Below, one piece after another: positions 1 through 64,000 of a stretch of 64,000 nucleotides of DNA; positions within the stretch are counted from its first letter, which is position 1; every line of letters begins with the position of its first letter. Both the position numbers and the translations under genes were made by a program. The stretch comes from Frigidibacter mobilis (lineage in GTDB: Bacteria > Pseudomonadota > Alphaproteobacteria > Rhodobacterales > Rhodobacteraceae): the NCBI RefSeq assembly GCF_001620265.1, contig NZ_CP012661.1, positions 3,950,501 through 4,014,500 on the forward strand. The letters run 5' to 3'. Below the pieces are notes generated by a model. That model was not told the origin of the DNA. It searched no databases and saw only the letters and a list, made by a program, of their open reading frames with translations.

Positions 1-917
1 TCGCCGAAGGTGCGTTCGGAGCGCAGGATCAGCCTCTGGCCAAGGTTGAGCGCGCCGGCCTCAACCCTCTGCCCCGGCCCCACTGCGATCAGCGCAACCT
101 CGCCGGTCAGAACAGCACGGCTGACCTGGCTTTCCCCCTTCAGCACCACCCCATCCATGCTGACCGGCGCCCCGGCCTCGACCGCAACAGCGGTGCCGGG
201 CGCCACCTCTCCACAGGGGCGCGGAACCCATATACCGCCCTCAGAGACCAAAGCCGTCTCGGGGGTCGCCGCCTCCATGGAGCGCAATGCCTCCACCGCG
301 CCGCGCCGGGTGGTCGTATCGACCAGCCGCCCGAACAAGAGCAGCGTGATCAGCATGGTGGCAGTGTCGAACCAGACCTCGGACCGGCCCTGGAGCAGCG
401 CCAGTAGCGAGGCAAAACAGGCCGCGAGCGCGCCAAGCGCGATCAGCAGATCCATCCCCGGCGCCCGCAGCAGGATGGACCGCCAAGCCATCCACAGTAT
501 CCCCGCCCCGGCCCAGAACACCACCGGCACCGCGAAGATCCCCGAGGCCAGCGCCAGCCACCAGGCCGTGCCGGGGGCCAGATCGGCGAAATAGATCACC
601 AGCGCCGGCACCATCGACCACATGCCCGCAAATACCGCGACTGCCAGCCGGATGCCAAGGCGGGCGATCTCGCGGCCCATGGTGGCAGAAATCTCTTCGG
701 GGCGATGGCGTGGCGCCATCCGGTAACCCGCCCGGGCCGTTGCCGCGCGTAGCGCCTCGAGGCCGGTCACCGCCTCATCCCAGTCAATCAGGGCGGAAGC
801 AGTCAGGTAATGTACCCCCGCCGAGCGCACCCCTGGCAGTGCCTTCAGCCGCCCCTCCAGTCCGCGCGCGCAGCCCGCGCAGGCCAGACCACCAATTCCG
901 AAAAGCTGCCGTGTCAC
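1..917 (-). CDS. Copper-translocating P1B-type ATPase, CcoI/FixI-like (N-terminal part, runs off window)
   Basis: Membrane pump predicted to move copper across the inner membrane, probably to supply the CuB site of the oxidase encoded upstream. The visible 305 codons start with a heavy-metal-associated domain carrying CAGC near residues 13-16. They continue through hydrophobic helices and into the actuator domain, where a TGE motif is followed by a GALN stretch. The GTG start at 917-915 is chosen because it follows the tsdA-like stop by 7 bases and keeps the whole metal-binding domain. The phosphorylation (DKTG) and CPC regions lie outside the window, so metal specificity is inferred from the HMA motif and from the oxidase operon context (ccoI/fixI genes accompany cbb3 oxidases). 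Confidence 0.85.
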   Translation of the reverse strand, partial: MTRQLFGIGGLACAGCARGLEGRLKALPGVRSAGVHYLTASALIDWDEAVTGLEALRAATARAGYRMAPRHRPEEISATMGREIARLGIRLAVAVFAGMWSMVPALVIYFADLAPGTAWWLALASGIFAVPVVFWAGAGILWMAWRSILLRAPGMDLLIALGALAACFASLLALLQGRSEVWFDTATMLITLLLFGRLVDTTTRRGAVEALRSMEAATPETALVSEGGIWVPRPCGEVAPGTAVAVEAGAPVSMDGVVLKGESQVSRAVLTGEVALIAVGPGQRVEAGALNLGQRLILRSERTFG

Positions 918-924
918 GGCCTGC

Positions 925-1971
925 CTACTCCAGCGGCGTCGGGCCGATCGGCAATTCCGGCGCGCCGATAGGGCGTTCGGGATCCGGTGTGCCGGTGCCC
1001 AGAAGCACGCCGTTCACCACCTGGCCGTAATAGATCTGATCGCCGTCATGAAAGCGCTGACGGTTTTCCTCGATGGTCATGTCACCCTGGCGCGGATCCT
1101 TGGGCCGCTCATGGCTGTCGATGAAGGCCGCCACATCCCAGGCCTCCTGATCGGTCAGCTTGCCGGGTTGCGAAAGCGGCATGTTGTGCTTGATGAAGGC
1201 CGCCGCCGTGTCGATCCGCGCCATGCCTGCGCCCCAGTTATAGCTGCCCGCCCCCCAGAGCGGCGGAAAGACGGTGCGCCCGTTGGCATCCGCCTGGCCC
1301 TGCCCATCGGCGCCATGGCAGACGGCGCAATTAGCGGTGAAGACCTCGGCCCCACGCTCGGGCGAATAGCCCAGTTCGGTCTTTTCGACCTTGCCGAAGC
1401 CGGTGCCCTCCAGCGCGACATTGGTCGGCGCGCCGGTCGCCAGCCAGTAAAAGTAGCTTTCCAGATCGCGGTAGATGTCGCTGCCATAGGGCGGCGGGCC
1501 ACCCGCCACCGAATGCTGCGCATTCATCGAGAAGGTGAAACAGCCCATTACCCGATCTTCCATCGTGTTGATCTGGTCGTTCTTGCGGCGATACATCGGA
1601 TAGCGCGTCCAGGCCGCCCACATCGGCGACGACATCGGCTGGCGCCCGGCATCCATATGGCAGTTGGAGCAGGACAGGCCATTGCCGACATAATCCCCGG
1701 CATTGGTCGAAGTGTTCATGAAGATGTCGCGTCCGCGCTTCACCGCATCCCCAAAGGGGCCCTCGGGAATTTCGGCATCACTGGGCGGTAGGAAATAGAG
1801 GCTCTCGGTCACCGGGTCGACCGGCGCTTCGCCGCTGATCCAGCCTGGGACCCATCCAGCTTCAAGTGCAAGCGTACCGAGGGCAACCAGCGCCAGCCCG
1901 CCACCCGCGCCAAAGATCACCCGCTTCGCAGAGCGGCCTTTTTCGACTGCCTCATTATGGTCAGCGCCCAT
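925..1971 (-). CDS. tsdA: TsdA-like diheme thiosulfate dehydrogenase, membrane-anchored
   Basis: Predicted to oxidise thiosulfate to tetrathionate, or run the reverse reaction, on the periplasmic face. The 348-residue protein has an N-terminal hydrophobic anchor (about 17-37), heme motifs CSNCH (101-105) and CAVCH (215-219), and a cysteine at 144 in a GCFTFSMN context. That cysteine matches the unusual axial heme cysteine of TsdA. Met264 in an NMPL motif fits the second heme's distal ligand in some TsdA enzymes, and the C-terminal AWDVAAFI and RPKDPR segments are TsdA-typical. The ATG at 1971 has GGAGG about 9 bases upstream; it lies inside the end of the preceding gene (11-base overlap). TsdA is usually soluble periplasmic, so the anchor and its place in an oxidase operon are unusual. 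Confidence 0.82.
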   Translation of the reverse strand: MGADHNEAVEKGRSAKRVIFGAGGGLALVALGTLALEAGWVPGWISGEAPVDPVTESLYFLPPSDAEIPEGPFGDAVKRGRDIFMNTSTNAGDYVGNGLSCSNCHMDAGRQPMSSPMWAAWTRYPMYRRKNDQINTMEDRVMGCFTFSMNAQHSVAGGPPPYGSDIYRDLESYFYWLATGAPTNVALEGTGFGKVEKTELGYSPERGAEVFTANCAVCHGADGQGQADANGRTVFPPLWGAGSYNWGAGMARIDTAAAFIKHNMPLSQPGKLTDQEAWDVAAFIDSHERPKDPRQGDMTIEENRQRFHDGDQIYYGQVVNGVLLGTGTPDPERPIGAPELPIGPTPLE

Positions 1972-3223
1972 CGTCGGAACCCTCCAGCTGTGCAATTGCG
2001 TCCGGGCCGACGGCGGGAACCGCCGGCAGCGTTGCGAGATAGTCAGCGACAGAGCGGCGGTCCCGCTCTGACATTGCCGCCGAAATCTGGTCCATCAGTC
2101 CAAGCGGTGAATTGTTCCGGTGCCCGCCAGCCCAGGCCGCCAGTTGGCTGGCGACATAGGCGGGCTGCTGTGCAGCCAGCGCCGGGAAATCGGGTGCCAC
2201 CCCGAAACCTGAAGGGCCATGGCAGCTGAAACAGGCCGGAATGCCCTGACCCCAGTCACCGCGCAAAGCGATTTCCTCGCCGCGCGCCAGATCGCCGCCA
2301 AGTGAGGGCCCGGCGGTCGATGCGACACGCAGCCCGGCATAATAGCGGGCAAGGCCATCGATCTCGGCATCGCTCAGCGCGCTGGCGACAAAGACCATAT
2401 GCTCGTTATAGCGCGCGCCATCCCGGAAATCGCGCAACTGCCCGGCCAGATAGCCCTCCGACAGACCGGCGAGGCGCGGCGTGTTCTCCACGCCTTGGCC
2501 AAGCCCGCCATGGCAGCTGGCGCAAGCCCAGACATTGCCGCTCCCGGCAAAGATCAGATCCGAGACCGCCGGGTTGATCGCGCTTTCCGTCCGCTCGGAC
2601 ATGGCGGGCTGCGGCGGCAGACCTGCGACCAACGAGGCAAGCTCCGCACCGCCCTGCCAGCTGTCGCGCCCTGAAACACTCTCGCGCAGGGTGCCGACGT
2701 TCGCGGGGGAAAGTGCGGCCTCTTGCCCGCCAAAACGGGTCGAGACATAGGCCGCAACCTGGGCGATCTCGGCGTCAGACAGGGCGGTGGCGAAGCTGGG
2801 CATATGGCCGTCATAGGTGAAGCCCTTGACCCTGATCGGCCCGTCGATGCCGCGCAGCATGATCTGCGCCACCACTTCCGGCCCCGCTTTGGCAAATTCC
2901 GACCCATCGAGCGGCGGCACGGCCAGGCGCACCCCGACACCATTGGGCTGGTGACAGGTGGAGCAATTGGCCAAAAACACGGCCTCCCCGCTTTCGGCGG
3001 CGCCATGGGCAAGCATTTCACCCGCCTCGCGCTCACTTTGCGCGACGCCATAGCTGGTCTGATCCTCGAACAGCATCGCCGTGCCCCAGATCCCAAGCGC
3101 CAGGGCGATCCAGATCACCGGCAGCGGGATTCGGTTGTGCGTCTCCCAGGGCTCATAGCTTTCGGGCGGTCGAACCGCATTGCGAAGTGGTTTGCTGGCG
3201 TCATGCTTGCTGGCTTTGTTCAC
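1961..3223 (-). CDS. Membrane-anchored triheme c-type cytochrome, CcoP-like role
   Basis: A 420-residue electron-transfer protein with one N-terminal transmembrane helix (about 33-51) and three class I cytochrome c domains. Their heme motifs are CSTCH (87-91), CASCH (234-238) and CFSCH (331-335). Canonical CcoP is diheme with two N-terminal helices, so this is not a standard CcoP. Its place directly after ccoO suggests it carries electrons from the TsdA-like enzyme or a soluble cytochrome to the oxidase. It overlaps ccoO by 4 bases (ATGA), indicating translational coupling. Tandem domain duplication is likely, since the second and third domains share a similar layout. The exact family is uncertain. 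Confidence 0.8.
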   Translation of the reverse strand: MNKASKHDASKPLRNAVRPPESYEPWETHNRIPLPVIWIALALGIWGTAMLFEDQTSYGVAQSEREAGEMLAHGAAESGEAVFLANCSTCHQPNGVGVRLAVPPLDGSEFAKAGPEVVAQIMLRGIDGPIRVKGFTYDGHMPSFATALSDAEIAQVAAYVSTRFGGQEAALSPANVGTLRESVSGRDSWQGGAELASLVAGLPPQPAMSERTESAINPAVSDLIFAGSGNVWACASCHGGLGQGVENTPRLAGLSEGYLAGQLRDFRDGARYNEHMVFVASALSDAEIDGLARYYAGLRVASTAGPSLGGDLARGEEIALRGDWGQGIPACFSCHGPSGFGVAPDFPALAAQQPAYVASQLAAWAGGHRNNSPLGLMDQISAAMSERDRRSVADYLATLPAVPAVGPDAIAQLEGSDDGR

Positions 3224-3840
3224 GATCCGTCCCCTTTGCGGGCATAACCGTCATCGCGCAGCGCATCTTCAGGCACGGGATAGGTGCGGTCGAGCGAGAG
3301 GAGATAGGCGGTCAGGTCAAGTGCCTCGGGGCGGGCAACGATCACGCCGGCAGCTGGGCCGAAACCTTCGGGCAGCACGACGACGGTATCACCGGGCGCC
3401 GCCTCGGCCTTCTCCTCGAAGAGATAGGGATAGGCGGGCATGATCGACCAGTCGAAGATCGCGCGCGGCTGGTAGAGATGCGTCAGGTGCCAGCTTTCCG
3501 ACGGCAGCCGCGCGCCGACATTCAGGATATCCGGCCCGGTGCGCATGGTACCAAGCTGATGCGGCTGGTCATAGACGTAATCGCCCGCGACCGAGGGACG
3601 ACCCCAGCCCCGCTCTCCGTCCGGGGCCTGCTCCGGCGCGCGCGGCTGCTGGCTGTGACAATAGACGCAGCCAAGGCTGACATATTGATCACGGCCGCGC
3701 TGCTCCTGTTCGGAATAGGGGCGCAGACCTTCGGGGATGCTGCGCCCCGCCATCTGGATGCCCGGGGCGATCACCAGCATCAAGGTTGCAAAGGCCAGGA
3801 TGCCAAGGGCGACCACGACAAGGGGAAGATAGCGGTTCAT
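3220..3840 (-). CDS. ccoO: CcoO-like monoheme cytochrome c oxidase subunit II
   Basis: Partner subunit of the CcoN-like catalytic subunit, anchored by one N-terminal helix (about 5-25) with a periplasmic monoheme domain. The 206-residue protein contains CVYCHSQQ at 58-65, a characteristic CcoO heme motif. A VYDQP..RTGPDI stretch and MPAYPYLF supply the probable axial Met. The ATG at 3840 is preferred over an upstream ATG at 3879 because it overlaps the ccoN stop in an ATGA and places the hydrophobic helix at the true N-terminus. Length is close to usual CcoO (about 200-240 residues). Confidence 0.88.
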   Translation of the reverse strand: MNRYLPLVVVALGILAFATLMLVIAPGIQMAGRSIPEGLRPYSEQEQRGRDQYVSLGCVYCHSQQPRAPEQAPDGERGWGRPSVAGDYVYDQPHQLGTMRTGPDILNVGARLPSESWHLTHLYQPRAIFDWSIMPAYPYLFEEKAEAAPGDTVVVLPEGFGPAAGVIVARPEALDLTAYLLSLDRTYPVPEDALRDDGYARKGDGS

Positions 3841-5380
3841 TCTGCGGCCACCGGGTTTTGGACGGCACGCGGCTTGCACAGGATGCCGATGATGTTGATG
3901 GCAAAGACGATATGGCCCAGCGTCATCATGGTGCCGCCGATCGAGCGCGCCTCAAGATAGGGTTTCGTCAGGATCACGCTTTCGGCGAAGCTGCGGGTGG
4001 CATCCAGCATCGCCAGCCCCTGCAACACCCCGCCGATGGAAAGCGAGAAGAAGTAAATCGCAAAGCCCAGCACCACGAGCCAGAAATGCAGCTGGATCAG
4101 GCCCGGCCGGGAAAAGTCACGCCCCATCATACGCGGCATGATGTGATAGGCGGCCCCGAACATCACGATGGAGACGAAGGCATAGGCCCCCAGATGCGCA
4201 TGACCCACCGTATAGTGTGTGAAATGGGTGATGGTATTGACCGAGCGCAGCGCCTCGATCGAGCCCTGAAACGAGGCGAAAGTATACATCAGCGCCCCGA
4301 AGGCGATGAAGCGCAAGGGCAGCGACTCCTTTAGCGCCCAGGTGTTGCGGGCGACTGTGACATGTTGGTTCGCCGCCACCGCGATCACCGGGATGAACAT
4401 CATCACCGAATGCACGACCGACAGCGTGACAACCCAGGTCGGCACCGGCCCGCCGATCAGGTGGTGGATGCCAACCTGGCTGTAGAACAGAGCCAGCCCC
4501 AGAAACCGATCAGCGATAGCGAATAGGAATAGATCGGTTTGCCGATGATTTTCGGAATGAAATAATAGGCCGTGCCCACGCCCATCGGCGTCAGCCACAG
4601 GCCCAGCACGTTATGGGCGAACCACCAGTTCACCGTGGCTTCCTCGACCCCGTAATGGATGCCGGGCAGGTTGGCGATGAAGAACAGGCAGGGAAACCAG
4701 ACCATCGCGGCCAGGAAATACCAGCCGGTGACATAGATATGGTCGACCTCGCGCGCGCGGGCGGTTTTCACCAGCGGCACCACGAAGAAGACGCCTGCCA
4801 GCACCAGCAGCATGTCGAGCTGCCAGGGAAACTCCAGCCATTCCTCGCCATCGGTCCAGCCATGGGCGAAAGCGGCGGCGCCAAGGAAAACCGCGGTGTT
4901 CCATAGCCAAAAGCCGATTACCGGCAGCTTCGGCGCGCGCAAAGGCGTGCGGAAGATGCGCGGCAGGATCCAGAACATGCAGGCGATGCCGATCTGCGAC
5001 AGCCAGCCATAGGCGACAAGGTTCAGGTGCAGCGCCCGCATCCGCCCGAAGGTCAGCGGTGCCGCCTGGTTCAGCCAGTCGGGCCAATGCAGTTTCAGCG
5101 AGGCGATGACACCGAAGGTCGAGCCGACCACCAGCCAGAAGATCGCGCCAAGGATCAGCAGTTTCACCGGCCGGGCCGAAACCCTGTCGATGCCGGTCGT
5201 GTCAAACAGATGCGTGCCGTCGGTATCCGGCCCGTCGGCACCCTGCTTGCCAAAGACGGTGGCGGCATGAGCGCGGTCCAGGGCGAATTGCTTCGTGGCG
5301 ATGGCCCAGATCAGGAATCCCAATGCCAGCAGGGAAACGACAAAGCTCAGGGCCAGCAAAAGCCCCATTGTGATCGGCAT
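3837..5380 (-). pseudogene. ccoN: CcoN-like heme-copper oxidase subunit I, interrupted by one frameshift
   Basis: Catalytic subunit of a C-family (cbb3-like) oxidase. The frame running down from 5380 and the frame ending at 3837 together give about 514 residues. They carry the expected ligands: a helix II histidine in HLNLVAYGW (H118), CuB His in WWFAHNVLG (H256), a Tyr-then-HH pair in FYSQVGIHH (Y300, H306-H307) and TVGHAHLGAY for the two hemes. The reading frame breaks at a four-C run at 4497-4500. Restoring one base gives GFWGLALFY, the continuous family motif. All downstream subunits are intact, so a sequencing deletion is as likely as a real mutation. A qNOR-like enzyme was considered, but the HN/HH/GHAH layout and the CcoO partner favour cbb3-like. 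Confidence 0.85.
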
Positions 5381-5482
5381 TGCGGACTGCCCTCCCCGTG
5401 CGTCCCGGCGGGTCCGGGTCGCGGTCAGGAGCGGCCGGGCGGATCCGCGCGAATCTCGTGCGTAAATCCATGTCGGGGGCGC

Positions 5483-5503
5483 GGCTTAAGCCAAACTTAA
5501 GCC
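5483..5503. promoter_or_regulatory. Inverted repeat upstream of ccoN operon (CTTAA-N7-TTAAG operator 1)
   Basis: GGCTTAAG at 5483-5490 and CTTAAGCC at 5496-5503 form a perfect 8-base inverted repeat with a 5-base spacer, about 103 bases upstream of the ccoN start. The same CTTAA-N7-TTAAG core occurs before dsbD (10063-10079) and before the second dsbA-like gene (10834-10850). A dimeric regulator site is inferred; the protein is unknown. Confidence 0.6.
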
Positions 5504-5540
5504 ATTCGGTAGTTTGCTCTGCGTGGATGGAAAAAACCGT

Positions 5541-5972
5541 TCATATCCGGGCTATGGAGTGAGTCAGATCGATCCCCACCCCTGCGGATTTCAGCAGATT
5601 CCCGATGTTGCAACCCGCCTCGGCCTTCTCGATCAGCCGCCCGACCCGGTCATTCGCCGCACCATCCACAGAAAGCGAAAGTGTCAGGTGGTGGTCGATT
5701 GCGATGCCCGCGCCACCACTGCCCTGCGCCACGGTCTCGATGGAAATCGGCCCGTGTTCCACTCCCGACGCCTCAAGGATGGCAACGAGGTTCAGGATCA
5801 GGCATTCCGCAGCGGAAGCGGCAAGAAGGCTCTTCGGGTCCAGCCCCTTGCCGGTTCCGCCGTGCCCGGCAGGCATGGCAAGATCACCGCCAATATGGCC
5901 GGAGGTGATCCGCCCCGCGCCGGCTTTCCCTCCGGTCCAGGTCAGGCTGAGTTTATTGTGGATGTCGGTCAT
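5541..5972 (-). CDS. OsmC/Ohr family protein
   Basis: 143-residue OsmC-fold protein. These are homodimeric thiol peroxidases or persulfide-handling proteins in the cytosol. The first conserved cysteine sits in the AAECLILNL helix (around 76) and the second in AEAGCNIGNLL (around 120), the usual pair. It lies just upstream of the ccoN operon with the inverted repeat in the gap, and downstream of the DsbA-like gene. The substrate (organic hydroperoxide or a sulfur compound) cannot be told from sequence; the surrounding sulfur genes favour a role with reactive sulfur. Confidence 0.82.
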   Translation of the reverse strand: MTDIHNKLSLTWTGGKAGAGRITSGHIGGDLAMPAGHGGTGKGLDPKSLLAASAAECLILNLVAILEASGVEHGPISIETVAQGSGGAGIAIDHHLTLSLSVDGAANDRVGRLIEKAEAGCNIGNLLKSAGVGIDLTHSIARI

Positions 5973-6013
5973 GGAAGTGCCCTCGATGATTTTCTTTGCG
6001 CCTGCCGGTATTG

Positions 6014-6646
6014 TCAGCCGCGCTCTTTGGCGATCACATCGCGGATGACATCGATCTCATAGGCGCCGGGCATCAGGGTCCAGCCGATCAGATAGGCCGG
6101 TGTGCCCTGAAGGCCAATCGCACGGGCCTGCGCCTCGTTGCGAGAGACAAGACCCATCCAGCGCGCTTCCTCACGCGCAAAGCCCGCGAGGGCGGCGGCG
6201 GGGTCGACTCCCGCCGCACGAACAGCCTCGTCCATCACCTCCGGCGCGACCCGCCTGCCTTCGATCTGCATCAACGCTTCATGCGCGGCCTCATACTGAC
6301 CAAGACCCGCCGCCCCCAGCCCCAGCCGCAGCCCGTGAACCGAAGCCTCGCCGAAGATCGGCCAGTCCTTCATCACGAGACGGATGTTGCCGTCCGCCCG
6401 CACCATGTCCATCAGCCCCGGATGTCCCTTGCGACAGAAGGGGCATTGATAATCATAGAATTCCACCAACGTGACATCGCCCTCAGGATTGCCAAGCAGC
6501 GGCTGATCCGGGTCGTGGGTCAGTTCGCGCCGGAACGCCTCTGCCTCGGCATCCTGGGCGCGGCCCGGCCCGGCGACCAGAAAAAGGCCGGTGCCCATGG
6601 CGGATCCGATTAGGTTTCTGCGGGTCAGGGTTGGGTTCTGGGTCAT
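6014..6646 (-). CDS. Tat-exported DsbA-family thiol:disulfide oxidoreductase
   Basis: Periplasmic thioredoxin-fold protein of 210 residues. The signal has twin arginines (9-10, LTRRNLIG) and a hydrophobic stretch ending at GRAQ. The active site is CPFC at 68-71 and the cis-proline loop is GTPAYLIG. It belongs to the DsbA/BdbD-like group, which oxidises or isomerises substrate disulfides. The start overlaps the L,D-transpeptidase stop by 4 bases, making it the last gene of dsbD-tlpA-ldt-dsbA. A paralogue with CPHC lies at 10149-10781. Confidence 0.87.
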   Translation of the reverse strand: MTQNPTLTRRNLIGSAMGTGLFLVAGPGRAQDAEAEAFRRELTHDPDQPLLGNPEGDVTLVEFYDYQCPFCRKGHPGLMDMVRADGNIRLVMKDWPIFGEASVHGLRLGLGAAGLGQYEAAHEALMQIEGRRVAPEVMDEAVRAAGVDPAAALAGFAREEARWMGLVSRNEAQARAIGLQGTPAYLIGWTLMPGAYEIDVIRDVIAKERG

Positions 6647-7395
6647 GGCTGTCCTCCTTCGGGGGGAATGGTTGCAGCAGCGGAAATGGCGAGGGGGATC
6701 GGCATTCCGGGTGGCACGGTGCCCTTGCCGCTTTCGGCCTCGGTCAGAACGACCACCCGCGCGCCGGAACGCACCATCCCCTCGAGTTCGATCACATCCT
6801 GATGGAACATGCGGATGCAGCCCGCCGAGGTCGCATTGCCGATCGACCCCATGTCGGAGGTGCCATGGATACGGTAGAACGTGTCGCGATTGCCCTTGTG
6901 CAGGTAGAGCGCCCGGGCACCGAGCGGATTGTTCAGCCCGCCCTCCATACCATCGCGCAGCGGGCCGTATTGATCGGGGAATTCACGGATCATGTTGTCG
7001 GTCGGCCGCCAGGACGGCCAGTCACGACTATAGGGGATATGCGCCGTTCCGGAGAAGGCGCGCCCCTCGTCGCCCACCGCCACGCCATAGCGGATCGCGC
7101 GGTTTTCGGGCAGCACATAATAGAGAAACCGCTGCCAGGGATCGACGATAACGGTCCCGGGTTTCTCGTCTGTCCAGTAATCCACCTCACGCCGGATGTT
7201 GCGGTCGCTGAGATATTTCGCAGGCACGGACGGGACTTCGATCTCACCATCGGTCAAGGCTGCGTAATGTGTCGCAATCCCGGGCGCCAGAACGGGTTCA
7301 GCGGGAGAAAAGGGTTGATCGGGAACGGCGCATCCAGCCAGTGCCAGAACAAGGGCCAGACGGGGCGCCACGCGACGGCGAAAGCGTGTCATCAT
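6643..7395 (-). CDS. L,D-transpeptidase (YkuD) lipoprotein
   Basis: Predicted periplasmic peptidoglycan cross-linking or lipoprotein-attaching enzyme with a cysteine nucleophile. The 250-residue protein begins with a positively charged N-terminus and a lipobox ALAGC, so it is probably lipid-anchored. The YkuD catalytic region is visible as HGTSDMGSIG followed by SAGCIRM (His, then Ser-x-Gly-Cys-x-Arg). The start at 7395 is chosen because it overlaps the tlpA stop by one base (TGATG); a longer upstream extension has no signal peptide. Its position inside a disulfide-reducing operon suggests the catalytic cysteine must be kept reduced by the neighbouring DsbD/TlpA. Confidence 0.85.
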   Translation of the reverse strand: MMTRFRRRVAPRLALVLALAGCAVPDQPFSPAEPVLAPGIATHYAALTDGEIEVPSVPAKYLSDRNIRREVDYWTDEKPGTVIVDPWQRFLYYVLPENRAIRYGVAVGDEGRAFSGTAHIPYSRDWPSWRPTDNMIREFPDQYGPLRDGMEGGLNNPLGARALYLHKGNRDTFYRIHGTSDMGSIGNATSAGCIRMFHQDVIELEGMVRSGARVVVLTEAESGKGTVPPGMPIPLAISAAATIPPEGGQP

Positions 7396-8201
7396 CAGTC
7401 GTTTTCCTTCAGGTCGCGGATCCCGGCCATCAGATGCGCATGAGAGATCTCGCCCATATGGGCTGCGCGTAATGTGCCGCTGGCATCGATGAACAGGGTT
7501 GCGGGCAGACCCATGGCCGCAAAATGCCGCATCATCTGCGAGCCCGGATCCATGACGGGCGCGATCACGATGCCCTCGCGTGAAAGGTAGCGGCGCACGG
7601 CCTCTGCCCCCTCGCCCTGATTGACGAAATACATGTCCACATCGGTCAGGCCCGCCGCCACCTCTGCCATCATCGGCATCTCGCGCCGACAAGGCGGGCA
7701 CCAGCTTGCCCAGAGGTTGATCACCATGGGCCGTCCCTGCCAGTCGGCAGGGGTCACGGGATCGCCGGAAAGCGTGGCAAGCTGCATATCGCCAAGCGGC
7801 GCAACATCCATGCCCCGGGCCAGTTGCTGCGCCACATTCCAGCCGATGAAGGCAAAGACAACCGACGCCACCGCAGGCAGGATCAGATCGGTCCGGCGTC
7901 CCAGATACCAGGCCGACACCGCCGCAAAACCAGCCGCACCCCAGAGCGGGCTGAACCCTCCCTGCCAGAAGGCAAGGATGGAAAGCGGATCGGCCCTGAA
8001 GCTTTCAAGATTCTGGACAACGAAACCCAGCCGTGCCGACAGCGCCGCCGCCAAGGCCGCCGCACTGGCCCAGTTGGCAATGGCCGGGCCCCGCGTGCGG
8101 GCGATGAAGCCGCTGGCGCCCAGCAGGATCAGCAGCGCCAGCAGAACCGGCGCACGATCGGCGGAGAACACAAAGGGTCCAAGTGCAAAGCCTCCCATCA
8201 C
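7395..8201 (-). CDS. TlpA-like thioredoxin with N-terminal multi-helix membrane domain
   Basis: 268-residue membrane protein. Residues 10-130 contain about four hydrophobic helices resembling the small Lgt-like domain sometimes fused to TlpA. Residues 140-268 are a TlpA/ResA thioredoxin domain with WCPPC (167-171) and a GLPATLF cis-proline loop. It probably reduces periplasmic disulfides, for example apocytochrome c hemes sites or the catalytic Cys of the adjacent transpeptidase, taking electrons from DsbD. The start overlaps the dsbD stop by 4 bases and the stop overlaps the transpeptidase start. No enzymatic Lgt residues were identified, so lipoprotein transfer is not claimed. Confidence 0.85.
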   Translation of the reverse strand: MMGGFALGPFVFSADRAPVLLALLILLGASGFIARTRGPAIANWASAAALAAALSARLGFVVQNLESFRADPLSILAFWQGGFSPLWGAAGFAAVSAWYLGRRTDLILPAVASVVFAFIGWNVAQQLARGMDVAPLGDMQLATLSGDPVTPADWQGRPMVINLWASWCPPCRREMPMMAEVAAGLTDVDMYFVNQGEGAEAVRRYLSREGIVIAPVMDPGSQMMRHFAAMGLPATLFIDASGTLRAAHMGEISHAHLMAGIRDLKEND

Positions 8202-10039
8202 TCCACCGCCTTCGCCAGCGACACGGATCGGAGAATGTCGTCCGGTCGGACAGTGCCTATCAGGCGCGTGTCGGCAGGCTCGCGCAGGGCAGTGTCCAGA
8301 AAAATCATCGTCGGCGGCCCCGCCGCGCCCAGATCACGCAGCAGGGCCTGCCCCGCCTCGTCGAGTTGCGTCACATCGACCTTGAAGAGCCGCAGGCCTC
8401 CAAGCGCGGTCTGCACCTGGCGGTCGGGCAGGACGTGGCCCTCGATCCCCTTGCAGGTCACACACCAATCGGCGGTGACGTAGATCATCGCCGGATCAGC
8501 CGGGCCCTCCGACAGGGCCGCGGCCAAACCGGCCGGACTGGAAATCGGCGTAAAGGCAAGTGTGTCAGCCGCGCGCACCGGCCCTCGCGCCAACAGGGGC
8601 GCCAGCGGGCGCAGCGGATCCTGCCCACCAAGTGCGGCGCCGATCGCCAGCAGAACGGCGGCAATCAAGGCAGCAATGCCGCCGCTGCGCAGCAGGCGCA
8701 TGAATCCGCTAGCACCCACCTCCAGCCGGTCTAGGACGCCGAGGAGCACCGCCATCCCCACCAGCAGCATTGACCACAGCGCCAGAACCAGCGGCCCGGG
8801 CAGAATGCGCGCGGCCAGCCAGATCGCGAGGCCGAGGAAGACGAAACCGAAGACCCGCCGCATAGCTTCCATCCAGGCCCCGGCCTTCGGCAGGACGCCG
8901 GCGCCGAACGTGCCCGCAACGATCAGCGGAACCCCCTGCCCCAGACCCAGCATGAACAAAGCCGCCGCGCCAAGCGCCACATCCCCCGTCTGCGCGATGT
9001 AAAGGAACGCCCCCGCCAGCGGCGCAGTCACGCAAGGCCCGACGATCAGCGCCGAGGTAAATCCAAGCGCTGCCGCCCCTGCAATCGAGCCTCGACGGCC
9101 CGCGCCCGGCAAACCCGCGGTCAAACCAGCGGGCAGGGTCAGGTCGAAGAGCCCGAAACTGGACAACGCCAGCAGAACGAACAGCACGGCAACCGAGCCC
9201 ACCGCCCAGGGTGATTGCAGCACCATTTGCAGGTTTTGCCCCGACCAGCCCGCCACCGCGCCAAGGCCCGCGAAGGCCATGGCCATGGCCAGCACATAGA
9301 CCCCGGACAGCATCGCCCCGCGGGCGGGTGTTAGCCGTTCGCCCTGACGGGCCAGCATTCCGGCAAGGATCGGCACCATCGGAAAGACGCAAGGTGTCAG
9401 CGCCAGCGCAAGCCCGAAACCAAGGAATGCGAGCAGAACCAGTCCCGTGCCCCCGCGCAGGGCCAGGCCCGCCAGCATGCCTTCACCCTTTGCCAGTTCC
9501 ATCTGCGGTACAGGGGTCGGCACCTGTTCCACCACCTGACCCGAGCCTGCTCTCCGCGCGGGATCTTCTGTTGCGAAACCGCCCGGCACTGTCCCCGCCG
9601 CCAGTTCCGGCAGGCTCAGGCGGCTGGTGACTGGCGCATAGCAGATCCCATCCTCCTGACAGCCCTGCCAGGTGATGCGCACATCACCACCGGCACGCGG
9701 CAACAGGACAGAGGCATTGTCATAATAGACTTCCACCCGGCCAAAACCTGGATCGTCCTTGATCCGGCCCGCAGATGTCTCGACCGCAAGGGCCACGCCA
9801 TCGGCGGTATGGGCGGCGATCTGATCGCGGTAAAGGTAGTAACCCTCGGCAATACGCCAGCCGATGCTTGCCCGGCCATCCTCGACCGACAGCACTTCGA
9901 TGATGAAGGCCTCCTCGGGATCAAGCGGCCGGTTTCCACCACCCGCGAAAGAGAAGGTCTGCGCCTGCGCCGGGAGCCAGAACACTAGAAGCGCCAGAAG
10001 CAGCGCGGCGCAGGCACTAAGGGAGAGATTGTGTTTCAT
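8198..10039 (-). CDS. dsbD: Thiol:disulfide interchange protein DsbD
   Basis: Transfers reducing power from cytosolic thioredoxin across the inner membrane. The three-domain layout is complete in 613 residues: signal peptide (1-26), periplasmic alpha domain with Cys127 and Cys133, and a central eight-helix domain with paired membrane cysteines in LTPCVFP and VGPCVTAP. A C-terminal thioredoxin domain carries CVTC at 526-529. First gene of a four-gene operon with 1-4 base overlaps. The CTTAA-N7-TTAAG repeat sits 22 bases upstream of the start, a place where a repressor could block transcription or an activator could act. Confidence 0.93.
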   Translation of the reverse strand: MKHNLSLSACAALLLALLVFWLPAQAQTFSFAGGGNRPLDPEEAFIIEVLSVEDGRASIGWRIAEGYYLYRDQIAAHTADGVALAVETSAGRIKDDPGFGRVEVYYDNASVLLPRAGGDVRITWQGCQEDGICYAPVTSRLSLPELAAGTVPGGFATEDPARRAGSGQVVEQVPTPVPQMELAKGEGMLAGLALRGGTGLVLLAFLGFGLALALTPCVFPMVPILAGMLARQGERLTPARGAMLSGVYVLAMAMAFAGLGAVAGWSGQNLQMVLQSPWAVGSVAVLFVLLALSSFGLFDLTLPAGLTAGLPGAGRRGSIAGAAALGFTSALIVGPCVTAPLAGAFLYIAQTGDVALGAAALFMLGLGQGVPLIVAGTFGAGVLPKAGAWMEAMRRVFGFVFLGLAIWLAARILPGPLVLALWSMLLVGMAVLLGVLDRLEVGASGFMRLLRSGGIAALIAAVLLAIGAALGGQDPLRPLAPLLARGPVRAADTLAFTPISSPAGLAAALSEGPADPAMIYVTADWCVTCKGIEGHVLPDRQVQTALGGLRLFKVDVTQLDEAGQALLRDLGAAGPPTMIFLDTALREPADTRLIGTVRPDDILRSVSLAKAVE

Positions 10040-10060
10040 GGGGGCTGACTTGGAAAATCC

Positions 10061-10080
10061 GGCTTAACCGGGCCTTAAGC
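10061..10080. promoter_or_regulatory. Inverted repeat upstream of dsbD operon (operator 2)
   Basis: GGCTTAA then CTTAAGC with a CTTAA-N7-TTAAG core at 10063-10079, 22 bases before the dsbD ATG. It shares core and spacing with the sites before the ccoN operon and the second dsbA-like gene. Confidence 0.6.
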
Positions 10081-10148
10081 GATGCCCCCTGTGACCGGAC
10101 ACGAATGCGAGAGCATCGCGCATCTGCGGTGTATATGTCGGGTCCAGT

Positions 10149-10781
10149 TCAACTCAGATCCTTGCGCGCCTGTGCGACCAGATCCCTCAGTTCAGACCCG
10201 GATCTCTTGCCGAACAACGCATCGTTGCCGGCAATGAAGGTAGGCGTCCCCCTCAGCCCCATATGGTCACCGAGGGCCATGGATTGCGCAATGTGATCCT
10301 CGACATCGGCGGCCCCCATATCGCTTTGCAGCTTTGCCAGATCCAGCCCGACCTCCTGCGCGACCTGCATCGCCGAAGCCTCTTCGGCCCGGCCCCGGAT
10401 CGCCATCAACCCGCTGTGGAACTGCCAGTATTTCCCCTGTTTCAAGGATGCCAACGAGGCGCGGGCGCAGAATTCGGAGCCTTCGCCGAAAACAGGCCAT
10501 TCCCGCAGCACCACCCGCAGATGCGGATCATCCCCGATCAGCTTTCTGATCACCGGAACGCTGGTCCGGCAATGCGGGCAGTTGTAGTCGAAAAACTCGG
10601 TCAGGGTGACATCGCCCTTCGGATTGCCCAGCACGGGCGAGAAGGGCTGCCGCTCTATCGCGTCGCGCAACTCGGGTGGCATAAGATTGTCTTGTGCCCG
10701 TGCCATGGGCACGCCAATGGACAGGGCGACGCCCGAGATCAGTCCGAGCGTGATGAATTCGCGTCGTTGCAGTCTACACAT
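10149..10781 (-). CDS. Second DsbA-family thiol oxidoreductase, Tat-type signal
   Basis: 210-residue DsbA-fold protein with CPHC at 68-71, the classic DsbA active site, and a GTPTFIAG cis-proline loop. The N-terminus carries QRREFITLG, a twin-arginine-like motif, followed by a hydrophobic stretch and ARAQ. Same length and active-site position as the CPFC paralogue at 6014-6646, so the two probably arose by duplication. It stands alone between the dsbD operon and the permease gene and has its own CTTAA-N7-TTAAG site 53 bases upstream. Confidence 0.87.
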   Translation of the reverse strand: MCRLQRREFITLGLISGVALSIGVPMARAQDNLMPPELRDAIERQPFSPVLGNPKGDVTLTEFFDYNCPHCRTSVPVIRKLIGDDPHLRVVLREWPVFGEGSEFCARASLASLKQGKYWQFHSGLMAIRGRAEEASAMQVAQEVGLDLAKLQSDMGAADVEDHIAQSMALGDHMGLRGTPTFIAGNDALFGKRSGSELRDLVAQARKDLS

Positions 10782-10833
10782 GGTGTGATCTCCGGCTATG
10801 GGAAGGGTTTGATCCCGCCCTTGGCCCTTTCGC

Positions 10834-10850
10834 CTTAACCCGGCCTTAAG
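10834..10850. promoter_or_regulatory. Inverted repeat upstream of dsbA-like gene (operator 3)
   Basis: CTTAA at 10834-10838 and TTAAG at 10846-10850 are separated by 7 bases. The site lies between the permease stop (10860) and the dsbA-like start (10781) and is the third copy of the shared element. Confidence 0.58.
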
Positions 10851-10859
10851 CGCATCGGG

Positions 10860-12248
10860 TCACAGCGCGCCCAGCAGTTTCCACCACAGAAAATCCAGTG
10901 GCAGCAGCACAAGGAAGGTGATCAGCGCCAGCGGCAGGGTGATCCGCAGCAGATGGCCCAGCTTTTCGCCCGACATCTGCATGGCAACGACCAGAGGGCC
11001 GACCTGATAGGGGAAGATCACGGTTGAGAACCCGATCACCTGCGTCATCAGAACGGTGTTCAAGCTGAACCCGGTCTGCTCGGCCAGATCGCCGGCCATC
11101 GGCGTTAGCACGGCCGGAACCCCCGGCACGGTGGTGAACAACCCCGTCACCGCCGACATCAGCGACAGCGAGGCGAAGTTCGTCGCATCCGCCCCCGGCT
11201 CCAGCGGCAGCACCGCGATCAACGCCTGCCCCAGCATCGCCCCCAGCCCGGAAGCATTGACCAGCGCCCCGAGCGCCAGCGCCCCGGCGACAAAAAGCAG
11301 CATCCCGAAATCGACCGAGGCCTTGAAGGCCGGCGGCGTAACGATGCCGATCCCGGGCAACAGCAGCAGCACCGCCGCGACCAGCCCGATCCAGGCCGAG
11401 TTCACCCCATGCAGGCTGTCGGTCATCCACAGCGCCAGCGTCGCCAGCAGGATCACCGCCACCCGGATCCGCGCGGCAGGGCTGACGGGCTTGTCGCCTT
11501 TGGCGGACTCGCGCGCGGGAAGGGCGGGGCCGGGCGTATCCGGGAACATCCACAGGACCAGAGCCACGACCGCCACCGCCTTCAGCACTCCCAGCACCGG
11601 AAAATGCAGCAGCAGATAGTCCATATATCCGAAATGCGCGCCATGGATGGTCTCGGCCGCGCCGGACAGCACCATGTTGGGGATGTTCGAGGGCAGGATG
11701 GTGAAGCCGGGCATATTGGTGCCGATGGCCAGCGCCGATGCGATGCCGATCCGACCCTTTGATCCCGGGCCAAAGCCCATTTGATCGGCCAGTGCCATGC
11801 CGACCGGCACCATGACCACCGCGCGCCCGACCGAGGACGGCATCAGAAAGCTCAGCAGAATGGAGACTGCCATCAGCCCCGCGATCAGTCGAGGATAGCT
11901 GCCGGTCAACAGAGGCGCGAGGCCCCGCGCCAGCATCGCACCCAGCCCCGAGATCGAGATCGCCGCACCGATCACAAAGCCCGACACGATCAGCCAGACC
12001 GCCGTCGACTGGAACCCCGCAAAGACCAGATCCGGGGGGGCCAGACCAAAGACCAGCAGCACCGCGAAAAAGATCAGGCTGGCCAGATAACCGGGCACAA
12101 GGCTCGTGCCCCAAAGCACCAGCGTCACCAGAACGATACCGAGAATGCATGCCTGATCCGGCATCAGCAACGGCGGCGGCAGGATCGCCATCACCAGTGC
12201 CAGCAGGGCAACGACTCCTGCAAGTATGTGTTTGACGGAGAAAGTCAT
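10860..12248 (-). CDS. SLC13/DASS-type anion permease
   Basis: 462-residue integral membrane protein with about 11-12 helices and two pseudo-symmetric halves, as in the divalent anion:Na+ symporter family. The first half contains a LMPSSVGRAVVMVP stretch and the second FTTVPGVPAVLTPMA, resembling the paired SNT-like anion and sodium loops. Substrate could be sulfate, a dicarboxylate or another anion; the motifs do not settle this. It is divergent from the AraC-type gene at 12324 with 75 bases between starts, so that regulator probably controls it. Confidence 0.75.
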   Translation of the reverse strand: MTFSVKHILAGVVALLALVMAILPPPLLMPDQACILGIVLVTLVLWGTSLVPGYLASLIFFAVLLVFGLAPPDLVFAGFQSTAVWLIVSGFVIGAAISISGLGAMLARGLAPLLTGSYPRLIAGLMAVSILLSFLMPSSVGRAVVMVPVGMALADQMGFGPGSKGRIGIASALAIGTNMPGFTILPSNIPNMVLSGAAETIHGAHFGYMDYLLLHFPVLGVLKAVAVVALVLWMFPDTPGPALPARESAKGDKPVSPAARIRVAVILLATLALWMTDSLHGVNSAWIGLVAAVLLLLPGIGIVTPPAFKASVDFGMLLFVAGALALGALVNASGLGAMLGQALIAVLPLEPGADATNFASLSLMSAVTGLFTTVPGVPAVLTPMAGDLAEQTGFSLNTVLMTQVIGFSTVIFPYQVGPLVVAMQMSGEKLGHLLRITLPLALITFLVLLPLDFLWWKLLGAL

Positions 12249-12323
12249 CTGACCAAACCGAAGGGGCTGATTGGTATCAGCTCTGATCTAGCCTTGACTG
12301 CACCCTTGTGCCAGACTGCGATC

Positions 12324-13139
12324 ATGACAACAGATGTCGCCAAACCGCCAGATTTCGACCCCTCAGATATCGCCTTCACGATAGATCCGGCGCGCCCCAT
12401 CCTGACCCATGGCAGGGTGATCGAAACCGGACGCGCGGTCCGCCCGCACAGTCATCCGCGCGGTCAGCTTCTGTGGGCTATGCGCGGTGTGCTCCGGGTG
12501 GTCAGCAATTCCTGTATCTGGCTGGTTCCGCCCAGCCATGCCGTCTGGATCCCCGGCGGCATGAAGCATCAGGTCACCATCGAGGCAGAGGCGGAACTGC
12601 TGAACATCTATGTCGACCCTTCGGTCACGGTGCGCACGCCGACACGGCCGATGCCTTGCTGCGCGGTGCTTTTGCTGACTCCGCTGGCGCGCGAGTTAAT
12701 CCGCAGGCTTGGCGACAGCGATACGTCCGCCCCCTTCGATGAACGGCTGCTCAGGTTCTGCGCCGTGCTGCTCGATGAGGTGGAGGGCCTCACTGAGGCA
12801 CCGCTCAACCTGCCCGGCGGCCAGGATGAGCGGCTGGTCCGCGTCACACGCCATCTGATCTGCCATCCGGAAGACCCGAGCCAGCTTCCCGAACTGGGTC
12901 AGATCGCAGGCGCAAGCCCCCGTACGCTGGAGCGGCTCTTCCGCTCGGAAACCGGGCTCAGCTTCCGGCAATGGCGGTCAAAACTGCGTCTGCTCAGTGC
13001 GATCGAGGCGCTGAACCGCGGCGAAAGCAGCACCACCATCGCCTTTTCGATGGGTTACAGCAGCCCGAGCGCCTTCATCGCCGCCTTCCGCGAAGCCTTT
13101 GGAACGACACCACAGCGGTTTCTGAACAACGGCTCGTAA
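12324..13139 (+). CDS. AraC-family transcriptional regulator with cupin N-terminus
   Basis: 271-residue regulator: an AraC_binding cupin-like domain (about 20-110, PHSHPRGQLLWAMRG and a conserved P-H patch) followed by two helix-turn-helix motifs (about 165-265, including LERLFRSETG and FSMGYSSPSAFIAAFRE). The ATG at 12324 is preferred to far upstream starts because the preceding codons overlap the divergent permease. Cupin-AraC proteins of this shape often regulate a neighbouring transporter, so the SLC13-type gene is the probable target. Confidence 0.88.
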   Translation: MTTDVAKPPDFDPSDIAFTIDPARPILTHGRVIETGRAVRPHSHPRGQLLWAMRGVLRVVSNSCIWLVPPSHAVWIPGGMKHQVTIEAEAELLNIYVDPSVTVRTPTRPMPCCAVLLLTPLARELIRRLGDSDTSAPFDERLLRFCAVLLDEVEGLTEAPLNLPGGQDERLVRVTRHLICHPEDPSQLPELGQIAGASPRTLERLFRSETGLSFRQWRSKLRLLSAIEALNRGESSTTIAFSMGYSSPSAFIAAFREAFGTTPQRFLNNGS

Positions 13140-13143
13140 ATCC

Positions 13144-13181
13144 GGTTACGACGAGGCGATTGCTTTCACCCCGCCGTAACC
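13144..13181. terminator. Hairpin between convergent araC-type and trmO genes
   Basis: GGTTACG (13144-13150) pairs with CGTAACC (13175-13181); the stem extends inward with a few mismatches around a GC core. It lies directly after the regulator stop and before the convergent trmO stop, so it could terminate transcription from both sides. No long T run is visible. Confidence 0.5.
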
Positions 13182-13221
13182 ACCCCGCCGGCCTTCGGGA
13201 CGCTGAAGGCCAGCGGGAGTT

Positions 13222-13632
13222 CTATGCCTTTGGCGACCTGCCGCCACAGGAAACCGGCTTGATATCCAGTAGAGCCGTGCCATCGAGGCAATCGAGGGGA
13301 CCGACGACAAGATTATGCCCCTCTACCGCGATCAGTGGCACCCGCGACAGCGCCACCGGATTGGGGCGATGCGGGGAGCGCATGGCAAAAACCCCGCGCT
13401 CGACCCCATCATGCGGGCTGACCGAACGCAGCACATCGCGCGCTGCGCGGTCAAACCAATAGAGAAGATCAAGCTCAGATGCCGCCAGCGCATGAAGCCC
13501 TTCGGCATATTCCGGCAGGATGTCCAGACGCGCCTCCTCCCTGCCCCGTCCCGGGCCACTGGGGCAATCCGCCAGCGTCTTCCATGGGGTGCGGATTTGG
13601 CCGATGGGCCGCAAAAGGATGGGCGCGGTCAT
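13222..13632 (-). CDS. trmO: TrmO-like tRNA (t6A37) N6-methyltransferase
   Basis: 136-residue protein of the TrmO/YaeB family, which uses SAM to methylate N6-threonylcarbamoyladenosine at position 37 of certain tRNAs. The conserved block reads RSPHRPNPVALS and the second motif is DCLDGTALLDIKP. The C-terminus ends soon after that motif, shorter than E. coli TrmO (about 235 residues), as in many short alphaproteobacterial homologues. The stop overlaps nothing; the start overlaps the next gene's stop by 4 bases. Confidence 0.85.
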   Translation of the reverse strand: MTAPILLRPIGQIRTPWKTLADCPSGPGRGREEARLDILPEYAEGLHALAASELDLLYWFDRAARDVLRSVSPHDGVERGVFAMRSPHRPNPVALSRVPLIAVEGHNLVVGPLDCLDGTALLDIKPVSCGGRSPKA

Positions 13633-13985
13633 GGCTTTGCAGCCTTGCCGCGCAACAGCGACTGTGCGGTATAGACGAGGATCGCGGCCCCGACCGCCCC
13701 CGCCGCAGCCACCAGCAGCAGCACGATCACATCAATCGGACCGCCGATGTCGCGAAAGCCAGAACTGGTCACCGTCTGCACGAACAGCACTGCTGCGATG
13801 GCACCGAACGGCATGGCGACCTGCGCCCAGAGGAATTTGCGCCAGGACACTGCCCGATCCCGGATCAGGACGTAGAGATAGGCCGCGGTCACCAAAACGG
13901 CGGCGGCCACCATCACCCAGAACAGGCCGCGCCCGAAGATTTCCTCGAACACCGCGATCATCGTCGTAAATGTCAGCTCCTGCAT
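13629..13985 (-). CDS. Small three-helix membrane protein, DUF5368-like
   Basis: 118-residue membrane protein with three predicted helices (about 18-40, 52-75, 82-108) and a basic C-terminus. The motif IAVFEEIFG followed by YVLIRDR resembles a family found in Rhodobacterales (DUF5368; recalled, not searched). It sits immediately downstream of the SQR gene (14-base gap) and overlaps trmO by 4 bases, so it may be co-transcribed with SQR and could assist a membrane step in sulfide oxidation. Function unknown. Confidence 0.7.
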   Translation of the reverse strand: MQELTFTTMIAVFEEIFGRGLFWVMVAAAVLVTAAYLYVLIRDRAVSWRKFLWAQVAMPFGAIAAVLFVQTVTSSGFRDIGGPIDVIVLLLVAAAGAVGAAILVYTAQSLLRGKAAKP

Positions 13986-13998
13986 GATCCCCTCCCCC

Positions 13999-15336
13999 TC
14001 AGGCCTTGCCGCGCAGCATCGCGTTATAGGTGGCCTTCAGCGCCACCTCCTTCATCAGCCAGCTGATCCACAGTTCCTCCAATGGCGCGATCAGACCGGG
14101 GAAGGATGGCACAAGGTTGTTGTGGTAGTCGAATTCCACCAGCATCGCACGGCCGACACGGGTAATCATCGGGCAAGAGGTGTAACCGTCGTAGACTGCC
14201 GTGCCCTCCCGGCCCTGAATGGCGGCGATCAGGTGATCCTCGACCACTGGCACCTGCCATTTCACGCTCGCCGCCGTCTTGCCCTTCGGCACCCCCGCCA
14301 CATCGCCAAGCGCGAAGATCTCGGGATAGCGCAGGTGGCGCAGGGTCTTCATGTCGCATTCGACCCAGCCCTGGTCGGTCCATTTATCCGCCCAGGACAG
14401 GCCCGATTGCCGGATCACCTCGGGCGCGCGCTGTGGCGGGATTACGTGCAGATAGTCATAGGGCATCTCGCTGGTGGATTTCACCACGGCGCCCGTCGCC
14501 GGATCGGTGGTCATTGTGGCGAATGTTGCCCGCTTCGCCCCGGCGTCGATGGCTGTCAGGGTCTGGCCGTAATGCGGGGTGATCTTGCGCTCACCAAACA
14601 GCATCCGCACCTTTTCCGAGACGATCGGCACCGAGAAAAGCATCTGCTGTGGACAGGCGTAATGGATCTCGTATTTGCCCTTGGCATCACCACGGCTGGC
14701 GATGTCGTCGATCAGGAACGTATGTTTCAGCGGCGCGCCGGCGCATTTCATCTCGGTCGCAGGGCGGGTGAAGAGACCAATGCCACCTTCCTCGGTGAAC
14801 TTCTGCGCGGCCTGCCATGTCTTCGCGGCGTGCTCCGGCCCGGCATAAAGCGCGCCGATGCCGTTCTGCCCGACCATATCCAGCGCAAAGCCCTCGATGG
14901 CACCATGGTCCAGCACGAGGCCGGGCGCGACCACCAGGAAATCATAGTCCAGCCGCTGGCCGCTTTCGGTCGAGACGGTCTTTGCCAGCGGGTCAATGGC
15001 GGCGACCTTCTCTGCAATCAGCGTCACGCCTTGCGGCAGCCAGTCGGTGGTCTGGCTGACAACATAATCCGCCGGTTTCAGCCCCGCCGCGACCAGAGAC
15101 AGCCCCGGCTGATAGAGATGTTCGCGGCGTGGATCGACCAGAGTGATTGCCGCACCGTCCAGCCGCTCGACCAGACGATTGGCAAGCGTCGCACCACCCG
15201 CCCCCGCGCCGATGATCACGATCCGCGCCTTGGTCGTCAGCTTCGCCGCCTGCGCCTCGCCACAAAGGCCAAACGCCAGCGCCCCAACCGCGCCCAGCCC
15301 CAACAGGCCACGCCGCGTGCTTCGAAATTCCGTCAT
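13999..15336 (-). CDS. sqr: Tat-exported sulfide:quinone oxidoreductase (SQOR-type)
   Basis: 445-residue flavoprotein that should oxidise sulfide to sulfane sulfur and reduce quinone. An N-terminal Tat motif STRRGLLGLG (6-15) and hydrophobic segment precede the FAD-binding GAGAGG (43-48). Cysteines fall at 198 in KCAGAP and at 388 in YDGYTSCPM, both in the contexts of the redox cysteines of mitochondrial-type SQOR; Cys228 lies in a HYACPQQ motif. The ATG at 15336 is chosen because it places the Tat signal at the N-terminus; longer starts do not. Most SQRs are cytosol- or membrane-associated without a Tat signal, so periplasmic location is notable. FCSD-like flavocytochrome c was considered, but no cytochrome partner gene is adjacent. 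Confidence 0.85.
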   Translation of the reverse strand: MTEFRSTRRGLLGLGAVGALAFGLCGEAQAAKLTTKARIVIIGAGAGGATLANRLVERLDGAAITLVDPRREHLYQPGLSLVAAGLKPADYVVSQTTDWLPQGVTLIAEKVAAIDPLAKTVSTESGQRLDYDFLVVAPGLVLDHGAIEGFALDMVGQNGIGALYAGPEHAAKTWQAAQKFTEEGGIGLFTRPATEMKCAGAPLKHTFLIDDIASRGDAKGKYEIHYACPQQMLFSVPIVSEKVRMLFGERKITPHYGQTLTAIDAGAKRATFATMTTDPATGAVVKSTSEMPYDYLHVIPPQRAPEVIRQSGLSWADKWTDQGWVECDMKTLRHLRYPEIFALGDVAGVPKGKTAASVKWQVPVVEDHLIAAIQGREGTAVYDGYTSCPMITRVGRAMLVEFDYHNNLVPSFPGLIAPLEELWISWLMKEVALKATYNAMLRGKA

Positions 15337-15400
15337 CGTGAAATCTCCCCTCCCTGCAAACACGACGGGGCGCAGGACGACCCCCACCCCGCCGCCTCCC

Positions 15401-15849
15401 TCACGCAGCCTCGCGCGTGATGATCTCGGCCTGGCCTTCCAGCAGTTTATGGACCGGGCATTTGTCAGCCATGGCGACCAGAAGCGCGCGCTCATGAGCG
15501 GTCAGATCGCCGGTCAGGGTGACCACCCGCTCGAAGGCATGGGGCTTTTCTGCCGTAGGGGCCGGATCCGCCCCCATGCTCATCGCCGGTGCGCGCAGGT
15601 GGCGCACCTCGACCGACACATCGTCGAGCGTGATTTTCTTGCGACCCGCGACCATGCGGATCGTCATCGTGGTGCAGGCGGCAAGGCCGGCCATCACCAG
15701 TTCGAACGGATCGGGGCCGGTGTCCTGCCCGCCATAGGTTCCCGGCTCATCCGCGCCAAGAATGTGGTGGCCCACATTGATATATTGCCCAAAGGGCCAA
15801 AGCCGCTTTCACGGGCCTTCACGACATTGCGTTGCGGAGCATTACTCAT
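15401..15849 (-). pseudogene. OsmC-family protein with one-base frameshift near the N-terminus
   Basis: OsmC-like protein. The main frame shows LAACTTMTIR with the first cysteine and MADKCPVHKLL with the second, the conserved pair. The ATG at 15849 has an AGGAA ribosome site and begins MSNAPQRN, which is typical for the family. That frame leaves the main frame around 15785-15788, where one base appears missing; restoring it joins the segments as GPLGQYINVGHH. Probably a sequencing deletion. It lies between sqr and dsrE in a sulfur-handling cluster. Confidence 0.75.
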
Positions 15850-15879
15850 GGGATCTGTTCCTTGTCGGGGGAAATGCGT

Positions 15880-16251
15880 TCAGGTGATCTGCAGCGAGCC
15901 TTTGGCAGCCATCATCAGGTCGATCACCTCGGGCGCGGTGACGATCTCGTAGCCGGGCACCATCTGCTCAGTGCTGAACCCGTTATGGATCATGCAGGAT
16001 TTGCAGATGCCGATCCGGCCACCGCCCGCGATGAATTTCGCCAGCAGATCCGGGACCGGCTCGAAGGGCTTGCCCACGTCGATCCCCGCAGTCGCATCGG
16101 GCTGGCCGAGTTGAACCGCTTCGACCATCAAGAGCACCATCGCACTGTGCCCCTTTTGCAGCGCGTTCAGCGCCATGGTGAAGGCCACGGTGACCTTGGC
16201 CGGGTTGGCGCGGCCATCGAACAGGGTTGCGACGAAATCAGCGGATGGCAT
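15880..16251 (-). CDS. DsrE-family sulfur-carrier-like protein
   Basis: 123-residue cytosolic DsrE-fold protein. A short hydrophobic helix VAFTMALNALQKGH, the strand AMVLLM, and the cysteine pair in GICKSCMIHNGF match DsrE/DsrF-like proteins that carry persulfide sulfur on cysteine. The ATG at 16251 is selected because it follows AGGAGA and gives the standard length; upstream codons have no similarity to the fold. It is divergent from the Crp/Fnr gene with a palindromic site between them. Confidence 0.83.
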   Translation of the reverse strand: MPSADFVATLFDGRANPAKVTVAFTMALNALQKGHSAMVLLMVEAVQLGQPDATAGIDVGKPFEPVPDLLAKFIAGGGRIGICKSCMIHNGFSTEQMVPGYEIVTAPEVIDLMMAAKGSLQIT

Positions 16252-16372
16252 GGGTCTCTCCTGCGATCTGGGACAGAGTTGGGTCCGGGGCCGGGCAAAA
16301 TCGCGCCGACCGGGTGCCGTTCTTTTTCGAATTGGAACAGGAACCCGCTGCGAGCAAGACTGCCAATCTGCC

Positions 16373-16400
16373 ATGATATGTCGCCAAAGCGACAGGTCAT
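16373..16400. promoter_or_regulatory. Palindromic Crp/Fnr-type operator TGTCG-N6-CGACA
   Basis: TGTCGC (16379-16384) and GCGACA (16389-16394) are a perfect inverted repeat with four bases between. Outer ATGA/TCAT arms at 16373 and 16397 extend the symmetry to 28 bases. The half-site TGTCG with a six-base centre matches the geometry of Crp-family sites. It lies in the intergenic space between dsrE and the Crp/Fnr gene, about 80 bases upstream of the latter, so autoregulation or control of both genes is likely. Confidence 0.68.
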
Positions 16401-16475
16401 CACCGAGCACAGCCTGATCGGGCCTGCCCATATTCCGCCATTTCTGCTAGGACCCCTTTCAACGCAGGAGAGCAG

Positions 16476-17138
16476 ATGGACGACTGGACCGCATATTTCA
16501 AAGAAATGGATCAGCTTCCTGCGCCGATGCGCAAATTCCTTTTGCGCGACAGCCGAAAGCTGCAGTTCCCGGCGGGATCGCGCCTGTTCGGGCCGGGGCA
16601 GCCCGCCGGGCATCTGCTTTTGCTGATCTCCGGGAAGGTCAGGGTCACACAGGTTTCCGACACCGGGCGTGAGGTAATTCTCTATCGCGTCGGCGCGGGG
16701 GAGAGTTGCGTGCTGACCTCTGCATGCATGCTTGCTTATGATGATCTGGCGGCCGAAGGCCTGGCGGAAACCGATATCGAGGCCATCGGCATCTCGCGCG
16801 CCACCTTCGATGAAATGATGGCAAAGTCACCAGATTTCCGCGGTTTTGTCATGCGGGCCTGGTCGCGGCGGGTGACGGATCTCCTGTCGCTGATCGATGA
16901 TATCGCGTTTCAGCGCATCGACCTGCGGCTTGCCAACCGGCTGCTGGCGCTGGCCGAAGGCGATACCGTCCATGCCACGCATCAGCAACTTGCCGCCGAG
17001 CTCGGCTCGGCGCGCGAGGTGATCAGCCGGACATTATCCGAGTTTCAACGCCGGGGATGGATCGAGCAGGCCCGGGGCGAGGTTCGGCTGATCGACCGGC
17101 CCGCGCTGGAAAAACTGACGCGAGAGCCGGAACTGTAA
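16476..17138 (+). CDS. Crp/Fnr-family transcriptional regulator of the sulfur cluster
   Basis: 220-residue regulator with an N-terminal cyclic-nucleotide-like beta-barrel (about 25-130) and a C-terminal winged helix (about 165-205, HQQLAAELGSAREVISRTL). It lacks the Fnr N-terminal iron-sulfur cysteines. Two cysteines in the barrel, C78 and C84 in ESCVLTSACML, could serve as a thiol or persulfide switch (inference). It starts the plus-strand cluster ygaP-like/pmpA/pmpB/pdo and likely controls it. Confidence 0.85.
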   Translation: MDDWTAYFKEMDQLPAPMRKFLLRDSRKLQFPAGSRLFGPGQPAGHLLLLISGKVRVTQVSDTGREVILYRVGAGESCVLTSACMLAYDDLAAEGLAETDIEAIGISRATFDEMMAKSPDFRGFVMRAWSRRVTDLLSLIDDIAFQRIDLRLANRLLALAEGDTVHATHQQLAAELGSAREVISRTLSEFQRRGWIEQARGEVRLIDRPALEKLTREPEL

Positions 17139-17208
17139 CCAAGTCACCGACGGACCGCCGTGTCCGTGGTATGGACGGCCCCTATCAAGTTTTCCTAAGG
17201 GGCGCGCC

Positions 17209-17421
17209 ATGTTGAAGAATGTCGGATCGGTTGACCGAATCCTGAGGCTAGTTGCTGGTATCGTCGTTGCAGCGATTGCCTGGGTTTGGGGCGGAGGCTG
17301 GCCGGTACTTGGCCCCGTGCTGTGGGTCGTGGCGGCCATATTGATCCTGACCGCAGCCTTCGCCACCTGCCCGGCCTATCGCCTCTTCGGCCTGTCCACC
17401 TGCCCGCTGAAAAAGAAATGA
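17209..17421 (+). CDS. YgaP-like small membrane protein (DUF2892)
   Basis: 70-residue protein with two transmembrane helices (about 12-30 and 33-50). It starts with NVGSVDRILRLV and ends with ATCPAYRLFGLSTCP, the DUF2892 pattern seen in the membrane part of the rhodanese YgaP. Cys54 and Cys65 in the C-terminal tail are conserved in the family. Its stop overlaps the pmpA start (ATGA), so the genes are coupled. A role next to sulfur transport is inferred from position. Confidence 0.8.
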   Translation: MLKNVGSVDRILRLVAGIVVAAIAWVWGGGWPVLGPVLWVVAAILILTAAFATCPAYRLFGLSTCPLKKK

Positions 17422-17846
17422 CCAGCTTCACCCCCCTGACCTCTTTCGCGGGCGGCATGCTGATCGGGCTGGCGGCCGTTCTGCTGATGGCGTTTCACGG
17501 TCGCATCTTCGGTGCGACCGGCATTCTGTCCGGCCTGTTGCGCGGCGGCGACATGCGCGACTGGTCGCTGCGGGCGGCGCTGCTTGCGGGCATGGTGCTG
17601 GCCCCGGGGCTGGTGCTGCTCGTCACCGGCAACTGGCCCGCGCTGGACGTGCCGGTGTCGATGACCGCGATCATCGGAGGGGGGCTGCTGGTGGGACTCG
17701 GCGTCAGCTACGGCGGCGGCTGTACCTCGGGCCATGGCGTCTGCGGCAATGCCCGGTTTTCCCGCCGCTCGATCACCGCGACGCTCAGCTTCATGGCGAC
17801 TGCCTTCGTCACCGTCTATGTCACCCGTCACCTGATCGGAGGTTGA
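17418..17846 (+). CDS. pmpA: PmpA: YeeE/YedE-type sulfur transport half-protein
   Basis: 142-residue membrane protein with four hydrophobic segments. The motif GGGCTSGHGVCG carries the cysteines that YeeE-family transporters use to pass thiosulfate or sulfane sulfur through the membrane. Together with the adjacent pmpB it makes a full two-part transporter. The start at 17418 gives a 4-base overlap with the YgaP-like gene. Confidence 0.83.
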   Translation: MTSFTPLTSFAGGMLIGLAAVLLMAFHGRIFGATGILSGLLRGGDMRDWSLRAALLAGMVLAPGLVLLVTGNWPALDVPVSMTAIIGGGLLVGLGVSYGGGCTSGHGVCGNARFSRRSITATLSFMATAFVTVYVTRHLIGG

Positions 17847-17847
17847 G

Positions 17848-18282
17848 ATGCGCCTGCTTTCCGCCCTGCTCATCGGCCTGGTCTTCGGGATCGGCATTGC
17901 CACATCGGGCATGATCAACCCGGCCAAGGTTCTGAACTTCTTCGATATCGCCGGGACCTGGGACCCCAGCCTCGCCTTTGTCATGGGTGGCGCGCTTGCC
18001 GTCGCCATCCCGGGATACCGGCTGGTGCTTGCCCGCAAGGCCCCCCGGTTCGAGCCGAAATTCCAGCTTCCCGACACGAAACTGATCGACATGAAACTGG
18101 TTGCCGGCTCCGGCCTTTTCGGCATCGGCTGGGCGATTGCGGGCTTTTGCCCCGGCGCTGCCCTGCCCGCACTTGGCACGCTCCGCACCGAGGCGCTGGC
18201 CTTCGTTGCGTCAATGATCCTCGGCCTCTTCATCGCGCGCGGTCTGAAAGCCCTCGCTGCCCGCTCGCCCCAATCTGCCTGA
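17848..18282 (+). CDS. pmpB: PmpB: second YeeE/YedE-type half-protein
   Basis: 144-residue membrane protein with an N-terminal SGMINPAKVLNFFDI motif, typical of the second YeeE half, and GFCPGAALPA holding the conserved cysteine. It begins two bases after pmpA, and the pmpAB pair precedes the persulfide dioxygenase as in other Blh clusters. Likely acts with PmpA in moving sulfite, thiosulfate or sulfane sulfur; direction is unknown. Confidence 0.83.
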   Translation: MRLLSALLIGLVFGIGIATSGMINPAKVLNFFDIAGTWDPSLAFVMGGALAVAIPGYRLVLARKAPRFEPKFQLPDTKLIDMKLVAGSGLFGIGWAIAGFCPGAALPALGTLRTEALAFVASMILGLFIARGLKALAARSPQSA

Positions 18283-18323
18283 TCGGGCCGCCCGATCCGG
18301 CCATCTGATATTCGGAGGATAGC

Positions 18324-19208
18324 ATGTCCTGCAAAGCCGACCTCACCGTGAAACCCGAAGTCACGCCCTTCTTCGATCCGGCCACCAACACCATTTCCTA
18401 TGTGGTGAAGGATCCCGGATCTGACGCCTGCGCGGTGGTCGATTCCGTGATGGATATCGACTATGCCGCCGGTCGCATCAGCTACGAATCCGCCGATGCC
18501 ATCATCACCTTTGTCCGCGAACAGGGGCTGAAGGTCGAATGGCTGATCGAGACCCATGTCCATGCCGACCACCTGTCGGGCGCGCCCTATATCCAGGCGG
18601 CGCTTGGCGGCAGGATCGGCATTGGCAGCCAGATCACCGTGGTGCAGGAAACCTTCGGCAAGGTCTTCAACGAAGGCACCGAATTCCAGCGCGACGGCAG
18701 CCAGTTCGACCGGCTGTTCCATGACGGCGATACCTATCAGATCGGCGGAATGGCGGCTTGCGCCATCCACACCCCGGGCCATACCCCCGCCTGCATGACC
18801 CATGTGATGGGCGACGCGGCTTTCGTGGGCGACACGCTCTTCATGCCCGACGGCGGCTCGGCCCGCGCCGATTTCCCCGGAGGCGATGCCGGCACGCTTT
18901 ACGACAGCATCCAGAGGGTACTGGCTTTGCCGCGCGAGACCAGGCTCTTCATGTGCCATGACTATGGCCCCAATGGCCGTGACATCGCCTGGGAAACCAC
19001 CGTGGCCGAGCAGCAGGACCACAATATTCATGTCGGCAAAGGCCGCACGCGCGAAGAGTTCATCGCCATGCGCGAGGCACGCGATGCCACGCTGAAGATG
19101 CCGACGCTGATCATTCCCTCGCTTCAGGTCAATATGAAGGCAGGCGAACTGCCGCCCGAGGACGAGAGCGGCAAGCGGTTCCTCAAGGTGCCGCTCGGCG
19201 CATTGTAA
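18324..19208 (+). CDS. Persulfide dioxygenase (ETHE1/Blh-type metallo-beta-lactamase fold)
   Basis: 294-residue non-heme iron dioxygenase that converts glutathione persulfide to sulfite. The metal site begins with THVHADHLSG (HxHxDH), continues with HTPGHTP and the aspartate in FVGDTLF, and includes CHDYGPN. The C-terminal segment MPTLIIPSLQVNMKAGELPP is typical for the Blh subgroup. It is followed 13 bases later by a separate DUF442 gene. In the second copy at 24228-25571 the two activities are fused in the opposite order. Confidence 0.9.
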   Translation: MSCKADLTVKPEVTPFFDPATNTISYVVKDPGSDACAVVDSVMDIDYAAGRISYESADAIITFVREQGLKVEWLIETHVHADHLSGAPYIQAALGGRIGIGSQITVVQETFGKVFNEGTEFQRDGSQFDRLFHDGDTYQIGGMAACAIHTPGHTPACMTHVMGDAAFVGDTLFMPDGGSARADFPGGDAGTLYDSIQRVLALPRETRLFMCHDYGPNGRDIAWETTVAEQQDHNIHVGKGRTREEFIAMREARDATLKMPTLIIPSLQVNMKAGELPPEDESGKRFLKVPLGAL

Positions 19209-19221
19209 AGGGCGAGGTAGT

Positions 19222-19554
19222 ATGGATATCCAGAAACTCTCTCCGAGGCTCGGGATCTGCGGACAGGTCGAACTGTCGAATATCCCCGAGATCGTCCAGG
19301 CGGGCTATCGCCTCCTGGTCTGCAATCGCCCGGACGATGAAGAGCGTGGCCAGCCCGGCTTTACTGAGGTCGCCGAAGCAGCTCAGTCGGCAGGGCTGGC
19401 GACCCTGTATCTGCCCATCGCCGGACCTTCCGATTTCGCGCGTCAAGCCCCCGCCATGGCCGAGGCGATGCGAACAGCATCGGGGCCGGTCCTGGCCTAC
19501 TGCCGGTCCGGCGCCCGATCCTCGATGCTGTGTACCGCCGCCCTGGCCCCCTGA
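19222..19554 (+). CDS. DUF442 protein (Blh N-terminal phosphatase/sulfurtransferase-like domain)
   Basis: 110-residue protein with the tyrosine-phosphatase-like fold of DUF442. The P-loop is CRSGARS near residue 94, and the N-terminus carries the usual CGQVELSNIPEIVQAGYR pattern. In Blh fusions this domain acts as a sulfurtransferase feeding the dioxygenase. Here it stands alone, directly after the dioxygenase gene. It ends shortly after the P-loop helix, a little shorter than the fused version. Confidence 0.82.
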   Translation: MDIQKLSPRLGICGQVELSNIPEIVQAGYRLLVCNRPDDEERGQPGFTEVAEAAQSAGLATLYLPIAGPSDFARQAPAMAEAMRTASGPVLAYCRSGARSSMLCTAALAP

Positions 19555-19619
19555 CCTTGTTTCATCGCATGGCCCGTTCCTGAAGCCGCGCGATCCGCCT
19601 ATTGCTGAAAGCGGCCCCC

Positions 19620-21355
19620 ATGCGCCTGTCCCTGACCCGCCATCTGCCCATCCTCGACTGGGGGCGGCGCTATTCGAAATCAGACCTGTCGTCCGACCTA
19701 ACGGCGGCGGTGATCGTCACTATCATGCTGGTGCCGCAATCGCTGGCCTATGCGATGCTGGCAGGCCTGCCCCCGAGGCGGGGATCTATGCCTCGGTTCT
19801 GCCGATCGTGCTTTATGCGATCTTCGGCACCAGCCGCGCGCTGGCCGTCGGGCCGGTGGCCGTGGTGTCACTGATGACCGCTTCGGCCGTGGGTCAGGTG
19901 GCGGAAAGCGGCACGGCGGGCTATGCGGTGGCCGCGCTGACGCTGGCGCTGCTGTCGGGGGCGATGCTGATCGGTCTGGGCCTGCTGCGCTTCGGTTTTC
20001 TGGCCAACTTCCTGTCGCATCCGGTGATTGCGGGGTTCATCATCGCCTCGGGCCTGCTGATCGCCGCCGGGCAGGCGCGGCATATCCTCGGCATCGCGGG
20101 TGGTGGTGACACACTGCCGGAAATCCTGCATCGGCTCTGGCAGCATCTGGCGGAGACGAACTGGCAAACGCTGGTGATCGGCCTTGCCTCCACCGTCTTT
20201 CTGGTCTGGGTGCGCAAGGGAATGAAGCCCGCGATGAAGCGGCTTGGGGCAAGTGACGGGCTGGCATCACTGCTGACCCGTGCCGGGCCGGTCTTTGCGA
20301 TCATCGCGACAACCGTGACGGTCAGGGCGTTTGGCTTGCATGAACAGGGCGTCGCCATCGTGGGTAGCATCCCGCAAGGATTGCCGCCCTTCACCCTGCC
20401 CGATCTGTCGCCCGGGCTGATTGGAACGCTGGCCCTGCCCGCCGCCCTGATCTCGGTCATCGGCTTTGTCGAAAGCGTTTCGGTCGCGCAGACCCTTGCT
20501 GCAAAAAAACGCCAGCGCATCGACCCGGATCAGGAACTGATCGGCCTTGGCGCCGCCAATGTCGGTGCGGCTTTCTCAGGCGGCTTTCCGGTGACGGGGG
20601 GCTTTGCGCGATCAGTCGTGAATTATGACGCGGGTGCCGCCACCCCTGCTGCGGGCGCCTTCACGGCCATCGGGCTGGCACTGGCTGCGCTGACCCTGAC
20701 GCCGCTGCTTTATTTCCTGCCCCAGGCCACGCTGGCGGCCACGATCATCGTCGCCGTCCTGAGTCTTGTGGATCCGGCGATCCTGCGCCGCACCTGGGCC
20801 TATTCGCGGCGCGATTTCGCAAGCGTTGTGGTGACCGTCCTTTCCACGCTTGTGTTCGGAGTCGAGGCCGGGGTCTCGACCGGCGTCGCGCTGTCCCTGC
20901 TGTTGCACGTCCTGAACACCGCCCGCCCGCATGTGGCCGAGGTCGGCCTCGTGCCCGGCAGCCAGCATTTCCGCAATGTGCTGCGCCACAAGGTCGAGAC
21001 CCTGCCGGGCGTGCTGATGCTACGGGTGGATGAGAGCCTTTATTTCGCCAATGCTCGCGCCATCGAGACGCTGGTGCTGGATCGCCTGGCAGCCGACCCC
21101 GCCATTCGCGACGTGGTGCTGATGTGTTCGGCGGTGAATGTGATCGACTTTTCCGCGCTGGAATCCCTTGAGGCGCTGGCCACGGAACTGGCCGCGCAGA
21201 AGGTCCGCCTGCATCTGTCGGAAGTGAAGGGCCCGGTCATGGACCGGCTCAAGACCACACATTTTCTGCGCGATCTGAACGGCGAAGTCTTCCTGTCGCA
21301 ATACGACGCCTGGAAGAGCCTGGCCGCGACAGGCCCCACTGCGAAGGCCGGGTAA
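19620..21355 (+). pseudogene. SulP-family anion transporter, interrupted by one frameshift
   Basis: About 578 residues when two frames are joined. The first frame from ATG 19620 contains the SulP signature start (DLTAAVIVTIMLVPQSLAYA). The second continues PEAGIYASVLPIVLYAIFG through about 12 helices to a C-terminal STAS domain (VLMLRVDESLYFANA..). The break is at a five-C run, 19770-19774; a sixth C would restore LPPEAGIYA. SulP proteins carry sulfate or other anions; next to persulfide oxidation, sulfate or sulfite movement is plausible. A sequencing deletion is likely. Confidence 0.85.
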
Positions 21356-21422
21356 ACACACTGGATAGCCTAGTCGGCCATCGCAAACCTCCATTGTCAC
21401 CAACGAGAGAAGGACCGAACCC

Positions 21423-21857
21423 ATGAAAACGACCCTCCTTGCCGCCACCCTGGCTCTCACCACCGCAGGCGCGGCCCAGGCTGACGAGCCGCGCAAACTG
21501 GTGACGATCCTGACCGCGCCCGAGGCCCAGACCCAGCTTATGGCGATGGTTCTGACCATGAATGCCGTGGCGCAGGGCGCCGAGGCTAAAATACTGCTTT
21601 GCGGCCCTGCCGGCGATATTGCGCTGCAAGCAGCCCCGGAAACCGCGACGGCAGGCCAAGCCCCGAAAGGCGCAAGCCCGCAAGGCCTTCTGAAGACGAT
21701 GATCGTGGAAAACGGCGTGCAGGTGCAGGTTTGCGCGATCTATTTGCCCGGCATGGGTGTCGGCCCGGAAGTTCTCATCGACGGCGTGACCGCTGCGGCA
21801 CCCGACGCCATGGCGAAGGAACTGATCGACGACGACACGACGGTCATGAGCTTTTGA
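21423..21857 (+). CDS. Exported DsrE-like protein
   Basis: 144-residue protein with a clear signal peptide (1-20, ending AQA) and a DsrE-fold body: VLTMNAVAQGAEAKILLCGPAGD, then VCAIYLPGMGV. Two cysteines, in ILLCGP and VCAIY, may carry sulfane sulfur in the periplasm. It is followed after 9 bases by an exported rhodanese, so the two probably work together. Confidence 0.78.
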   Translation: MKTTLLAATLALTTAGAAQADEPRKLVTILTAPEAQTQLMAMVLTMNAVAQGAEAKILLCGPAGDIALQAAPETATAGQAPKGASPQGLLKTMIVENGVQVQVCAIYLPGMGVGPEVLIDGVTAAAPDAMAKELIDDDTTVMSF

Positions 21858-21866
21858 TCCGGAACC

Positions 21867-22445
21867 ATGAATATGAAACAGGTCCTGCCCGCCCTTGCTC
21901 TCGCCATCATGCTTCCCTTCGTCGCCCAGGCCCAGGAAAGCGATTCCTACAGCGAAACGAAACTCGGCCTTTACGCGACTGCGACAGAAGCCCATGCCAT
22001 GATGGAGGCCGATCCTCGCGCGATCCTGATCGATGTCCGCGACCCGTCCGAACTGATGTTCACCGGCGCCGCCGAAGGACTGGACATCCATGTGCCGTGG
22101 ATGGTGTTCGACCGTGCGGAATTCAGCGCCGAAAAGGGCGTCTGGCCGATGAAGCGCAACGAAGGGTTCGAGGCCAGCGTAAAGGCCCGTCTAGATGCCC
22201 TTGGCGTGACACCAGAGGATACCATCATCGTGATGTGCCGCTCGGGTTCGTCGCGCAGCGCGCCTGCGGCGGATGTGATCAATGCAATGGGCTATACCAA
22301 AGTCTGGTCCGTTACCGATGGCTTTGAAGGCGGCACGCTCAAGGAAGGCGCGTCAAAAGGTGTGCGGGCCGTGGACGGCTGGCGCAACTCCGGACTTCCA
22401 TGGAGCTATAAGGTAGATCCCGATATCGCCTGGACGCAGGAATAG
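21867..22445 (+). CDS. Exported rhodanese-like sulfurtransferase
   Basis: 192-residue periplasmic rhodanese. A signal peptide (to about residue 23, ending AQA) precedes one rhodanese domain. It has ILIDVRDPSEL and the active-site loop MCRSGSSRS with the catalytic cysteine. It is last of the plus-strand sulfur cluster and is closed by a strong hairpin at 22462. Predicted to move sulfane sulfur between periplasmic carriers, possibly from SQR-made persulfide. Confidence 0.85.
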   Translation: MNMKQVLPALALAIMLPFVAQAQESDSYSETKLGLYATATEAHAMMEADPRAILIDVRDPSELMFTGAAEGLDIHVPWMVFDRAEFSAEKGVWPMKRNEGFEASVKARLDALGVTPEDTIIVMCRSGSSRSAPAADVINAMGYTKVWSVTDGFEGGTLKEGASKGVRAVDGWRNSGLPWSYKVDPDIAWTQE

Positions 22446-22461
22446 ATCTTCGCTTAACCAT

Positions 22462-22500
22462 GCTGCGGCACTGTGTCGCCAAAGACACCCGTGCCGCAGC
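22462..22500. terminator. Strong bidirectional hairpin terminator
   Basis: A perfect 10-base outer stem (22462-22471 with 22491-22500), a 1/2-base internal loop, a 5-base inner stem GTGTC/GACAC and a GCCAAA loop. It sits between the rhodanese stop and the convergent OxyR-like stop and could end transcription from both sides. Confidence 0.75.
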
Positions 22501-22519
22501 ACCCGCGACAGCAGGAATT

Positions 22520-23422
22520 TCAGGCTGCGGCCGTTTCCTCGCGCACATCGCGAAGCAGAGCCGCCATCTGCCGGAAGACCGCTGTATGCGGCGATCCAGG
22601 ACGCCAGGCCAGCACCACCTGGCGCGGACATGCGCCGGGCAGCGGCAAGAGTGCGACACCATGCCCCCGCGTCGCCCCGGCATCCACCGCCAGCTGAGGC
22701 AAAAGCGTGATGCCCAGCCCCTCCTCGACCATCGAAACAAGGGTCGGCAGGCTGGTCGCGGCAAATGTTTCATCGGCGTGGAGCGCGATCCCCGGAAAAG
22801 CCGAGAGCGCGTGGCGCTGCAGACAATGGCCCCGTTCAAGCAGCAACAGCGGTGTGCGGGACAGATCTTCAGGCTCTGCCTGCCCCTTGGTCGCCAGCGC
22901 ATGTTTCTCGCTGACAGCCAGTTGGTATCCATCCTGAAACAACGGCTCAACTACCGCATCGCCAAGATCATGGGGAAGCGCGACCAGAATCAGGTCAAGC
23001 CGTCCCTCGGCCAGCCCGGCGGCAAGGCTGTCGGTCAGTTCCTCACGCAGGAATATCCGCAGATCAGGCCAGCGACGGCGGATCGCGGGCAAGGCGCGGG
23101 GCAGCAGGAATGGCCCCAGCGTCGGGATCGCCCCCAGCCGTACCTCGCCCTGAAAGGCGCCGCTGTGCTGGCGCGCCGCAGCCTCGATATCCTTGACCTC
23201 GGCCAGTATCCGGCGGGCACGCGCAGCAATATCTTCGCCCGCCGGGGTCAGCATGACCGATTGCCGTGTGCGCTCGGCCAGCACAACACCAAGGCGCCCC
23301 TCAAGTTCTTTCAACCCGGTCGAAAGCGTCGGCTGCGTCACGTTGCAGACCTCGGCCGCGCGCGAGAAGTTCAGCGTATCGGCAAGCGCAGTCAGAAAGC
23401 GAAGCTGGCGAAGGCTGGGCAT
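22520..23422 (-). CDS. OxyR-like LysR-type regulator, one conserved redox cysteine
   Basis: 300-residue LysR regulator with an N-terminal winged helix (1-60, LRQLRFLTALADTLNFSRAAEV) and an OxyR-type sensor domain. The peroxidatic position is present as RGHC at 197-200, but the position of the second OxyR cysteine (C208 in E. coli) is Phe209. Sensing may therefore use a mixed disulfide or persulfide. Divergent from a 1-Cys peroxiredoxin gene across a 104-base AT-rich gap, its probable target. Confidence 0.87.
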   Translation of the reverse strand: MPSLRQLRFLTALADTLNFSRAAEVCNVTQPTLSTGLKELEGRLGVVLAERTRQSVMLTPAGEDIAARARRILAEVKDIEAAARQHSGAFQGEVRLGAIPTLGPFLLPRALPAIRRRWPDLRIFLREELTDSLAAGLAEGRLDLILVALPHDLGDAVVEPLFQDGYQLAVSEKHALATKGQAEPEDLSRTPLLLLERGHCLQRHALSAFPGIALHADETFAATSLPTLVSMVEEGLGITLLPQLAVDAGATRGHGVALLPLPGACPRQVVLAWRPGSPHTAVFRQMAALLRDVREETAAA

Positions 23423-23526
23423 GTTATTGAAAATCCCGATTACGCTTAGTCATATAATTAATTTCATATATATGCGCAAACCTCTTACCTCTTGGTCATC
23501 GCAAACACGAACCCAGAGGTTTCCAG
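23423..23526. promoter_or_regulatory. AT-rich divergent promoter region, oxyR-like / peroxiredoxin
   Basis: This gap is markedly AT-rich against the surrounding sequence (TATAATTAAT, CATATATATG) and separates two divergent starts. The self-complementary CATATATATG and T-N11-A pairs are compatible with a LysR binding site; no exact OxyR consensus is assigned. Confidence 0.5.
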
Positions 23527-24165
23527 ATGACCGACGCCCCCGCCCTGCCGCGGCTGAATGAACCGGCCCCCGATTTCGACGCGCCGACCACCCATGGCCG
23601 CAAGAAGCTGGCCGATTTCCGCGGGAAATGGCTGGTGTTGTTCTCGCACCCGGCGGATTTCACCCCGGTCTGCACCACCGAATTCATCGGCTTCGCAAAA
23701 TTGCAGGAACAGTTCGCCGCGATCGACACGCAGCTGATCGGCCTGTCGATCGACAGCACCCACTCGCACATCGCCTGGACGCGCAACATCAAGCAGAATT
23801 TCGGCACCGAGATCGGCTTTCCGATCATCGCCGATCTCAGCATGAAGGTCGCCCATGACTATGGCATGATCATGCCGGGCGCTTCGGACACGGCTGCGGT
23901 GCGGGCCACATTCGTGATCGACCCTGAGGGCGTGCTGCGTGCGATGCTCTACTATCCGATGAATGCGGGCCGGTCTGTGGCGGAAATCCATCGCCTCGTC
24001 GTCGCCCTGCAGACGGCCGACACCAATGCCTGCGCCATGCCCGAAGCCTGGGTACCCGGCCAGCCGGTCATCGTGCCGCCCCCGAAAACCCCGGAAGAGG
24101 CCGAAGCGCGCGCCGCCGAGGGTTACAATACGGTCGACTGGTATTTCTCGACCCGCACTCTCTGA
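23527..24165 (+). CDS. 1-Cys peroxiredoxin (Prx6 type)
   Basis: 212-residue peroxidase that reduces peroxides and probably persulfides through Cys49 in FTPVCTTEF. The long Prx6 C-terminal domain is present, with MPEAWVPGQPVIVPPP and a final NTVDWYFSTRTL. No resolving cysteine appears in the usual position. Preceded by AGAGG about 7 bases before the ATG. Divergent from the OxyR-like regulator; the fused Blh gene follows on the same strand. Confidence 0.92.
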   Translation: MTDAPALPRLNEPAPDFDAPTTHGRKKLADFRGKWLVLFSHPADFTPVCTTEFIGFAKLQEQFAAIDTQLIGLSIDSTHSHIAWTRNIKQNFGTEIGFPIIADLSMKVAHDYGMIMPGASDTAAVRATFVIDPEGVLRAMLYYPMNAGRSVAEIHRLVVALQTADTNACAMPEAWVPGQPVIVPPPKTPEEAEARAAEGYNTVDWYFSTRTL

Positions 24166-24227
24166 ACATCAAGGCAGGGGTATCATGCCCCTTCCCTACC
24201 TGATCTGCGCTGCGAAAGTCCGCCTTC

Positions 24228-25571
24228 ATGATACCGATCCGTATCACAGACAGCTTCTTCATCACCGGCCAGATCCGGGCTGCGGATATGCCCCAGCTTG
24301 CCGCGATGGGGTTTGTGGCCATTCTCAACAACCGCCCCGATGGCGAGGAAGCCGACCAGCCCGATCATGAAACCATGCGCCAGGCGGCGGCGGCCGTCGG
24401 CATGGGTTATCTCTGGCTGCCGGTGACCGGCTCCACGATCAACGGCGAGGTGGCGGAGACGTTTCGCTCCATGCTCGACGCCGCTTCGGGACCGGTCCTC
24501 GCGCATTGCCGCTCCGGCGCTCGGTCCTTCACCCTTTGGGCCATCGGCGAGGTGCTGGTCGGTCGGATGAACTCCGAAGACCTGGCCGGGTTCGCGCTGG
24601 CAAGGGGATGCGATGCAAGCGCAGCGCTGAACTGGCTCTCGCATGATGCCCAGGCAAGGGGCCAAACTCTTCTACGAAAGGAACCTCAGATGTCCAGCAA
24701 ACCCGAAGTCACCGGTTTCTTCGATCCGCGCACCTGGTCAGTGCAATATGTTGTAGCCGACCCTGCCACGAAAGACTGCGCGATCATCGACCCGGTCTAT
24801 GACTACGACGAAAAATCAGGCCAGACCGGAACGCAACACGCCGACGAGATCCTGCGCTTCGTCTCTGACAAAGGCTATCGCGTGCAATGGATTCTCGACA
24901 CCCACCCCCATGCCGATCATTTTTCTGCCGCGCATTACCTGAAGGAAAAGACCGGCGCGCCTACGGCCATCGGCGAAAAGGTGGTCGAGGTGCAGAAGCT
25001 ATGGAAAGGCTTCTACAACTGGCCGGATTTCCCCGAGGACGGTCGCCAGTGGGACAGGCTCTTTGCCGATGGCGATACGTTCATGGTCGGGACGATTCCC
25101 GCGCGTGTCATGTTCTCGCCCGGACATACGTTGGCCTCGATCACTTATGTGATCGGCGACGCCGCATTTGTTCATGATACGCTGTTCCAGCCTGACAGCG
25201 GCACGGCACGGGCCGATTTTCCCGGTGGAAATGCGAAGGTCCTGTGGGACTCGATCCAGGCGATCCTCGCATTGCCTGACGAAACCCGCATCTTCACTGG
25301 TCATGACTATCAACCCGGCGGACGGGAACCACAGTGGGAGTCGACCGTGGCCGAACAGAAGGCCGGGAATATCCACATCGCGAAATACCGGACCGAGGCG
25401 GAATTCGTCACCGCGCGCGATGCCCGCGATGCAACCCTGCCGATGCCGAAGCTGATCCTGCATGCCTTGCAGGTGAACATGAACGGTGGCCGATTGCCCG
25501 AACCGGAGTCCAATGGCAGGCGATATATCAAGCTGCCGCTCGACGTGCTGACCGGCGCGGATTGGGGGTAG
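24228..25571 (+). CDS. blh: Blh: fused DUF442 sulfurtransferase-like domain and persulfide dioxygenase
   Basis: 447-residue bifunctional protein. Residues 1-150 are a DUF442 domain with P-loop HCRSGARS (93-100). Residues 155-447 are an ETHE1-like metallo-beta-lactamase with THPHADH, FSPGHT and GHDYQPGG. It should transfer sulfane sulfur and oxidise persulfide to sulfite in the cytosol. This is the usual Blh order, whereas the neighbouring cluster has the two parts as separate genes in reverse order. Likely co-transcribed with the peroxiredoxin. Confidence 0.92.
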   Translation: MIPIRITDSFFITGQIRAADMPQLAAMGFVAILNNRPDGEEADQPDHETMRQAAAAVGMGYLWLPVTGSTINGEVAETFRSMLDAASGPVLAHCRSGARSFTLWAIGEVLVGRMNSEDLAGFALARGCDASAALNWLSHDAQARGQTLLRKEPQMSSKPEVTGFFDPRTWSVQYVVADPATKDCAIIDPVYDYDEKSGQTGTQHADEILRFVSDKGYRVQWILDTHPHADHFSAAHYLKEKTGAPTAIGEKVVEVQKLWKGFYNWPDFPEDGRQWDRLFADGDTFMVGTIPARVMFSPGHTLASITYVIGDAAFVHDTLFQPDSGTARADFPGGNAKVLWDSIQAILALPDETRIFTGHDYQPGGREPQWESTVAEQKAGNIHIAKYRTEAEFVTARDARDATLPMPKLILHALQVNMNGGRLPEPESNGRRYIKLPLDVLTGADWG

Positions 25572-25929
25572 ATCATCCCTATAAAGCAGCACCGCCAGGA
25601 CCCGCCGCCGCTTTGAATAGCTGCGGAGTTGATCACTCTGCAGCGATGGAATGCCGTTGCGCGCGGCCTGGAATACTCGGGGAGGAATTTCGAACCGGAC
25701 CCGGAAGATCTGTAAGCAAATTAACTCCGGCGCCAGATTACCAGTCCTGATTGCAATTCCTGCCGGCGCGCGATTCGGGCCGACAACATGCCGCGCGTCA
25801 CCCTGCCACGTCGCCGTGGCGGGTCAGAACGATACCTTGTCGCCTTGATCCCTGAAATGATCAGCCCGCATCCACTAATACACTTTCAAAAGTGCATGGT
25901 GCCAGACCGCGCCTTGCCAGAGAAACGAG
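25572..25929. promoter_or_regulatory. Intergenic region upstream of the cyd operon
   Basis: This 358-base space has no supported gene. It holds a perfect inverted repeat CACTTT-CA-AAAGTG (25881-25894), 36 bases before the cydD start, a candidate operator. No exact Fnr box (TTGAT-N4-ATCAA) was found. Confidence 0.5.
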
Positions 25930-27618
25930 ATGCCCCGTCAGACCCGAAATGACCATATGGCACAGAAGGCAGACCGGCCCGATATACTGGACCTTTTGCC
26001 GACGATGGCCGCGCTGGTATGGCTACCTCAGGCGGCCTTGCTTGCCGTTGCGATTGCTGCGGTGGCGAGGGGCGCGGTGCTGGCTGAGATCGCGGGATTC
26101 GCCGCCCTTGCGGCATTTCTCGGTATCTTGCGGGCGCTGATCACCTCCGCCAGTGAGCGTGCAAGCTTTCTCAGGGCGCGCGAGGCGGTGACGGGCCTGC
26201 GCAATGCAGCTGTTCTGGCTCTGGCGTCGCGCTCTCCTCTGGATGCCACGCGCACGGCTTCGGGCGAGGCCGCCAACATGATCTCCGAACAGGCCGAAAG
26301 CATCACGCCATGGCTCGCGCGGTTCGGGCCGACACGCATCAAGGCGGTCGTCATCCCTTTGGCGATTTTCCTGACAATCCTGCCGCTCTCCTGGGCGGCA
26401 GCGCTGGTCTTGCTGATCGCCTTGCCCGTGATCCCGGTCTTCATGGCGCTGATCGGCTGGCGCGCGCAGGCGGCCAGCAAGGCACAACTGGTCGAGGTCG
26501 GCGCGATGAACGCCTTTCTGCTGGACCAGTTGCGCGGGCTGGCCACGATCCGGGGGCTGGGCGCGGTTGATCGGGTGGCGGAACGCGTCGGGGAGGAAGC
26601 GCAATCCCTGCGGGTCCGCACCATGGCAGTGCTGCGCATCGCCTTCATGACCTCGGCGGTGCTGGAGCTTTTCGCGGCACTCGGCGTGGCCATGGTCGCG
26701 GTCTATGTCGGCTTTCACCTGCTGGGGGACCTGGATTTCGGCGCATGGGGCGACAAGCTCGGGCTGGCGCAGGGCATGTTCATCCTGCTGCTGGCGCCTG
26801 CGTTTTTCGAACCGATGCGAGAATTGTCCGCCATCTGGCATGACAAGGCGGCGGGCCAGGCGGCGCATGAAAACCTGTTGCGTCTGGCGCAGGAAGGCCA
26901 CCGGCTGCCCGAGGCCGGGCAAGTCTCCGCTCCGGTTCCCGCAGACAGGCTTGCGATCGGCCCGGCGGTTGTTGTCAGGGGCCTGACCTTTGACCACACC
27001 GGACCCGACCTCCTTTTCCCGGAGGGGCTGGGCTTTACCGTCAACCACGGCGAACATGTCGCCCTTCTCGGGCCCAGCGGGGCTGGCAAGACCACGATCC
27101 TGTCGTTGATTGCGGGGCTGACGATGCCGAAAGCCGGCCGGATCGAGATTTTCGGGCAGGAGCTGCGCCCCGAGACCGTCCTGCCCCTGCGCGCGCGGAT
27201 GGCATGGATCGGGCAGAACCCGCATATCTTCGCCGGGTCGCTTGCCGCCAATGTCACCCTGGGCCGCAGCGGCATTGATGATGACACCATAGCCCGCGCA
27301 TTGGCCGCGCTGCGGCTGGATCATGTGGCGCGCGCGCGCGGAAGCGCCCCGATCGGCGAAGGTGGCGCCGGTCTTTCGGGTGGCGAAGCCTTGAGGCTGG
27401 CCCTGGCAAGGATCGCCGTCACGCCGCAGGCGGAGCTGATCCTTGCGGATGAACCCACCGCCCACCTTGATCCCGTCACCGCGGGCGAGATCACCGACGC
27501 CCTGCTACGGCTTGCCCGGGGGCGTACTCTGATTGTCGCAACCCATGACCCGCGCCTCGCCGCGCGAATGGATCGCAGCATCCGTCTGGCCCCTCTAGCA
27601 GGGAGGGCAGCGGCATGA
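25930..27618 (+). CDS. cydD: CydD: ABC exporter subunit for cytochrome bd assembly
   Basis: 562-residue half-transporter. CydDC exports glutathione and cysteine and is needed for cytochrome bd maturation. Six helices (about 20-320) precede the ATPase domain with Walker A GPSGAGKTT, signature LSGGEALRLAL and Walker B LILADEPT. Overlaps cydC by 4 bases. The thiol export role fits the persulfide and glutathione genes just upstream. Confidence 0.9.
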   Translation: MPRQTRNDHMAQKADRPDILDLLPTMAALVWLPQAALLAVAIAAVARGAVLAEIAGFAALAAFLGILRALITSASERASFLRAREAVTGLRNAAVLALASRSPLDATRTASGEAANMISEQAESITPWLARFGPTRIKAVVIPLAIFLTILPLSWAAALVLLIALPVIPVFMALIGWRAQAASKAQLVEVGAMNAFLLDQLRGLATIRGLGAVDRVAERVGEEAQSLRVRTMAVLRIAFMTSAVLELFAALGVAMVAVYVGFHLLGDLDFGAWGDKLGLAQGMFILLLAPAFFEPMRELSAIWHDKAAGQAAHENLLRLAQEGHRLPEAGQVSAPVPADRLAIGPAVVVRGLTFDHTGPDLLFPEGLGFTVNHGEHVALLGPSGAGKTTILSLIAGLTMPKAGRIEIFGQELRPETVLPLRARMAWIGQNPHIFAGSLAANVTLGRSGIDDDTIARALAALRLDHVARARGSAPIGEGGAGLSGGEALRLALARIAVTPQAELILADEPTAHLDPVTAGEITDALLRLARGRTLIVATHDPRLAARMDRSIRLAPLAGRAAA

Positions 27619-29302
27619 AGCGCGTTCTGAATGATTTCCGGCCTTTCCTTGGCCTGTTCTGCGCGGGTACCGGCCGGAAATTGCTGGGAGGTGCCGCGCT
27701 GGCCGCCCTGACCGGGCTGATGGGCATGGCGCTTCTGGGCCTGTCGGGCTGGTTCATCACGGCGACCGCGCTTGCGGGGCTGGTGCCCGCCACGGCCTGG
27801 GCCTTCGATGTCTTCATGCCCTCGGCAGCGATCCGGCTTTTTGCGCTTGGCCGGACGGCGGCGCGTTATGGCGAAAGGCTGGTGACCCATGATGCAACGC
27901 TCGGCCTGCTGGCCGCGTTGCGCGGGCAGCTGTTTCGCGGCTGGTCGGCGCCGGGCGCGGCAAGGGCACTGGCGATGCGCCCGGCCCGCCTGCTGTTTCG
28001 GCTGACCGCCGATGTCGATGCGCTCGATACCGTTTATCTGCGCGTGCTGGTGCCGCTTGGCACCGCCCTCGTGGCGACGCTGGCTGCGGGGATCGCGCTG
28101 GCCTTCATCAGCCCGGCTCTGGGGTTCGCGGTCTTTGCGGTGCTGATGCTGACCGGAACTTTCGTCGCGGCGATCACCGCGCGCAGCGCCACCCCGCAAC
28201 CCTGCGCCGGGCGGCCCGGATCGAGACCTTGCGGGCGCGCGTCATCGACCTTGCCAGCGGCCAGACCGACCTGCTTATGGCGGGGCGGATCCCTGCGCAA
28301 AGGGCCGCGCTGGCAGAGGTGGACGCAAGGCTTGCCGCCGACGACCACCGGCTCAGCCGGATCGAGGCTCGGGCAGGTCTGGCCCATGGCCTGCTTGCGG
28401 CGGTGTTGCCTGCGCTGGTGCTGGTGGCGGCGGCAGCAATCGCCGCCGGGGGGCATATCGGCGCACCGGGTGTCGCGCTTGCCCTCCTCATCACCATGGC
28501 CGCAACCGAGCCTTTTGCCGCCTTGCGGCGCGGCGCGCTGGATTTTGCGCGCGCCCGTCTTGCCGCAAGACGCACCGGACCTGCGCTACTCTGCGCCGCC
28601 TTTCCTGTCGGCGCCGAACCCGCCCCCGATCTCGCAGCGGAATTGCATCACGTCATGCTGCGCCACGATGCGGCCCTTGCGCCGATCCTGCGGGATCTGT
28701 CGCTTTCGGTCCGGGAGGGCGAGCATATCGCGCTGATCGGGCCAAGCGGTGTCGGCAAGACCAGCCTGATCCAGTGCCTTGCCGGTGATCTGCCGCCCAC
28801 GGCGGGAAGCGTCCGCGTCACCGCCACTGCGCGGCTGACACAGCGCACCGAACTGTTCCGCGACAGCCTGCGCGAAAATCTTCGCCTCGGCGCCCCCATG
28901 GCAAGCGACGCGCAGATGATGGCCGCTCTGGCGCAGGCGGGGCTGGAAAGTATCATCCATGTGCTCCCTCGTGGCCTCGACACAGAACTCGGCGATGGCG
29001 GCCAGGGTCTGTCGGGGGGACAGGCGCGGCGGCTGGCCCTTGCCCGGCTGATGCTGCGCGATGTGCCGCTCTGGCTTCTGGACGAACCCACCGAGGGGCT
29101 GGACGGAGAGACCGCCCGCGATGTTCTGGCCCGGCTGCGCCATGCCGCAGGCGATCGCGCCACAATCACCGCCACCCATATCCGGCGCGAGGCGGAAGGC
29201 GCCGACCGTCTGCTGGTCCTCGGGGATGGCGGCATCAAAGCCACCCATATCCGGGGCAGCCCGGGATTTGAGGCCGTATTGAACGGCCTGCGCCCCGACT
29301 GA
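27615..29302 (+). pseudogene. cydC: CydC: second ABC exporter subunit, interrupted by one frameshift
   Basis: About 562 residues when joined. The first frame covers the membrane domain from residue 1 (starting KRVLNDFRPF). The second carries the ATPase domain with Walker A GPSGVGKTS, signature LSGGQARRLAL and Walker B LWLLDEPTEG. The frame changes within 28192-28198 (CCCCGCAAC); one extra base would give TPATLRRAARIETL. Restored, the protein has normal length. Real loss would be expected to impair cytochrome bd, so a sequence error is suspected. Confidence 0.85.
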
Positions 29303-29357
29303 ACCGCCCCTCACGGGCAAAACAGCTCCATCCACCCGCAGACGCAAAGGCAGCAAG

Positions 29358-30935
29358 ATGGAATTCGACCTTGTAACCCTGTCGCGACTTCAGTTCGCCC
29401 TGACCGCGCTTTACCACTTTCTCTTCGTGCCGCTCACCCTGGGTCTTTCCGTGCTGCTGGCAGCGATGGAGACGGTCTATGTGATGACCGGCCGCCCGAT
29501 CTGGCGCCAAATGACCAAATTCTGGGGCACTTTGTTCGGGATCAATTTCGTACTGGGTGTCGCCACCGGCATCGTGATGGAGTTCCAGTTCGGCATGAAC
29601 TGGAGCTATTACAGCCATTATGTCGGCGATATCTTCGGCGCGCCGCTCGCCATCGAAGGGCTGATGGCCTTCTTCCTTGAAGCCACCTTCGTCGGGCTGT
29701 TCTTCTTCGGCTGGGACAAGATGTCGAAGGTGGGGCATCTGTTCGCCACCTATGCAGTGGCGATCGGCTCGAACTTCTCGGCGCTCTGGATCCTGATCGC
29801 GAATGGCTGGATGCAGCATCCGGTGGGGGCGAAATTCAACCCCGATACGATGCGGATGGAGGTGACGGATTTCTTCGAGGTTCTGTTCAACCCGGTCGCC
29901 CAGGCCCGCTTTGTCCATACGGTCTCGGCAGGCTATCTGACCGCCTCGGTCTTCGTTCTTGGTGTCTCGGCCTGGTATCTCCTGAAGGGCCGCCACATCG
30001 CGATTGCGAAACGCTCGATGACCATTGCAGCCTCGTTCGGGCTGCTGGCCTCGGTTTCGGTCGTGATTCTGGGGGATGAGGGCGGCTATCTGGCCTCAGA
30101 GCACCAGAAGATGAAGCTCGCCGCCATCGAGGGCATGTGGAAAACCGAGCCGGCGCCGGCCTCCTTCACTCTAATCGGCATCCCCGATATGGAGGAACGC
30201 ACCACCCATTATGCGGTCCATATCCCCTGGGTCATGGGATTGATCGGGACCCGTTCGCTGACGACCGAAATTCCCGGGATCGAGGAGTTGGAAGCCCATG
30301 CCGAGACCCGGATCCGCAGCGGCATCCTTGCCTATGGCGCGCTGCAGGATTACCGGGCCGCGCCCTCGCGTGAGGCGGTGCCCCCGGAGGCCGTCGCGGC
30401 CTTCGACAAACACGGCGACGATCTCGGCTATGCGCTGCTTCTGAAGAAATATGTCGAGGATCCGCGCGAGGCGACCGAGGCGCAGATCAAGGCCGCCGCC
30501 TGGGATACCGTGCCGCATGTTCCGACGCTGTTCTGGTCCTTCCGCCTCATGGTCGCGATCGGCTTCTTCAACGTCGCACTGATGGGCGCCTTCGTAGTGC
30601 TGTCAGCGCGCCGCAAGCTGGGCGCCAGCCGCTGGCCGCTGAAAATCGCCGTGGCCTCGCTGGCACTGCCATGGATCGCCGCCGAACTCGGCTGGATCAC
30701 CGCCGAATTCGGTCGCCAGCCCTGGGCGGTCGAGGGCGTTCTGCCCACGGTGGCCGCAGTCTCCGAACTGACCGTGCCGACTCTTTGGCTGACCATCATC
30801 GGCTTCACGCTGATCTATTCGGTGCTGATCGTGATCGAGGTCCGGCTGATGCTGGAGGCGATCCGCAAGGGGCCGCAGCCCGATCACGACCCGGAAATGC
30901 CCCTTGCCCCCAAACCCCTTGTTGCAGCGGAGTGA
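29358..30935 (+). CDS. cydA: CydA: cytochrome bd ubiquinol oxidase subunit I
   Basis: 525-residue integral membrane subunit carrying hemes b558, b595 and d. It shows the N-terminal RLQFALTALYHFLFVPLTLG with the first heme histidine, the EHQKM quinol-loop start, a long Q-loop with the extra C-terminal insert, and EFGRQPW near the end. Length and Q-loop match the long (E. coli-like) class. Followed closely by cydB and cydX. Confidence 0.95.
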   Translation: MEFDLVTLSRLQFALTALYHFLFVPLTLGLSVLLAAMETVYVMTGRPIWRQMTKFWGTLFGINFVLGVATGIVMEFQFGMNWSYYSHYVGDIFGAPLAIEGLMAFFLEATFVGLFFFGWDKMSKVGHLFATYAVAIGSNFSALWILIANGWMQHPVGAKFNPDTMRMEVTDFFEVLFNPVAQARFVHTVSAGYLTASVFVLGVSAWYLLKGRHIAIAKRSMTIAASFGLLASVSVVILGDEGGYLASEHQKMKLAAIEGMWKTEPAPASFTLIGIPDMEERTTHYAVHIPWVMGLIGTRSLTTEIPGIEELEAHAETRIRSGILAYGALQDYRAAPSREAVPPEAVAAFDKHGDDLGYALLLKKYVEDPREATEAQIKAAAWDTVPHVPTLFWSFRLMVAIGFFNVALMGAFVVLSARRKLGASRWPLKIAVASLALPWIAAELGWITAEFGRQPWAVEGVLPTVAAVSELTVPTLWLTIIGFTLIYSVLIVIEVRLMLEAIRKGPQPDHDPEMPLAPKPLVAAE

Positions 30936-30939
30936 CGCC

Positions 30940-32100
30940 ATGATCCTGCATGAAATCATTGATTACGGCACGTTGCGTGTCATCTGGTGGCTGCTGCTTG
31001 GTGTCCTGCTGATCGGCTTTGCCGTGATGGACGGTTTCGACCTTGGGGTGGGGATGCTTTTGCCCTTCGCAGGCAAGACCGACCTGGAACGGCGCATCGT
31101 CATCAACACCATCGGCCCGGTCTGGGAGGGCAACCAAGTCTGGCTGATCCTCGGTGGCGGAGCGATCTTTGCCGCCTGGCCGCCGCTTTACGCGGTCAGC
31201 TTCTCGGGCTTCTACCTTGCGATGTTCGCGATCCTCGCCGCGCTGATCCTGCGCCCGGTCGGGTTCAAGTATCGCTCAAAACGCGAAAGCGCGCGCTGGC
31301 GGAAGAACTGGGATTGGGTGCTGTTCGTGGGGGGCTTTGTTCCCGCGCTGATCTTCGGCGTGGCGGTGGGCAACGTGCTGCAAGGGGTGCCGTTCCGGCT
31401 GGGGTCGGACCTGCGGATTTTCTATGACGGCACGTTCTTTGGCCTGTTGAACCCGTTTGCACTGCTCTGCGGCCTGTTGTCGGTTGCCATGCTGGCGATG
31501 CACGGGGCGAACTGGCTGGTGCTGAAATCCTCGGGGCCAGTTGCGGCGCGGGCGCGGTCCTTCGCCCGGATCGCGGCCCTTGCTACCATCGGGCTTTATG
31601 CGCTTGGCGGTCTTGGCCTTTGGCTCCTTGTCGATGGTTACCGCATCACCAGCGTGATAGACCCGTCCGGCCCGTCCAACCCGCTGGCAAAAACCGTCGA
31701 GACCTCGGCAGGCGGCTGGTTTGCGAACTACGCCACCCATCCCTGGATGCTGTTGGCCCCCGCCCTTGGCTTCGTCGGCGCGCTTCTGGTGCTGTGGGGG
31801 CTGCGCTCGGGACGCGAGATCGGAACGCTGCTGTTCTCGAAGCTTTCGATCTTCGGGATCATCTCGTCGGTCGGGCTGTCGATGTTTCCGTTCATCCTGC
31901 CCTCGACGGTGCAGCCCGAGGCCAGCCTGACGGTCTGGGACGCATCCTCCAGCCATCTGACGCTCTTCATCATGCTCTTTGTCACCGTGATCTTCCTGCC
32001 TCTGATCGCCGCCTACACAGCCTGGGCCTACAAACTGCTCTGGGCAAGGTCGAGGAAGACGACATCACAGGCGGCGGTCACGCCTACTGAAAGGGAATAG
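30940..32100 (+). CDS. cydB: CydB: cytochrome bd ubiquinol oxidase subunit II
   Basis: 386-residue membrane subunit, four bases after cydA. The N-terminus has IIDYGTLRVIWWLLLGVLLI and GFAVMDGFDLGVG, the family signature, followed by GPVWEGNQVWLI. The ATG at 30940 is used because it follows the cydA stop and an AGCGGAGTGA context; an ATG at 30904 lies inside cydA. Confidence 0.95.
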   Translation: MILHEIIDYGTLRVIWWLLLGVLLIGFAVMDGFDLGVGMLLPFAGKTDLERRIVINTIGPVWEGNQVWLILGGGAIFAAWPPLYAVSFSGFYLAMFAILAALILRPVGFKYRSKRESARWRKNWDWVLFVGGFVPALIFGVAVGNVLQGVPFRLGSDLRIFYDGTFFGLLNPFALLCGLLSVAMLAMHGANWLVLKSSGPVAARARSFARIAALATIGLYALGGLGLWLLVDGYRITSVIDPSGPSNPLAKTVETSAGGWFANYATHPWMLLAPALGFVGALLVLWGLRSGREIGTLLFSKLSIFGIISSVGLSMFPFILPSTVQPEASLTVWDASSSHLTLFIMLFVTVIFLPLIAAYTAWAYKLLWARSRKTTSQAAVTPTERE

Positions 32101-32102
32101 AA

Positions 32103-32360
32103 ATGTGGTATTTTGCCTGGATCCTCGGTCTGCCGCTCGCAGTCTGCTTCGCGGTCCTGAACGCAATGTGGTACGAAATGCTGGAAGGCGATGATCAACA
32201 CAGCCAAGCGAAATCGGTTTCCCCAATCAAAGCCAATCCTAGGCTGGAACCGATGCACCGTTTCTATCTAAAAAGCACAGTCATGATTTGCGGCGCAATG
32301 AAAACAACTCTCTCTCGTTCGGATCTCATCTTCGCACAGCTCAGGAGAAAACTCGACTAG
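32103..32360 (+). CDS. cydX: CydX-like small subunit with an anomalous C-terminal extension
   Basis: The first 30 residues (MWYFAWILGLPLAVCFAVLN then AMWYEM) are a clear CydX/YbgT protein, a one-helix subunit that stabilises cytochrome bd. The family is normally 30-50 residues. Here the frame runs to 85 with a hydrophilic tail of lower GC and no family resemblance. The tail begins where base composition changes (about 32190), so it is probably read-through across an insertion or recombination junction. Starts two bases after cydB. Confidence 0.82.
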   Translation: MWYFAWILGLPLAVCFAVLNAMWYEMLEGDDQHSQAKSVSPIKANPRLEPMHRFYLKSTVMICGAMKTTLSRSDLIFAQLRRKLD

Positions 32361-32496
32361 CGCATCCCCCTAAACGCGTGGAGGACCACCGATCCAGGTG
32401 ATCCACAATTAGGTGAGAAATATATGCTTAGGCGCATGCAAACAGTGGCGGTACGGCTATTTGCGTCATCGCAACCCAACCAATGGAGAAGTCTAC

Positions 32497-33424
32497 ATGG
32501 GTAAGCTAAACGATAAAGTTGTTGTGGTTACGGGCTCGGTCTCTGCGATCCCGGGATATGATTCGATTGGGTCGGCAACGGTTCGCGAAGCTCTGGCAGA
32601 AGGAGCTGCGGGAGTCGTCATCTCCGATATCAACGACGAACTAGGCGAAGCCTTCGCGAAAAGCCTGAACGAACAATACGGCACCGGACGGGCTCTCTAT
32701 GTCCATACAGATGTAAGAGATCCGAAGGATGTCGAAAAGCTGTTCGCTATCACCGAAAAGACCTATGGCCGCGTCGATGCTGTTATGGCCAATGCCGGGG
32801 TGGCAACGGCCGAGGACTTCGACAAGGATCCGGAAGCCGTCCTGAAATCCGTAAGTTCATTCAAAGCATCAATGAGGACGGAGTTTTCCACACCGCCCTC
32901 TACGGTTCGCGTCTGATGATCAAGCACGGGACGAAAGGCTCCATCGTGCTGGTATCCAGTATTCACGGTGTCGTTGGTCGCCCAAAGGTCGTGAACCCGG
33001 ACACGGGCGATGTGCTAATCGATCGCTTCAACTTGATTCAATACACAATGGGCAAGCATGGCGTCGTCGGCCTGTCGAAGGCCTTGGCTCTTCAACTGGC
33101 GGAATATGGCATTCGCGTTAATACGGTGAACCCAGGCTATATCATGACCCCTTGTTTCAGGCTGCGGTCAATGCCGATAAGGGCGAGTTGGCAAAAGAGA
33201 AGACGCTGGCAACAGATGCTTTCGACTTCACCCAACTGGCGGCACTGCACCCGCTCTGCAACGACCCGGTAGCACAAGCCGATATCGTTCCACGGGGCAA
33301 GTTTGGTGGTCGCATGGGCGTTCCTGTCGAAATTGCCAAGCCCGCAGTCTTCCTGATGTCGGACGAATCTTCCTTTGTTACAGGCCAGAAGCTTGTGATT
33401 GACGGGGGGTATACGGCAGGCTGA
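32497..33424 (+). pseudogene. Short-chain dehydrogenase/reductase with two frameshifts
   Basis: Three frames joined give about 309 residues of an NAD(P)-binding SDR: N-terminal VVVVTGSVSA nucleotide loop, NAGV at the usual place, SIVLVSSIHG with the catalytic Ser, a YTMGKHG motif (Y-x3-K) and a C-terminal [12 protein letters not shown]. Breaks fall near 32850-32855 and in the CCCC run near 33147-33151; adding one base at each restores the frame. An inserted segment after the glycine loop (IPGYDSIG) is unusual. Substrate unknown. Either decay or sequence error. Confidence 0.75.
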
Positions 33425-33951
33425 GATCGCCTTGTGGGAGGCTCCCACACTGGCTCGCTGCATCGCCGGGGTCGAAGTCGCCTTCGCCCGGGTGCGCGCG
33501 CTGGTGACCGAACATCTGAGACGACCATGTCCCCCGGCGCGACCGCTGTCACCGCAGGCCGGGGCGAGCTTTCTCGCGCTGGGGTTCTCATGGTCGCGCT
33601 CGGCTTCATCCGGGCCTTCCTGCCACTGATGTCGACCACGATCTTCCTGATCCTTGCCACAGGCTGCTTTGCTCAGTCGGGTATCTGGAATGCCATCACA
33701 AGGTGATCAAACCGGCAAACCCTGCCAACGACAATACATGATTAATCACAACTATTTGAAAATATTGCGCCCTGGACACAGCCCTCTTAAGCTTCGCTTA
33801 ATCCCTGCAAGTACGATCCGGGTTCGTGAGGCAACTGTGTCGTCGGTGTTACTGGTTGCGAAACCACTCACAGTTCGCAGCACCCGCCCAAAAGGGGGCG
33901 CGGAAAATTTATCTGGTTGATTGCCGGAGGTACTGCGGCATTAGATAAGGT
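33425..33951. other. Intergenic space with gene remnant-like coding stretch
   Basis: 527 bases with no confident gene. 33434-33706 can be read as 90 residues including a hydrophobic helix (VLMVALGFIRAFLPLM), suggesting a remnant of a membrane protein, but I recognise no family. A CTTAA-N7-TTAAT near-repeat lies at 33786-33802. Probably promoter region for the LysR gene. Confidence 0.4.
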
Positions 33952-34881
33952 ATGCAACGTATGCAGAAGGAGGATAAGCATTCGGTTTCAATTGAATTTC
34001 GCCACCTAAGATGTTTCTTGGCCGCGACAGAACATGGCAGCTTTCGCAAGGCTGGATCGGCTCTCGGGCTGTCACAGTCAGCAATCAGCCGGTGCGTGGC
34101 CGAACTTGAGAATAAGATCGGCGCATCGCTCTTTCATCGGCATACTTGGGGCGTGTCACAGACCTATGCGGGTCAACGCTTTCTCTCTCGAGCACGCAGA
34201 GCCATCAGGACCATTAGCGAAGGCGTCGATGAGGCTGCCTCCGCTGGACGATCCGAGCTCGGTCGTGTCCGCATCGGCATCTATTCCTCCATTGCTTCGG
34301 GATTTTTAGCCGATTTGTTGGGCATCTATGGACTACACCATCCCGAAATACAGATCGAAATGATTGACGGAAATCCAATCGAGCACATATCGGCAATTCG
34401 ACAGCTCAGCCTCGACGTTGCTTTTATTACGGGAACACGGAATTGGCCCGACTGCGACCAGCGGCATCTGTGGTCCGAGCGTGTATTTGCAGTTCTTCCG
34501 ATTCACCATGCGTTAGCCAAAAACAAGAAGCTAAGATGGCGCGACCTCGCCGAAGAAACATTCATTGTAAGCGAAACCGCTCCTGGTCAAGAGATCCACG
34601 ATCATTTGGTGCGACGTATCGCAGACTTTGGACGACATCCCGTAATCCAGGTCCAACATGTAAGTCGTGACAACCTGATGCCTCTCGTCGCACTTGATCG
34701 GGGTTTGACGCTTGTAAGCGAAGCGATGACCGTTGCGCAGTTCCCTGGAGTGGTCTATCTTCAGATTTTAGGTGAGATACTCCCCTTCTCAGCCGTTTGG
34801 TCGGCGAAGAACGACAATCCAGCTTTACGGCGGTTACTTAGCCTAGCGAAGACAATGGCCGACCGTTCCGTGAGATCGTAG
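33952..34881 (+). CDS. LysR-family transcriptional regulator
   Basis: 309-residue regulator with an N-terminal winged helix (about 15-75, FRHLRCFLAATEHGSFRKAG and LSQSAISRCVAELE) and a substrate-binding domain. Codon use is more AT-rich than its neighbours, consistent with transfer. Upstream is the broken SDR in the same direction, so it may regulate it. Its stop is followed after one base by the stop of the convergent DUF2274 gene. Confidence 0.85.
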   Translation: MQRMQKEDKHSVSIEFRHLRCFLAATEHGSFRKAGSALGLSQSAISRCVAELENKIGASLFHRHTWGVSQTYAGQRFLSRARRAIRTISEGVDEAASAGRSELGRVRIGIYSSIASGFLADLLGIYGLHHPEIQIEMIDGNPIEHISAIRQLSLDVAFITGTRNWPDCDQRHLWSERVFAVLPIHHALAKNKKLRWRDLAEETFIVSETAPGQEIHDHLVRRIADFGRHPVIQVQHVSRDNLMPLVALDRGLTLVSEAMTVAQFPGVVYLQILGEILPFSAVWSAKNDNPALRRLLSLAKTMADRSVRS

Positions 34882-34882
34882 C

Positions 34883-35107
34883 CTACCCAGAACGCCGTGC
34901 CTTTGCAAAGCCTCGATCGGTCGCGATGAATCGCTCCAGCATCGGCACGATCAGCCTGACGGGCTGCGCAGTGGGCTGGCCGCTCTCACGCGCCAACGCC
35001 TCGGCATAGGCGACCAGATCTCGATGAAGTGGCGCCGGCAATTCTAGTGTCACCTTGATGGGTGTATCAGCATAGAGCGGGCCGAGTTTCAGCTTGGCCA
35101 TGGTCAC
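34883..35107 (-). CDS. DUF2274 protein, end of trb operon
   Basis: 74-residue basic protein with a ribbon-helix-helix-like stretch (VTLELPAPLHRDLVAYAEAL). DUF2274 genes regularly follow trbI in Tn4371-type conjugative elements. The ATG at 35107 overlaps the trbI stop by 4 bases. Function is unproven; a DNA-binding or assembly role is possible. It is the last recognisable gene of the element at this end. Confidence 0.75.
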   Translation of the reverse strand: MTMAKLKLGPLYADTPIKVTLELPAPLHRDLVAYAEALARESGQPTAQPVRLIVPMLERFIATDRGFAKARRSG

Positions 35108-36228
35108 CCTCCTGCCGGTTCAAACACAATATCACGGGTCACGATGATCCTGACCGGAAAGCCGGGCCGGATGGTCAGCGTCGGCGCGACCTGCAATTGG
35201 CGTTGCACGATCTGCTGGCCTGCCTGATTGATGGTATCCTGCGCGCCATCGCGGATGGCCTGGACCAGCCGATCCTCATCGCTGGAGGCAAGTTCGGCCC
35301 CCACGGCAAGCAGCGTGGAGAGGCCCGCCGCCCGCATCAGATCCCACCAATGGTAATCGACGCCATCTTCAAGACCCGCATAACCGCTGGCATCCGCGCC
35401 TGGCAGGCTCTCCAGAACGATCGACCGGCCACCGGGAAGGATCAGTCGGTTCCAGACCAGCAGAACCCGGCGCTGGCCGAAGGTTACATCGTCATCATAC
35501 TGCCCTATGATGCGCGTGCCCTGCGGGATGAGGAGCAGGCTGCCGGTCGGGCTGTCGTAGACGTTTTCCGTGACTTGCGCGGTGATTTGGCCGGGAAGGT
35601 CAGAGCGGATGCCGGTGATCAGGGCGGCCGGGATGACGGCCCCGGCCTGAAGAATATAGGGGGACGCCGGCGGCGCGACACGATCCGGGGAAACGGTCTG
35701 ACGATCCACCGGGCCGTTCAGGAAACCCGTGGCACCATCCTGCGGCCCGGCAACGCCACCGAGATCGAGCCCGCCAAGCCCTGCCAGCGCCGGTCCCGCT
35801 CCTGTGCCGGTGCGCGGACCGGCCTGGAAGAATACGTTGCTCAGCCGGGCTGCTTCTTCCTCGGCAAGGCGGCGCTGCTCCTCGGGATCGACCGACGGCG
35901 CGGTCATGGGCGGAGGAACAACGGGCTGGCCCCGGTTTTGCGCCTCAAGGATCGGACGCCCGAGATCCCCGGGCAGGGCCGGTCCCAGCACCGGACCGGT
36001 ATAGTCGCGCGGCAGTTCGGCAAGGCCATCTGCGGTAGGCCGGTTCTCGGTCGAGTAGAGCTCGCCACCGACTGTTCCGGCGTCACGGGTCTGCAGGGCG
36101 TAGATCAGCGCGCCGCCGATGCCGAGCAAGGCGACAGCGCCGACGCCCGCCAACATTTTGCGGGACAGGCGGGTGACGCGGGGCGCATCGGCGCGCAGCC
36201 GCATGGGGGTGGCTGGTTTCTCGGTCAT
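35104..36228 (-). CDS. trbI: TrbI (VirB10-like) type IV secretion protein
   Basis: 374-residue inner-membrane-anchored protein spanning the periplasm in the mating channel. One helix (about 28-46), a proline-rich region, then the VirB10 beta-barrel domain: SPYILQAGAVIPAALITGI, LLIPQGTRIIGQYD and the conserved C-terminal IIVTRDIVF. Overlaps trbG and DUF2274 by 4 bases each. Confidence 0.92.
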   Translation of the reverse strand: MTEKPATPMRLRADAPRVTRLSRKMLAGVGAVALLGIGGALIYALQTRDAGTVGGELYSTENRPTADGLAELPRDYTGPVLGPALPGDLGRPILEAQNRGQPVVPPPMTAPSVDPEEQRRLAEEEAARLSNVFFQAGPRTGTGAGPALAGLGGLDLGGVAGPQDGATGFLNGPVDRQTVSPDRVAPPASPYILQAGAVIPAALITGIRSDLPGQITAQVTENVYDSPTGSLLLIPQGTRIIGQYDDDVTFGQRRVLLVWNRLILPGGRSIVLESLPGADASGYAGLEDGVDYHWWDLMRAAGLSTLLAVGAELASSDEDRLVQAIRDGAQDTINQAGQQIVQRQLQVAPTLTIRPGFPVRIIVTRDIVFEPAGG

Positions 36229-37253
36229 GTCGGCGATCCTCTCCCCGTTGGCGCAGATGTAGCGGCCTCAGCCTGCGTCGGTTCCATGCGGATGATCCTG
36301 ACGACCTGCTGACGATCGCCGCTGCCAAGTCGCAGCTCGGCCGCGCCAAACAGCCGGTCCACGATCAGGACATTCAGATGAACGCGGGAATTGACGATCT
36401 GCGGCTCGCCGTCGCTGCCTAGAACGAAAAGGGGCGGCATCTCACCCTGAACGATCCCGCGCGGGAAGACGACATAAGCACGGCGGCCATCATCAAAAAC
36501 GGCAACGGGGCGCCAGGGTGGGCTCTCGCCCGGAAGCTGCAAGCCATAGCGATAGTTGCGGGCGGACTCGGCAGGAATGACAGGGGCAGCAGGCACGCTC
36601 GGACGCTGGCCGGGCGGCGGCGCGGGATAGGACCAGGCCACAGCAGGCATGTAGAGCGCCTCGCGGGCACGCAGCTCGATCATGTAGATGCGCCGGTCGG
36701 TGGTGATGACGAGGTTGGTGGAAATGTCCGGCCGCGTCGGCTTGACGAGGATCTGGACCCGGTGGTTCGCGCCGCTGCCGCTTTCGGTATCGCCAATGAC
36801 CCAGCGGGCGGTGTCGCCTGCCGCAATCGGCCCGGCGCCGGTCAGGCTCTCGCCCGGCTCCAGCGCAATCGTGGTGATCTGCCCGACTGCGGCGTAGACC
36901 TGATAAAGCGCGCCTTCGCTCCAGGGGTAGATCTGGATGGCGTTGTAATAGCCTTCCCGACGCGGCTCGATCCGGGCAGCGGCATTGGCGTTCTCGACCC
37001 GACCATCCGGCGTGCCGGCGGCGGTGCCACCGCGGGCGACCGTCCATGCGGGCGGAACATGCAGGGGCCGGGGCCGCGTATCTGCCACCGCCGTCGGCAC
37101 CGTTGCGGTCGGTGGCACATCGTCATCATAGCTGAACTGCGGCACCTGGTTCCTGGCACATCCCGCCAACACGGAGGCGGACAGGAGCAAAGCAGCAACA
37201 ACGGGTTTACGGAAAGCCGGGATTGCGGCTTTGCAGGGCACCATCGGGGTCAT
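36225..37253 (-). CDS. trbG: TrbG (VirB9-like) outer-membrane channel lipoprotein
   Basis: 342-residue VirB9-family protein. The start at 37253 gives a signal with lipobox VLAGC. An N-terminal domain with IQIYPWSEGALYQVYAAVGQ and a C-terminal domain YRYGL.. then DGRRAYVVFP match VirB9. It forms the outer-membrane core with TrbI. Overlaps trbF by 4 bases. Confidence 0.92.
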   Translation of the reverse strand: MTPMVPCKAAIPAFRKPVVAALLLSASVLAGCARNQVPQFSYDDDVPPTATVPTAVADTRPRPLHVPPAWTVARGGTAAGTPDGRVENANAAARIEPRREGYYNAIQIYPWSEGALYQVYAAVGQITTIALEPGESLTGAGPIAAGDTARWVIGDTESGSGANHRVQILVKPTRPDISTNLVITTDRRIYMIELRAREALYMPAVAWSYPAPPPGQRPSVPAAPVIPAESARNYRYGLQLPGESPPWRPVAVFDDGRRAYVVFPRGIVQGEMPPLFVLGSDGEPQIVNSRVHLNVLIVDRLFGAAELRLGSGDRQQVVRIIRMEPTQAEAATSAPTGRGSPT

Positions 37254-37939
37254 TGGCTCATCTCCCGCGACCATGAAATTGCGTTGACATAGATCCCGAG
37301 CGGATTGGCCCGCAGCCGCTCGGCATCCCGCGGGGCCTGGATCACGATGGTAAGGATCGCCGTCCAGCGCTCGGTGGTGGAAAGCTGACCACTCTCGAAA
37401 TGCCGCTCGGTCCAGGCAACGCGGAAACTGTCCGGCGAGGCCCGGATGACCGAGGAAACCTCGACCGCCACCTGCTGGCGGCCGACGCGGGTGAAGGGAT
37501 CATTGGTGCGGGCATGTTCGTTGAGCGCTGCGGCGCCGCGATCCGTGGTGAACTCATAGGCGCGCAGCCAGTTCTGACGCACGATGATGGCGTCCGCCGG
37601 GATCGCCCGGACCTGCTCGATGAAGCGGCCGAGAAGGAAGGCGATCTGCGGATCGGTGGGCCGGTAGTCGGCAGTGGCAGGCGCGACGGCCTGGGATTGG
37701 CCGAGACTGTCGACCTGCACCACCCAGGGCACCACGGTTCCGCGCGCAGATTGCCAGACCAGTGCCGAGGCAAAACCGGCCGAGAGGATCAGGCAGCCGA
37801 AGGCCATATAGCGCCAGTTGCGCGCCTGAACCCGGGCCGAGCCAATGCGCTCATCCCAGACCTGTGCCGCCTTCTGATAGGGTGTCTCTGGTTGCGGCAC
37901 CTTGCCGAAATGGGTGGATGGACGTTTGAAAATGTTCAT
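37250..37939 (-). CDS. trbF: TrbF (VirB8-like) type IV secretion protein
   Basis: 229-residue protein with one helix (about 43-65) and a periplasmic VirB8 domain. The N-terminus NIFKRPSTHFGKVPQPETPY and the VVPWVVQVD motif after the helix are typical for TrbF. Coupled to trbL and trbG by ATGA overlaps. Confidence 0.92.
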   Translation of the reverse strand: MNIFKRPSTHFGKVPQPETPYQKAAQVWDERIGSARVQARNWRYMAFGCLILSAGFASALVWQSARGTVVPWVVQVDSLGQSQAVAPATADYRPTDPQIAFLLGRFIEQVRAIPADAIIVRQNWLRAYEFTTDRGAAALNEHARTNDPFTRVGRQQVAVEVSSVIRASPDSFRVAWTERHFESGQLSTTERWTAILTIVIQAPRDAERLRANPLGIYVNAISWSREMSQ

Positions 37940-39297
37940 ATGCGGTCACTTTCGGAAAGGCTGATCGAGGAACCGCCGCCACGGCTGTCGCCGGAGCGGA
38001 CGGCATGGGCGGCAACCCTGACGCCCTGGCTCATGGCGCGGCTGCGCTGCATGCGCTGTGCCCAAGCGGGCGGGCCACCGGCTGGGGCCGGATCATTGGG
38101 TGCGGATGGCGCGCCACCAACAGTTCCCATCGAGGTGCTGCCGCCGCTGGCGGCGAAGCCGCCCCGCACCCCTCCCGCATGGCTGGATTTGAGGCTCTCG
38201 GCGGCGCGGGATGCCGCACGTTTCAGGGGTGATGCGGCAGCGGATGCGCCGGCCCGGGCAACACCACCGAGACCTGCAGCAACACCCGCACCGCCGGTCG
38301 CGCTCATCGATCCCAGGGTATAGGCAGAGGCTGTGGCACCTGCGGCAAATGCCCCGCCACGTGCCAGGGCCGCGCCACCAGAGAGGGCAGCACCGCCGCC
38401 GCGTGCGGCCAGCATGGTCGCGCCGCCAGCGGCAACGGCGGCCCCGCCGACCGCGAGGCCGGTCCCGACGGCAGCACCAGCGCTGAGCTGGGGACCGCCC
38501 GAGACAAGGCCGGAGGCGATGCCGGGTCCGAAGATGCCGAGACCGAGAAGGGAAAGGGCCGCCAGCACGATGGCCATGGCGTCGTCGATCGTCGGTGTCG
38601 CGCCACCGAAGCCGGCGGTGAACTGGCCAAACAGGGTCGAGCCGATGCCAATGATCACGGCGAGGACCAGCACCTTGATGCCGCTGGAGACGACATTGCC
38701 CAGCACCCGCTCGGCCATGAAGGCGGTTTTGCCGAAGAGGCCAAAGGGGATCAGCACGAAGCCCGCGAGCGTGGTCAGCTTGAACTCTATCAGCGTGACG
38801 AAGAGCTGCACGGCGAGAATGAAGAAGGCGAGGATCACAAGCGCCCAGGCGAAGAACAGGCAGAGGATCTGCACCAGATTCTCGAAGACCGCGATCCAGC
38901 CCATCAGGTCGGAGATGGAGTCGAGCAGCGGCCGGCCGGCATCCAGGCCGATCTGGGCGACGCGGCCCGGCCGCAGCAGATCCGCCGCCGAGAACCCGGT
39001 GCCCGAGGCCATGAGGCCGAGACCGGCGAAGCTTTCGAAGACGATGCGAGCAAGATTGTTCCAGTTGGAGATGATATAGGCGAAGACCCCGACGAAGATG
39101 GTTTTCTTCACGAGGCGGGCCAGGATGTCGTCATCGGCACCCCAGGCCCAGAACAGCGCTGCGAGCGTTACGTCGATGACGATCAGCGTCGTGGCGATGA
39201 AGGCGACCTCGCCACCCAGCAGACCGAAGCCGGAGTCGATATAGCTGGTGAAGATGCCGAGAAAGCTGTCGATGACGCCGGTTCCACCCATGATCAC
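37936..39297 (-). CDS. trbL: TrbL (VirB6-like) polytopic membrane protein
   Basis: 453-residue mating-channel protein with about seven helices over residues 1-265. A long glycine-, alanine- and serine-rich low-complexity tail follows (about 270-453). The TrbL signature GGEVAFIATTLIVIDVTLAAL is near the N-terminus. Overlaps trbK-alt and trbF by 4 bases. Confidence 0.9.
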   Translation of the reverse strand: MIMGGTGVIDSFLGIFTSYIDSGFGLLGGEVAFIATTLIVIDVTLAALFWAWGADDDILARLVKKTIFVGVFAYIISNWNNLARIVFESFAGLGLMASGTGFSAADLLRPGRVAQIGLDAGRPLLDSISDLMGWIAVFENLVQILCLFFAWALVILAFFILAVQLFVTLIEFKLTTLAGFVLIPFGLFGKTAFMAERVLGNVVSSGIKVLVLAVIIGIGSTLFGQFTAGFGGATPTIDDAMAIVLAALSLLGLGIFGPGIASGLVSGGPQLSAGAAVGTGLAVGGAAVAAGGATMLAARGGGAALSGGAALARGGAFAAGATASAYTLGSMSATGGAGVAAGLGGVARAGASAAASPLKRAASRAAESLKSSHAGGVRGGFAASGGSTSMGTVGGAPSAPNDPAPAGGPPAWAQRMQRSRAMSQGVRVAAHAVRSGDSRGGGSSISLSESDRI

Positions 39298-39596
39298 TGC
39301 CCTCCAATTGGGCCAGCACCAGGTTGGGCAGGTGTGGAAGGCGCAGGTGCCCGTCCCAGAAAGCGGTCACGGTTCCCCGCCCAGATGCCAAGGCACTCCT
39401 CATCCTCGGCAGCCGCCTCGCCCATTTCCTGGCAGCGCCGCAGCTCAAGGCGAAGCGGATCCGCCGGTGCCTGAAGCGCCGGGGTGGAAGGAGCTGGCGT
39501 CGATACATCCTCACGCGTCATCTCGATGACCGCCGCAGTGATCGCGATAGCGGCGAACACCACGGCGGCGATCCGGGCCAGCACCTTCCCTTCCAT
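39294..39596 (-). CDS. TrbK-alt, probable entry-exclusion protein
   Basis: 100-residue protein with an N-terminal helix (about 5-25) and a short periplasmic part with two cysteines in LRRCQEMGEAAAEDEECLGIW, a pattern seen in the alternative TrbK of Tn4371-type elements. The position between trbJ and trbL is standard. Exclusion of duplicate transfer is the presumed role. Confidence 0.8.
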   Translation of the reverse strand: MEGKVLARIAAVVFAAIAITAAVIEMTREDVSTPAPSTPALQAPADPLRLELRRCQEMGEAAAEDEECLGIWAGNRDRFLGRAPAPSTPAQPGAGPIGGQ

Positions 39597-39613
39597 GATC
39601 TGCCCTCCCGGTA

Positions 39614-40396
39614 TCAGTTGAACATGCGGGCGTTGCCGGGCTGATAGCCCGTGCCCGGCGTCAGGAAGCGCTCGCGCTGGATGCGGCCCTGTTCAGCGGC
39701 GGTCGCTCGTTCGGCCTCGGTCAGCGCCTCGGCGCGGCCATTGGCCGAGATCACCGCGATCAGGTCGGAGAGCTGTTGCGACTGGAGGGCGAGCAACTGG
39801 TTGCCTGCCTGGGTCGCTTGCAGTGCGCCGGTCGCGCCCTGGCTCTCGCCAACCAAAGCGGCCATCTCGGCGCGATTGCTGTCGATATTGCCGACGACGC
39901 CGGCCTGAACGCGCATGGCATCCTGCAGGCCGCCAACGGTGTTTTCCCAACGGCTGCGCGCATCCGCGATCATCTGAGTGTCAGTCGCGGTCAGAGACAG
40001 ATTGCCGTAGTCCTGCTGGAACATCTGGTCGATGTTTTGCACGTCGAAGGCGATATTCTGGGCCTGGCCCAGAAGCTGCTGGGTGCGGCTCACGTTCTGT
40101 TGCAACGCCTGGAGCGAGCTATAAGGCAGGCTCGTGAGATTGCGGGCCTGGTTGATCAGCATCTGCGCCTCGTTCTGGAGCGAGGTGATCTGATTGTTGA
40201 TCTGCTCCAGCGTCCGTGCGGCCGTCAGCAGGTTCTCGGCATGGTTGGTCGGGTCGTAAACGATCCGGCCGAACCCTCCGAAGAAGGCATGGGCCGGCGA
40301 CGTGAATACCGGGGCGAGTGTCATCGGTGCAGCAAGCGTCAGGGCGAGAGCGCTTGCGCTAGCCATGCGCAGGATGGGCCGCGTACTGCGGGTCAT
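39614..40396 (-). CDS. trbJ: TrbJ (VirB5-like) pilus-associated protein
   Basis: 260-residue exported protein with a signal peptide (to about 38, ending AHA), then FGRIVYDPTNHAEN and long helical coiled segments rich in glutamine. Typical TrbJ. Overlaps trbE by 4 bases. Confidence 0.9.
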   Translation of the reverse strand: MTRSTRPILRMASASALALTLAAPMTLAPVFTSPAHAFFGGFGRIVYDPTNHAENLLTAARTLEQINNQITSLQNEAQMLINQARNLTSLPYSSLQALQQNVSRTQQLLGQAQNIAFDVQNIDQMFQQDYGNLSLTATDTQMIADARSRWENTVGGLQDAMRVQAGVVGNIDSNRAEMAALVGESQGATGALQATQAGNQLLALQSQQLSDLIAVISANGRAEALTEAERATAAEQGRIQRERFLTPGTGYQPGNARMFN

Positions 40397-42903
40397 GGGG
40401 TGATCTCCTCTTCGTCTGGGGTAAAGTTGACCCCGTCATCCAGGATCGTGACGGGGGGCGTCTCCTCGAGGACATCCGCGAGGTTGGTGAGGTTCGGGAT
40501 CAGATCGGCCGCCCAACCGACGCCACGAGCGCGCAGCCAGGCGTCGAGGAAGCCATCGCGCCCGTGGGTGGCGAGAATCTCGGCGATCATCGCCTGATCC
40601 GATTTGGAGGAGGCCGCGCAAAGAGCGAGGCCGACCTCGGACAGGCCGAGGTCGAAGAGCCGGTTGCCGCGCCGCGATTGGCAGTAATAGTCCCGCTTGG
40701 GCGTCGCCCGCGCCAGGATCTCGATCTGGCGGTCGTTCAACCCGAACCTGCGATAGATCGCGGTGATCTGCGGCTCGATGGCGCGCTCATTGGGCAGCAG
40801 GAGCCGGGTCGGGCAGGACTCGATGATCGCCGGGGCGATAGTGCTACCATCGATATCCGACAGGCTTTGCGTGGCGAAGATGACGCTGGCGTTCTTCTTG
40901 CGCAGCGTTTTCAGCCATTCACGAAGTTGGCCCGAGAAGCCGTCATCATCGAGCGCCAGCCAGCCCTCGTCGATGATCAGCAGAGTTGGCCGGCCATCGA
41001 GCCGGTCGCCGATGCGGTGAAACAGATAGGAGAGGACCGCCGGCGCCGCGCCGGTGCCAACCAACCCCTCGATCTCGAACGCCTGGACATCGGCGGTGCC
41101 GAGATGCTCGACCTCGGCATCGAGCAGCCTGCCATAGGGTCCACCGACGCAGTAGGAGCGCAGGGCCTGCTTCAGATCATTGGATTGCAGCAACACGGCA
41201 AAGCCGGTGATGGTCCGCTCTCCGATGGGGGCAGAGGCAAGCGAGGTCAGCGCCGTCCAGAGATGTTCCTTCACCTCGGGCGTGATCGGGATGTTCTCGC
41301 GCATCAGGATCGCGACGATCCAGTCGGCGGCCCAGGCCCGCTCCGCGGTCTCGTGAATCCGGGCCAGCGGTTGCAGTGAGACCGACGCCTCAGATGCATC
41401 TGTCAGTTCGCCGCCGAGATCATGCCAGTCCCCTTGCATCGCGAGGGCCGAGGCGCGAATCGAGCCGCCGAAATCGAAGGCGAAGATCTGGCTGCGCGCG
41501 TAGCGGCGGAACTGGAGCGCCATCAGCGCCAGCAGCACGGATTTACCAGCGCCAGTTGGGCCGACAACGAGGGTATGGCCGACATCGCCGACATGGAGGG
41601 AAAACCGGAACGGGGTCGAACCTTCCGTGCGGCCATAAAGTAGCGGAGGCCCATTGAAGTGTTCGTCCCGTTCCGGCCCCGCCCATACCGCGCTGGAGGG
41701 CACCATATGGGCAAGGTTGAGCGTCGAGACCGGGGGTTGGCGGACATTAGCATAGGCATGCCCCGGCAGGCTGCCGAGCCAGGCGTCGACGGCATTGACC
41801 GTCTCGACCATGACGCTGAAGTCGCGGGACTGGACGATCTTCTCGACAAGCCGCAGTTTTTCGTCGGCACGGCGGGCATCTTCATCCCAGACCGTGATGG
41901 TGGCCGTCACATAGGCCATGCCCGCCAGGTCCGCGCCGAGCTCCTGCAGGGCCATGTCGGCGTCAGCGGACTTGTTCGCCGCATCGGTATCGACCAGCGC
42001 GGATTGCTCGTTGGTCATCACCTCCTTGAGGATCGCGGCGATGGACTTGCGTTTAGCGAACCACTGCCGACGGATCTTGGTCAGGAGTTTCGTCGCGTCG
42101 GTCTTGTCCATCAGAATGGCGCGGGTGGACCAGCGATAGGGAAAGGCGAGCCGGTTCATCTCGTCGAGCAGGCCGGGCGTGGTCGTGCCCGGAAACCCGG
42201 TGATAGTCAGAATCCGCAGGTGCTGGTTGCCCAGACGCGGTTCCAGCCCGCCGGTCAGCGGCTGATCGGCCAGCAGCGCATCGAGATAGACTGGGGTTTC
42301 CGGCACGCAGACGCGATGCCGATTGGTCGAGATGGTGGAATGAAGATAGGTCAGCGTGCCCGCATCGTCGAGCCAGCGGCATTCCGGCATGAAGCCATCA
42401 AGCAACGCCAGCACGCGGTCGGTGCGGTCGATGAAGCCGCGTACCTGTTCCCAGGGGTTCACTCCCGAGGTCTCACGACCCTCGTAAAGCCAGGATTCCG
42501 AGCGGGCGGAATCCTCGGCAGGCGGGAGCCAGAGGAAGGTGAGAAAATAGCCGGAGACAAAATGGCTGCCTTCCTCCTCGAAATCGGCTTTCCGCTCGGC
42601 GTCCACCAGCGCGGAGGCCGGATCGGGAAACCGGCCTGCCGGATAGGTCGCGGCCTCTGTCCGCTGTGCTTCGACGAAGATGGCCCAGCCCGAGCCGAGG
42701 CGGCGGAAGGCGTTGTTCAACCGCCCGGCCACTGCAACCAGTTCCGCCGCCACGGCAGAATCCAGATCCGGACCACGAAACTTCGCGGTCCGCTGGAATG
42801 ACCCGTCCTTGTTGAGGACCGCCCCCTCCCCGACCAGCGCCACCCAGGGCAAATAGTCGGCGAGGCGGGATGCGGTGCGGCGGTATTCTGCAAGATTCAT
42901 CAT
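40393..42903 (-). CDS. trbE: TrbE (VirB4-like) mating-channel ATPase
   Basis: 836-residue cytoplasmic ATPase that powers pilus and channel assembly. The N-terminal half is CagE/VirB4-like. The C-terminal half has Walker A GPTGAGKS and Walker B LLIIDEGWLAL. Full family length. The start ATGATG lies 11 bases after the trbD stop. It is one of only two transport ATPases left, since trbB is missing. Confidence 0.94.
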   Translation of the reverse strand: MMNLAEYRRTASRLADYLPWVALVGEGAVLNKDGSFQRTAKFRGPDLDSAVAAELVAVAGRLNNAFRRLGSGWAIFVEAQRTEAATYPAGRFPDPASALVDAERKADFEEEGSHFVSGYFLTFLWLPPAEDSARSESWLYEGRETSGVNPWEQVRGFIDRTDRVLALLDGFMPECRWLDDAGTLTYLHSTISTNRHRVCVPETPVYLDALLADQPLTGGLEPRLGNQHLRILTITGFPGTTTPGLLDEMNRLAFPYRWSTRAILMDKTDATKLLTKIRRQWFAKRKSIAAILKEVMTNEQSALVDTDAANKSADADMALQELGADLAGMAYVTATITVWDEDARRADEKLRLVEKIVQSRDFSVMVETVNAVDAWLGSLPGHAYANVRQPPVSTLNLAHMVPSSAVWAGPERDEHFNGPPLLYGRTEGSTPFRFSLHVGDVGHTLVVGPTGAGKSVLLALMALQFRRYARSQIFAFDFGGSIRASALAMQGDWHDLGGELTDASEASVSLQPLARIHETAERAWAADWIVAILMRENIPITPEVKEHLWTALTSLASAPIGERTITGFAVLLQSNDLKQALRSYCVGGPYGRLLDAEVEHLGTADVQAFEIEGLVGTGAAPAVLSYLFHRIGDRLDGRPTLLIIDEGWLALDDDGFSGQLREWLKTLRKKNASVIFATQSLSDIDGSTIAPAIIESCPTRLLLPNERAIEPQITAIYRRFGLNDRQIEILARATPKRDYYCQSRRGNRLFDLGLSEVGLALCAASSKSDQAMIAEILATHGRDGFLDAWLRARGVGWAADLIPNLTNLADVLEETPPVTILDDGVNFTPDEEEITP

Positions 42904-42913
42904 GGCGGGGGCC

Positions 42914-43195
42914 TCACACCGAAAGATGGCCGGGGATACGCAGATGGCGGCGCGCCACCTCGACGAAGAGCGGATCGCGCTTGGCGGCCCAGACGGCGGC
43001 GATATGACCTACGGCCCAGATCAGGATGCCGACGAGCCAGAGCTGCAGGCCGAGGCCGACCGCGCCGGCCAGCGTGCCATTCAGGATGGCAACGGAGCGC
43101 GGCGCGCCACCGAGCAGGATCGGCTCGGTCAGGGCGCGGTGAACCGGGACGCTGTATCCCGGCACCGCGTCGAGGGCCTCGAAACTCACGGCCAT
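42914..43195 (-). CDS. trbD: TrbD (VirB3-like) membrane protein
   Basis: 93-residue inner-membrane protein with two adjacent helices (about 30-70). GYSVPVHRALTEPILLGGAPR is a TrbD-typical N-terminus. The start overlaps the trbC stop by one base (TGATG), so it remains coupled to the truncated trbC. Confidence 0.88.
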   Translation of the reverse strand: MAVSFEALDAVPGYSVPVHRALTEPILLGGAPRSVAILNGTLAGAVGLGLQLWLVGILIWAVGHIAAVWAAKRDPLFVEVARRHLRIPGHLSV

Positions 43196-43349
43196 CAGAT
43201 CAGCGCTCCACCGCCGAAGCTGAAGAAGCTGAGGAAGAAAGAACTGGCCGCGAAGGCGATGGAGATGCCGAAGACGATCTGGATCAGCCGACGGAAACCG
43301 CCGCCGGTATCGCCGAAGGCCAGCGTCAGGCTGGCCTGCCCCGATTGGG
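43195..43349 (-). pseudogene. trbC: trbC (VirB2-like pilin) 3' fragment, truncated by IS element
   Basis: Only the last about 50 codons remain: GGGFRRLIQIVFGISIAFAA followed by SSFFLSFFSFGGGALI, the second helix and C-terminus of TrbC. The signal peptide and first helix are gone; the sequence changes to the IS end at 43350. Without an intact pilin, conjugation should fail unless another copy exists. Confidence 0.88.
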
Positions 43350-43365
43350 TGGTCCGGTCTCAACC

Positions 43366-44279
43366 TTAGTGCATAATAGGTCTTGGCGCTACGACGGGCG
43401 TGGCCGGCGAAGCGGTTCCGGGTGGCGAAGCCGGCCACTGCACTGCCTCTGGCGCCGGGGGTCGATAGCCCAGTGATGAGTGCGGGCGCCTGGTGTTGTA
43501 GTGCCGTCGCCAGCTCTCGATGACGATCTTCGCCTCGGCGAGGCTGTAGAAGATTTCGCCGTTCAAAAGCTCGTCACGGAGTTTGGCGTTGAAGCTCTCG
43601 CAATAGCCGTTCTCCCACGGGCTGCCCGGTTCAATGAAGGCGGTCCTGGCGCCGACAGCGGCGATCCACTCCCGGACCGCCTTCGCCACGAACTCGGGAC
43701 CGTTGTCAGACCTCACATGGTCAGGCACGCCGCGCAGGATGAACAGGTCGGACAGGACGTCGATGACATCCGTTGACCGCAATCTGCGATCGATGCGGAT
43801 CGCCAGGCACTCCGAGTGAACTCGTCAATCAGGTTAAGCATGCGGAACTTTCTCCCATCATGGGTCCGGCTTTCGACGAAGTCGTAGGACCAGACGTGGT
43901 TTGGACGCTCAGGCCGCAGGCGGATGCAAGACCCGTCGTTCAACCATTGCCGTCCCCTCTTCGGCTGTTTCTGCGGGACTTTCAGCCCCTCCCGCCGCCA
44001 AATCCGCTCGACCCGTTTGACGTTCACCGCCCATCCGGCCTCCCGCAGCAGGGCGGTGATCCGCCGGTAGCCGTAGCGGCCGTACTCTGAAGCGAGCGCG
44101 ATGATGTCCGCGGTCAGTGCGTCTTCATCGGCCCGGCCTCGCGGCACCTTGCGCTGGGTCGAGCGGTGCTGCCCCAACACGCGGCAGGCGAACCGCTCGG
44201 ACACGCCGAGCTTCAGCCTGACGTGGTCGATGCAAGCGCGGCGGCGGGCGGGGCTCAGAAGTTTCCCGAGGCGGCCTCC
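43366..44279 (-). pseudogene. IS3-family transposase OrfB (DDE domain), one frameshift
   Basis: Retroviral-type integrase catalytic domain. The first D lies in YDFVESRTHDG, the second in SDNGPEF, and E in ENGYCESF; the C-terminus ends RPHSSLGYRPP. The frame breaks at 43812-43813, where one base is missing (restored: DEFTRECLAIRIDRRL). No ATG is evident at the 5' end, so expression probably relies on -1 frameshifting from OrfA as in this family; start approximate. Confidence 0.83.
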
Positions 44280-44533
44280 CGAAGGATCAGCTTCTCGAGC
44301 GTCAGATCGGAGACGGCCTTCCGCAGCCGCTCGTTCTCCTTCTCCAGTTCCTTCAGGCGTTTTACCTGGTCGGTCTTCAGGCCGCCGAACTCCTTCCGCC
44401 ACCGATAGTAGGTGAACTGCGTCACGCCGATCGAGCGAACCGCCTCCGCCACCGAGCGGCCTTGCGATACCAACACATCGACCTGCCGGAGCTTCGAAAC
44501 AATCTCTTCCGGCTTGTGCTTCTTCTGGGGCAT
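44255..44533 (-). CDS. IS3-family transposase OrfA (helix-turn-helix)
   Basis: 92-residue DNA-binding part with a helix-turn-helix ([20 protein letters not shown]) followed by a leucine-zipper helix ([19 protein letters not shown]). Overlaps the OrfB frame at its 3' end. Confidence 0.88.
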
Positions 44534-44658
44534 TCCTTCGTCCTCCTCTGGCTCAAAAGCCTACTTCAGCGAGGACCACTTTTCAGGGGGCAGACCAGAT
44601 GGCCGCCCCTTCATCCCCGCACCGTAACGCCCGCCGCATCCTGACCGGAGACCAGCCC

Positions 44659-45750
44659 ATGACCACCCTCGCGCCGCCTTCGCGGCTCTCCTTCCTCGAC
44701 CGCTGGCTGACGCTGTGGATATTCGCCGCGATGGCGCTCGGCATCCTGCTCGGCACGGTATTCCCCGGCCTAGCCGGTGCGCTCGATGCGCTCTCGGTCG
44801 GCAGCACCAACATTCCCATCGCCATCGGCCTGATCCTGATGATGTATCCGCCGCTGGCAAAGGTGCGCTACGAGGAACTGCCGCGCGTGTTCTCTGACCG
44901 GCGGGTGCTGGTCCTGTCGCTGGTGCAGAACTGGATCATCGGCCCGGTGCTGATGTTCGCCCTCGCCGTGATCTTCCTGCGCGATCAGCCGGAATACATG
45001 ACCGGCCTGATCCTGATCGGCCTGGCGCGCTGCATCGCCATGGTGCTGGTCTGGAACCAGCTCGCCCGAGGCGACAGCCAGTATGTCGCGGCGCTGGTGG
45101 CCTTCAACTCGGTGTTCCAGATTCTGTTCTTCTCTACCTATGCGTGGTTCTTCCTCTCGGTCCTGCCGCCGCTGTTCGGCCTGGAGGGCAGCGTGATCGA
45201 CGTGAGTTTCTGGACCATCACCGAAGCGGTGCTGATCTATCTCGGCATCCCCTTCGCGGCCGGCTTCCTCACCCGGCGCATCCTCGTCGCCCGCAAGGGC
45301 GAAGGCTGGTATGAAACCGCCTTCCTGCCGCGCATCGGCCCGATCACCCTGGCGGCGCTGCTGTTCACCATCGTCGCCATGTTCGGCCTGAAGGGCGGCG
45401 ACGTGGTGCGCCTGCCGATGGATGCCTTCAGGGTCGCGGTGCCGTTGGCGCTCTATTTCATCATCCAGTTTGTTGTCAGCTTTGCCATGGGAAGGATGAT
45501 TGCAGCCGACTACCCCCGCACCACGGCCATCGCCTTCACGGCGGCGGGCAATAACTTCGAGCTGGCGATTGCCGTCGCCATCGCCGCCTTCGGTCTGGCC
45601 TCCCCGGTCGCCTTCGCGGCCGTGATCGGGCCTCTGGTCGAGGTGCCCGCGCTGATCCTGCTGGTGCATGTCGCCTTGCGCCTTGGTGCCCGATGGTTTC
45701 CAGATGACGCGAAGGCCCGCGAAGCGGCGGATATGGCGAAGGCAGGATGA
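44659..45750 (+). CDS. ACR3-family arsenite efflux transporter
   Basis: 363-residue membrane protein with ten helices that exports arsenite by proton exchange. [19 protein letters not shown] carries the cysteine essential in ACR3 proteins, and [17 protein letters not shown] is the second conserved motif. The ATG at 44659 is used because it matches the family N-terminus ([17 protein letters not shown]). The MFS gene overlaps by 4 bases. No arsR, arsC or arsH is nearby; the IS lies 61 bases upstream. Confidence 0.9.
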
Positions 45751-46943
45751 CAGCCACGGGTATGCCGGACGCCCGGCGCTGGCCGGTGATCTCGGCCCTG
45801 GGGATCGTCCAGATATTCGCCTGGGGCAGCTCCTACTACCTGCTGGCGGTGTTTGCTTCCCCCATCGCCGCCGATACCGGCTGGTCGCTGTCGTGGATCG
45901 TCGGCGGCCTCTCCCTCGGCCTCTTCGTCGCCGGTATGGCCTCGCCGCGCGTGGGCGAGGCGATCCGGCATCATGGCGGCAAGCCCGTGCTGGCGCTGTC
46001 CGCCCTCCTGCTGGCGGCGGGGCTGCTGATCCTCGCGACCGCGCCGGTGCTGCCGGTGTTCATCGCCGGATGGATCGTCCTCGGCATCGGCATGGGGGCG
46101 GGTCTCTATGATGCAGCCTTCGCCACGCTCGGGGGAATCTACGGGCGCGAGGCCCGATCCGCGATCACCACGCTGACCCTCTGGGGCGGCTTCGCCAGCA
46201 CGGTCTGCTGGCCGCTCTCGGCTTTCTTCATCGAACATCTGGGCTGGCGCTGGTCCTGCGCCGCCTATGCGGCGGTCCAGCTCGGGATATGCCTGCCACT
46301 GATCCTGTTCGTCCTGCCGGGCAATGGTCGGGATGTGCCGAAAGTTCCCGTCAGCGGCGAAGCAGGCATCCGGCTATCGCCCCCGGAAAGGTGGGCCTAC
46401 CTGACCATGATGGCGATCATGGTGCTTGCCGGTCTTACCGTCACCATCGTTTCCGTCCATCTGCTGACCATGCTGCAAGGCCGTGGCCTGTCATTGGCCG
46501 AGGCCATCGCCCTCGGCGCGTTGATCGGCCCAGCGCAGGTCACGGCGCGACTGGTCGAGATGGCGAGCGGCGGGCGGCATCACCCGATCTGGACGCTGGC
46601 CGCAGCGGCGGGCCTGTCCGCCGTGGGCCTGGCCGTGCTGGCCCTCGGGCTGCCGCTCGTCGGGGCTGCGATCTTCCTCTATGCGGCGGGAAACGGCATC
46701 TTCTCGATTGCCAGGGGTGCGCTGCCGCTGGCCTTGTTCGGGGCTGAGCGCTATGCGCCGATCATGGGAAGGCTGGCTCGGCCCTCGCTCATCGCGCAGG
46801 CCCTTGCACCAACCGTAGGCGCAGTCCTGCTCACCACCGCTGGAACCGATCTGACCCTGAAGCTGCTGGCGCTTCTGTCCGCCGCCAATATCGCATTGGT
46901 CGCCCTGCTATGGAAAGGCACCCGGCCTGTCGCCTTCGCTTGA
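45747..46943 (+). CDS. Major facilitator superfamily transporter in the arsenic cluster
   Basis: 398-residue MFS protein with 12 helices; [20 protein letters not shown] is the N-terminal signature. Translationally coupled to the ACR3 gene. MFS proteins such as ArsK and ArsJ occur in arsenic operons; no GAPDH-like ArsJ partner is present, so ArsK-like arsenical efflux is the closer analogy but is not established. Confidence 0.8.
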
Positions 46944-46972
46944 TCGCCAGGCGGCGAAGCTAGCTTCCTCAT

Positions 46973-47306
46973 CTACTTGTGTCGCCATATCTTCACGGCG
47001 GAAACTAGCAGGATCAGCGCCAGCGCGGGCAACAGGTTTGCGCTCGGGATCACGCCGGGTAGCGTCCCCCGATGAAGGTTCCCACGATTGAACCGCCCGC
47101 CATGGCCAGCAGGAGCCGCCTGTTCCGCCCGAGGACGGCGAAATTCTGATCGCGGCTGTAGCGGGTGAAGCCCACCAGCATCGTCGGCAGGCTGACCGCG
47201 AGCGAGAGCGAACCGGCCAGTTTTATATCCGCGCCGAACAGCAGCATCCGCCACGTCGAGACGCCGTTTGGCAGCTCAAAGCCGCCTCCACCGTAGGCCT
47301 TGAGTT
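46973..47306 (-). pseudogene. TauE/SafE (TSUP) permease C-terminal fragment, frameshifted
   Basis: About 110 residues of the C-terminal half of a TSUP anion exporter: KLAGSLSLAVSLPTMLVGF and GGSIVGTFIGG, then LPGVIPSANLLPALALILL in another frame. The break is a five-C run at 47066-47070; one extra base would continue GGLLPGVIP or similar. The N-terminal half is absent near 47310, indicating truncation at the same junction where trbB should begin. Confidence 0.78.
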
Positions 47307-47372
47307 GAAAGTCCTTCTACGACAGTCCGCTTAGGGCGCAAACTTGCGGACCCGACATCACGTCTCGCCTGC

Positions 47373-47798
47373 TCAATCAGCTTCCTGTACATCCTCCGAC
47401 ACCTCTTGTCGGAGCTTCGGCCCTTGGGCAAGCCGCCGGCCGAGGGCCGTGATGAAGGCCTCATATCGCTCACCCACCTTGGCGCGGGCGGCTTTCGCGG
47501 CAGGCTCCGGCAATGCCGGGGTCGTCGCGAGCCAGAAGCGGATGAACACTACCATGGTCTCGACCGAAATCCCGACATCACGTTCGACGCGTGTAAGACG
47601 GCGATCAAGCTGGTCGAGGCGCTTGGCGATGATCGCCTCCCTCCGCTCTGCATCATCGGGTGAGAGGAAAGATGCGATAGCCGCCTCGGCGATCATCGAC
47701 TGCGACCGATCCCGGCGCGCGGCAAAATCCGCCAAGGATTTTTCTACTTCCGGGTCGAGATAGACGGTGAACTTTCGCTTTTTTAGACGGCTGGCCAT
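47373..47798 (-). CDS. CopG-type ribbon-helix-helix protein of the conjugative cluster
   Basis: 141-residue protein with an N-terminal RHH domain (KKRKFTVYLDPEVEKSLADF) and a helical tail. In Tn4371-type elements a CopG-like gene lies between traG and trbB and may regulate transfer. The start at 47798 is 4 bases after the traG stop. trbB, expected next, is missing. Confidence 0.8.
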   Translation of the reverse strand: MASRLKKRKFTVYLDPEVEKSLADFAARRDRSQSMIAEAAIASFLSPDDAERREAIIAKRLDQLDRRLTRVERDVGISVETMVVFIRFWLATTPALPEPAAKAARAKVGERYEAFITALGRRLAQGPKLRQEVSEDVQEAD

Positions 47799-47802
47799 GG
47801 TT

Positions 47803-49788
47803 CTAGAGGTCCATGCCATCATTGGGATCCATCGAGATCTGCCGGGCGATACTCTGGACATGGCGGACCATGCGCCGGTTCTGGACCGCCTCCTCGTCCA
47901 CATCATCGCTGAGGCCAGCCTCGAACTCGTTCTCGATAGGTTTCTTTTTCTCGGCCGGCTTCACGCGGTTGAGCTCCGGTTGCAGCCTGCGCTCGGATTC
48001 CGTCGGATCTTCATCCTCGGTATCCCCTGCCACTGCGTCATTTGCCCCTTCCGGTCGCGCCGGGATCGGGAGCGAGGTCCAGTCATCGGCGCGCGGATTC
48101 GGTGATTGCTTCAGCACCGGCGGCGGCAACAACCGCTCGCGGAACCGCGCATCCTCAAAATACCGCGCCTTCTTCGCCTTGATCGGCGGGACGCCAGCGA
48201 CCATGACGACCTCTTCGTTCGGCGGAAGCTGCATGATCTCGCCCGGGGTGAGCAACTGGCGGGCGGTCTCAGAGCGTGACACCATCAGATGGCCGAGCCA
48301 GGGCGACAGCCGGTGCCCGGCATAGTTCTTCATCGCCTTCATCTCGGTCGCGGTCCCGAGCGCGTCCGACACCCGCTTCGCGGTGCGTTCGTCATTCGTC
48401 GCAAAGCTGACCCGCACATGGCAGTTGTCGAGGATCGAATTGTTCGGCCCATAGGCTTTTTCGATCTGGTTCAGCGACTGCGCGATCAGGAAGCTCTTCA
48501 GCCCATAGCCTGCCATGAATGCCAAAGCCGACTCGAAGAAGTCCAGACGCCCGAGCGCAGGAAACTCGTCGAGCATCATCAGAAGCCGATGCCGCCCGGC
48601 ATTGGCCTGAAGATCCTCCGTCAGCCGCCGCCCGACCTGATTGAGCAGCAATCGCATCAGCGGCTTGGTGCGGTTGATGTCGGAGGGCGGCACGACGAGG
48701 TAAAGGGTGGCCGGCTCTTCCCCGCCGACAATATCGCTGATGCGCCAGTCGCAGCGGCGCGTGACCTCCGCCACCACCGGATCGCGGTAGAGCCCAAGAA
48801 ACGACATGGCGGTCGACAACACGCCTGATCGTTCGTTTTCGGACTTGTTCCTCAGCTCGCGCGCGGCGCTGGCGACAACCGGATGCGGACCGGCCTCGCC
48901 AAGATGGGGGGTCTTCATCATCGCGCGCAGTGTGGAATCCACCGGGCGCTTCGGGTCCGACAGGAACTTCGCGACACCCGCCAGCGTCTTGTCGGGTTCG
49001 GCATAGAGGACATGCAGGATCGCGCCGACCAGGAGCGAGTGCGAAGTCTTTTCCCAGTGGTTGCGCTTGTCGAGGCTGCCTTCCGGATCAACGAGAATAT
49101 CGGCGATGTTCTGGACGTCCCGCACCTCCCATTCGCCGCGGCGCACCTCAAGGAGCGGATTATAGGCCGAGGATTTCGGATTGGTCGGATCGAAGAACAA
49201 CACACGGCCATGCCGGGCCCGGAAACCAGAGGTCAGCTGCCAGTTCTCGCCCTTGATATCGTGGACAATGGCGGAGCCAGGCCAGGTCAGAAGTGACGGC
49301 ACCACCAGACCAACGCCCTTGCCGGATCGGGTCGGTGCGAAGCACAACACATGCTCTGGACCATCATGGCGCAGATAGTCCTGATCGTAACGGCCGAGCA
49401 CGACCCCATCGGGATCGAGCAGCCCCGCCGCCTTGATCTCGGGCCTTTCCGCCCATCGCGCCGAGCCGTAGGTTGCGACGTTCTTGGCTTCCCGCGCCCG
49501 CCAGACCGACATGCCGATCGCAACGGCGATGGCGATAAACCCGCCCGATGCCGCGATGAGGCCGCCTTTGGTGAAGATCGCCGGCGCATAGGCTTCATAG
49601 AAATACCACCACCAGAAGATCGCCGGTGGATAATAGATCGGCGTCCCGAAGAGCTCGAACCAGGGCGGGCCAAGCTGAGCCTGATAGCCAAGGCTCCAGG
49701 CGACATATTGCGTCGCGCCCCAGGTGGTGGCGAGGATGATCAGGAAGACGATGGAGATCTGTCCCCAGAGGATCTTTGTGGCGGACAT
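47803..49788 (-). CDS. traG: TraG (VirD4-like) type IV coupling protein
   Basis: 661-residue ATPase that links the relaxase-DNA complex to the channel. Two N-terminal helices (about 10-30, 75-95), Walker A APTRSGKG (151-158), VHDIKGENW and Walker B MMLDEFPALG. The ATG at 49788 places the helices at the N-terminus; an upstream extension is not helical. An acidic, variable tail follows after about residue 600. Confidence 0.93.
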   Translation of the reverse strand: MSATKILWGQISIVFLIILATTWGATQYVAWSLGYQAQLGPPWFELFGTPIYYPPAIFWWWYFYEAYAPAIFTKGGLIAASGGFIAIAVAIGMSVWRAREAKNVATYGSARWAERPEIKAAGLLDPDGVVLGRYDQDYLRHDGPEHVLCFAPTRSGKGVGLVVPSLLTWPGSAIVHDIKGENWQLTSGFRARHGRVLFFDPTNPKSSAYNPLLEVRRGEWEVRDVQNIADILVDPEGSLDKRNHWEKTSHSLLVGAILHVLYAEPDKTLAGVAKFLSDPKRPVDSTLRAMMKTPHLGEAGPHPVVASAARELRNKSENERSGVLSTAMSFLGLYRDPVVAEVTRRCDWRISDIVGGEEPATLYLVVPPSDINRTKPLMRLLLNQVGRRLTEDLQANAGRHRLLMMLDEFPALGRLDFFESALAFMAGYGLKSFLIAQSLNQIEKAYGPNNSILDNCHVRVSFATNDERTAKRVSDALGTATEMKAMKNYAGHRLSPWLGHLMVSRSETARQLLTPGEIMQLPPNEEVVMVAGVPPIKAKKARYFEDARFRERLLPPPVLKQSPNPRADDWTSLPIPARPEGANDAVAGDTEDEDPTESERRLQPELNRVKPAEKKKPIENEFEAGLSDDVDEEAVQNRRMVRHVQSIARQISMDPNDGMDL

Positions 49789-49813
49789 GGGGGAGGTTCC
49801 TTTCCGGGTGCTG

Positions 49814-51553
49814 TCAGAGGCCGAGGACGCGCTTGCGGCCGAAGTCCCAATCGACCCCGCCATCGTCGCGGGCGACGCCGGAGACGTGGCGGCCGATCTG
49901 TTTGTCGAGAGAGGGCGACCAGGGCACGAGCTGGAAACCGAGGCCGTCATCGATCATGGCGAAACGGCCCGAGGCGAGCGCGAAGCGCTGGCGATAGGAA
50001 CCAGCGACATATTCCCCGCTGCCAGCACGGTTGAACGGCAGCCCGGTCTCGGTCGCGAGCTTCTCGCCGAGGGCATCGACCTCGCGCTGGCGCAGGGTGG
50101 TGAGCAGACGGCGGGCAAAAACGACCCGCCCACCCTGACGCTCGGCAAAGCCCTCCCCGATCAGGGTCTCGGCGCGGTCATCCATCGCCTGACGGACTTC
50201 GGCGCCGAATCCGTTCTCCGACAGCGCAATCGGATCCTTGGCGATGGCCTGCCGGTCGAGCCAGGTCGCGCCTGAAGCCCCGACCTGCGCGCCGAGATCG
50301 AGATCGGAACGAACCGCGAGCGCCACGCGGCGCGTGCCCTGCCCGTCTTCCCAGGCGCGCAGCTCGACGATGGAACCCGGCGGGCTGTCGCCGGCGGCAT
50401 CCAGATGCGAAAGCCTGATGTGATGACTGCGCCCGTCCACCCCGTCGACGACGGCATAGGCCGTCCCCTTCAACTCGTCATCAAGGCCGCGCTCGACCAG
50501 ACGACCGATGACGGGAACGTCTAGGCTTTCGCCGGCAAGGACATAGCTGCCGGAGCCACGCTCGATCCCGCGTTCGGTCAGGGCGCGGTGCATGCGCTTG
50601 ATGATATCGCCGCGCTCACCCAGCTCGCGCAGAACCGTTTCGGCCTCGGGCCGGATGACCCATTGCGCCTGGCCGACCTGATCGGCGACCCCAAGGACTT
50701 CGAGTGCACGGAGCCGGCCGACCTTCAGCGTATGGAATTCATCCTGCGGGCGGTCGGCGTGGGGCGCGAGATCGACGACACCGGTCTTGCCGGCATCGCG
50801 AAGAAGCTGCCGGTCGAGCTGGGTCCAGCGCTCGGCCTCGACCTGCCGTTCCAGATTGCGGTGAATCTCGAGGTCGGTGCGCGGGCCGAGTTCCTGCGTG
50901 ACGAGATCCTGCGCGCGGGCGCGCATCCCCTCCTTGATGTAGTCCCGCGAGATCACCAGGTCCTGGCCGTCATCCATGCGGCCGCGCAGGATGATATGGG
51001 TATGCGGGTTGTCGGTGTTCCAGTGATCAACCGCGACCCAGTCGAGTTTCGTGCCGAGATCCTTCTCCATCTGCGCCATCAACTCGCGGGCATGCTCGCG
51101 CAAGTCGATCATCTCGACCGCATCCTCGGGCGAGACGATGAAGCGGAAATGGTGCCGGTCATCCTTGCAGCGTTCGGCGAACGCGCGGGCGTCCATGTCA
51201 TCCCCCTCGGGGCCGAAGAGATGCGCCTTTTCCCCGTCACGGGTCACACCGTCACGGCCGAGATAGTTCAGATGCGCCGCGAGAGGTGCAGAGCGCGCCG
51301 TATGGCGCACCACGCGGGTTTTGATCACGACATTGCGCGACCGCCCGGTCAGCATGCGATTGGCCTGAATGCTCGCACGCTGTCCCCGGCCAAAGCGCGA
51401 GCGGTTGCCGGAGATGACCTTGCCCGAACGCGAAACCCGCCCACCGGCCTTCTGCGCGGCCGCCAGTGCCTGGGCGATGAAGGGACGCGCCTGCTGCGCC
51501 CGGGTTGAGCGGATGCGGCCCGGACGGATACGGAACTCGCTGTCATCGCTCAT
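49814..51553 (-). CDS. Relaxase, VirD2-like with DUF3363
   Basis: 579-residue nickase that cuts oriT and leads DNA transfer. The N-terminal relaxase domain has Y97 in HLNYLGRDG as a candidate nucleophile, HH at 134-135 in DRHHFRFIVSPED and the metal-binding NPHTHI (182-187). The C-terminal part resembles DUF3363. The start at 51553 is one of two close in-frame starts; upstream lies the probable oriT. Confidence 0.9.
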   Translation of the reverse strand: MSDDSEFRIRPGRIRSTRAQQARPFIAQALAAAQKAGGRVSRSGKVISGNRSRFGRGQRASIQANRMLTGRSRNVVIKTRVVRHTARSAPLAAHLNYLGRDGVTRDGEKAHLFGPEGDDMDARAFAERCKDDRHHFRFIVSPEDAVEMIDLREHARELMAQMEKDLGTKLDWVAVDHWNTDNPHTHIILRGRMDDGQDLVISRDYIKEGMRARAQDLVTQELGPRTDLEIHRNLERQVEAERWTQLDRQLLRDAGKTGVVDLAPHADRPQDEFHTLKVGRLRALEVLGVADQVGQAQWVIRPEAETVLRELGERGDIIKRMHRALTERGIERGSGSYVLAGESLDVPVIGRLVERGLDDELKGTAYAVVDGVDGRSHHIRLSHLDAAGDSPPGSIVELRAWEDGQGTRRVALAVRSDLDLGAQVGASGATWLDRQAIAKDPIALSENGFGAEVRQAMDDRAETLIGEGFAERQGGRVVFARRLLTTLRQREVDALGEKLATETGLPFNRAGSGEYVAGSYRQRFALASGRFAMIDDGLGFQLVPWSPSLDKQIGRHVSGVARDDGGVDWDFGRKRVLGL

Positions 51554-51796
51554 GGCACAAGCCCGCACAGTGCAAAACAGATAAGAAAATCAGGGAGGTG
51601 TCCGCGAAGTGCACGGTGCGCATCAGCACCGCACGGTGCGAAACGCACCAGAAATCCCTGCAAAAACAACCGCCCGACAGTCGCGCACCGTGCGTCTTTT
51701 TATCTCGCCATCCTTCGGTCGTGGTGCCTGCCGCCACCCTTTGCGCCCTCCATGACACGCCAGCGCCCGATGGGATGCGAATTGCGGTGCCAATGC
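51554..51796. other. Intergenic repeat-rich region, candidate oriT
   Basis: This space precedes the relaxase, the usual oriT place. GCACGGTGCG occurs at 51611-51620 and 51631-51640, and its inverted form CGCACCGTGCG at 51684-51694, followed by a short T run. The repeats fit relaxase or accessory binding sites; no nick site is assigned. Confidence 0.5.
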
Positions 51797-52567
51797 TCAT
51801 GGCCGGTCCTCACCGGCATTGCGGGCGACGAACAGCCCCTCCGGCTGCAAGGCGTTGGGTGCATCTGGTGTCGCCGGGACGAGCGAAGGACCGGCGTCCG
51901 GCGTCCAGTCGGAGGACACGGGATCGGCAGCGGAAGCACCGATTTCGCTCGCCACGAAGATCGCCGCCTCGCGCCAGTCGAGCGGCGGGGCAACCGACGA
52001 ACCGCTGCCGGAAGGCTGCTCGCCGAGCAGGATCGGGATCAATGCAGCGACATAGGCGCGCGTCTCGGCAGGCAGCGGACGAGCCGTCGCGCGGTATTCA
52101 TCGTAGCGACCGGGACCGGCATTGTAGGCCGCGAGCATCGCGGCGACATTGCCGTAGCGATCCCACATCTCGCGTAGGTAGGCGGTGCCCGCGAGGATGT
52201 TGTCGCGCGGCTCGAAGGGGTCGCGGCCGAGAGCATGGCGGATGCGCAGCTCCGCCCAAGTCGAGGGCATGACCTGCATCAGCCCCATCGCGCCGGCAGA
52301 CGATATGGCGTGCATATTGCCCGCGCTTTCGACCTGCATCACGGCGATGATCCATGCCGCCGGGATGCCGAACCGCTGCGAAGCCTCTTCGATATGGGCG
52401 CCGTGCGGATGCACGGCGACGGCACGACCCATCACGGCGATCTGCGCCAGGCCGGGCAGCGGGGCAATGGCTGTGACGAACAGGCCGGAAAGAAGAAGGA
52501 GGAGGATGCGGCGGCGGGCGCCACATCTCCCCGAGGCGGGACGGATGCAGGACGTGACCATGATCAC
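51797..52567 (-). CDS. Lytic transglycosylase (VirB1-like)
   Basis: 256-residue exported muramidase that opens peptidoglycan for the channel. A signal-like helix (about 20-42) precedes the SLT domain with Glu80 in AVMQVESAGN, GAMGLMQVMPSTW and AAYNAGPGRYD. The start overlaps the DUF736 stop by 4 bases. Confidence 0.88.
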   Translation of the reverse strand: MIMVTSCIRPASGRCGARRRILLLLLSGLFVTAIAPLPGLAQIAVMGRAVAVHPHGAHIEEASQRFGIPAAWIIAVMQVESAGNMHAISSAGAMGLMQVMPSTWAELRIRHALGRDPFEPRDNILAGTAYLREMWDRYGNVAAMLAAYNAGPGRYDEYRATARPLPAETRAYVAALIPILLGEQPSGSGSSVAPPLDWREAAIFVASEIGASAADPVSSDWTPDAGPSLVPATPDAPNALQPEGLFVARNAGEDRP

Positions 52568-52899
52568 TCCTGCTCGTCGCGCTTCTTTTGGCGGGTCCAG
52601 TGCAAGCCCCAGTCGCGGCCGTCTTCGTCCGACTGGAACAGGCGGGCGCGGATCGGCTGCTGGAAAACTAGATCGTCGAGAAGCACGGAGACGAACGGTC
52701 CCGCGCGCTCGCCGGAATGTTTCCAGCCTGCGCCGACTTCCGGCCCATACTCATCGCCGAGATGGATGCGATAGGCAGGCGCCTTGTCGGCGTCCGCATT
52801 TTCCGACGGCGTGAAGGTCAGCTCGACGTCCAGCGAGAGCGTGCGGAGTCGCCCGGAATAGCCGGACGGGGTGCGGGTAAACTGGCCGATCTGTGCCAT
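52564..52899 (-). CDS. DUF736 protein
   Basis: 111-residue protein with the DUF736 pattern: MAQIGQFTRT, then GEYGPEVGAGW-like DEYGPEVGAGW, and a C-terminal basic end. DUF736 genes accompany relaxases in alphaproteobacterial conjugative elements; function unknown. Overlaps the transglycosylase by 4 bases. Confidence 0.85.
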   Translation of the reverse strand: MAQIGQFTRTPSGYSGRLRTLSLDVELTFTPSENADADKAPAYRIHLGDEYGPEVGAGWKHSGERAGPFVSVLLDDLVFQQPIRARLFQSDEDGRDWGLHWTRQKKRDEQE

Positions 52900-52967
52900 G
52901 GAAGGCTCCTTTCCTATGCGGTGGAGAAGACGCGGGACGGCTCAACGGCCCCGCTCTGGACGCGCTG

Positions 52968-53513
52968 TCACCGCATCGGCGCGCGCCAGACAAAGCGGCC
53001 CTCGCCGTCTTCGTCGGTGAAAAGCGGGATCGCGTGGCCGATCACCGCCGAGGCGGGGAACGGGCCGAAATAGCGGCCGTCGAGGCTGTCGCCGACGTCC
53101 GGGTTCATCAGGAACACTTCGCCCTCGGCGATGACGCGACAGCCCTGCCAGACCGGCAGGTCTCGGCCGAAGCTGTCGTGGTCGCGCGCCTCGCCGAGCG
53201 GAACGCCGTCGACGATAATGGCGCGGCCATCGCGGCACAGGCGCTGTCCGGGCAGGCCGAGAACGTGCTTCAGAAGCGGCACGTCGCGTGCGACGTAGCC
53301 GCGCTCGACCATAAACGAGGCGAAGGGTTCGGGTGGGATGACGGCGACCAGATCGGGCACCGCGATCCGGTCGTCGGGTGCGACAGTATAGAACCCGATC
53401 GGCACGCTGGCCGATGCGTTCCAGACCAGCCTTGGCGCAGTCGGAACGAATCCGGCAAAGGCGATCCCGAGCGTGGCAACCGTCGTCACCATGACATAGC
53501 GAAAGCGCGTCAT
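52968..53513 (-). CDS. traF: TraF-type signal peptidase (S26) for conjugative pilin
   Basis: 181-residue inner-membrane serine protease. One helix (about 5-25), catalytic Ser36 in SASVPIGFY and Lys82 in PLLKHVLGLPG, then a C-terminal MNPDVGDSLDGRYFG motif. In RP4, TraF circularises the TrbC pilin. Here trbC is only a fragment, so its partner is missing. Overlaps DUF2840 by 4 bases. Confidence 0.88.
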   Translation of the reverse strand: MTRFRYVMVTTVATLGIAFAGFVPTAPRLVWNASASVPIGFYTVAPDDRIAVPDLVAVIPPEPFASFMVERGYVARDVPLLKHVLGLPGQRLCRDGRAIIVDGVPLGEARDHDSFGRDLPVWQGCRVIAEGEVFLMNPDVGDSLDGRYFGPFPASAVIGHAIPLFTDEDGEGRFVWRAPMR

Positions 53514-53995
53514 GGGGCGATCTCCCGCCGCCAGAGCCATGCCTGATGACGCTCCGCGGTGTAGGGACGCGGCGCTTCGCCTGCGTTTATCCAGTGGGAG
53601 ACGTGCCGCCAATGATCGGGATCGACTTGGGCCGGATCGACACCTATGGCCTCGATCCCGTCGACATGGCGAAGGACAGCCTCGACCTTCGGCCAGCCTT
53701 CGATCTTCAGCAGGATTTCGCCGCCTGGACGGACGAAGGGCAGCGTCTGATAGGACTGGCCCGGCGCAACCGCGCGCAGGATGTCGAGGCGCGAAATGAT
53801 CGTGCCGTGGTCGTTCGCCGCCCAGCGGACGAACGCAAACACCGTGCCGGGATGGAAGAATACAACACGCCGGTTGCGATCGAGGATCTGCTCACCAGTC
53901 GCATGGCCGAATCTGATCCAGTATTCGGTCTTGCCTTCCACCCAGGTCAGTTCCGCGCGGGTCAGATCGCCGTCATGGGCGTCGATGCCGATCAT
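53510..53995 (-). CDS. DUF2840 protein
   Basis: 161-residue protein typical of this element type, with YWIRFGHATGEQILDR and VFFHPGTVFAFVRWAAND. It has no signal or membrane helix and no known activity. Always near traF and parB-like genes, so it probably acts in transfer or maintenance. Confidence 0.82.
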   Translation of the reverse strand: MIGIDAHDGDLTRAELTWVEGKTEYWIRFGHATGEQILDRNRRVVFFHPGTVFAFVRWAANDHGTIISRLDILRAVAPGQSYQTLPFVRPGGEILLKIEGWPKVEAVLRHVDGIEAIGVDPAQVDPDHWRHVSHWINAGEAPRPYTAERHQAWLWRREIAP

Positions 53996-54246
53996 GGGCG
54001 GTCTCCCCCTATGTCGGGAAACTCGCGCGCCAGCAGGTCGCGCAGCATGTCGGCGACGGTGATGCCGCGCTGGAAGGCCGCGATCTTGATGCGGCCGCGC
54101 AGCGCCGGCGTGATGTCCACAGTCAGCCGCGCCGAATAGGCGTCGGCGGTATCCGTGCGCTTTGGCGGCGCGTCGCCCGCCTTGATCCAGTTATCGGGAT
54201 CGGCCGGGCGCGTAGCGAAGCTGCGCTTCTCGGTGCGCGCCGTCAT
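53992..54246 (-). CDS. Small ParB-like / ribbon-helix-helix partition protein
   Basis: 84-residue protein: a basic N-terminus and a C-terminal RHH-like region (RLTVDITPALRGRIKIAAF then QRGITVADMLRDLL). Likely the DNA-binding partner of the ParA encoded two genes upstream. Overlaps both neighbours by 4 bases. Confidence 0.78.
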   Translation of the reverse strand: MTARTEKRSFATRPADPDNWIKAGDAPPKRTDTADAYSARLTVDITPALRGRIKIAAFQRGITVADMLRDLLAREFPDIGGDRP

Positions 54247-54986
54247 GACGAAATTCCGTCATGGAATGGCAGCACGGTGGCGATGCGCGCCCGCGCGCAC
54301 TCGGCCATGTCGGGGTCGATCTCGCAGCCGAGATAGCGCCGGCCGGAAAGCCGGCAGGCTTCCCCGGCCGCGCCGGAACCGGCGAACCAGTCGCCGACCA
54401 GGCCGCCTTCGGGGCAGCTCGTGCGGATCAGGATCTCCAGGAGCGCCGACGGCTTTTCGGTCGGATGGATGGCGCGGCCGTGGCAGTTGCGCAGGTAGAT
54501 GACCGAGCGCATGAGGCGCGGCCCGCCGTCATGGCTGACATAATGGCCGGCGTCGATCTGGCCGGTATGGGGCGGGCGCTGCTTGCGCCGCACCGTGCGG
54601 GCCGTCGCGTCGGGCGTGGTCTGGACGTCGTTGTAGATGTCACGCCAAGCGGTCTCGGCGGGATAGAACTGGACGGCCAGTTCATGCACCCGCTTGAAGC
54701 GGTCGGCATGAAAGCCGGTGCCGTTCTGCTTTTCCCAGACGATCTCCTGCGCGATCCGCAAGCCGGCGTCAGTGAAGCGGTCGGCGGTCGCCATGAAGCT
54801 GCGCAGCGAGCCGAAGACCCAGAGCGAGCCGGTCGGCCTGAGGGCGGCGCGCGCCAGCACGACCCAGCCCTCGACGCGCCGATCCCAGGCGAGCGAAGTG
54901 TCGCCATAGGGCGGATCGGCGATGATCATGTCGTAGGGTGCGTGCCAGGGCATTTCTTCGCGGCAGTCGCCGGTAAGGATCGTCAT
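54243..54986 (-). CDS. Site-specific DNA methyltransferase (beta class, adenine N6 or cytosine N4)
   Basis: 247-residue methyltransferase. The catalytic DPPYG motif (24-28) comes before the SAM motif DWFAGSGAAG (about 199-208), the beta-class order. No restriction partner is nearby, so it is a solitary enzyme, perhaps marking the element or controlling its replication. It sits between parA and the parB-like gene with 4-base overlaps on both sides, which is recurrent in this element family. Confidence 0.86.
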   Translation of the reverse strand: MTILTGDCREEMPWHAPYDMIIADPPYGDTSLAWDRRVEGWVVLARAALRPTGSLWVFGSLRSFMATADRFTDAGLRIAQEIVWEKQNGTGFHADRFKRVHELAVQFYPAETAWRDIYNDVQTTPDATARTVRRKQRPPHTGQIDAGHYVSHDGGPRLMRSVIYLRNCHGRAIHPTEKPSALLEILIRTSCPEGGLVGDWFAGSGAAGEACRLSGRRYLGCEIDPDMAECARARIATVLPFHDGISS

Positions 54987-55636
54987 GCCGATACCCTCCC
55001 GATCCCCAGCAGGCCGATCTCGGCGGCCAGGGCGGCAATCTCGCGCGCGGCGGGTGATCGGCGCCCGATCTCGCGGACGAGCCGCCCGGTCTGCGCGGCG
55101 TCGGCGAAGACGACGCGCTGGCCGATGGCGCTGGTGAGCACGGGAGGATCGTGGTCCGCCAGCGTCTCGGCGGTCTCGCGGGCGATGACGGTGCGGGCAC
55201 CGCAGCGGTTGAGCACGAAGCGGGCAACGAGCTGGGGCCGGTAGATGCGCGCCTCCGCCAGGAGGGCGAGCATCTCCGCCGAAGCCCAGCCGTCGAACGG
55301 CGATGGCTGCACCGGGATCAGCACGAGATCGGCGGCGAGCAGCGCGGAGCGCATGAGGCCGGCGACGCGCGGTGGCCCGTCGATGACGATGCGATCGACA
55401 TCGCGGGCGAGTTCGGGCGCTTCGCGATGCAGCGTGTCGCGGGCCAGGCCAACGGTGCCGAAGGCGCGTGGCAGGCCCTCACGCGCGCGTTGTTGCGACC
55501 AGTCGAGGGCGGAGCCTTGCGGATCGGCGTCGATCAGGGTGACGCGCTTGCCACCCTGAGCCAGTTCACCGGCAAGATGCAGCGCCAGCGTCGTCTTGCC
55601 GACACCGCCCTTCTGGTTGAGGAGCGCGATGATCAT
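54983..55636 (-). CDS. parA: ParA-family partition ATPase
   Basis: 217-residue ATPase for segregation of the excised element. The deviant Walker A KGGVGKTT begins at residue 9, and the signature VTLIDADPQGSALDW and VIDGPPRVAG follow. The ATG at 55636 is preferred to a GTG two codons upstream because it overlaps the repA stop (ATGA). Confidence 0.9.
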   Translation of the reverse strand: MIIALLNQKGGVGKTTLALHLAGELAQGGKRVTLIDADPQGSALDWSQQRAREGLPRAFGTVGLARDTLHREAPELARDVDRIVIDGPPRVAGLMRSALLAADLVLIPVQPSPFDGWASAEMLALLAEARIYRPQLVARFVLNRCGARTVIARETAETLADHDPPVLTSAIGQRVVFADAAQTGRLVREIGRRSPAAREIAALAAEIGLLGIGRVSA

Positions 55637-56808
55637 TTGCACCCCCCCGGCAGATCGAGAGGCAGGCGGGGTCTTTCTGCAGATTCAGGAGCCTCGGTTG
55701 CGCCTCGATCAGATGCCGGTCGAGGCGATGCCGGGGCGTCGGATGCCCTCTTCTTAGCGGCTCTACCAAGGCTTCTGGCGGTGTCGCGGATGAGGTTTTC
55801 CACATCGCGCGCGCGCTCTTCAAAGTTAGACTCTTTGTTAGACTCTAAGTTAAGGGCGCGATTTCCTGAATGGGTTCCGGGTGTTAAGCCCGGTTTCGGT
55901 TCCTGATAGCACGAGCCTCCGGTTCCCGATAGCACGATAGTCCGGGTTCCTGATAGCACGAGGCCATCCACAGGTTTTCCACAGGGCGCGACCGGCTCGA
56001 AGGCCAGCAGCATCCGCCCGCCAACCTCAGCTTCGAGAAACAGCGAATAGCCCGGCAGAGGCTGGCGCCGGATGATGTCGCGCAGCTCGAAGGCGAAGCG
56101 CTTGAACGGCGACAGGCTGCCGGATTTCTGGTGAAGGTGACGGAAATCGAACCGCCAGCCATCGCGCTGGCGGCCGCCGTGCTTGCGCACCAGGCGGTAG
56201 AGCCAGCGGTCGAGGCCGCCGGTGAGATCGAAATAGGTCCGGTCGATGGTCAGCACGAGCGCATCGTCGAGGACGGCTTGGTAGAACCAGTCCGGCACGA
56301 TCATCTCGATGCCGTCGGGTCGGCCGTTGCGGTCGGTGCGCTCCTGCCATTCGTTGATCCACGAGAAACGATGACGGCGGCCTTCGGTCGGCTGGCGGAT
56401 CGAGGTGGAAATCGTGGTCGATTGCAGCCGGTCGAGCGCCGCCTTCAGCCGCTGGTAGTCGCGAAGCGACGTGCCGCGCCCGACATAGGTGAGAATCTCA
56501 TAGGGCGTGGCGGCCATCAGCCGGGAGGTGCGAAGCCCGGCATCGCGGGCTTCGACGATCTGGCTCGCGGCCCAGATCAGGATGTCGGCGTCCCAGATCG
56601 TGGCCATGCCATGATCGGGAACCGCCTCGACCCGGATGGTCACGCTGCCGGCAGCGAAGTCGATGGGCGCGATGCGCTTCGACTTGGCGAGGGAGAAGAA
56701 GGGATAGGCCATGAGATCCTGCGCGTCTCGTGGCGCGAAGTCGCCGGGGAGCGCCCGGAACAGGTCGAGCTGCCCGCGCTCAGAAAGGGATCGGCGTCGC
56801 ACCGTCAT
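55633..56808 (-). CDS. repA: Replication initiator RepA
   Basis: 391-residue replication initiator related to the RepA of Tn4371-like elements and plasmids. A helix-rich DNA-binding core (about 20-270, with YEILTYVGRGTSLRDYQRLK and YFDLTGGLDRWLYRLVRKHGG) precedes a disordered basic tail. The tail codons include three 17-base direct repeats (55898-55961) that look like iterons. Suggests autonomous replication of the excised circle. Confidence 0.85.
   Translation of the reverse strand: MTVRRRSLSERGQLDLFRALPGDFAPRDAQDLMAYPFFSLAKSKRIAPIDFAAGSVTIRVEAVPDHGMATIWDADILIWAASQIVEARDAGLRTSRLMAATPYEILTYVGRGTSLRDYQRLKAALDRLQSTTISTSIRQPTEGRRHRFSWINEWQERTDRNGRPDGIEMIVPDWFYQAVLDDALVLTIDRTYFDLTGGLDRWLYRLVRKHGGRQRDGWRFDFRHLHQKSGSLSPFKRFAFELRDIIRRQPLPGYSLFLEAEVGGRMLLAFEPVAPCGKPVDGLVLSGTRTIVLSGTGGSCYQEPKPGLTPGTHSGNRALNLESNKESNFEERARDVENLIRDTARSLGRAAKKRASDAPASPRPASDRGATEAPESAERPRLPLDLPGGCK
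55898..55961. repeat. Three 17-base direct repeats inside repA (iteron-like)
   Basis: GGTTCCTGATAGCACGA at 55898-55914 and 55945-55961, with one mismatch (C for T) at 55921-55937; starts are 23 and 24 bases apart, about two helical turns. A replication-origin or RepA autoregulation role is inferred. They encode a repeated SGT-type peptide in the RepA tail. Confidence 0.7.
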
Positions 56809-56826
56809 GAAGGGAACCGGCTGCGA

Positions 56827-57108
56827 TCAGCGGGCGTAACGACCGGCCTGCGGGCCGGACGGAAGCGACTGACGCTTGGCGGGCAGCACTGAGCCACGCG
56901 GATCGGAGGTGGAGGTCACCGCGCCGCGCTCGGTCCAGGCCTCGAGATCGTCGATGGCATAGACCACACGGCCGCCGAGCTTGCGATAGGCAGGCCCGGT
57001 TCCGTAGGTGCGGTGCTTTTCGAGGGTCCGGGCCGAGAGGCTGAGAAAGGTCGCGGCCTCCTTGGTCCGTAGAAAACGCGGCGGCAGGACGACGGGTTCA
57101 TGTGGCAT
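56827..57108 (-). CDS. Helix-turn-helix (excisionase/AlpA-like) DNA-binding protein
   Basis: 93-residue protein with a MerR-type helix-turn-helix: FLRTKEAATFLSLSARTLEK then HRTYGTGPAYRKLGGRVVY, typical of HTH_17 proteins in mobile elements. Upstream of repA by 18 bases, so it may regulate it. The start at 57108 gives this standard domain at the N-terminus. Confidence 0.82.
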   Translation of the reverse strand: MPHEPVVLPPRFLRTKEAATFLSLSARTLEKHRTYGTGPAYRKLGGRVVYAIDDLEAWTERGAVTSTSDPRGSVLPAKRQSLPSGPQAGRYAR

Positions 57109-57247
57109 GATCGGGCCTCCGTGGGGTTGCAAGCGGCCGCTGCGGATCAGCGGCGGGCAATGACCACGGTGGCGCAGGAAGAGCGGCGAGTTGCAGGGCG
57201 AAGTTGGGGGGTATCGAAATCGCCCACCATCAGGGCAAAGGATCGCG

Positions 57248-58019
57248 TTATCGTGGGCGGCGATGACGAAGGAGTTTCCGATAACCGCCGGCGACCATGG
57301 AACGGGCGTCGCGCAGGAGTGCCTTGATGGCATGACGGGCCGAGGACGCCTGCCATTCGTCCCGCTCAAGCCGGCCGGTGTTCAGAAGAACCCGCGCGAT
57401 CTCCTGCTGCGTGACGCCGGCCCGATGGCCATCGAAGGCCCGCAGCATCCGTCGGAGGCGTGCGCGTTGCTGGCGTGTCAGGCGCGTATCCGGCGGGATC
57501 GCGCGACCATGCAGGGCCGAAAGGAAGCGTTGAATGGCCTCGATCCGGTCGAAACCGGCGAGGCTGAGAGGGACGATGGCGACCGCGATCGCGTCCCCCT
57601 TGATGGCACCGTCGAAAATCTGGAGCTTCTGCCCGTTGCCGAGCGGAAAGTGAAACTCCGCACCTGCATTCTCGACCGCGTAGTCGATGCGCCAGTTCTG
57701 CGGAGTGACGTCAGCGCTGTCGCCAAGTTCCGAAGGGACCCCGGTCAGCACCACCACACTTGTGTCCTCCGCCGGGAGCCAAAAGACCGGCGCATCGGGT
57801 GGCGGGACCAACGGATCGACAGGGAAATCGCAACCCCCATCGCTGCCGGATCCGTTCGGTCAGCGGTTGGGGGTCTCCATGGTCGGCAATTGAGGCTTCA
57901 AAATCTGCGTCATAATCGTCATTGCGGCGCAGCCATTCCCAGGCCAGATCGGATGCCGTCAGTTCATCCAGATGGTCGTATTGCGCCGACGAACGCCAAG
58001 TCGATGCGTCAGGGGTCAT
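57248..58019 (-). pseudogene. DUF6499/DUF2285 protein with one frameshift
   Basis: Two frames join to one protein. The N-terminal part has SDLAWEWLRRNDDYDADF (DUF6499-like), and the second begins DAPVFWLPAED and ends with a DUF2285 helix-turn-helix-like region (LTRQQRARLRRMLRAFDGH). The break at 57822-57827 lies between a G run and an A run; here removal of one base restores RFPVDPLVPPPDAP, so it is an insertion, unlike the others in the window. Probably a regulator of the element. Confidence 0.75.
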
Positions 58020-58131
58020 CGCGGCCTCCCGGGTCTACTCAAACGAATTGAGAAGGGTCAGGATTCCCGCACGCGTTGAATTGAGGAAGTCAGGCGATGG
58101 TCAACAGGTGATGCGCGGCACGCATCACGCG

Positions 58132-58410
58132 TCAGGAATTGCGCTGGCTTTCGCGGACCAGCTCGCGGTAGCCGTGTTCGGTCATCCAGTGCGCGCGGGC
58201 GAGGTGAGCGTCATGGATGGACCGGCAATGCTCGGGGTCATGTTCGGGATCGAGGCCAAAGAGAACCTGCACAGCTTCGCGCCAATCGGCGCCATCACGC
58301 TCGGCATCGAGCAGGCGCATGTAGAGTTTCATGTGCTCGCGATCATAGGATGTCAGCGTCTGGCTGGACGGCGGTTTGTCGAGATATGTCTGTGTCGCGC
58401 GGCCCATCAT
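58132..58410 (-). CDS. Small DUF2285-type protein
   Basis: 92-residue acidic-basic protein, MMGRATQTYLDKPPSSQTLT then YDREHMKLYMRLLDAERDGADW, a pattern common next to the DUF6499/DUF2285 gene in this element family. DNA-binding regulator is presumed. The start is one of two adjacent ATG codons with a weak ribosome site. Confidence 0.7.
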   Translation of the reverse strand: MMGRATQTYLDKPPSSQTLTSYDREHMKLYMRLLDAERDGADWREAVQVLFGLDPEHDPEHCRSIHDAHLARAHWMTEHGYRELVRESQRNS

Positions 58411-58503
58411 TCGCTCACGTTCGGGTAACGTATTTGTTAACCATCTTCGGCGGAAGATAGCCATTCCTTTTGACGAGAACCTGACATCACGCTGGCCGCT
58501 ATT

Positions 58504-58755
58504 TCACCGTTTGTCGGTGTTGGCTCCATTGTGTTGCAGCAACACGCCCTCGCCCTTATCTGTCGACAGGAAAACGATCCCGGCCGCTTCGAGAGCGCGG
58601 CGCACCTGGTCGCGGGTGGACTCGAACACCTCGAGCCCGCTTTGGGATTCGAGGCGTTTGAGTGCGGTCAATGCGACCTGGGCCTTGTCGGCGAGCGTCT
58701 CCTGTGTCCATCCCAGTAACGCGCGCGCAGCCCGTGATTGGCGAGCGGTGATCAT
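58504..58755 (-). CDS. XRE-family (helix-turn-helix) transcriptional regulator
   Basis: 83-residue protein with a Cro/C1-type helix-turn-helix (ARALLGWTQETLADKAQVAL and TALKRLESQSG). The tail is short. Two perfect palindromes lie on and just upstream of its start codon, strong candidates for self-binding sites. Possible repressor of the element's transfer. Confidence 0.83.
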   Translation of the reverse strand: MITARQSRAARALLGWTQETLADKAQVALTALKRLESQSGLEVFESTRDQVRRALEAAGIVFLSTDKGEGVLLQHNGANTDKR

Positions 58756-58765
58756 ACATGATCAC
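58748..58765. promoter_or_regulatory. Palindrome over the start codon of the XRE gene
   Basis: GTGATCA-TACA-TGATCAC is a perfect 7+4+7 inverted repeat. It covers the ATG (58755-58753), so a protein bound here would block translation initiation and transcription of the XRE gene. Confidence 0.65.
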
Positions 58766-58797
58766 CTCCCACCGGGATATGCACGCACTCCAGAACT

Positions 58798-58814
58798 ACG
58801 ACTATAATAGTCGT
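58798..58814. promoter_or_regulatory. Palindrome upstream of the XRE gene
   Basis: ACGACTAT-A-ATAGTCGT is a perfect 17-base inverted repeat about 43 bases before the XRE start and may overlap its -35/-10 region (contains TATAAT on the plus strand). Confidence 0.65.
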
Positions 58815-58987
58815 TCTTGCTATGAGCGCCAGCCGAAATTCGGGTGCAATTATCATGGATAGAGAGGCGACGCCCTCGTCCATGCCCGTCTGATTCGGTC
58901 GCTGGACCTTGCCAGAGGCGGCGGGCGCGATCCGTTGAGACAGGGGAGAAACCCGGCGGCTTGCGCCGCCGGGCCTCGGGTTCCCGA

Positions 58988-59389
58988 TCAGAACGGAATG
59001 TCATCGTCGTCGATGAACTTGCCGTCGTCGTTCTCGGTCTGCTTCGCCCGGCTCAGGAAATCGACCGTCTCGGCGATGATCTCGCAGCCGTAGCGATCGA
59101 CCCCGGCGGCATCGGTCCATTTCGTGTAGTGGATGCGGCCGCGAACCAGAACCTTCATGCCCTTGTCGCAATGCTGCTGGACCGTCTTGCCGAGGCCGTT
59201 GAAGCAGGTGATGCGGTGCCATTCGGTGTCCTGGACCCGATAGCCGTTCTCGTCGCGCAGGACGCGGCCTTCCGAATAGCGGGGGCGCGAGGTGGCCAGG
59301 GTGAAGTGGGTGATGCCGGTGCCGCCCTGGGTGGTGCGGGTTTCGGGGGCCTGACCGATGTTGCCGGCGAGGATGACGATGTTCTGCAT
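58988..59389 (-). CDS. ssb: Single-stranded DNA-binding protein
   Basis: 133-residue OB-fold protein: MQNIVILAGNIGQAPETR, the WHRITCFNGLGKTVQQHC strand, then acidic DDDDIPF at the C-terminus, the tip that recruits repair proteins. Element-encoded Ssb coats incoming single strands. The ATG at 59389 gives the standard N-terminus; it is preceded by GGAGA and by several hairpins. Confidence 0.93.
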   Translation of the reverse strand: MQNIVILAGNIGQAPETRTTQGGTGITHFTLATSRPRYSEGRVLRDENGYRVQDTEWHRITCFNGLGKTVQQHCDKGMKVLVRGRIHYTKWTDAAGVDRYGCEIIAETVDFLSRAKQTENDDGKFIDDDDIPF

Positions 59390-59404
59390 TGTAGGTCTCC
59401 GTTG

Positions 59405-59433
59405 CTCCTCGGAGGGACCGTCCCTCCGACGAG
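59405..59433. promoter_or_regulatory. Large palindrome just upstream of ssb
   Basis: TCGGAGGGAC at 59409-59418 and GTCCCTCCGA at 59420-59429 pair perfectly around one base. Flanking CTC/GAG triplets extend it. It lies 16-44 bases before the ssb ATG; it could be an operator or an RNA hairpin controlling translation. Confidence 0.65.
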
Positions 59434-59465
59434 ACCCGGCCAAGGCCGTCGGAAGACTCCTGCAA

Positions 59466-59530
59466 CTGCCGCCCTTGCGGCAGCTTGCCCCTAAGGCCCC
59501 AGGTGGGGCGGGCAGCCGCGTTTGCGCGGC
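59466..59530. other. Three consecutive tetraloop hairpins upstream of ssb
   Basis: CTGCCGC-cctt-GCGGCAG (59466-59483), a GCCCC-aggt-GGGGC stem at 59496-59509 with outer TGCCC/GGGCA, and GCCGCG-tttg-CGCGGC (59515-59530). All stems are perfect with four-base loops. May act as a single-strand promoter or leader RNA. Confidence 0.6.
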
Positions 59531-60091
59531 AACACGGCTGGGAGCCGCGGGGGTTGCTGGTGGAGGCCGAACGGACTTAGGGGATCAGTCAGGCGGAGGG
59601 ATGGTGCTTTCGAAAGCAGATCGGGGACGCACAGCAGAACCATCGTCCTTGCTGGCGACAGCGACCAGGCAGGCCCCCTGCGAACCGAGACCACCGGCAT
59701 GGCACTCGTTCAACCGTCTTTGCCGGTCACCGTCGTGTCCGCCGCCGGAAGGCCATGTCATCCGCGATGTGATCGAACAAGCTATCGGGTTCTCAGGTCC
59801 GGTATGGCGCCGCCCTGCTTCATCGGCCAAAGGCTCGGTCCCACAGCATCGTGAAGGGGCAAGGAAGGTGTTCGCGAAGGCCCCACGAAACGACGTGGAC
59901 CGACGCAGCGGGGCATCGACCGCACGGGACCGCGGTTCGCACCGCAGACCATTTCCAGAGCCGCGAGAAGCAGGCCGTGTGCGATGGTGACGTGCTGCGA
60001 CGAACTGCTTTTCCGTCTTGGGCGAAACAACCGAGGTCCGGCGGCGCAAGCTGCCGGTCTTCCTCAGAAGTGGCTGATCGCGTCTGCCGTT
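59531..60091. other. Non-coding space with no supported gene
   Basis: 561 bases upstream of ssb hairpins contain only antisense-like reading frames with no recognisable domain. No tRNA or obvious terminator was seen. It may be leading-region DNA or hold a small RNA that I cannot identify. Confidence 0.4.
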
Positions 60092-60508
60092 TCAGCGAGA
60101 GAACACCGACTCGCCGAGGGCGTTCAGATTGACGATGGCCGAGATGCCGATGACAAGGCCGCCCATGCCGCCGAGCAGGTTGAGAACCAGCCCCGAGTCG
60201 ATGGCGTTCTTGGTGATGCCATAGACAAGGGCATAGCCGGCGATGACGGCGGGTACGGCGAAGAGAGCGAGCGCAATGAGCCGCAGGGCCGGGTTCTTCG
60301 CGAAGCCAAGAACCACGATCACAAGCGCGATCGAGAGCATGGCGGCGCCGATGGCTATGAGGCCGGACATCACGACCCCGGCCCCCGCGCCCCAGGCATA
60401 TTGCGCGGCCGTGATGGCTACCATGACGGGCAAGGCATAGATCGCGAGATTCCAGGCGATTACGCAGGCCGCGATGGTGAGCGAGATGGCGAGCAGGATC
60501 AGCGTCAT
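60092..60508 (-). CDS. Membrane protein of unknown function
   Basis: 138-residue protein made of about four hydrophobic helices (5-25, 30-52, 60-80, 95-130) with few charged residues. An AGGTT/GGAGG site precedes the ATG at 60508. It lies between the DUF2493 and ssb genes. I recognise no family; an entry-exclusion or envelope role is possible but unsupported. Confidence 0.7.
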   Translation of the reverse strand: MTLILLAISLTIAACVIAWNLAIYALPVMVAITAAQYAWGAGAGVVMSGLIAIGAAMLSIALVIVVLGFAKNPALRLIALALFAVPAVIAGYALVYGITKNAIDSGLVLNLLGGMGGLVIGISAIVNLNALGESVFSR

Positions 60509-60639
60509 GGAAACCTCCAGAGAACGGTTGGGGATCACGACAGGCTGCCGGGAGATGCGCTCCGCCTGCGACTATGCTGCTTCGCCGGTTCTGCAAGGAT
60601 ATTTCATCAAAGGCGCGGCCTTGCCTCCTGTCAAGTATC

Positions 60640-60680
60640 GGCGGCTGAAAGCCGCCAGGCGGCGGCGCTTACGCGCCGCC
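60640..60680. terminator. Two GC-rich hairpins at the 3' end of the DUF2493 gene
   Basis: GGCGGC-tgaaa-GCCGCC (60640-60656) and GGCGGCGC-ttac-GCGCCGCC (60661-60680), the second overlapping the last codons of the DUF2493 gene. They have strong stems but no T run, so termination or transcript protection is inferred. Confidence 0.55.
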
Positions 60681-61604
60681 GTCGAACTTCATGACCGGGA
60701 TGCCGAGCTTGCGGGCCTTGTCGGCGAGATTCTCCTGAATCCCGGTACCGGGGAAGACGAGGACGCCGACCGGCAGGACATCCAGCATGGCATCGTTTCG
60801 CTTGAAGGGCGCGGCCTTGGCGTGCTTGGTCCAGTCGGGCCGGAAGGCGACCTGAGGCACCTTGCGGTGATCGGCCCAGCGGGAGGCGATCAGTTCGGCT
60901 CCTTTCGGCGAGCCGCCGTGCAGCAACACCATGTCGGGGTGCTTGGCATGGACCTGATCGAGCTTCGCCCAGATCAGCCGGTGGTCGTTGAAGTCGGCGC
61001 CGCCTGTCACGGCCACCTTGGGGCCGGCGGGCAGCATCACCTCGGTCTCGGCCCGGCGCTTCGCGGCCAGAAAGTCGCGGCTGTCGATCATCGCGGCGGT
61101 CAGGTTGCGATGGTTGACCATCGAGCCGGTGCGCGGTCGCCAGGCGCTGCCCGTGTGGTGCTCGAATGCTTCGGCGGCGAGGTCGCGGAAGAGTTCCATG
61201 CTGCTGCGCCGTTCGATCAGGGTCTGCCCTTCTGCCGTGAGGCGTTCGAGTTCGACCGACTTCACCTCGCTGCCGTCCTGTTCCCGCTGCATCCGGCGCT
61301 GCGCCTGCTCGTTGTCGTCGAGATCGCGTTCCACTCGGCCGGTGGCGCGGTGGAAGAGATTGGCGGCCCCCCAGAGCAGCTCTTCGAGATCGGGCTCGAG
61401 GCGGGTGTCGCTGAGCGTCGCCACAAGGGCGTCGAAGATATCGGTGACGGCGGCGGCGACGATATTGCCGTCGGGCAGCGGCCTTGGATCGGGTTCGTCC
61501 TGGAACGGGCGCCAGCCGTAGAGATGGAGTTCGGTGAGGGCGTGATCGGTCTGGGAGGAGGTGTGGACCGGCTCGGCCCCTGCATATTCGGGATCAAACG
61601 TCAT
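60669..61604 (-). CDS. DUF2493 (YAcAr/SLOG-like) protein
   Basis: 311-residue protein. A charged N-terminal half is followed by the DUF2493 nucleotide-binding domain: KVAVTGGADFNDHRLIWAKL, MVLLHGGSPKGAELIASRWA and GVLVFPGTGIQENLADKA. It has a Rossmann-like fold related to sensors of nucleotide signals. It is usual in this element type. The ATG at 61604 has GAAGG about 9 bases upstream. Confidence 0.85.
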   Translation of the reverse strand: MTFDPEYAGAEPVHTSSQTDHALTELHLYGWRPFQDEPDPRPLPDGNIVAAAVTDIFDALVATLSDTRLEPDLEELLWGAANLFHRATGRVERDLDDNEQAQRRMQREQDGSEVKSVELERLTAEGQTLIERRSSMELFRDLAAEAFEHHTGSAWRPRTGSMVNHRNLTAAMIDSRDFLAAKRRAETEVMLPAGPKVAVTGGADFNDHRLIWAKLDQVHAKHPDMVLLHGGSPKGAELIASRWADHRKVPQVAFRPDWTKHAKAAPFKRNDAMLDVLPVGVLVFPGTGIQENLADKARKLGIPVMKFDGGA

Positions 61605-61939
61605 CGGTTGCATCCTTCGTCTGGAGACCGCGCCCATCGCGGCCTTCGCAGGCGTCGAAGCGCACGGGCGGGACGGGTTGGCAGCCCTCGCCCGCTCCGC
61701 GAGGGCCTCGATGGCCGGGGGTGGACTATTTTGACTTTCGCGATGCAAAGGCGGCTTGCCGCCGGCGGAAAATAGTCCAAACCCGGCCATTGCCTGCCCG
61801 TCCCGTTTGTGCGCCGATCGCCCTCTCGAGATAGGCCGTGGGTGCGGGACTCTCCGACGAGGGATGCTCCCGGCGATGACCTGAAACCGAGACCGGCACG
61901 GGGCGAAGCCGGGCCGCGCCTCCGGGACCGATCACGCCC
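61605..61939. promoter_or_regulatory. Intergenic region with long inverted repeat
   Basis: 335 bases without a gene between the Toprim and DUF2493 genes. GGACTATTTT (61723-61732) pairs with AAAATAGTCC (61769-61778) across 36 bases that hold GGCGGC-tt-GCCGCC, so the whole may fold into a cruciform or long hairpin. Purpose unknown. Confidence 0.55.
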
Positions 61940-62986
61940 TCACCCTTCCATGAAACGGCGGACGTCTTCGGGATGAAGCTGATCCTTCAGGGTCGCCCTG
62001 AGGGCATTGGCACCAAAGCGTCGCAGATCATCATTGAAATCGCCCTCGCGCGGCGTGAGCGACATCGCCTCGATCCCGAGGCTCGCTGCTCTGGCAACCA
62101 GGCCGTCTCTTGCACCGTCCCCGGCCGGGTCGCGATCCCTGACGACATAGAGCCGGCGCAGGCTCAGTGGGAACAGGATGGCGGCGAGGTGAGCGGCCGA
62201 AAGCGCCGCCAGCATCGGCATGCGGGGCAGAACCTGACGGGGCGACAGCACGGTCTCGATGCCCTCGCCGGCGGCAAGCACCTCATCGGCGGTGCCGAAG
62301 CGGACGGCGTGCCCGAGAAGGTCGCCCATCGCCCGCCGCGGTGTCTCGACAGGTGCCTTGCCGGAACCGTCCGGGGCGAGCCAGGTGCGATGCGCGCCGG
62401 TCTGCTGGCCGGCAAGATCGGTGACGACGGCAACAAGTGCCGGCCTGCTCTCGGTGGGCGCATGCTCATCAGGTCTATAGTAGCAGCGCGGATGGAAGCG
62501 CAGCGCGGCGGTGCCCGAGAGTGAAGTGATCGCCCGCCCGTTGAGGTAGGTCTCCGCAAGGGTGCCGTGGATCGGTTGCGCCATGGCGAAGAGGCGGCGC
62601 GACGCTTCAGGCGAACCGGGCGCGGTGCTGGAGGTGCTGCCGGTCGGCGTCCTCGTCTTCTCCGGTTCGGGATGCGGGATCGACAGGAAACGGCGCGCTT
62701 CCTCGGCCACGTCCCTGAAGTCGGCAAGGCCAAGCGCCTCGCGGATGACGTCGAGCAGATCGCCATGCTCCCCGGTGGCCATGTCGGTCCATTTCCCCGC
62801 CGCGCCCTTGCCGGATTCCGGCCCGGCAAGGCGGACGAACATCGAGCGGCCAGGAGTGTTCTGCACATCGCCGACCAGCCAGTATCGCCCGGCGCGGTGG
62901 CCGGACGACAGATAGTGGCGGCAGACCGCCTCGGCCTCTCGGCCGAGACGGGTTGCCAGTTCAGATGCGTCGTGACGCGGCATCAT
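61940..62986 (-). CDS. Toprim-domain primase-like protein (DUF7146/TraC-type)
   Basis: 348-residue protein with an N-terminal region (about 1-100) like DUF7146 (RAGRYWLVGDVQNTPGRSMF) and a C-terminal Toprim domain with AAGEGIETVLS and RDRDPAGDGA (catalytic Glu and DxD). It may prime DNA after transfer. Overlaps the helicase gene by 4 bases. Confidence 0.88.
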   Translation of the reverse strand: MMPRHDASELATRLGREAEAVCRHYLSSGHRAGRYWLVGDVQNTPGRSMFVRLAGPESGKGAAGKWTDMATGEHGDLLDVIREALGLADFRDVAEEARRFLSIPHPEPEKTRTPTGSTSSTAPGSPEASRRLFAMAQPIHGTLAETYLNGRAITSLSGTAALRFHPRCYYRPDEHAPTESRPALVAVVTDLAGQQTGAHRTWLAPDGSGKAPVETPRRAMGDLLGHAVRFGTADEVLAAGEGIETVLSPRQVLPRMPMLAALSAAHLAAILFPLSLRRLYVVRDRDPAGDGARDGLVARAASLGIEAMSLTPREGDFNDDLRRFGANALRATLKDQLHPEDVRRFMEG

Positions 62987-64000
62987 GCAGCCTCCCGCTC
63001 GCCGATGCGTTCGACCGGCCAGCGGTCGAAGAGCTTGGCCAGCACGGCGGGTCCGCTGGCATCGACCGGCACGAACATGCGCAGCTTCCAGGAGATGATC
63101 TCGTGAAACAGGCCATAGGCGCTGAGACGCTGGCGCATGGTATCGGTGAAGCCGGAAAGCTCGATGCGGTTCACCCCCATGACGCGGACCCGGCGAAGCT
63201 GGAGGCCCTCGGCGAGATCGAGGATCGTCCGGCCTTCCATCAGCGCCGTGAAGGCATCCTCCGGCGCGACCTTCGCGATGCCGGTCGTGGTCGCGTTTGC
63301 CGCCCAGGCCGGCGAGACCTTGCGGCCGATGATGCGCTCGCCGGCATCGGTCTGGAGCCGATAGACGCGGGTGGAGTCGTTCGGCAGCCGCTTCCAGATC
63401 GGCAGCAGCAGGCCCGTCACCATATGCAGCGTGCTGTCCGCGAACTCAGGCACTTCCGCGAGTTCGGCATTCCAGGCTGAGGCGAAGGCGTCCCGGTCCG
63501 CCTCGACCCAATGGGTTTCGCCCATCATCCTGACCGGGACGTTATGGGCCTCCATTGGCCTGATTAGCCGAACGCGGCGCTCGATCTCGCCATCGTCCAG
63601 CATGACGCTGGTGGTGGGGATCTGCACCGCCGCGCGCCCCGAGCGCTCGTTGATCAGCAGCTTCGCGCGCGGATCATCGAGTTCGGCCAGGGCGGCATCG
63701 AGCGTCACCGGGCGGTTGCGCCTGCGCTCGGTGATGGTCAGCAGGCTGGTCTCGGCCCCGGTGCGCGGGTGGGTGTAGATCACCTGCCGGTTGGTGACGG
63801 CGAAGCTCTCGGCGCGCAGCGTCTCCAGCCCGGCATCATAGGTGCCAGATGCGATGGCGCCCTCGATGCGCGCGGTCAGAAGCTGCTCGAAGGCGGTGAA
63901 GAGCACGCCCTGAAGCTCGATGGTCAGCGCCAGCAGCCGGTTGAGGAAGGTGGTGATGGCGGGCAGATCATCCTTGATGCCGTTCGAGTCCATCAGCTTT
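62983..64000 (-). CDS. Strawberry-notch-like helicase, C-terminal part (runs off window)
   Basis: The visible last 339 codons include TTFLNRLLALTIELQGVLFT, FEQLLTARIEGAIASGTYD and a beta-rich C-terminus, typical of the strawberry-notch C-terminal domain of large element-encoded helicases. The helicase motifs lie beyond 64000. In Tn4371-type elements this gene is next to the Toprim gene. Likely acts on DNA during transfer or establishment. Confidence 0.82.
   Translation of the reverse strand, partial: KLMDSNGIKDDLPAITTFLNRLLALTIELQGVLFTAFEQLLTARIEGAIASGTYDAGLETLRAESFAVTNRQVIYTHPRTGAETSLLTITERRRNRPVTLDAALAELDDPRAKLLINERSGRAAVQIPTTSVMLDDGEIERRVRLIRPMEAHNVPVRMMGETHWVEADRDAFASAWNAELAEVPEFADSTLHMVTGLLLPIWKRLPNDSTRVYRLQTDAGERIIGRKVSPAWAANATTTGIAKVAPEDAFTALMEGRTILDLAEGLQLRRVRVMGVNRIELSGFTDTMRQRLSAYGLFHEIISWKLRMFVPVDASGPAVLAKLFDRWPVERIGEREAA

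Follow-up and report, generated by a model that had tools for sequence, protein, structure and literature searches.

The operon described here, from a 64,000-nucleotide stretch of the Frigidibacter mobilis genome (the window; contig NZ_CP012661.1), probably encodes a dedicated electron path from thiosulfate to oxygen that ends in a non-canonical oxidase of the cbb3 type (C family). To judge from its domains, the three-heme protein joins a CcoP-like monoheme cytochrome to TsdB, the known electron acceptor of thiosulfate dehydrogenase TsdA, and the trees indicate that the operons are of common descent and that their oxidase and TsdA genes have been transferred horizontally together.

Gene content of the operon

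The window carries, in one row on the minus strand, ccoN-, ccoO-, three-heme cytochrome-, tsdA- and copper ATPase-like genes (Table 1), with overlaps of 4 nt between ccoN and ccoO (sequence ATGA), 4 nt between ccoO and the three-heme gene and 11 nt between the three-heme gene and tsdA, followed by a 7-nt gap to the ATPase gene. The single operon proposed in the preliminary description therefore stands as regards its genes and their overlapping or nearly touching ends, but its ccoN occupies two frames rather than one open reading frame (ORF), and the ATPase gene, which had been placed within the span of the other four, lies beyond it and runs off the window. We placed the start of ccoO at ATG 3840 (the listed ORF begins at GTG 3879) and preferred ATG 1971, with GGAGGG in front, over TTG 1995 for tsdA. 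DsbD-, TlpA-, DsbA- and OsmC-like genes adjoin the operon at 5541-10781.

Table 1. Coordinates of the operon genes in the window, with the matches on which their naming is based
Feature	Position	Strand	Evidence
ccoN-like 5' part, 307 aa frame	4457..5380	-	CcoS-like N-terminus of ~60 aa, then CcoN N-half; PF00115 5e-36
ccoN-like 3' part, other frame, 253 aa	3837..4598	-	CcoN C-half; PF00115 6e-41
ccoO-like monoheme subunit	3220..3840	-	PF02433 FixO 1.4e-32; one CxxCH
Three-heme membrane cytochrome, 420 aa	1961..3223	-	TsdB of 5lo9 4e-28; cytochrome c4 4.7e-27
tsdA-like diheme thiosulfate dehydrogenase	925..1971	-	5lo9 4.5e-86; A. vinosum TsdA 6.3e-50
P1B-type ATPase, copper type, 5' part	1..917	-	TIGR01511 1.2e-28 on in-window part

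The frame of ccoN changes near 4490, in or next to a G run where the window is one base short of locus L011 by alignment and likewise, by pattern comparison, of L008, L044, L057 and L012; all five have five G there (L013 has four, with an extra T behind them), and ccoN is one intact ORF in L011 and L008. Several other genes of the window's assembly are split too, among them further ATPase genes, so that the frameshift may be either a sequencing error or a real mutation. The 5' part of the window CcoN scores 135 bits against TIGR00780, and the intact L011 CcoN 291 bits, itself far under the canonical ccoN cut-off of 583. FixS/CcoS (PF03597) was the top family for all four CcoN N-terminal fragments, weakly (13.9-20.7 bits against a cut-off of 23.1); on the first 66 aa of the window ccoN product the FixS match (0.0012) is likewise under its cut-off.

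The window CcoO reaches 113 bits against PF02433 (FixO; cut-off 29.6) and 110 bits against TIGR00781, short of the equivalog cut-off of 200.65. None of the six window proteins tested attains the 179.95-bit cut-off for canonical ccoP, the best being the three-heme protein at 55.7 bits, and the three-heme gene begins at the end of ccoO, which leaves no space for ccoQ between them; the absence of canonical CcoQ and diheme CcoP noted in the preliminary description is thus borne out. The ATPase is complete in locus L004 (726 aa, 11237-13417), where the whole protein scores 361 bits against TIGR01525 (cut-off 346) and 332 bits against TIGR01511 (cut-off 397), a general P1B score that does not separate CcoI from CopA. 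The CcoI candidate of the window's own genome is split.

The three-heme protein had been described as a triheme cytochrome, and its three hemes and membrane segment are indeed present; what had been overlooked is its TsdB domain. An N-terminal membrane segment is followed by a CcoP-like monoheme domain (residues ~66-176) and a TsdB/c4-type diheme domain (~226-405). A structure model, used for layout only, places a helix at 34-74 (mean pLDDT 75.5; residues 1-25 and 50-62 below 50). TsdA had been taken to donate normally to separate cytochromes, whereas its usual partner is here fused to the monoheme cytochrome. In locus L055 the two parts are separate genes (42% and 55% identity).

Conservation, descent and transfer

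Of 79 loci that we had selected by the three-heme protein alone, 67, from Alpha-, Beta- and Gammaproteobacteria, have the genes in the sequence CcoN-CcoO-TsdB-TsdA; the order is thus conserved in other genomes, where the preliminary description had named non-conservation as its own refutation, and we reject a chance neighborhood. The complete loci (which include near-copies; L185 repeats L011) represent 37 genera among the 60 with a genus name, and 24 named families; Paracoccus versutus and P. thiocyanatus are among the carriers (L008, L057). Spacings of at most 60 nt, taken from the nearest start codon and so biased toward small gaps, were found between ccoN and ccoO in 65/67, between the TsdB gene and tsdA in 66/67 and between tsdA and the ATPase gene in 56/56, the ATPase following TsdA in 56 of the 67. 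TsdB takes three forms at these loci: fused (38), a directly anchored diheme protein (16) or its own gene beside a monoheme cytochrome (13). A FEPWE-like motif precedes the membrane segment in all 54 fused or diheme forms and in 9 of the 13 separate monoheme cytochromes.

The full order is lacking at 12 of the 79 loci. It is incomplete at contig ends in L049, L058 and L066; L082, L084 and L085 have CcoN-CcoO-TsdB without TsdA; the Caulobacter loci L045 and L048 (the contig of L048 appears again as L140) have a TsdB-type three-heme protein with a lipobox-like end plus TsdA, with CcoNO not adjoining; L086 has no Tsd gene, and L087-L089 show other arrangements. In an even draw of 396 other Pseudomonadota the arrangement occurred in one genome only (G129, locus L141), where CcoO-TsdB-TsdA-ATPase is kept and CcoN is internally deleted, its middle missing. 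We did not count as the operon a canonical ccoNOP near TsdA (G173/L161) or a stretch that holds both a TsdBA fusion and ctaD (G389/L153). Four genomes whose CcoN resembles that of the operon, but which had not come up in the TsdA search (E <= 1e-20), proved to be of a Tsd-less monoheme type, and the cytochromes beside ctaD on S. meliloti pSymB (L010) were treated as a different system because the second of them had no TsdA match in the search.

The operon-type TsdAs fall together in a single clade (UFBoot 100, SH-aLRT 99, 100% of 200 bootstrap trees) in a comparison of 31 operon and 2 Caulobacter rows with 39 others, further operon and other rows having been left out. On the CcoN side, 59 Tsd-linked and 3 TsdB-only rows share one branch (SH-aLRT 98) apart from canonical CcoN. 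The two trees have cross-class placements in common: the alphaproteobacterial L063, L064, L069 and L080 fall among gammas, the gammaproteobacterial L059, L068 and L078 among betas, and L039 among alphas. Nine near-copies, each 97-100% identical to a sequence that was retained, were left out of the CcoN tree, as was L054 with its short CcoN; the TsdA tree used for this comparison omits 14 of 117 rows (the same nine loci, L028, whose TsdA has a single CxxCH, L127, L145, L173 and L179). Subunit distances correlate moderately (rho 0.33-0.58, 56 loci).

Conserved residues of CcoN and TsdA

The His ligands that we assign to heme b, heme b3 and CuB, and the TM7 Tyr, are kept in 68/68 Tsd-linked CcoN. 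These columns, also aligned to 3mk7, are identical to those of 27 canonical CcoN. The position that we number as E323 is Q in 64/68, with an E three residues further in 66/68. The presence of this Tyr and of the ligands typical of oxidases rules out a nitric oxide reductase, as do the match values (NorB 2.3e-5, CcoN 1.9e-74).

TsdA has an N-terminal hydrophobic segment (anchor or signal) and two CxxCH sites, CSNCH and CAVCH; RVMGC, which holds the heme-1 Cys ligand, aligns with RIGDC of A. vinosum TsdA (AvTsdA). The motif R-x-x-x-C is present in 117/117 TsdA rows, and the heme-1 Cys, one Arg, a Ser and the heme-2 Asn-Met pair are invariant in 28/28 aligned sequences. Of the AvTsdA active-site residues Arg109, Arg119, Ser127 and Arg224 (precursor numbering; PMC4423706), the window TsdA, read by eye from the alignment, keeps the last three and has Lys for Arg109, as does 5LO9. 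The Arg109 site is Lys in 72/72 operon-type TsdAs. At the Arg224 site, in the electron domain, 60 of these 72 have kept the Arg, while 7 have Lys, 4 have Gln and 1 is unscored (two pattern artefacts corrected by eye).

Proposed electron path and competing explanations

The route, its direction and the role of copper are what we infer from this arrangement. At its Cys-ligated heme, a periplasm-facing TsdA would convert two thiosulfate to tetrathionate; its second heme would hand the electrons to the diheme TsdB domain; they would then pass through the CcoP-like cytochrome to the CcoO heme and on to CcoN heme b and the heme b3-CuB site, where oxygen would be reduced. Flow onward to CcoO is suggested because TsdB is fused to the CcoP-like cytochrome or has the same membrane anchor. 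The ATPase would probably provide the CuB copper, in a CcoI-like role.

The dedicated route put forward in the preliminary description has good support in the gene order, the TsdB fusion, the single TsdA clade, the joint transfer and the kept residues. Against it we count the few loci with only the oxidase (CcoNO-TsdB) or only TsdA (Caulobacter TsdB-TsdA), the rarity of the operon, the defective ccoN of the window and of G129, the heme-2 Asn-Met pair, the variation at Arg224 and the moderate correlation of subunit distances. It is plausible that the components form one complex or membrane assembly. In its strongest form, the proposal is of a single membrane holoenzyme, a thiosulfate:O2 oxidoreductase in which TsdA is docked on the cytochrome-TsdB fusion that replaces CcoP and electrons stay inside, so that a cbb3 clade would have specialized by taking in a substrate dehydrogenase; we regard the case for and against this form as evenly balanced.

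The chief competitor, which we consider unlikely, is co-regulation without channeling: TsdA-TsdB and the oxidase would merely be co-expressed, electrons traveling through the cytochrome c pool and the oxidase being fed by bc1 as well. Excerpts of two papers already present separately encoded TsdB as a presumed donor to cbb3 or other heme-copper oxidases (PMC9237845, PMC9774590), and the Caulobacter pair persists without adjoining CcoNO, the sole CcoN match of genome G269 being in the canonical range (2.3e-62). Mere co-expression, however, does not account for the 54 of the 67 loci at which TsdB is either joined to the cytochrome on the oxidase side or anchored in the same way; canonical CcoP is missing from the operon of the window.

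We give a distinctly lower probability to a TsdA that uses another sulfur compound, or that is a tetrathionate reductase, under periplasmic thiol or metal stress. The thiol-related and OsmC-like neighbors would fit such a role, as would the frequency of DsbD-like genes at operon loci (20/67, against 2/38 at stand-alone TsdA loci, with stretches of differing length), the Lys at the Arg109 site and the Asn-Met heme-2 pair, which C. jejuni TsdA, a tetrathionate reductase, shares (PMC5146829). The same Lys occurs in M. purpuratum TsdBA, however, no variation was seen among the 28 aligned sequences at the Cys, the second Arg or the Ser, and a reductase would compete with the adjoining oxidase. Least credible, and very improbable, is an ordinary or decaying cbb3 operon with a chance TsdA neighbor, inactive here through its broken ccoN: the window and G129 lesions and a second CcoN in the window's genome (canonical type, open frame, at C1:4696573) would allow it, but the order is widespread, relatives are intact, other genes of the assembly are also split, and the intact L011 CcoN scores half the canonical cut-off on a branch of its own.

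In the excerpts consulted, electron transfer from TsdA to oxygen has so far been stated generally or as possible (TsdB 'could' donate to cbb3); fusion of TsdB to an oxidase-side cytochrome makes that route directly testable. The dedicated path would extend the cbb3 oxidases to types with a built-in donor enzyme. The operon marks bacteria, many of them presumably heterotrophs, for which thiosulfate may be a supplementary fuel.

Comparison with known systems

An account of a CcoNO-TsdB-TsdA operon was not found in the open-access literature searched. Compared with canonical CcoNOQP, the operon shares the CcoN ligands and Tyr and a monoheme CcoO; it differs in having neither CcoQ nor diheme CcoP, in carrying TsdB on the third subunit, and in CcoN and CcoO scores under the curated cut-offs. 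Closer in oxidase sequence are ccoN-ccoO-monoheme operons whose CcoN is 46-54% identical to that of L011 (L216-L219) or 49% identical in its C-half (L086); they have a homologous monoheme cytochrome but lack TsdB and TsdA, and possibly correspond to the 'distal' cbb3 subtree of Ducluzeau et al. 2008, a study cited in PMC8788666 and PMC7029218.

The tsdB-tsdA operons of Halomonas and others resemble the window in having a c4-type TsdB directly upstream of TsdA, although their TsdB is a separate protein; for these, and for A. vinosum TsdA, excerpts report conversion of thiosulfate to tetrathionate (PMC9237845, PMC8014003). Near stand-alone TsdA genes we found no ccoN or ccoO in the stretches examined (a few of which stop at contig ends), except for the canonical ccoNOP of G173. 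Marichromatium purpuratum TsdBA (PDB 5LO9) is similar in both its TsdA and TsdB parts (Table 1), in the Lys at the Arg109 site and in the heme-2 Asn-Met pair; its TsdB is joined to TsdA, whereas that of the window is joined to a membrane CcoP-like cytochrome, and the window TsdA, encoded next to the oxidase, is a protein in its own right that probably has an anchor. Finally, the cbb3 structure entries 8smr and 8snh have in common a c4 sequence that matches the window TsdB domain (4.7e-27). We take this c4 to bridge bc1 and cbb3, TsdA being absent there; unlike the fused TsdB it is a separate chain. The association of a cbb3 oxidase with a c4-type protein thus has a precedent.

Operon layout and the ccoN frameshift

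The window maps to G000:C1:3950501-4014500 of its own genome, and the five genes that the preliminary description had joined into one operon do adjoin or overlap on one strand, running 5' to 3' on the minus strand from ccoN through ccoO, the three-heme gene and tsdA to the P-ATPase gene (overlaps of 4, 4 and 11 nucleotides from ccoN to tsdA, then a gap of 7 nucleotides). The exception is ccoN, which is not a single frame: one frame is open to about 4490 and another frame is open from there. At or beside a G run at this junction the window has one base fewer, namely four G where relatives' operons have five (L011 by alignment; L008, L044, L057 and L012 by pattern); one relative, L013, has four G as in the window, but one extra T. 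In L008 and L011 ccoN is a single intact open reading frame. The frameshift may be a sequencing error, because several P-ATPase genes are split in the same assembly. These match in several pieces (G000:C1:3717537-3719363, 4702604-4704297 and 4090761-4092394), which points to indel errors or pseudogenes. The genome also holds a SoxA match above the cut-off and four further COX1-type genes, including a canonical-type CcoN (C1:4696573).

Coordinates of the operon and its neighbors in the window
Feature	Position	Strand	Remark
ccoN	5380-3837	minus	two frames
ccoO	3840-3220	minus	
Three-heme cytochrome	3223-1961	minus	420 amino acids
TsdA-like protein	1971-925	minus	start ATG preceded by GGAGGG
Copper-type P-ATPase	from 917 downwards	minus	continues beyond window; 726 amino acids in L004
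OsmC, two DsbA-like, TlpA-like, L,D-transpeptidase-like and DsbD-like genes	5541-10781		

We take the gene group beside the operon to be Scs-like. DsbD-like genes occur at 20 of 67 operon loci versus 2 of 38 loci with a stand-alone TsdA; for a response regulator plus histidine kinase the counts are 21 of 67 and 4 of 38, and the stretches compared differ in length.

The encoded proteins

TsdB is the acceptor for TsdA. Residues 230-405 of the three-heme protein match the TsdB half of 5LO9, the TsdBA fusion of Marichromatium purpuratum (4e-28), residues 226-397 match cytochrome c4 (4.7e-27), and residues 66-176 match monoheme domains, including CcoP. A structure model (pLDDT 75.5, pTM 0.60) has a helix at 34-74, and the helices after it are compatible, with moderate confidence, with three cytochrome c domains. 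Across the 67 loci the third subunit takes three forms: the fused three-heme protein (38), a diheme TsdB that carries an anchor itself (16), or a monoheme cytochrome with a separate TsdB (13). Compared with the separately encoded proteins of L055, the fused protein shares 42% identity with the cytochrome and 55% with TsdB. An FEPWE-like motif precedes the membrane segment in 38/38 fused, 16/16 diheme and 9/13 monoheme forms, and 19-residue hydrophobicity is at least 1.6 in 36/38, 16/16 and 13/13, respectively. Because motif and segment are shared across the forms, TsdB is carried on the anchor of the oxidase-side cytochrome. As judged from these similarities, the three-heme protein is a fusion of TsdA's acceptor TsdB with the oxidase-side cytochrome subunit.

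In Caulobacter (L045 7740-10010 and L048, the same as L140) a three-heme protein has a lipobox-like LAAC in place of the usual membrane segment and is followed by TsdA, with no CcoNO nearby.

The best solved relatives of CcoN are cbb3 CcoNs (3mk7, 1.9e-74). Wherever the position could be scored, its N-terminus carries about 60 additional residues, which resemble CcoS/FixS below the cut-off. The canonical Glu, which we take to be E323 in P. stutzeri numbering, is Gln in 64/68 operon-type loci, and three residues on there is Glu in 66/68 versus Met in 26/27 canonical CcoNs. By these counts the pair is a signature of the operon-type clade, at a site presumably near heme and proton path.

TsdA is closest among solved structures to 5LO9 (4.5e-86), followed by A. 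vinosum TsdA (6.3e-50). The heme-1 motif R-x-x-x-C is present in 117/117 collected TsdA-type rows; Lys130, Arg140, Cys144, Ser148 and Asn263-Met264 (numbered from the ATG at 1971) are invariant among 28 aligned operon-type TsdAs. According to an excerpt of PMC4423706, the family converts thiosulfate to tetrathionate via a heme-1 Cys S-thiosulfonate, and Arg109, Arg119, Cys123, Ser127 and Arg224 were tested in the A. vinosum enzyme. The window's TsdA keeps the last four and has Lys for Arg109, as does 5LO9. By pattern (L008 and L044 by eye), Lys stands there in 72/72 operon-type TsdAs, and at the Arg224 site 60 have Arg, 7 have Lys and 4 have Gln, with 1 unscored.

Just beyond the window (L004 8118-9119 and 9017-10357, minus strand) another TsdA-like protein (36% to the operon TsdA) adjoins a three-heme alcohol-dehydrogenase-type cytochrome. 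The two form a single five-heme protein in L164, L167 and L184, and the pair immediately precedes ccoN in L014, L016, L018, L019 and L021; this is possibly a second TsdA type having its own acceptor.

Conservation and descent

The gene order, which the preliminary description had proposed to seek in other genomes, is conserved. A scan with the three-heme alignment (one genome per species, 84,980 species) matched at least 595 stretches; a relative was encoded in at least 295, of which the best 80, representing 79 loci, were retained. Among these best 80, 67/79 loci have CcoN-CcoO-(TsdB-bearing gene or genes)-TsdA in order on the same strand, 56 of the 67 with the ATPase added. By class, 40 of the 67 are alpha, 13 are beta and 13 gamma, with 1 unassigned; 37 genera and 24 families are named among them. 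The nearest fetched operon belongs to Szabonella alba (Paracoccaceae; TsdA 86%, three-heme protein 84%). Of 397 Pseudomonadota genomes drawn evenly, the window's own included, 44 held TsdA-like genes. Outside the window's genome 47 TsdA-like places were viewed (46 stretches, some ended by contig ends): one genome (G129) has the operon, its CcoN lacking the middle part, one (G269) has the Caulobacter lipoprotein variant, one (G173) has a TsdA with canonical ccoNOP nearby, and in the rest TsdA lies by a TsdB-like gene, lies by or is fused to a three-heme alcohol-dehydrogenase-type cytochrome, or has neither found. Four further genomes of the draw carry the operon-type CcoN branch, all without Tsd. 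The arrangement is therefore broad but rare.

In the TsdA tree a branch (UFBoot 100, SH-aLRT 99) separates 33 operon-type rows from 39 others, among them 5LO9, the A. vinosum enzyme and stand-alone TsdAs; a second tree (103 rows) has the same branch. In the CcoN tree, a quick tree with long branches flagged, 59 Tsd-linked and 3 TsdB-only rows share one branch (SH-aLRT 98), separate from 27 canonical-type CcoNs and neighbored by five Tsd-less CcoN-CcoO-monoheme cytochrome operons. Rows placed with the 'wrong' class are placed alike in both trees, and therefore the two proteins were transferred jointly. The pairwise identities of the four proteins CcoN, CcoO, TsdA and ATPase are correlated (rho 0.33-0.58), which is weak if taken alone. 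It is likely that an oxidase of the CcoN-CcoO-monoheme type acquired tsdBA a single time, that TsdB subsequently became fused or assumed the anchor itself, and that TsdA was lost in three loci.

Predicted function and comparison with known systems

The wiring of two known enzymes is real and conserved. A description of the operon or fusion was not found among the open-access papers listed, as far as their excerpts extend, and an earlier mention is possible in Kurth et al. 2016 (TsdB), Denkmann et al. 2012 or Ducluzeau et al. 2008. Excerpts propose TsdB as electron donor to cbb3 (PMC9237845) or to heme-copper oxidases generally (PMC9774590), report that some Halomonas with tsdBA form tetrathionate (PMC8014003), and mention a tsdA homologue of unsettled function in Guyparkeria SCN-R1 (PMC9032823), a strain that carries the operon (L070). 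The gene fusion would link TsdB to the oxidase side. C. jejuni TsdA, with an Asn-Met pair at heme 2, reduces tetrathionate (excerpt of PMC5146829), but for the operon TsdA thiosulfate oxidation appears the more likely direction, because an oxidase adjoins it. The dedicated thiosulfate-to-oxygen pathway of the preliminary description is thus retained as a fairly confident prediction from sequence; that the products form a single complex is predicted with evenly balanced confidence.

A 603-residue, four-heme TsdB-TsdA fusion is encoded in L153 (6971-8779, minus strand), with ctaD in the same stretch; it resembles the M. purpuratum fusion, and its genome is from the same family as that of the window. 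The heme-2 Asn-Met pair of the operon TsdA is common both to the tetrathionate-reducing C. jejuni enzyme, as excerpted, and to 5LO9.
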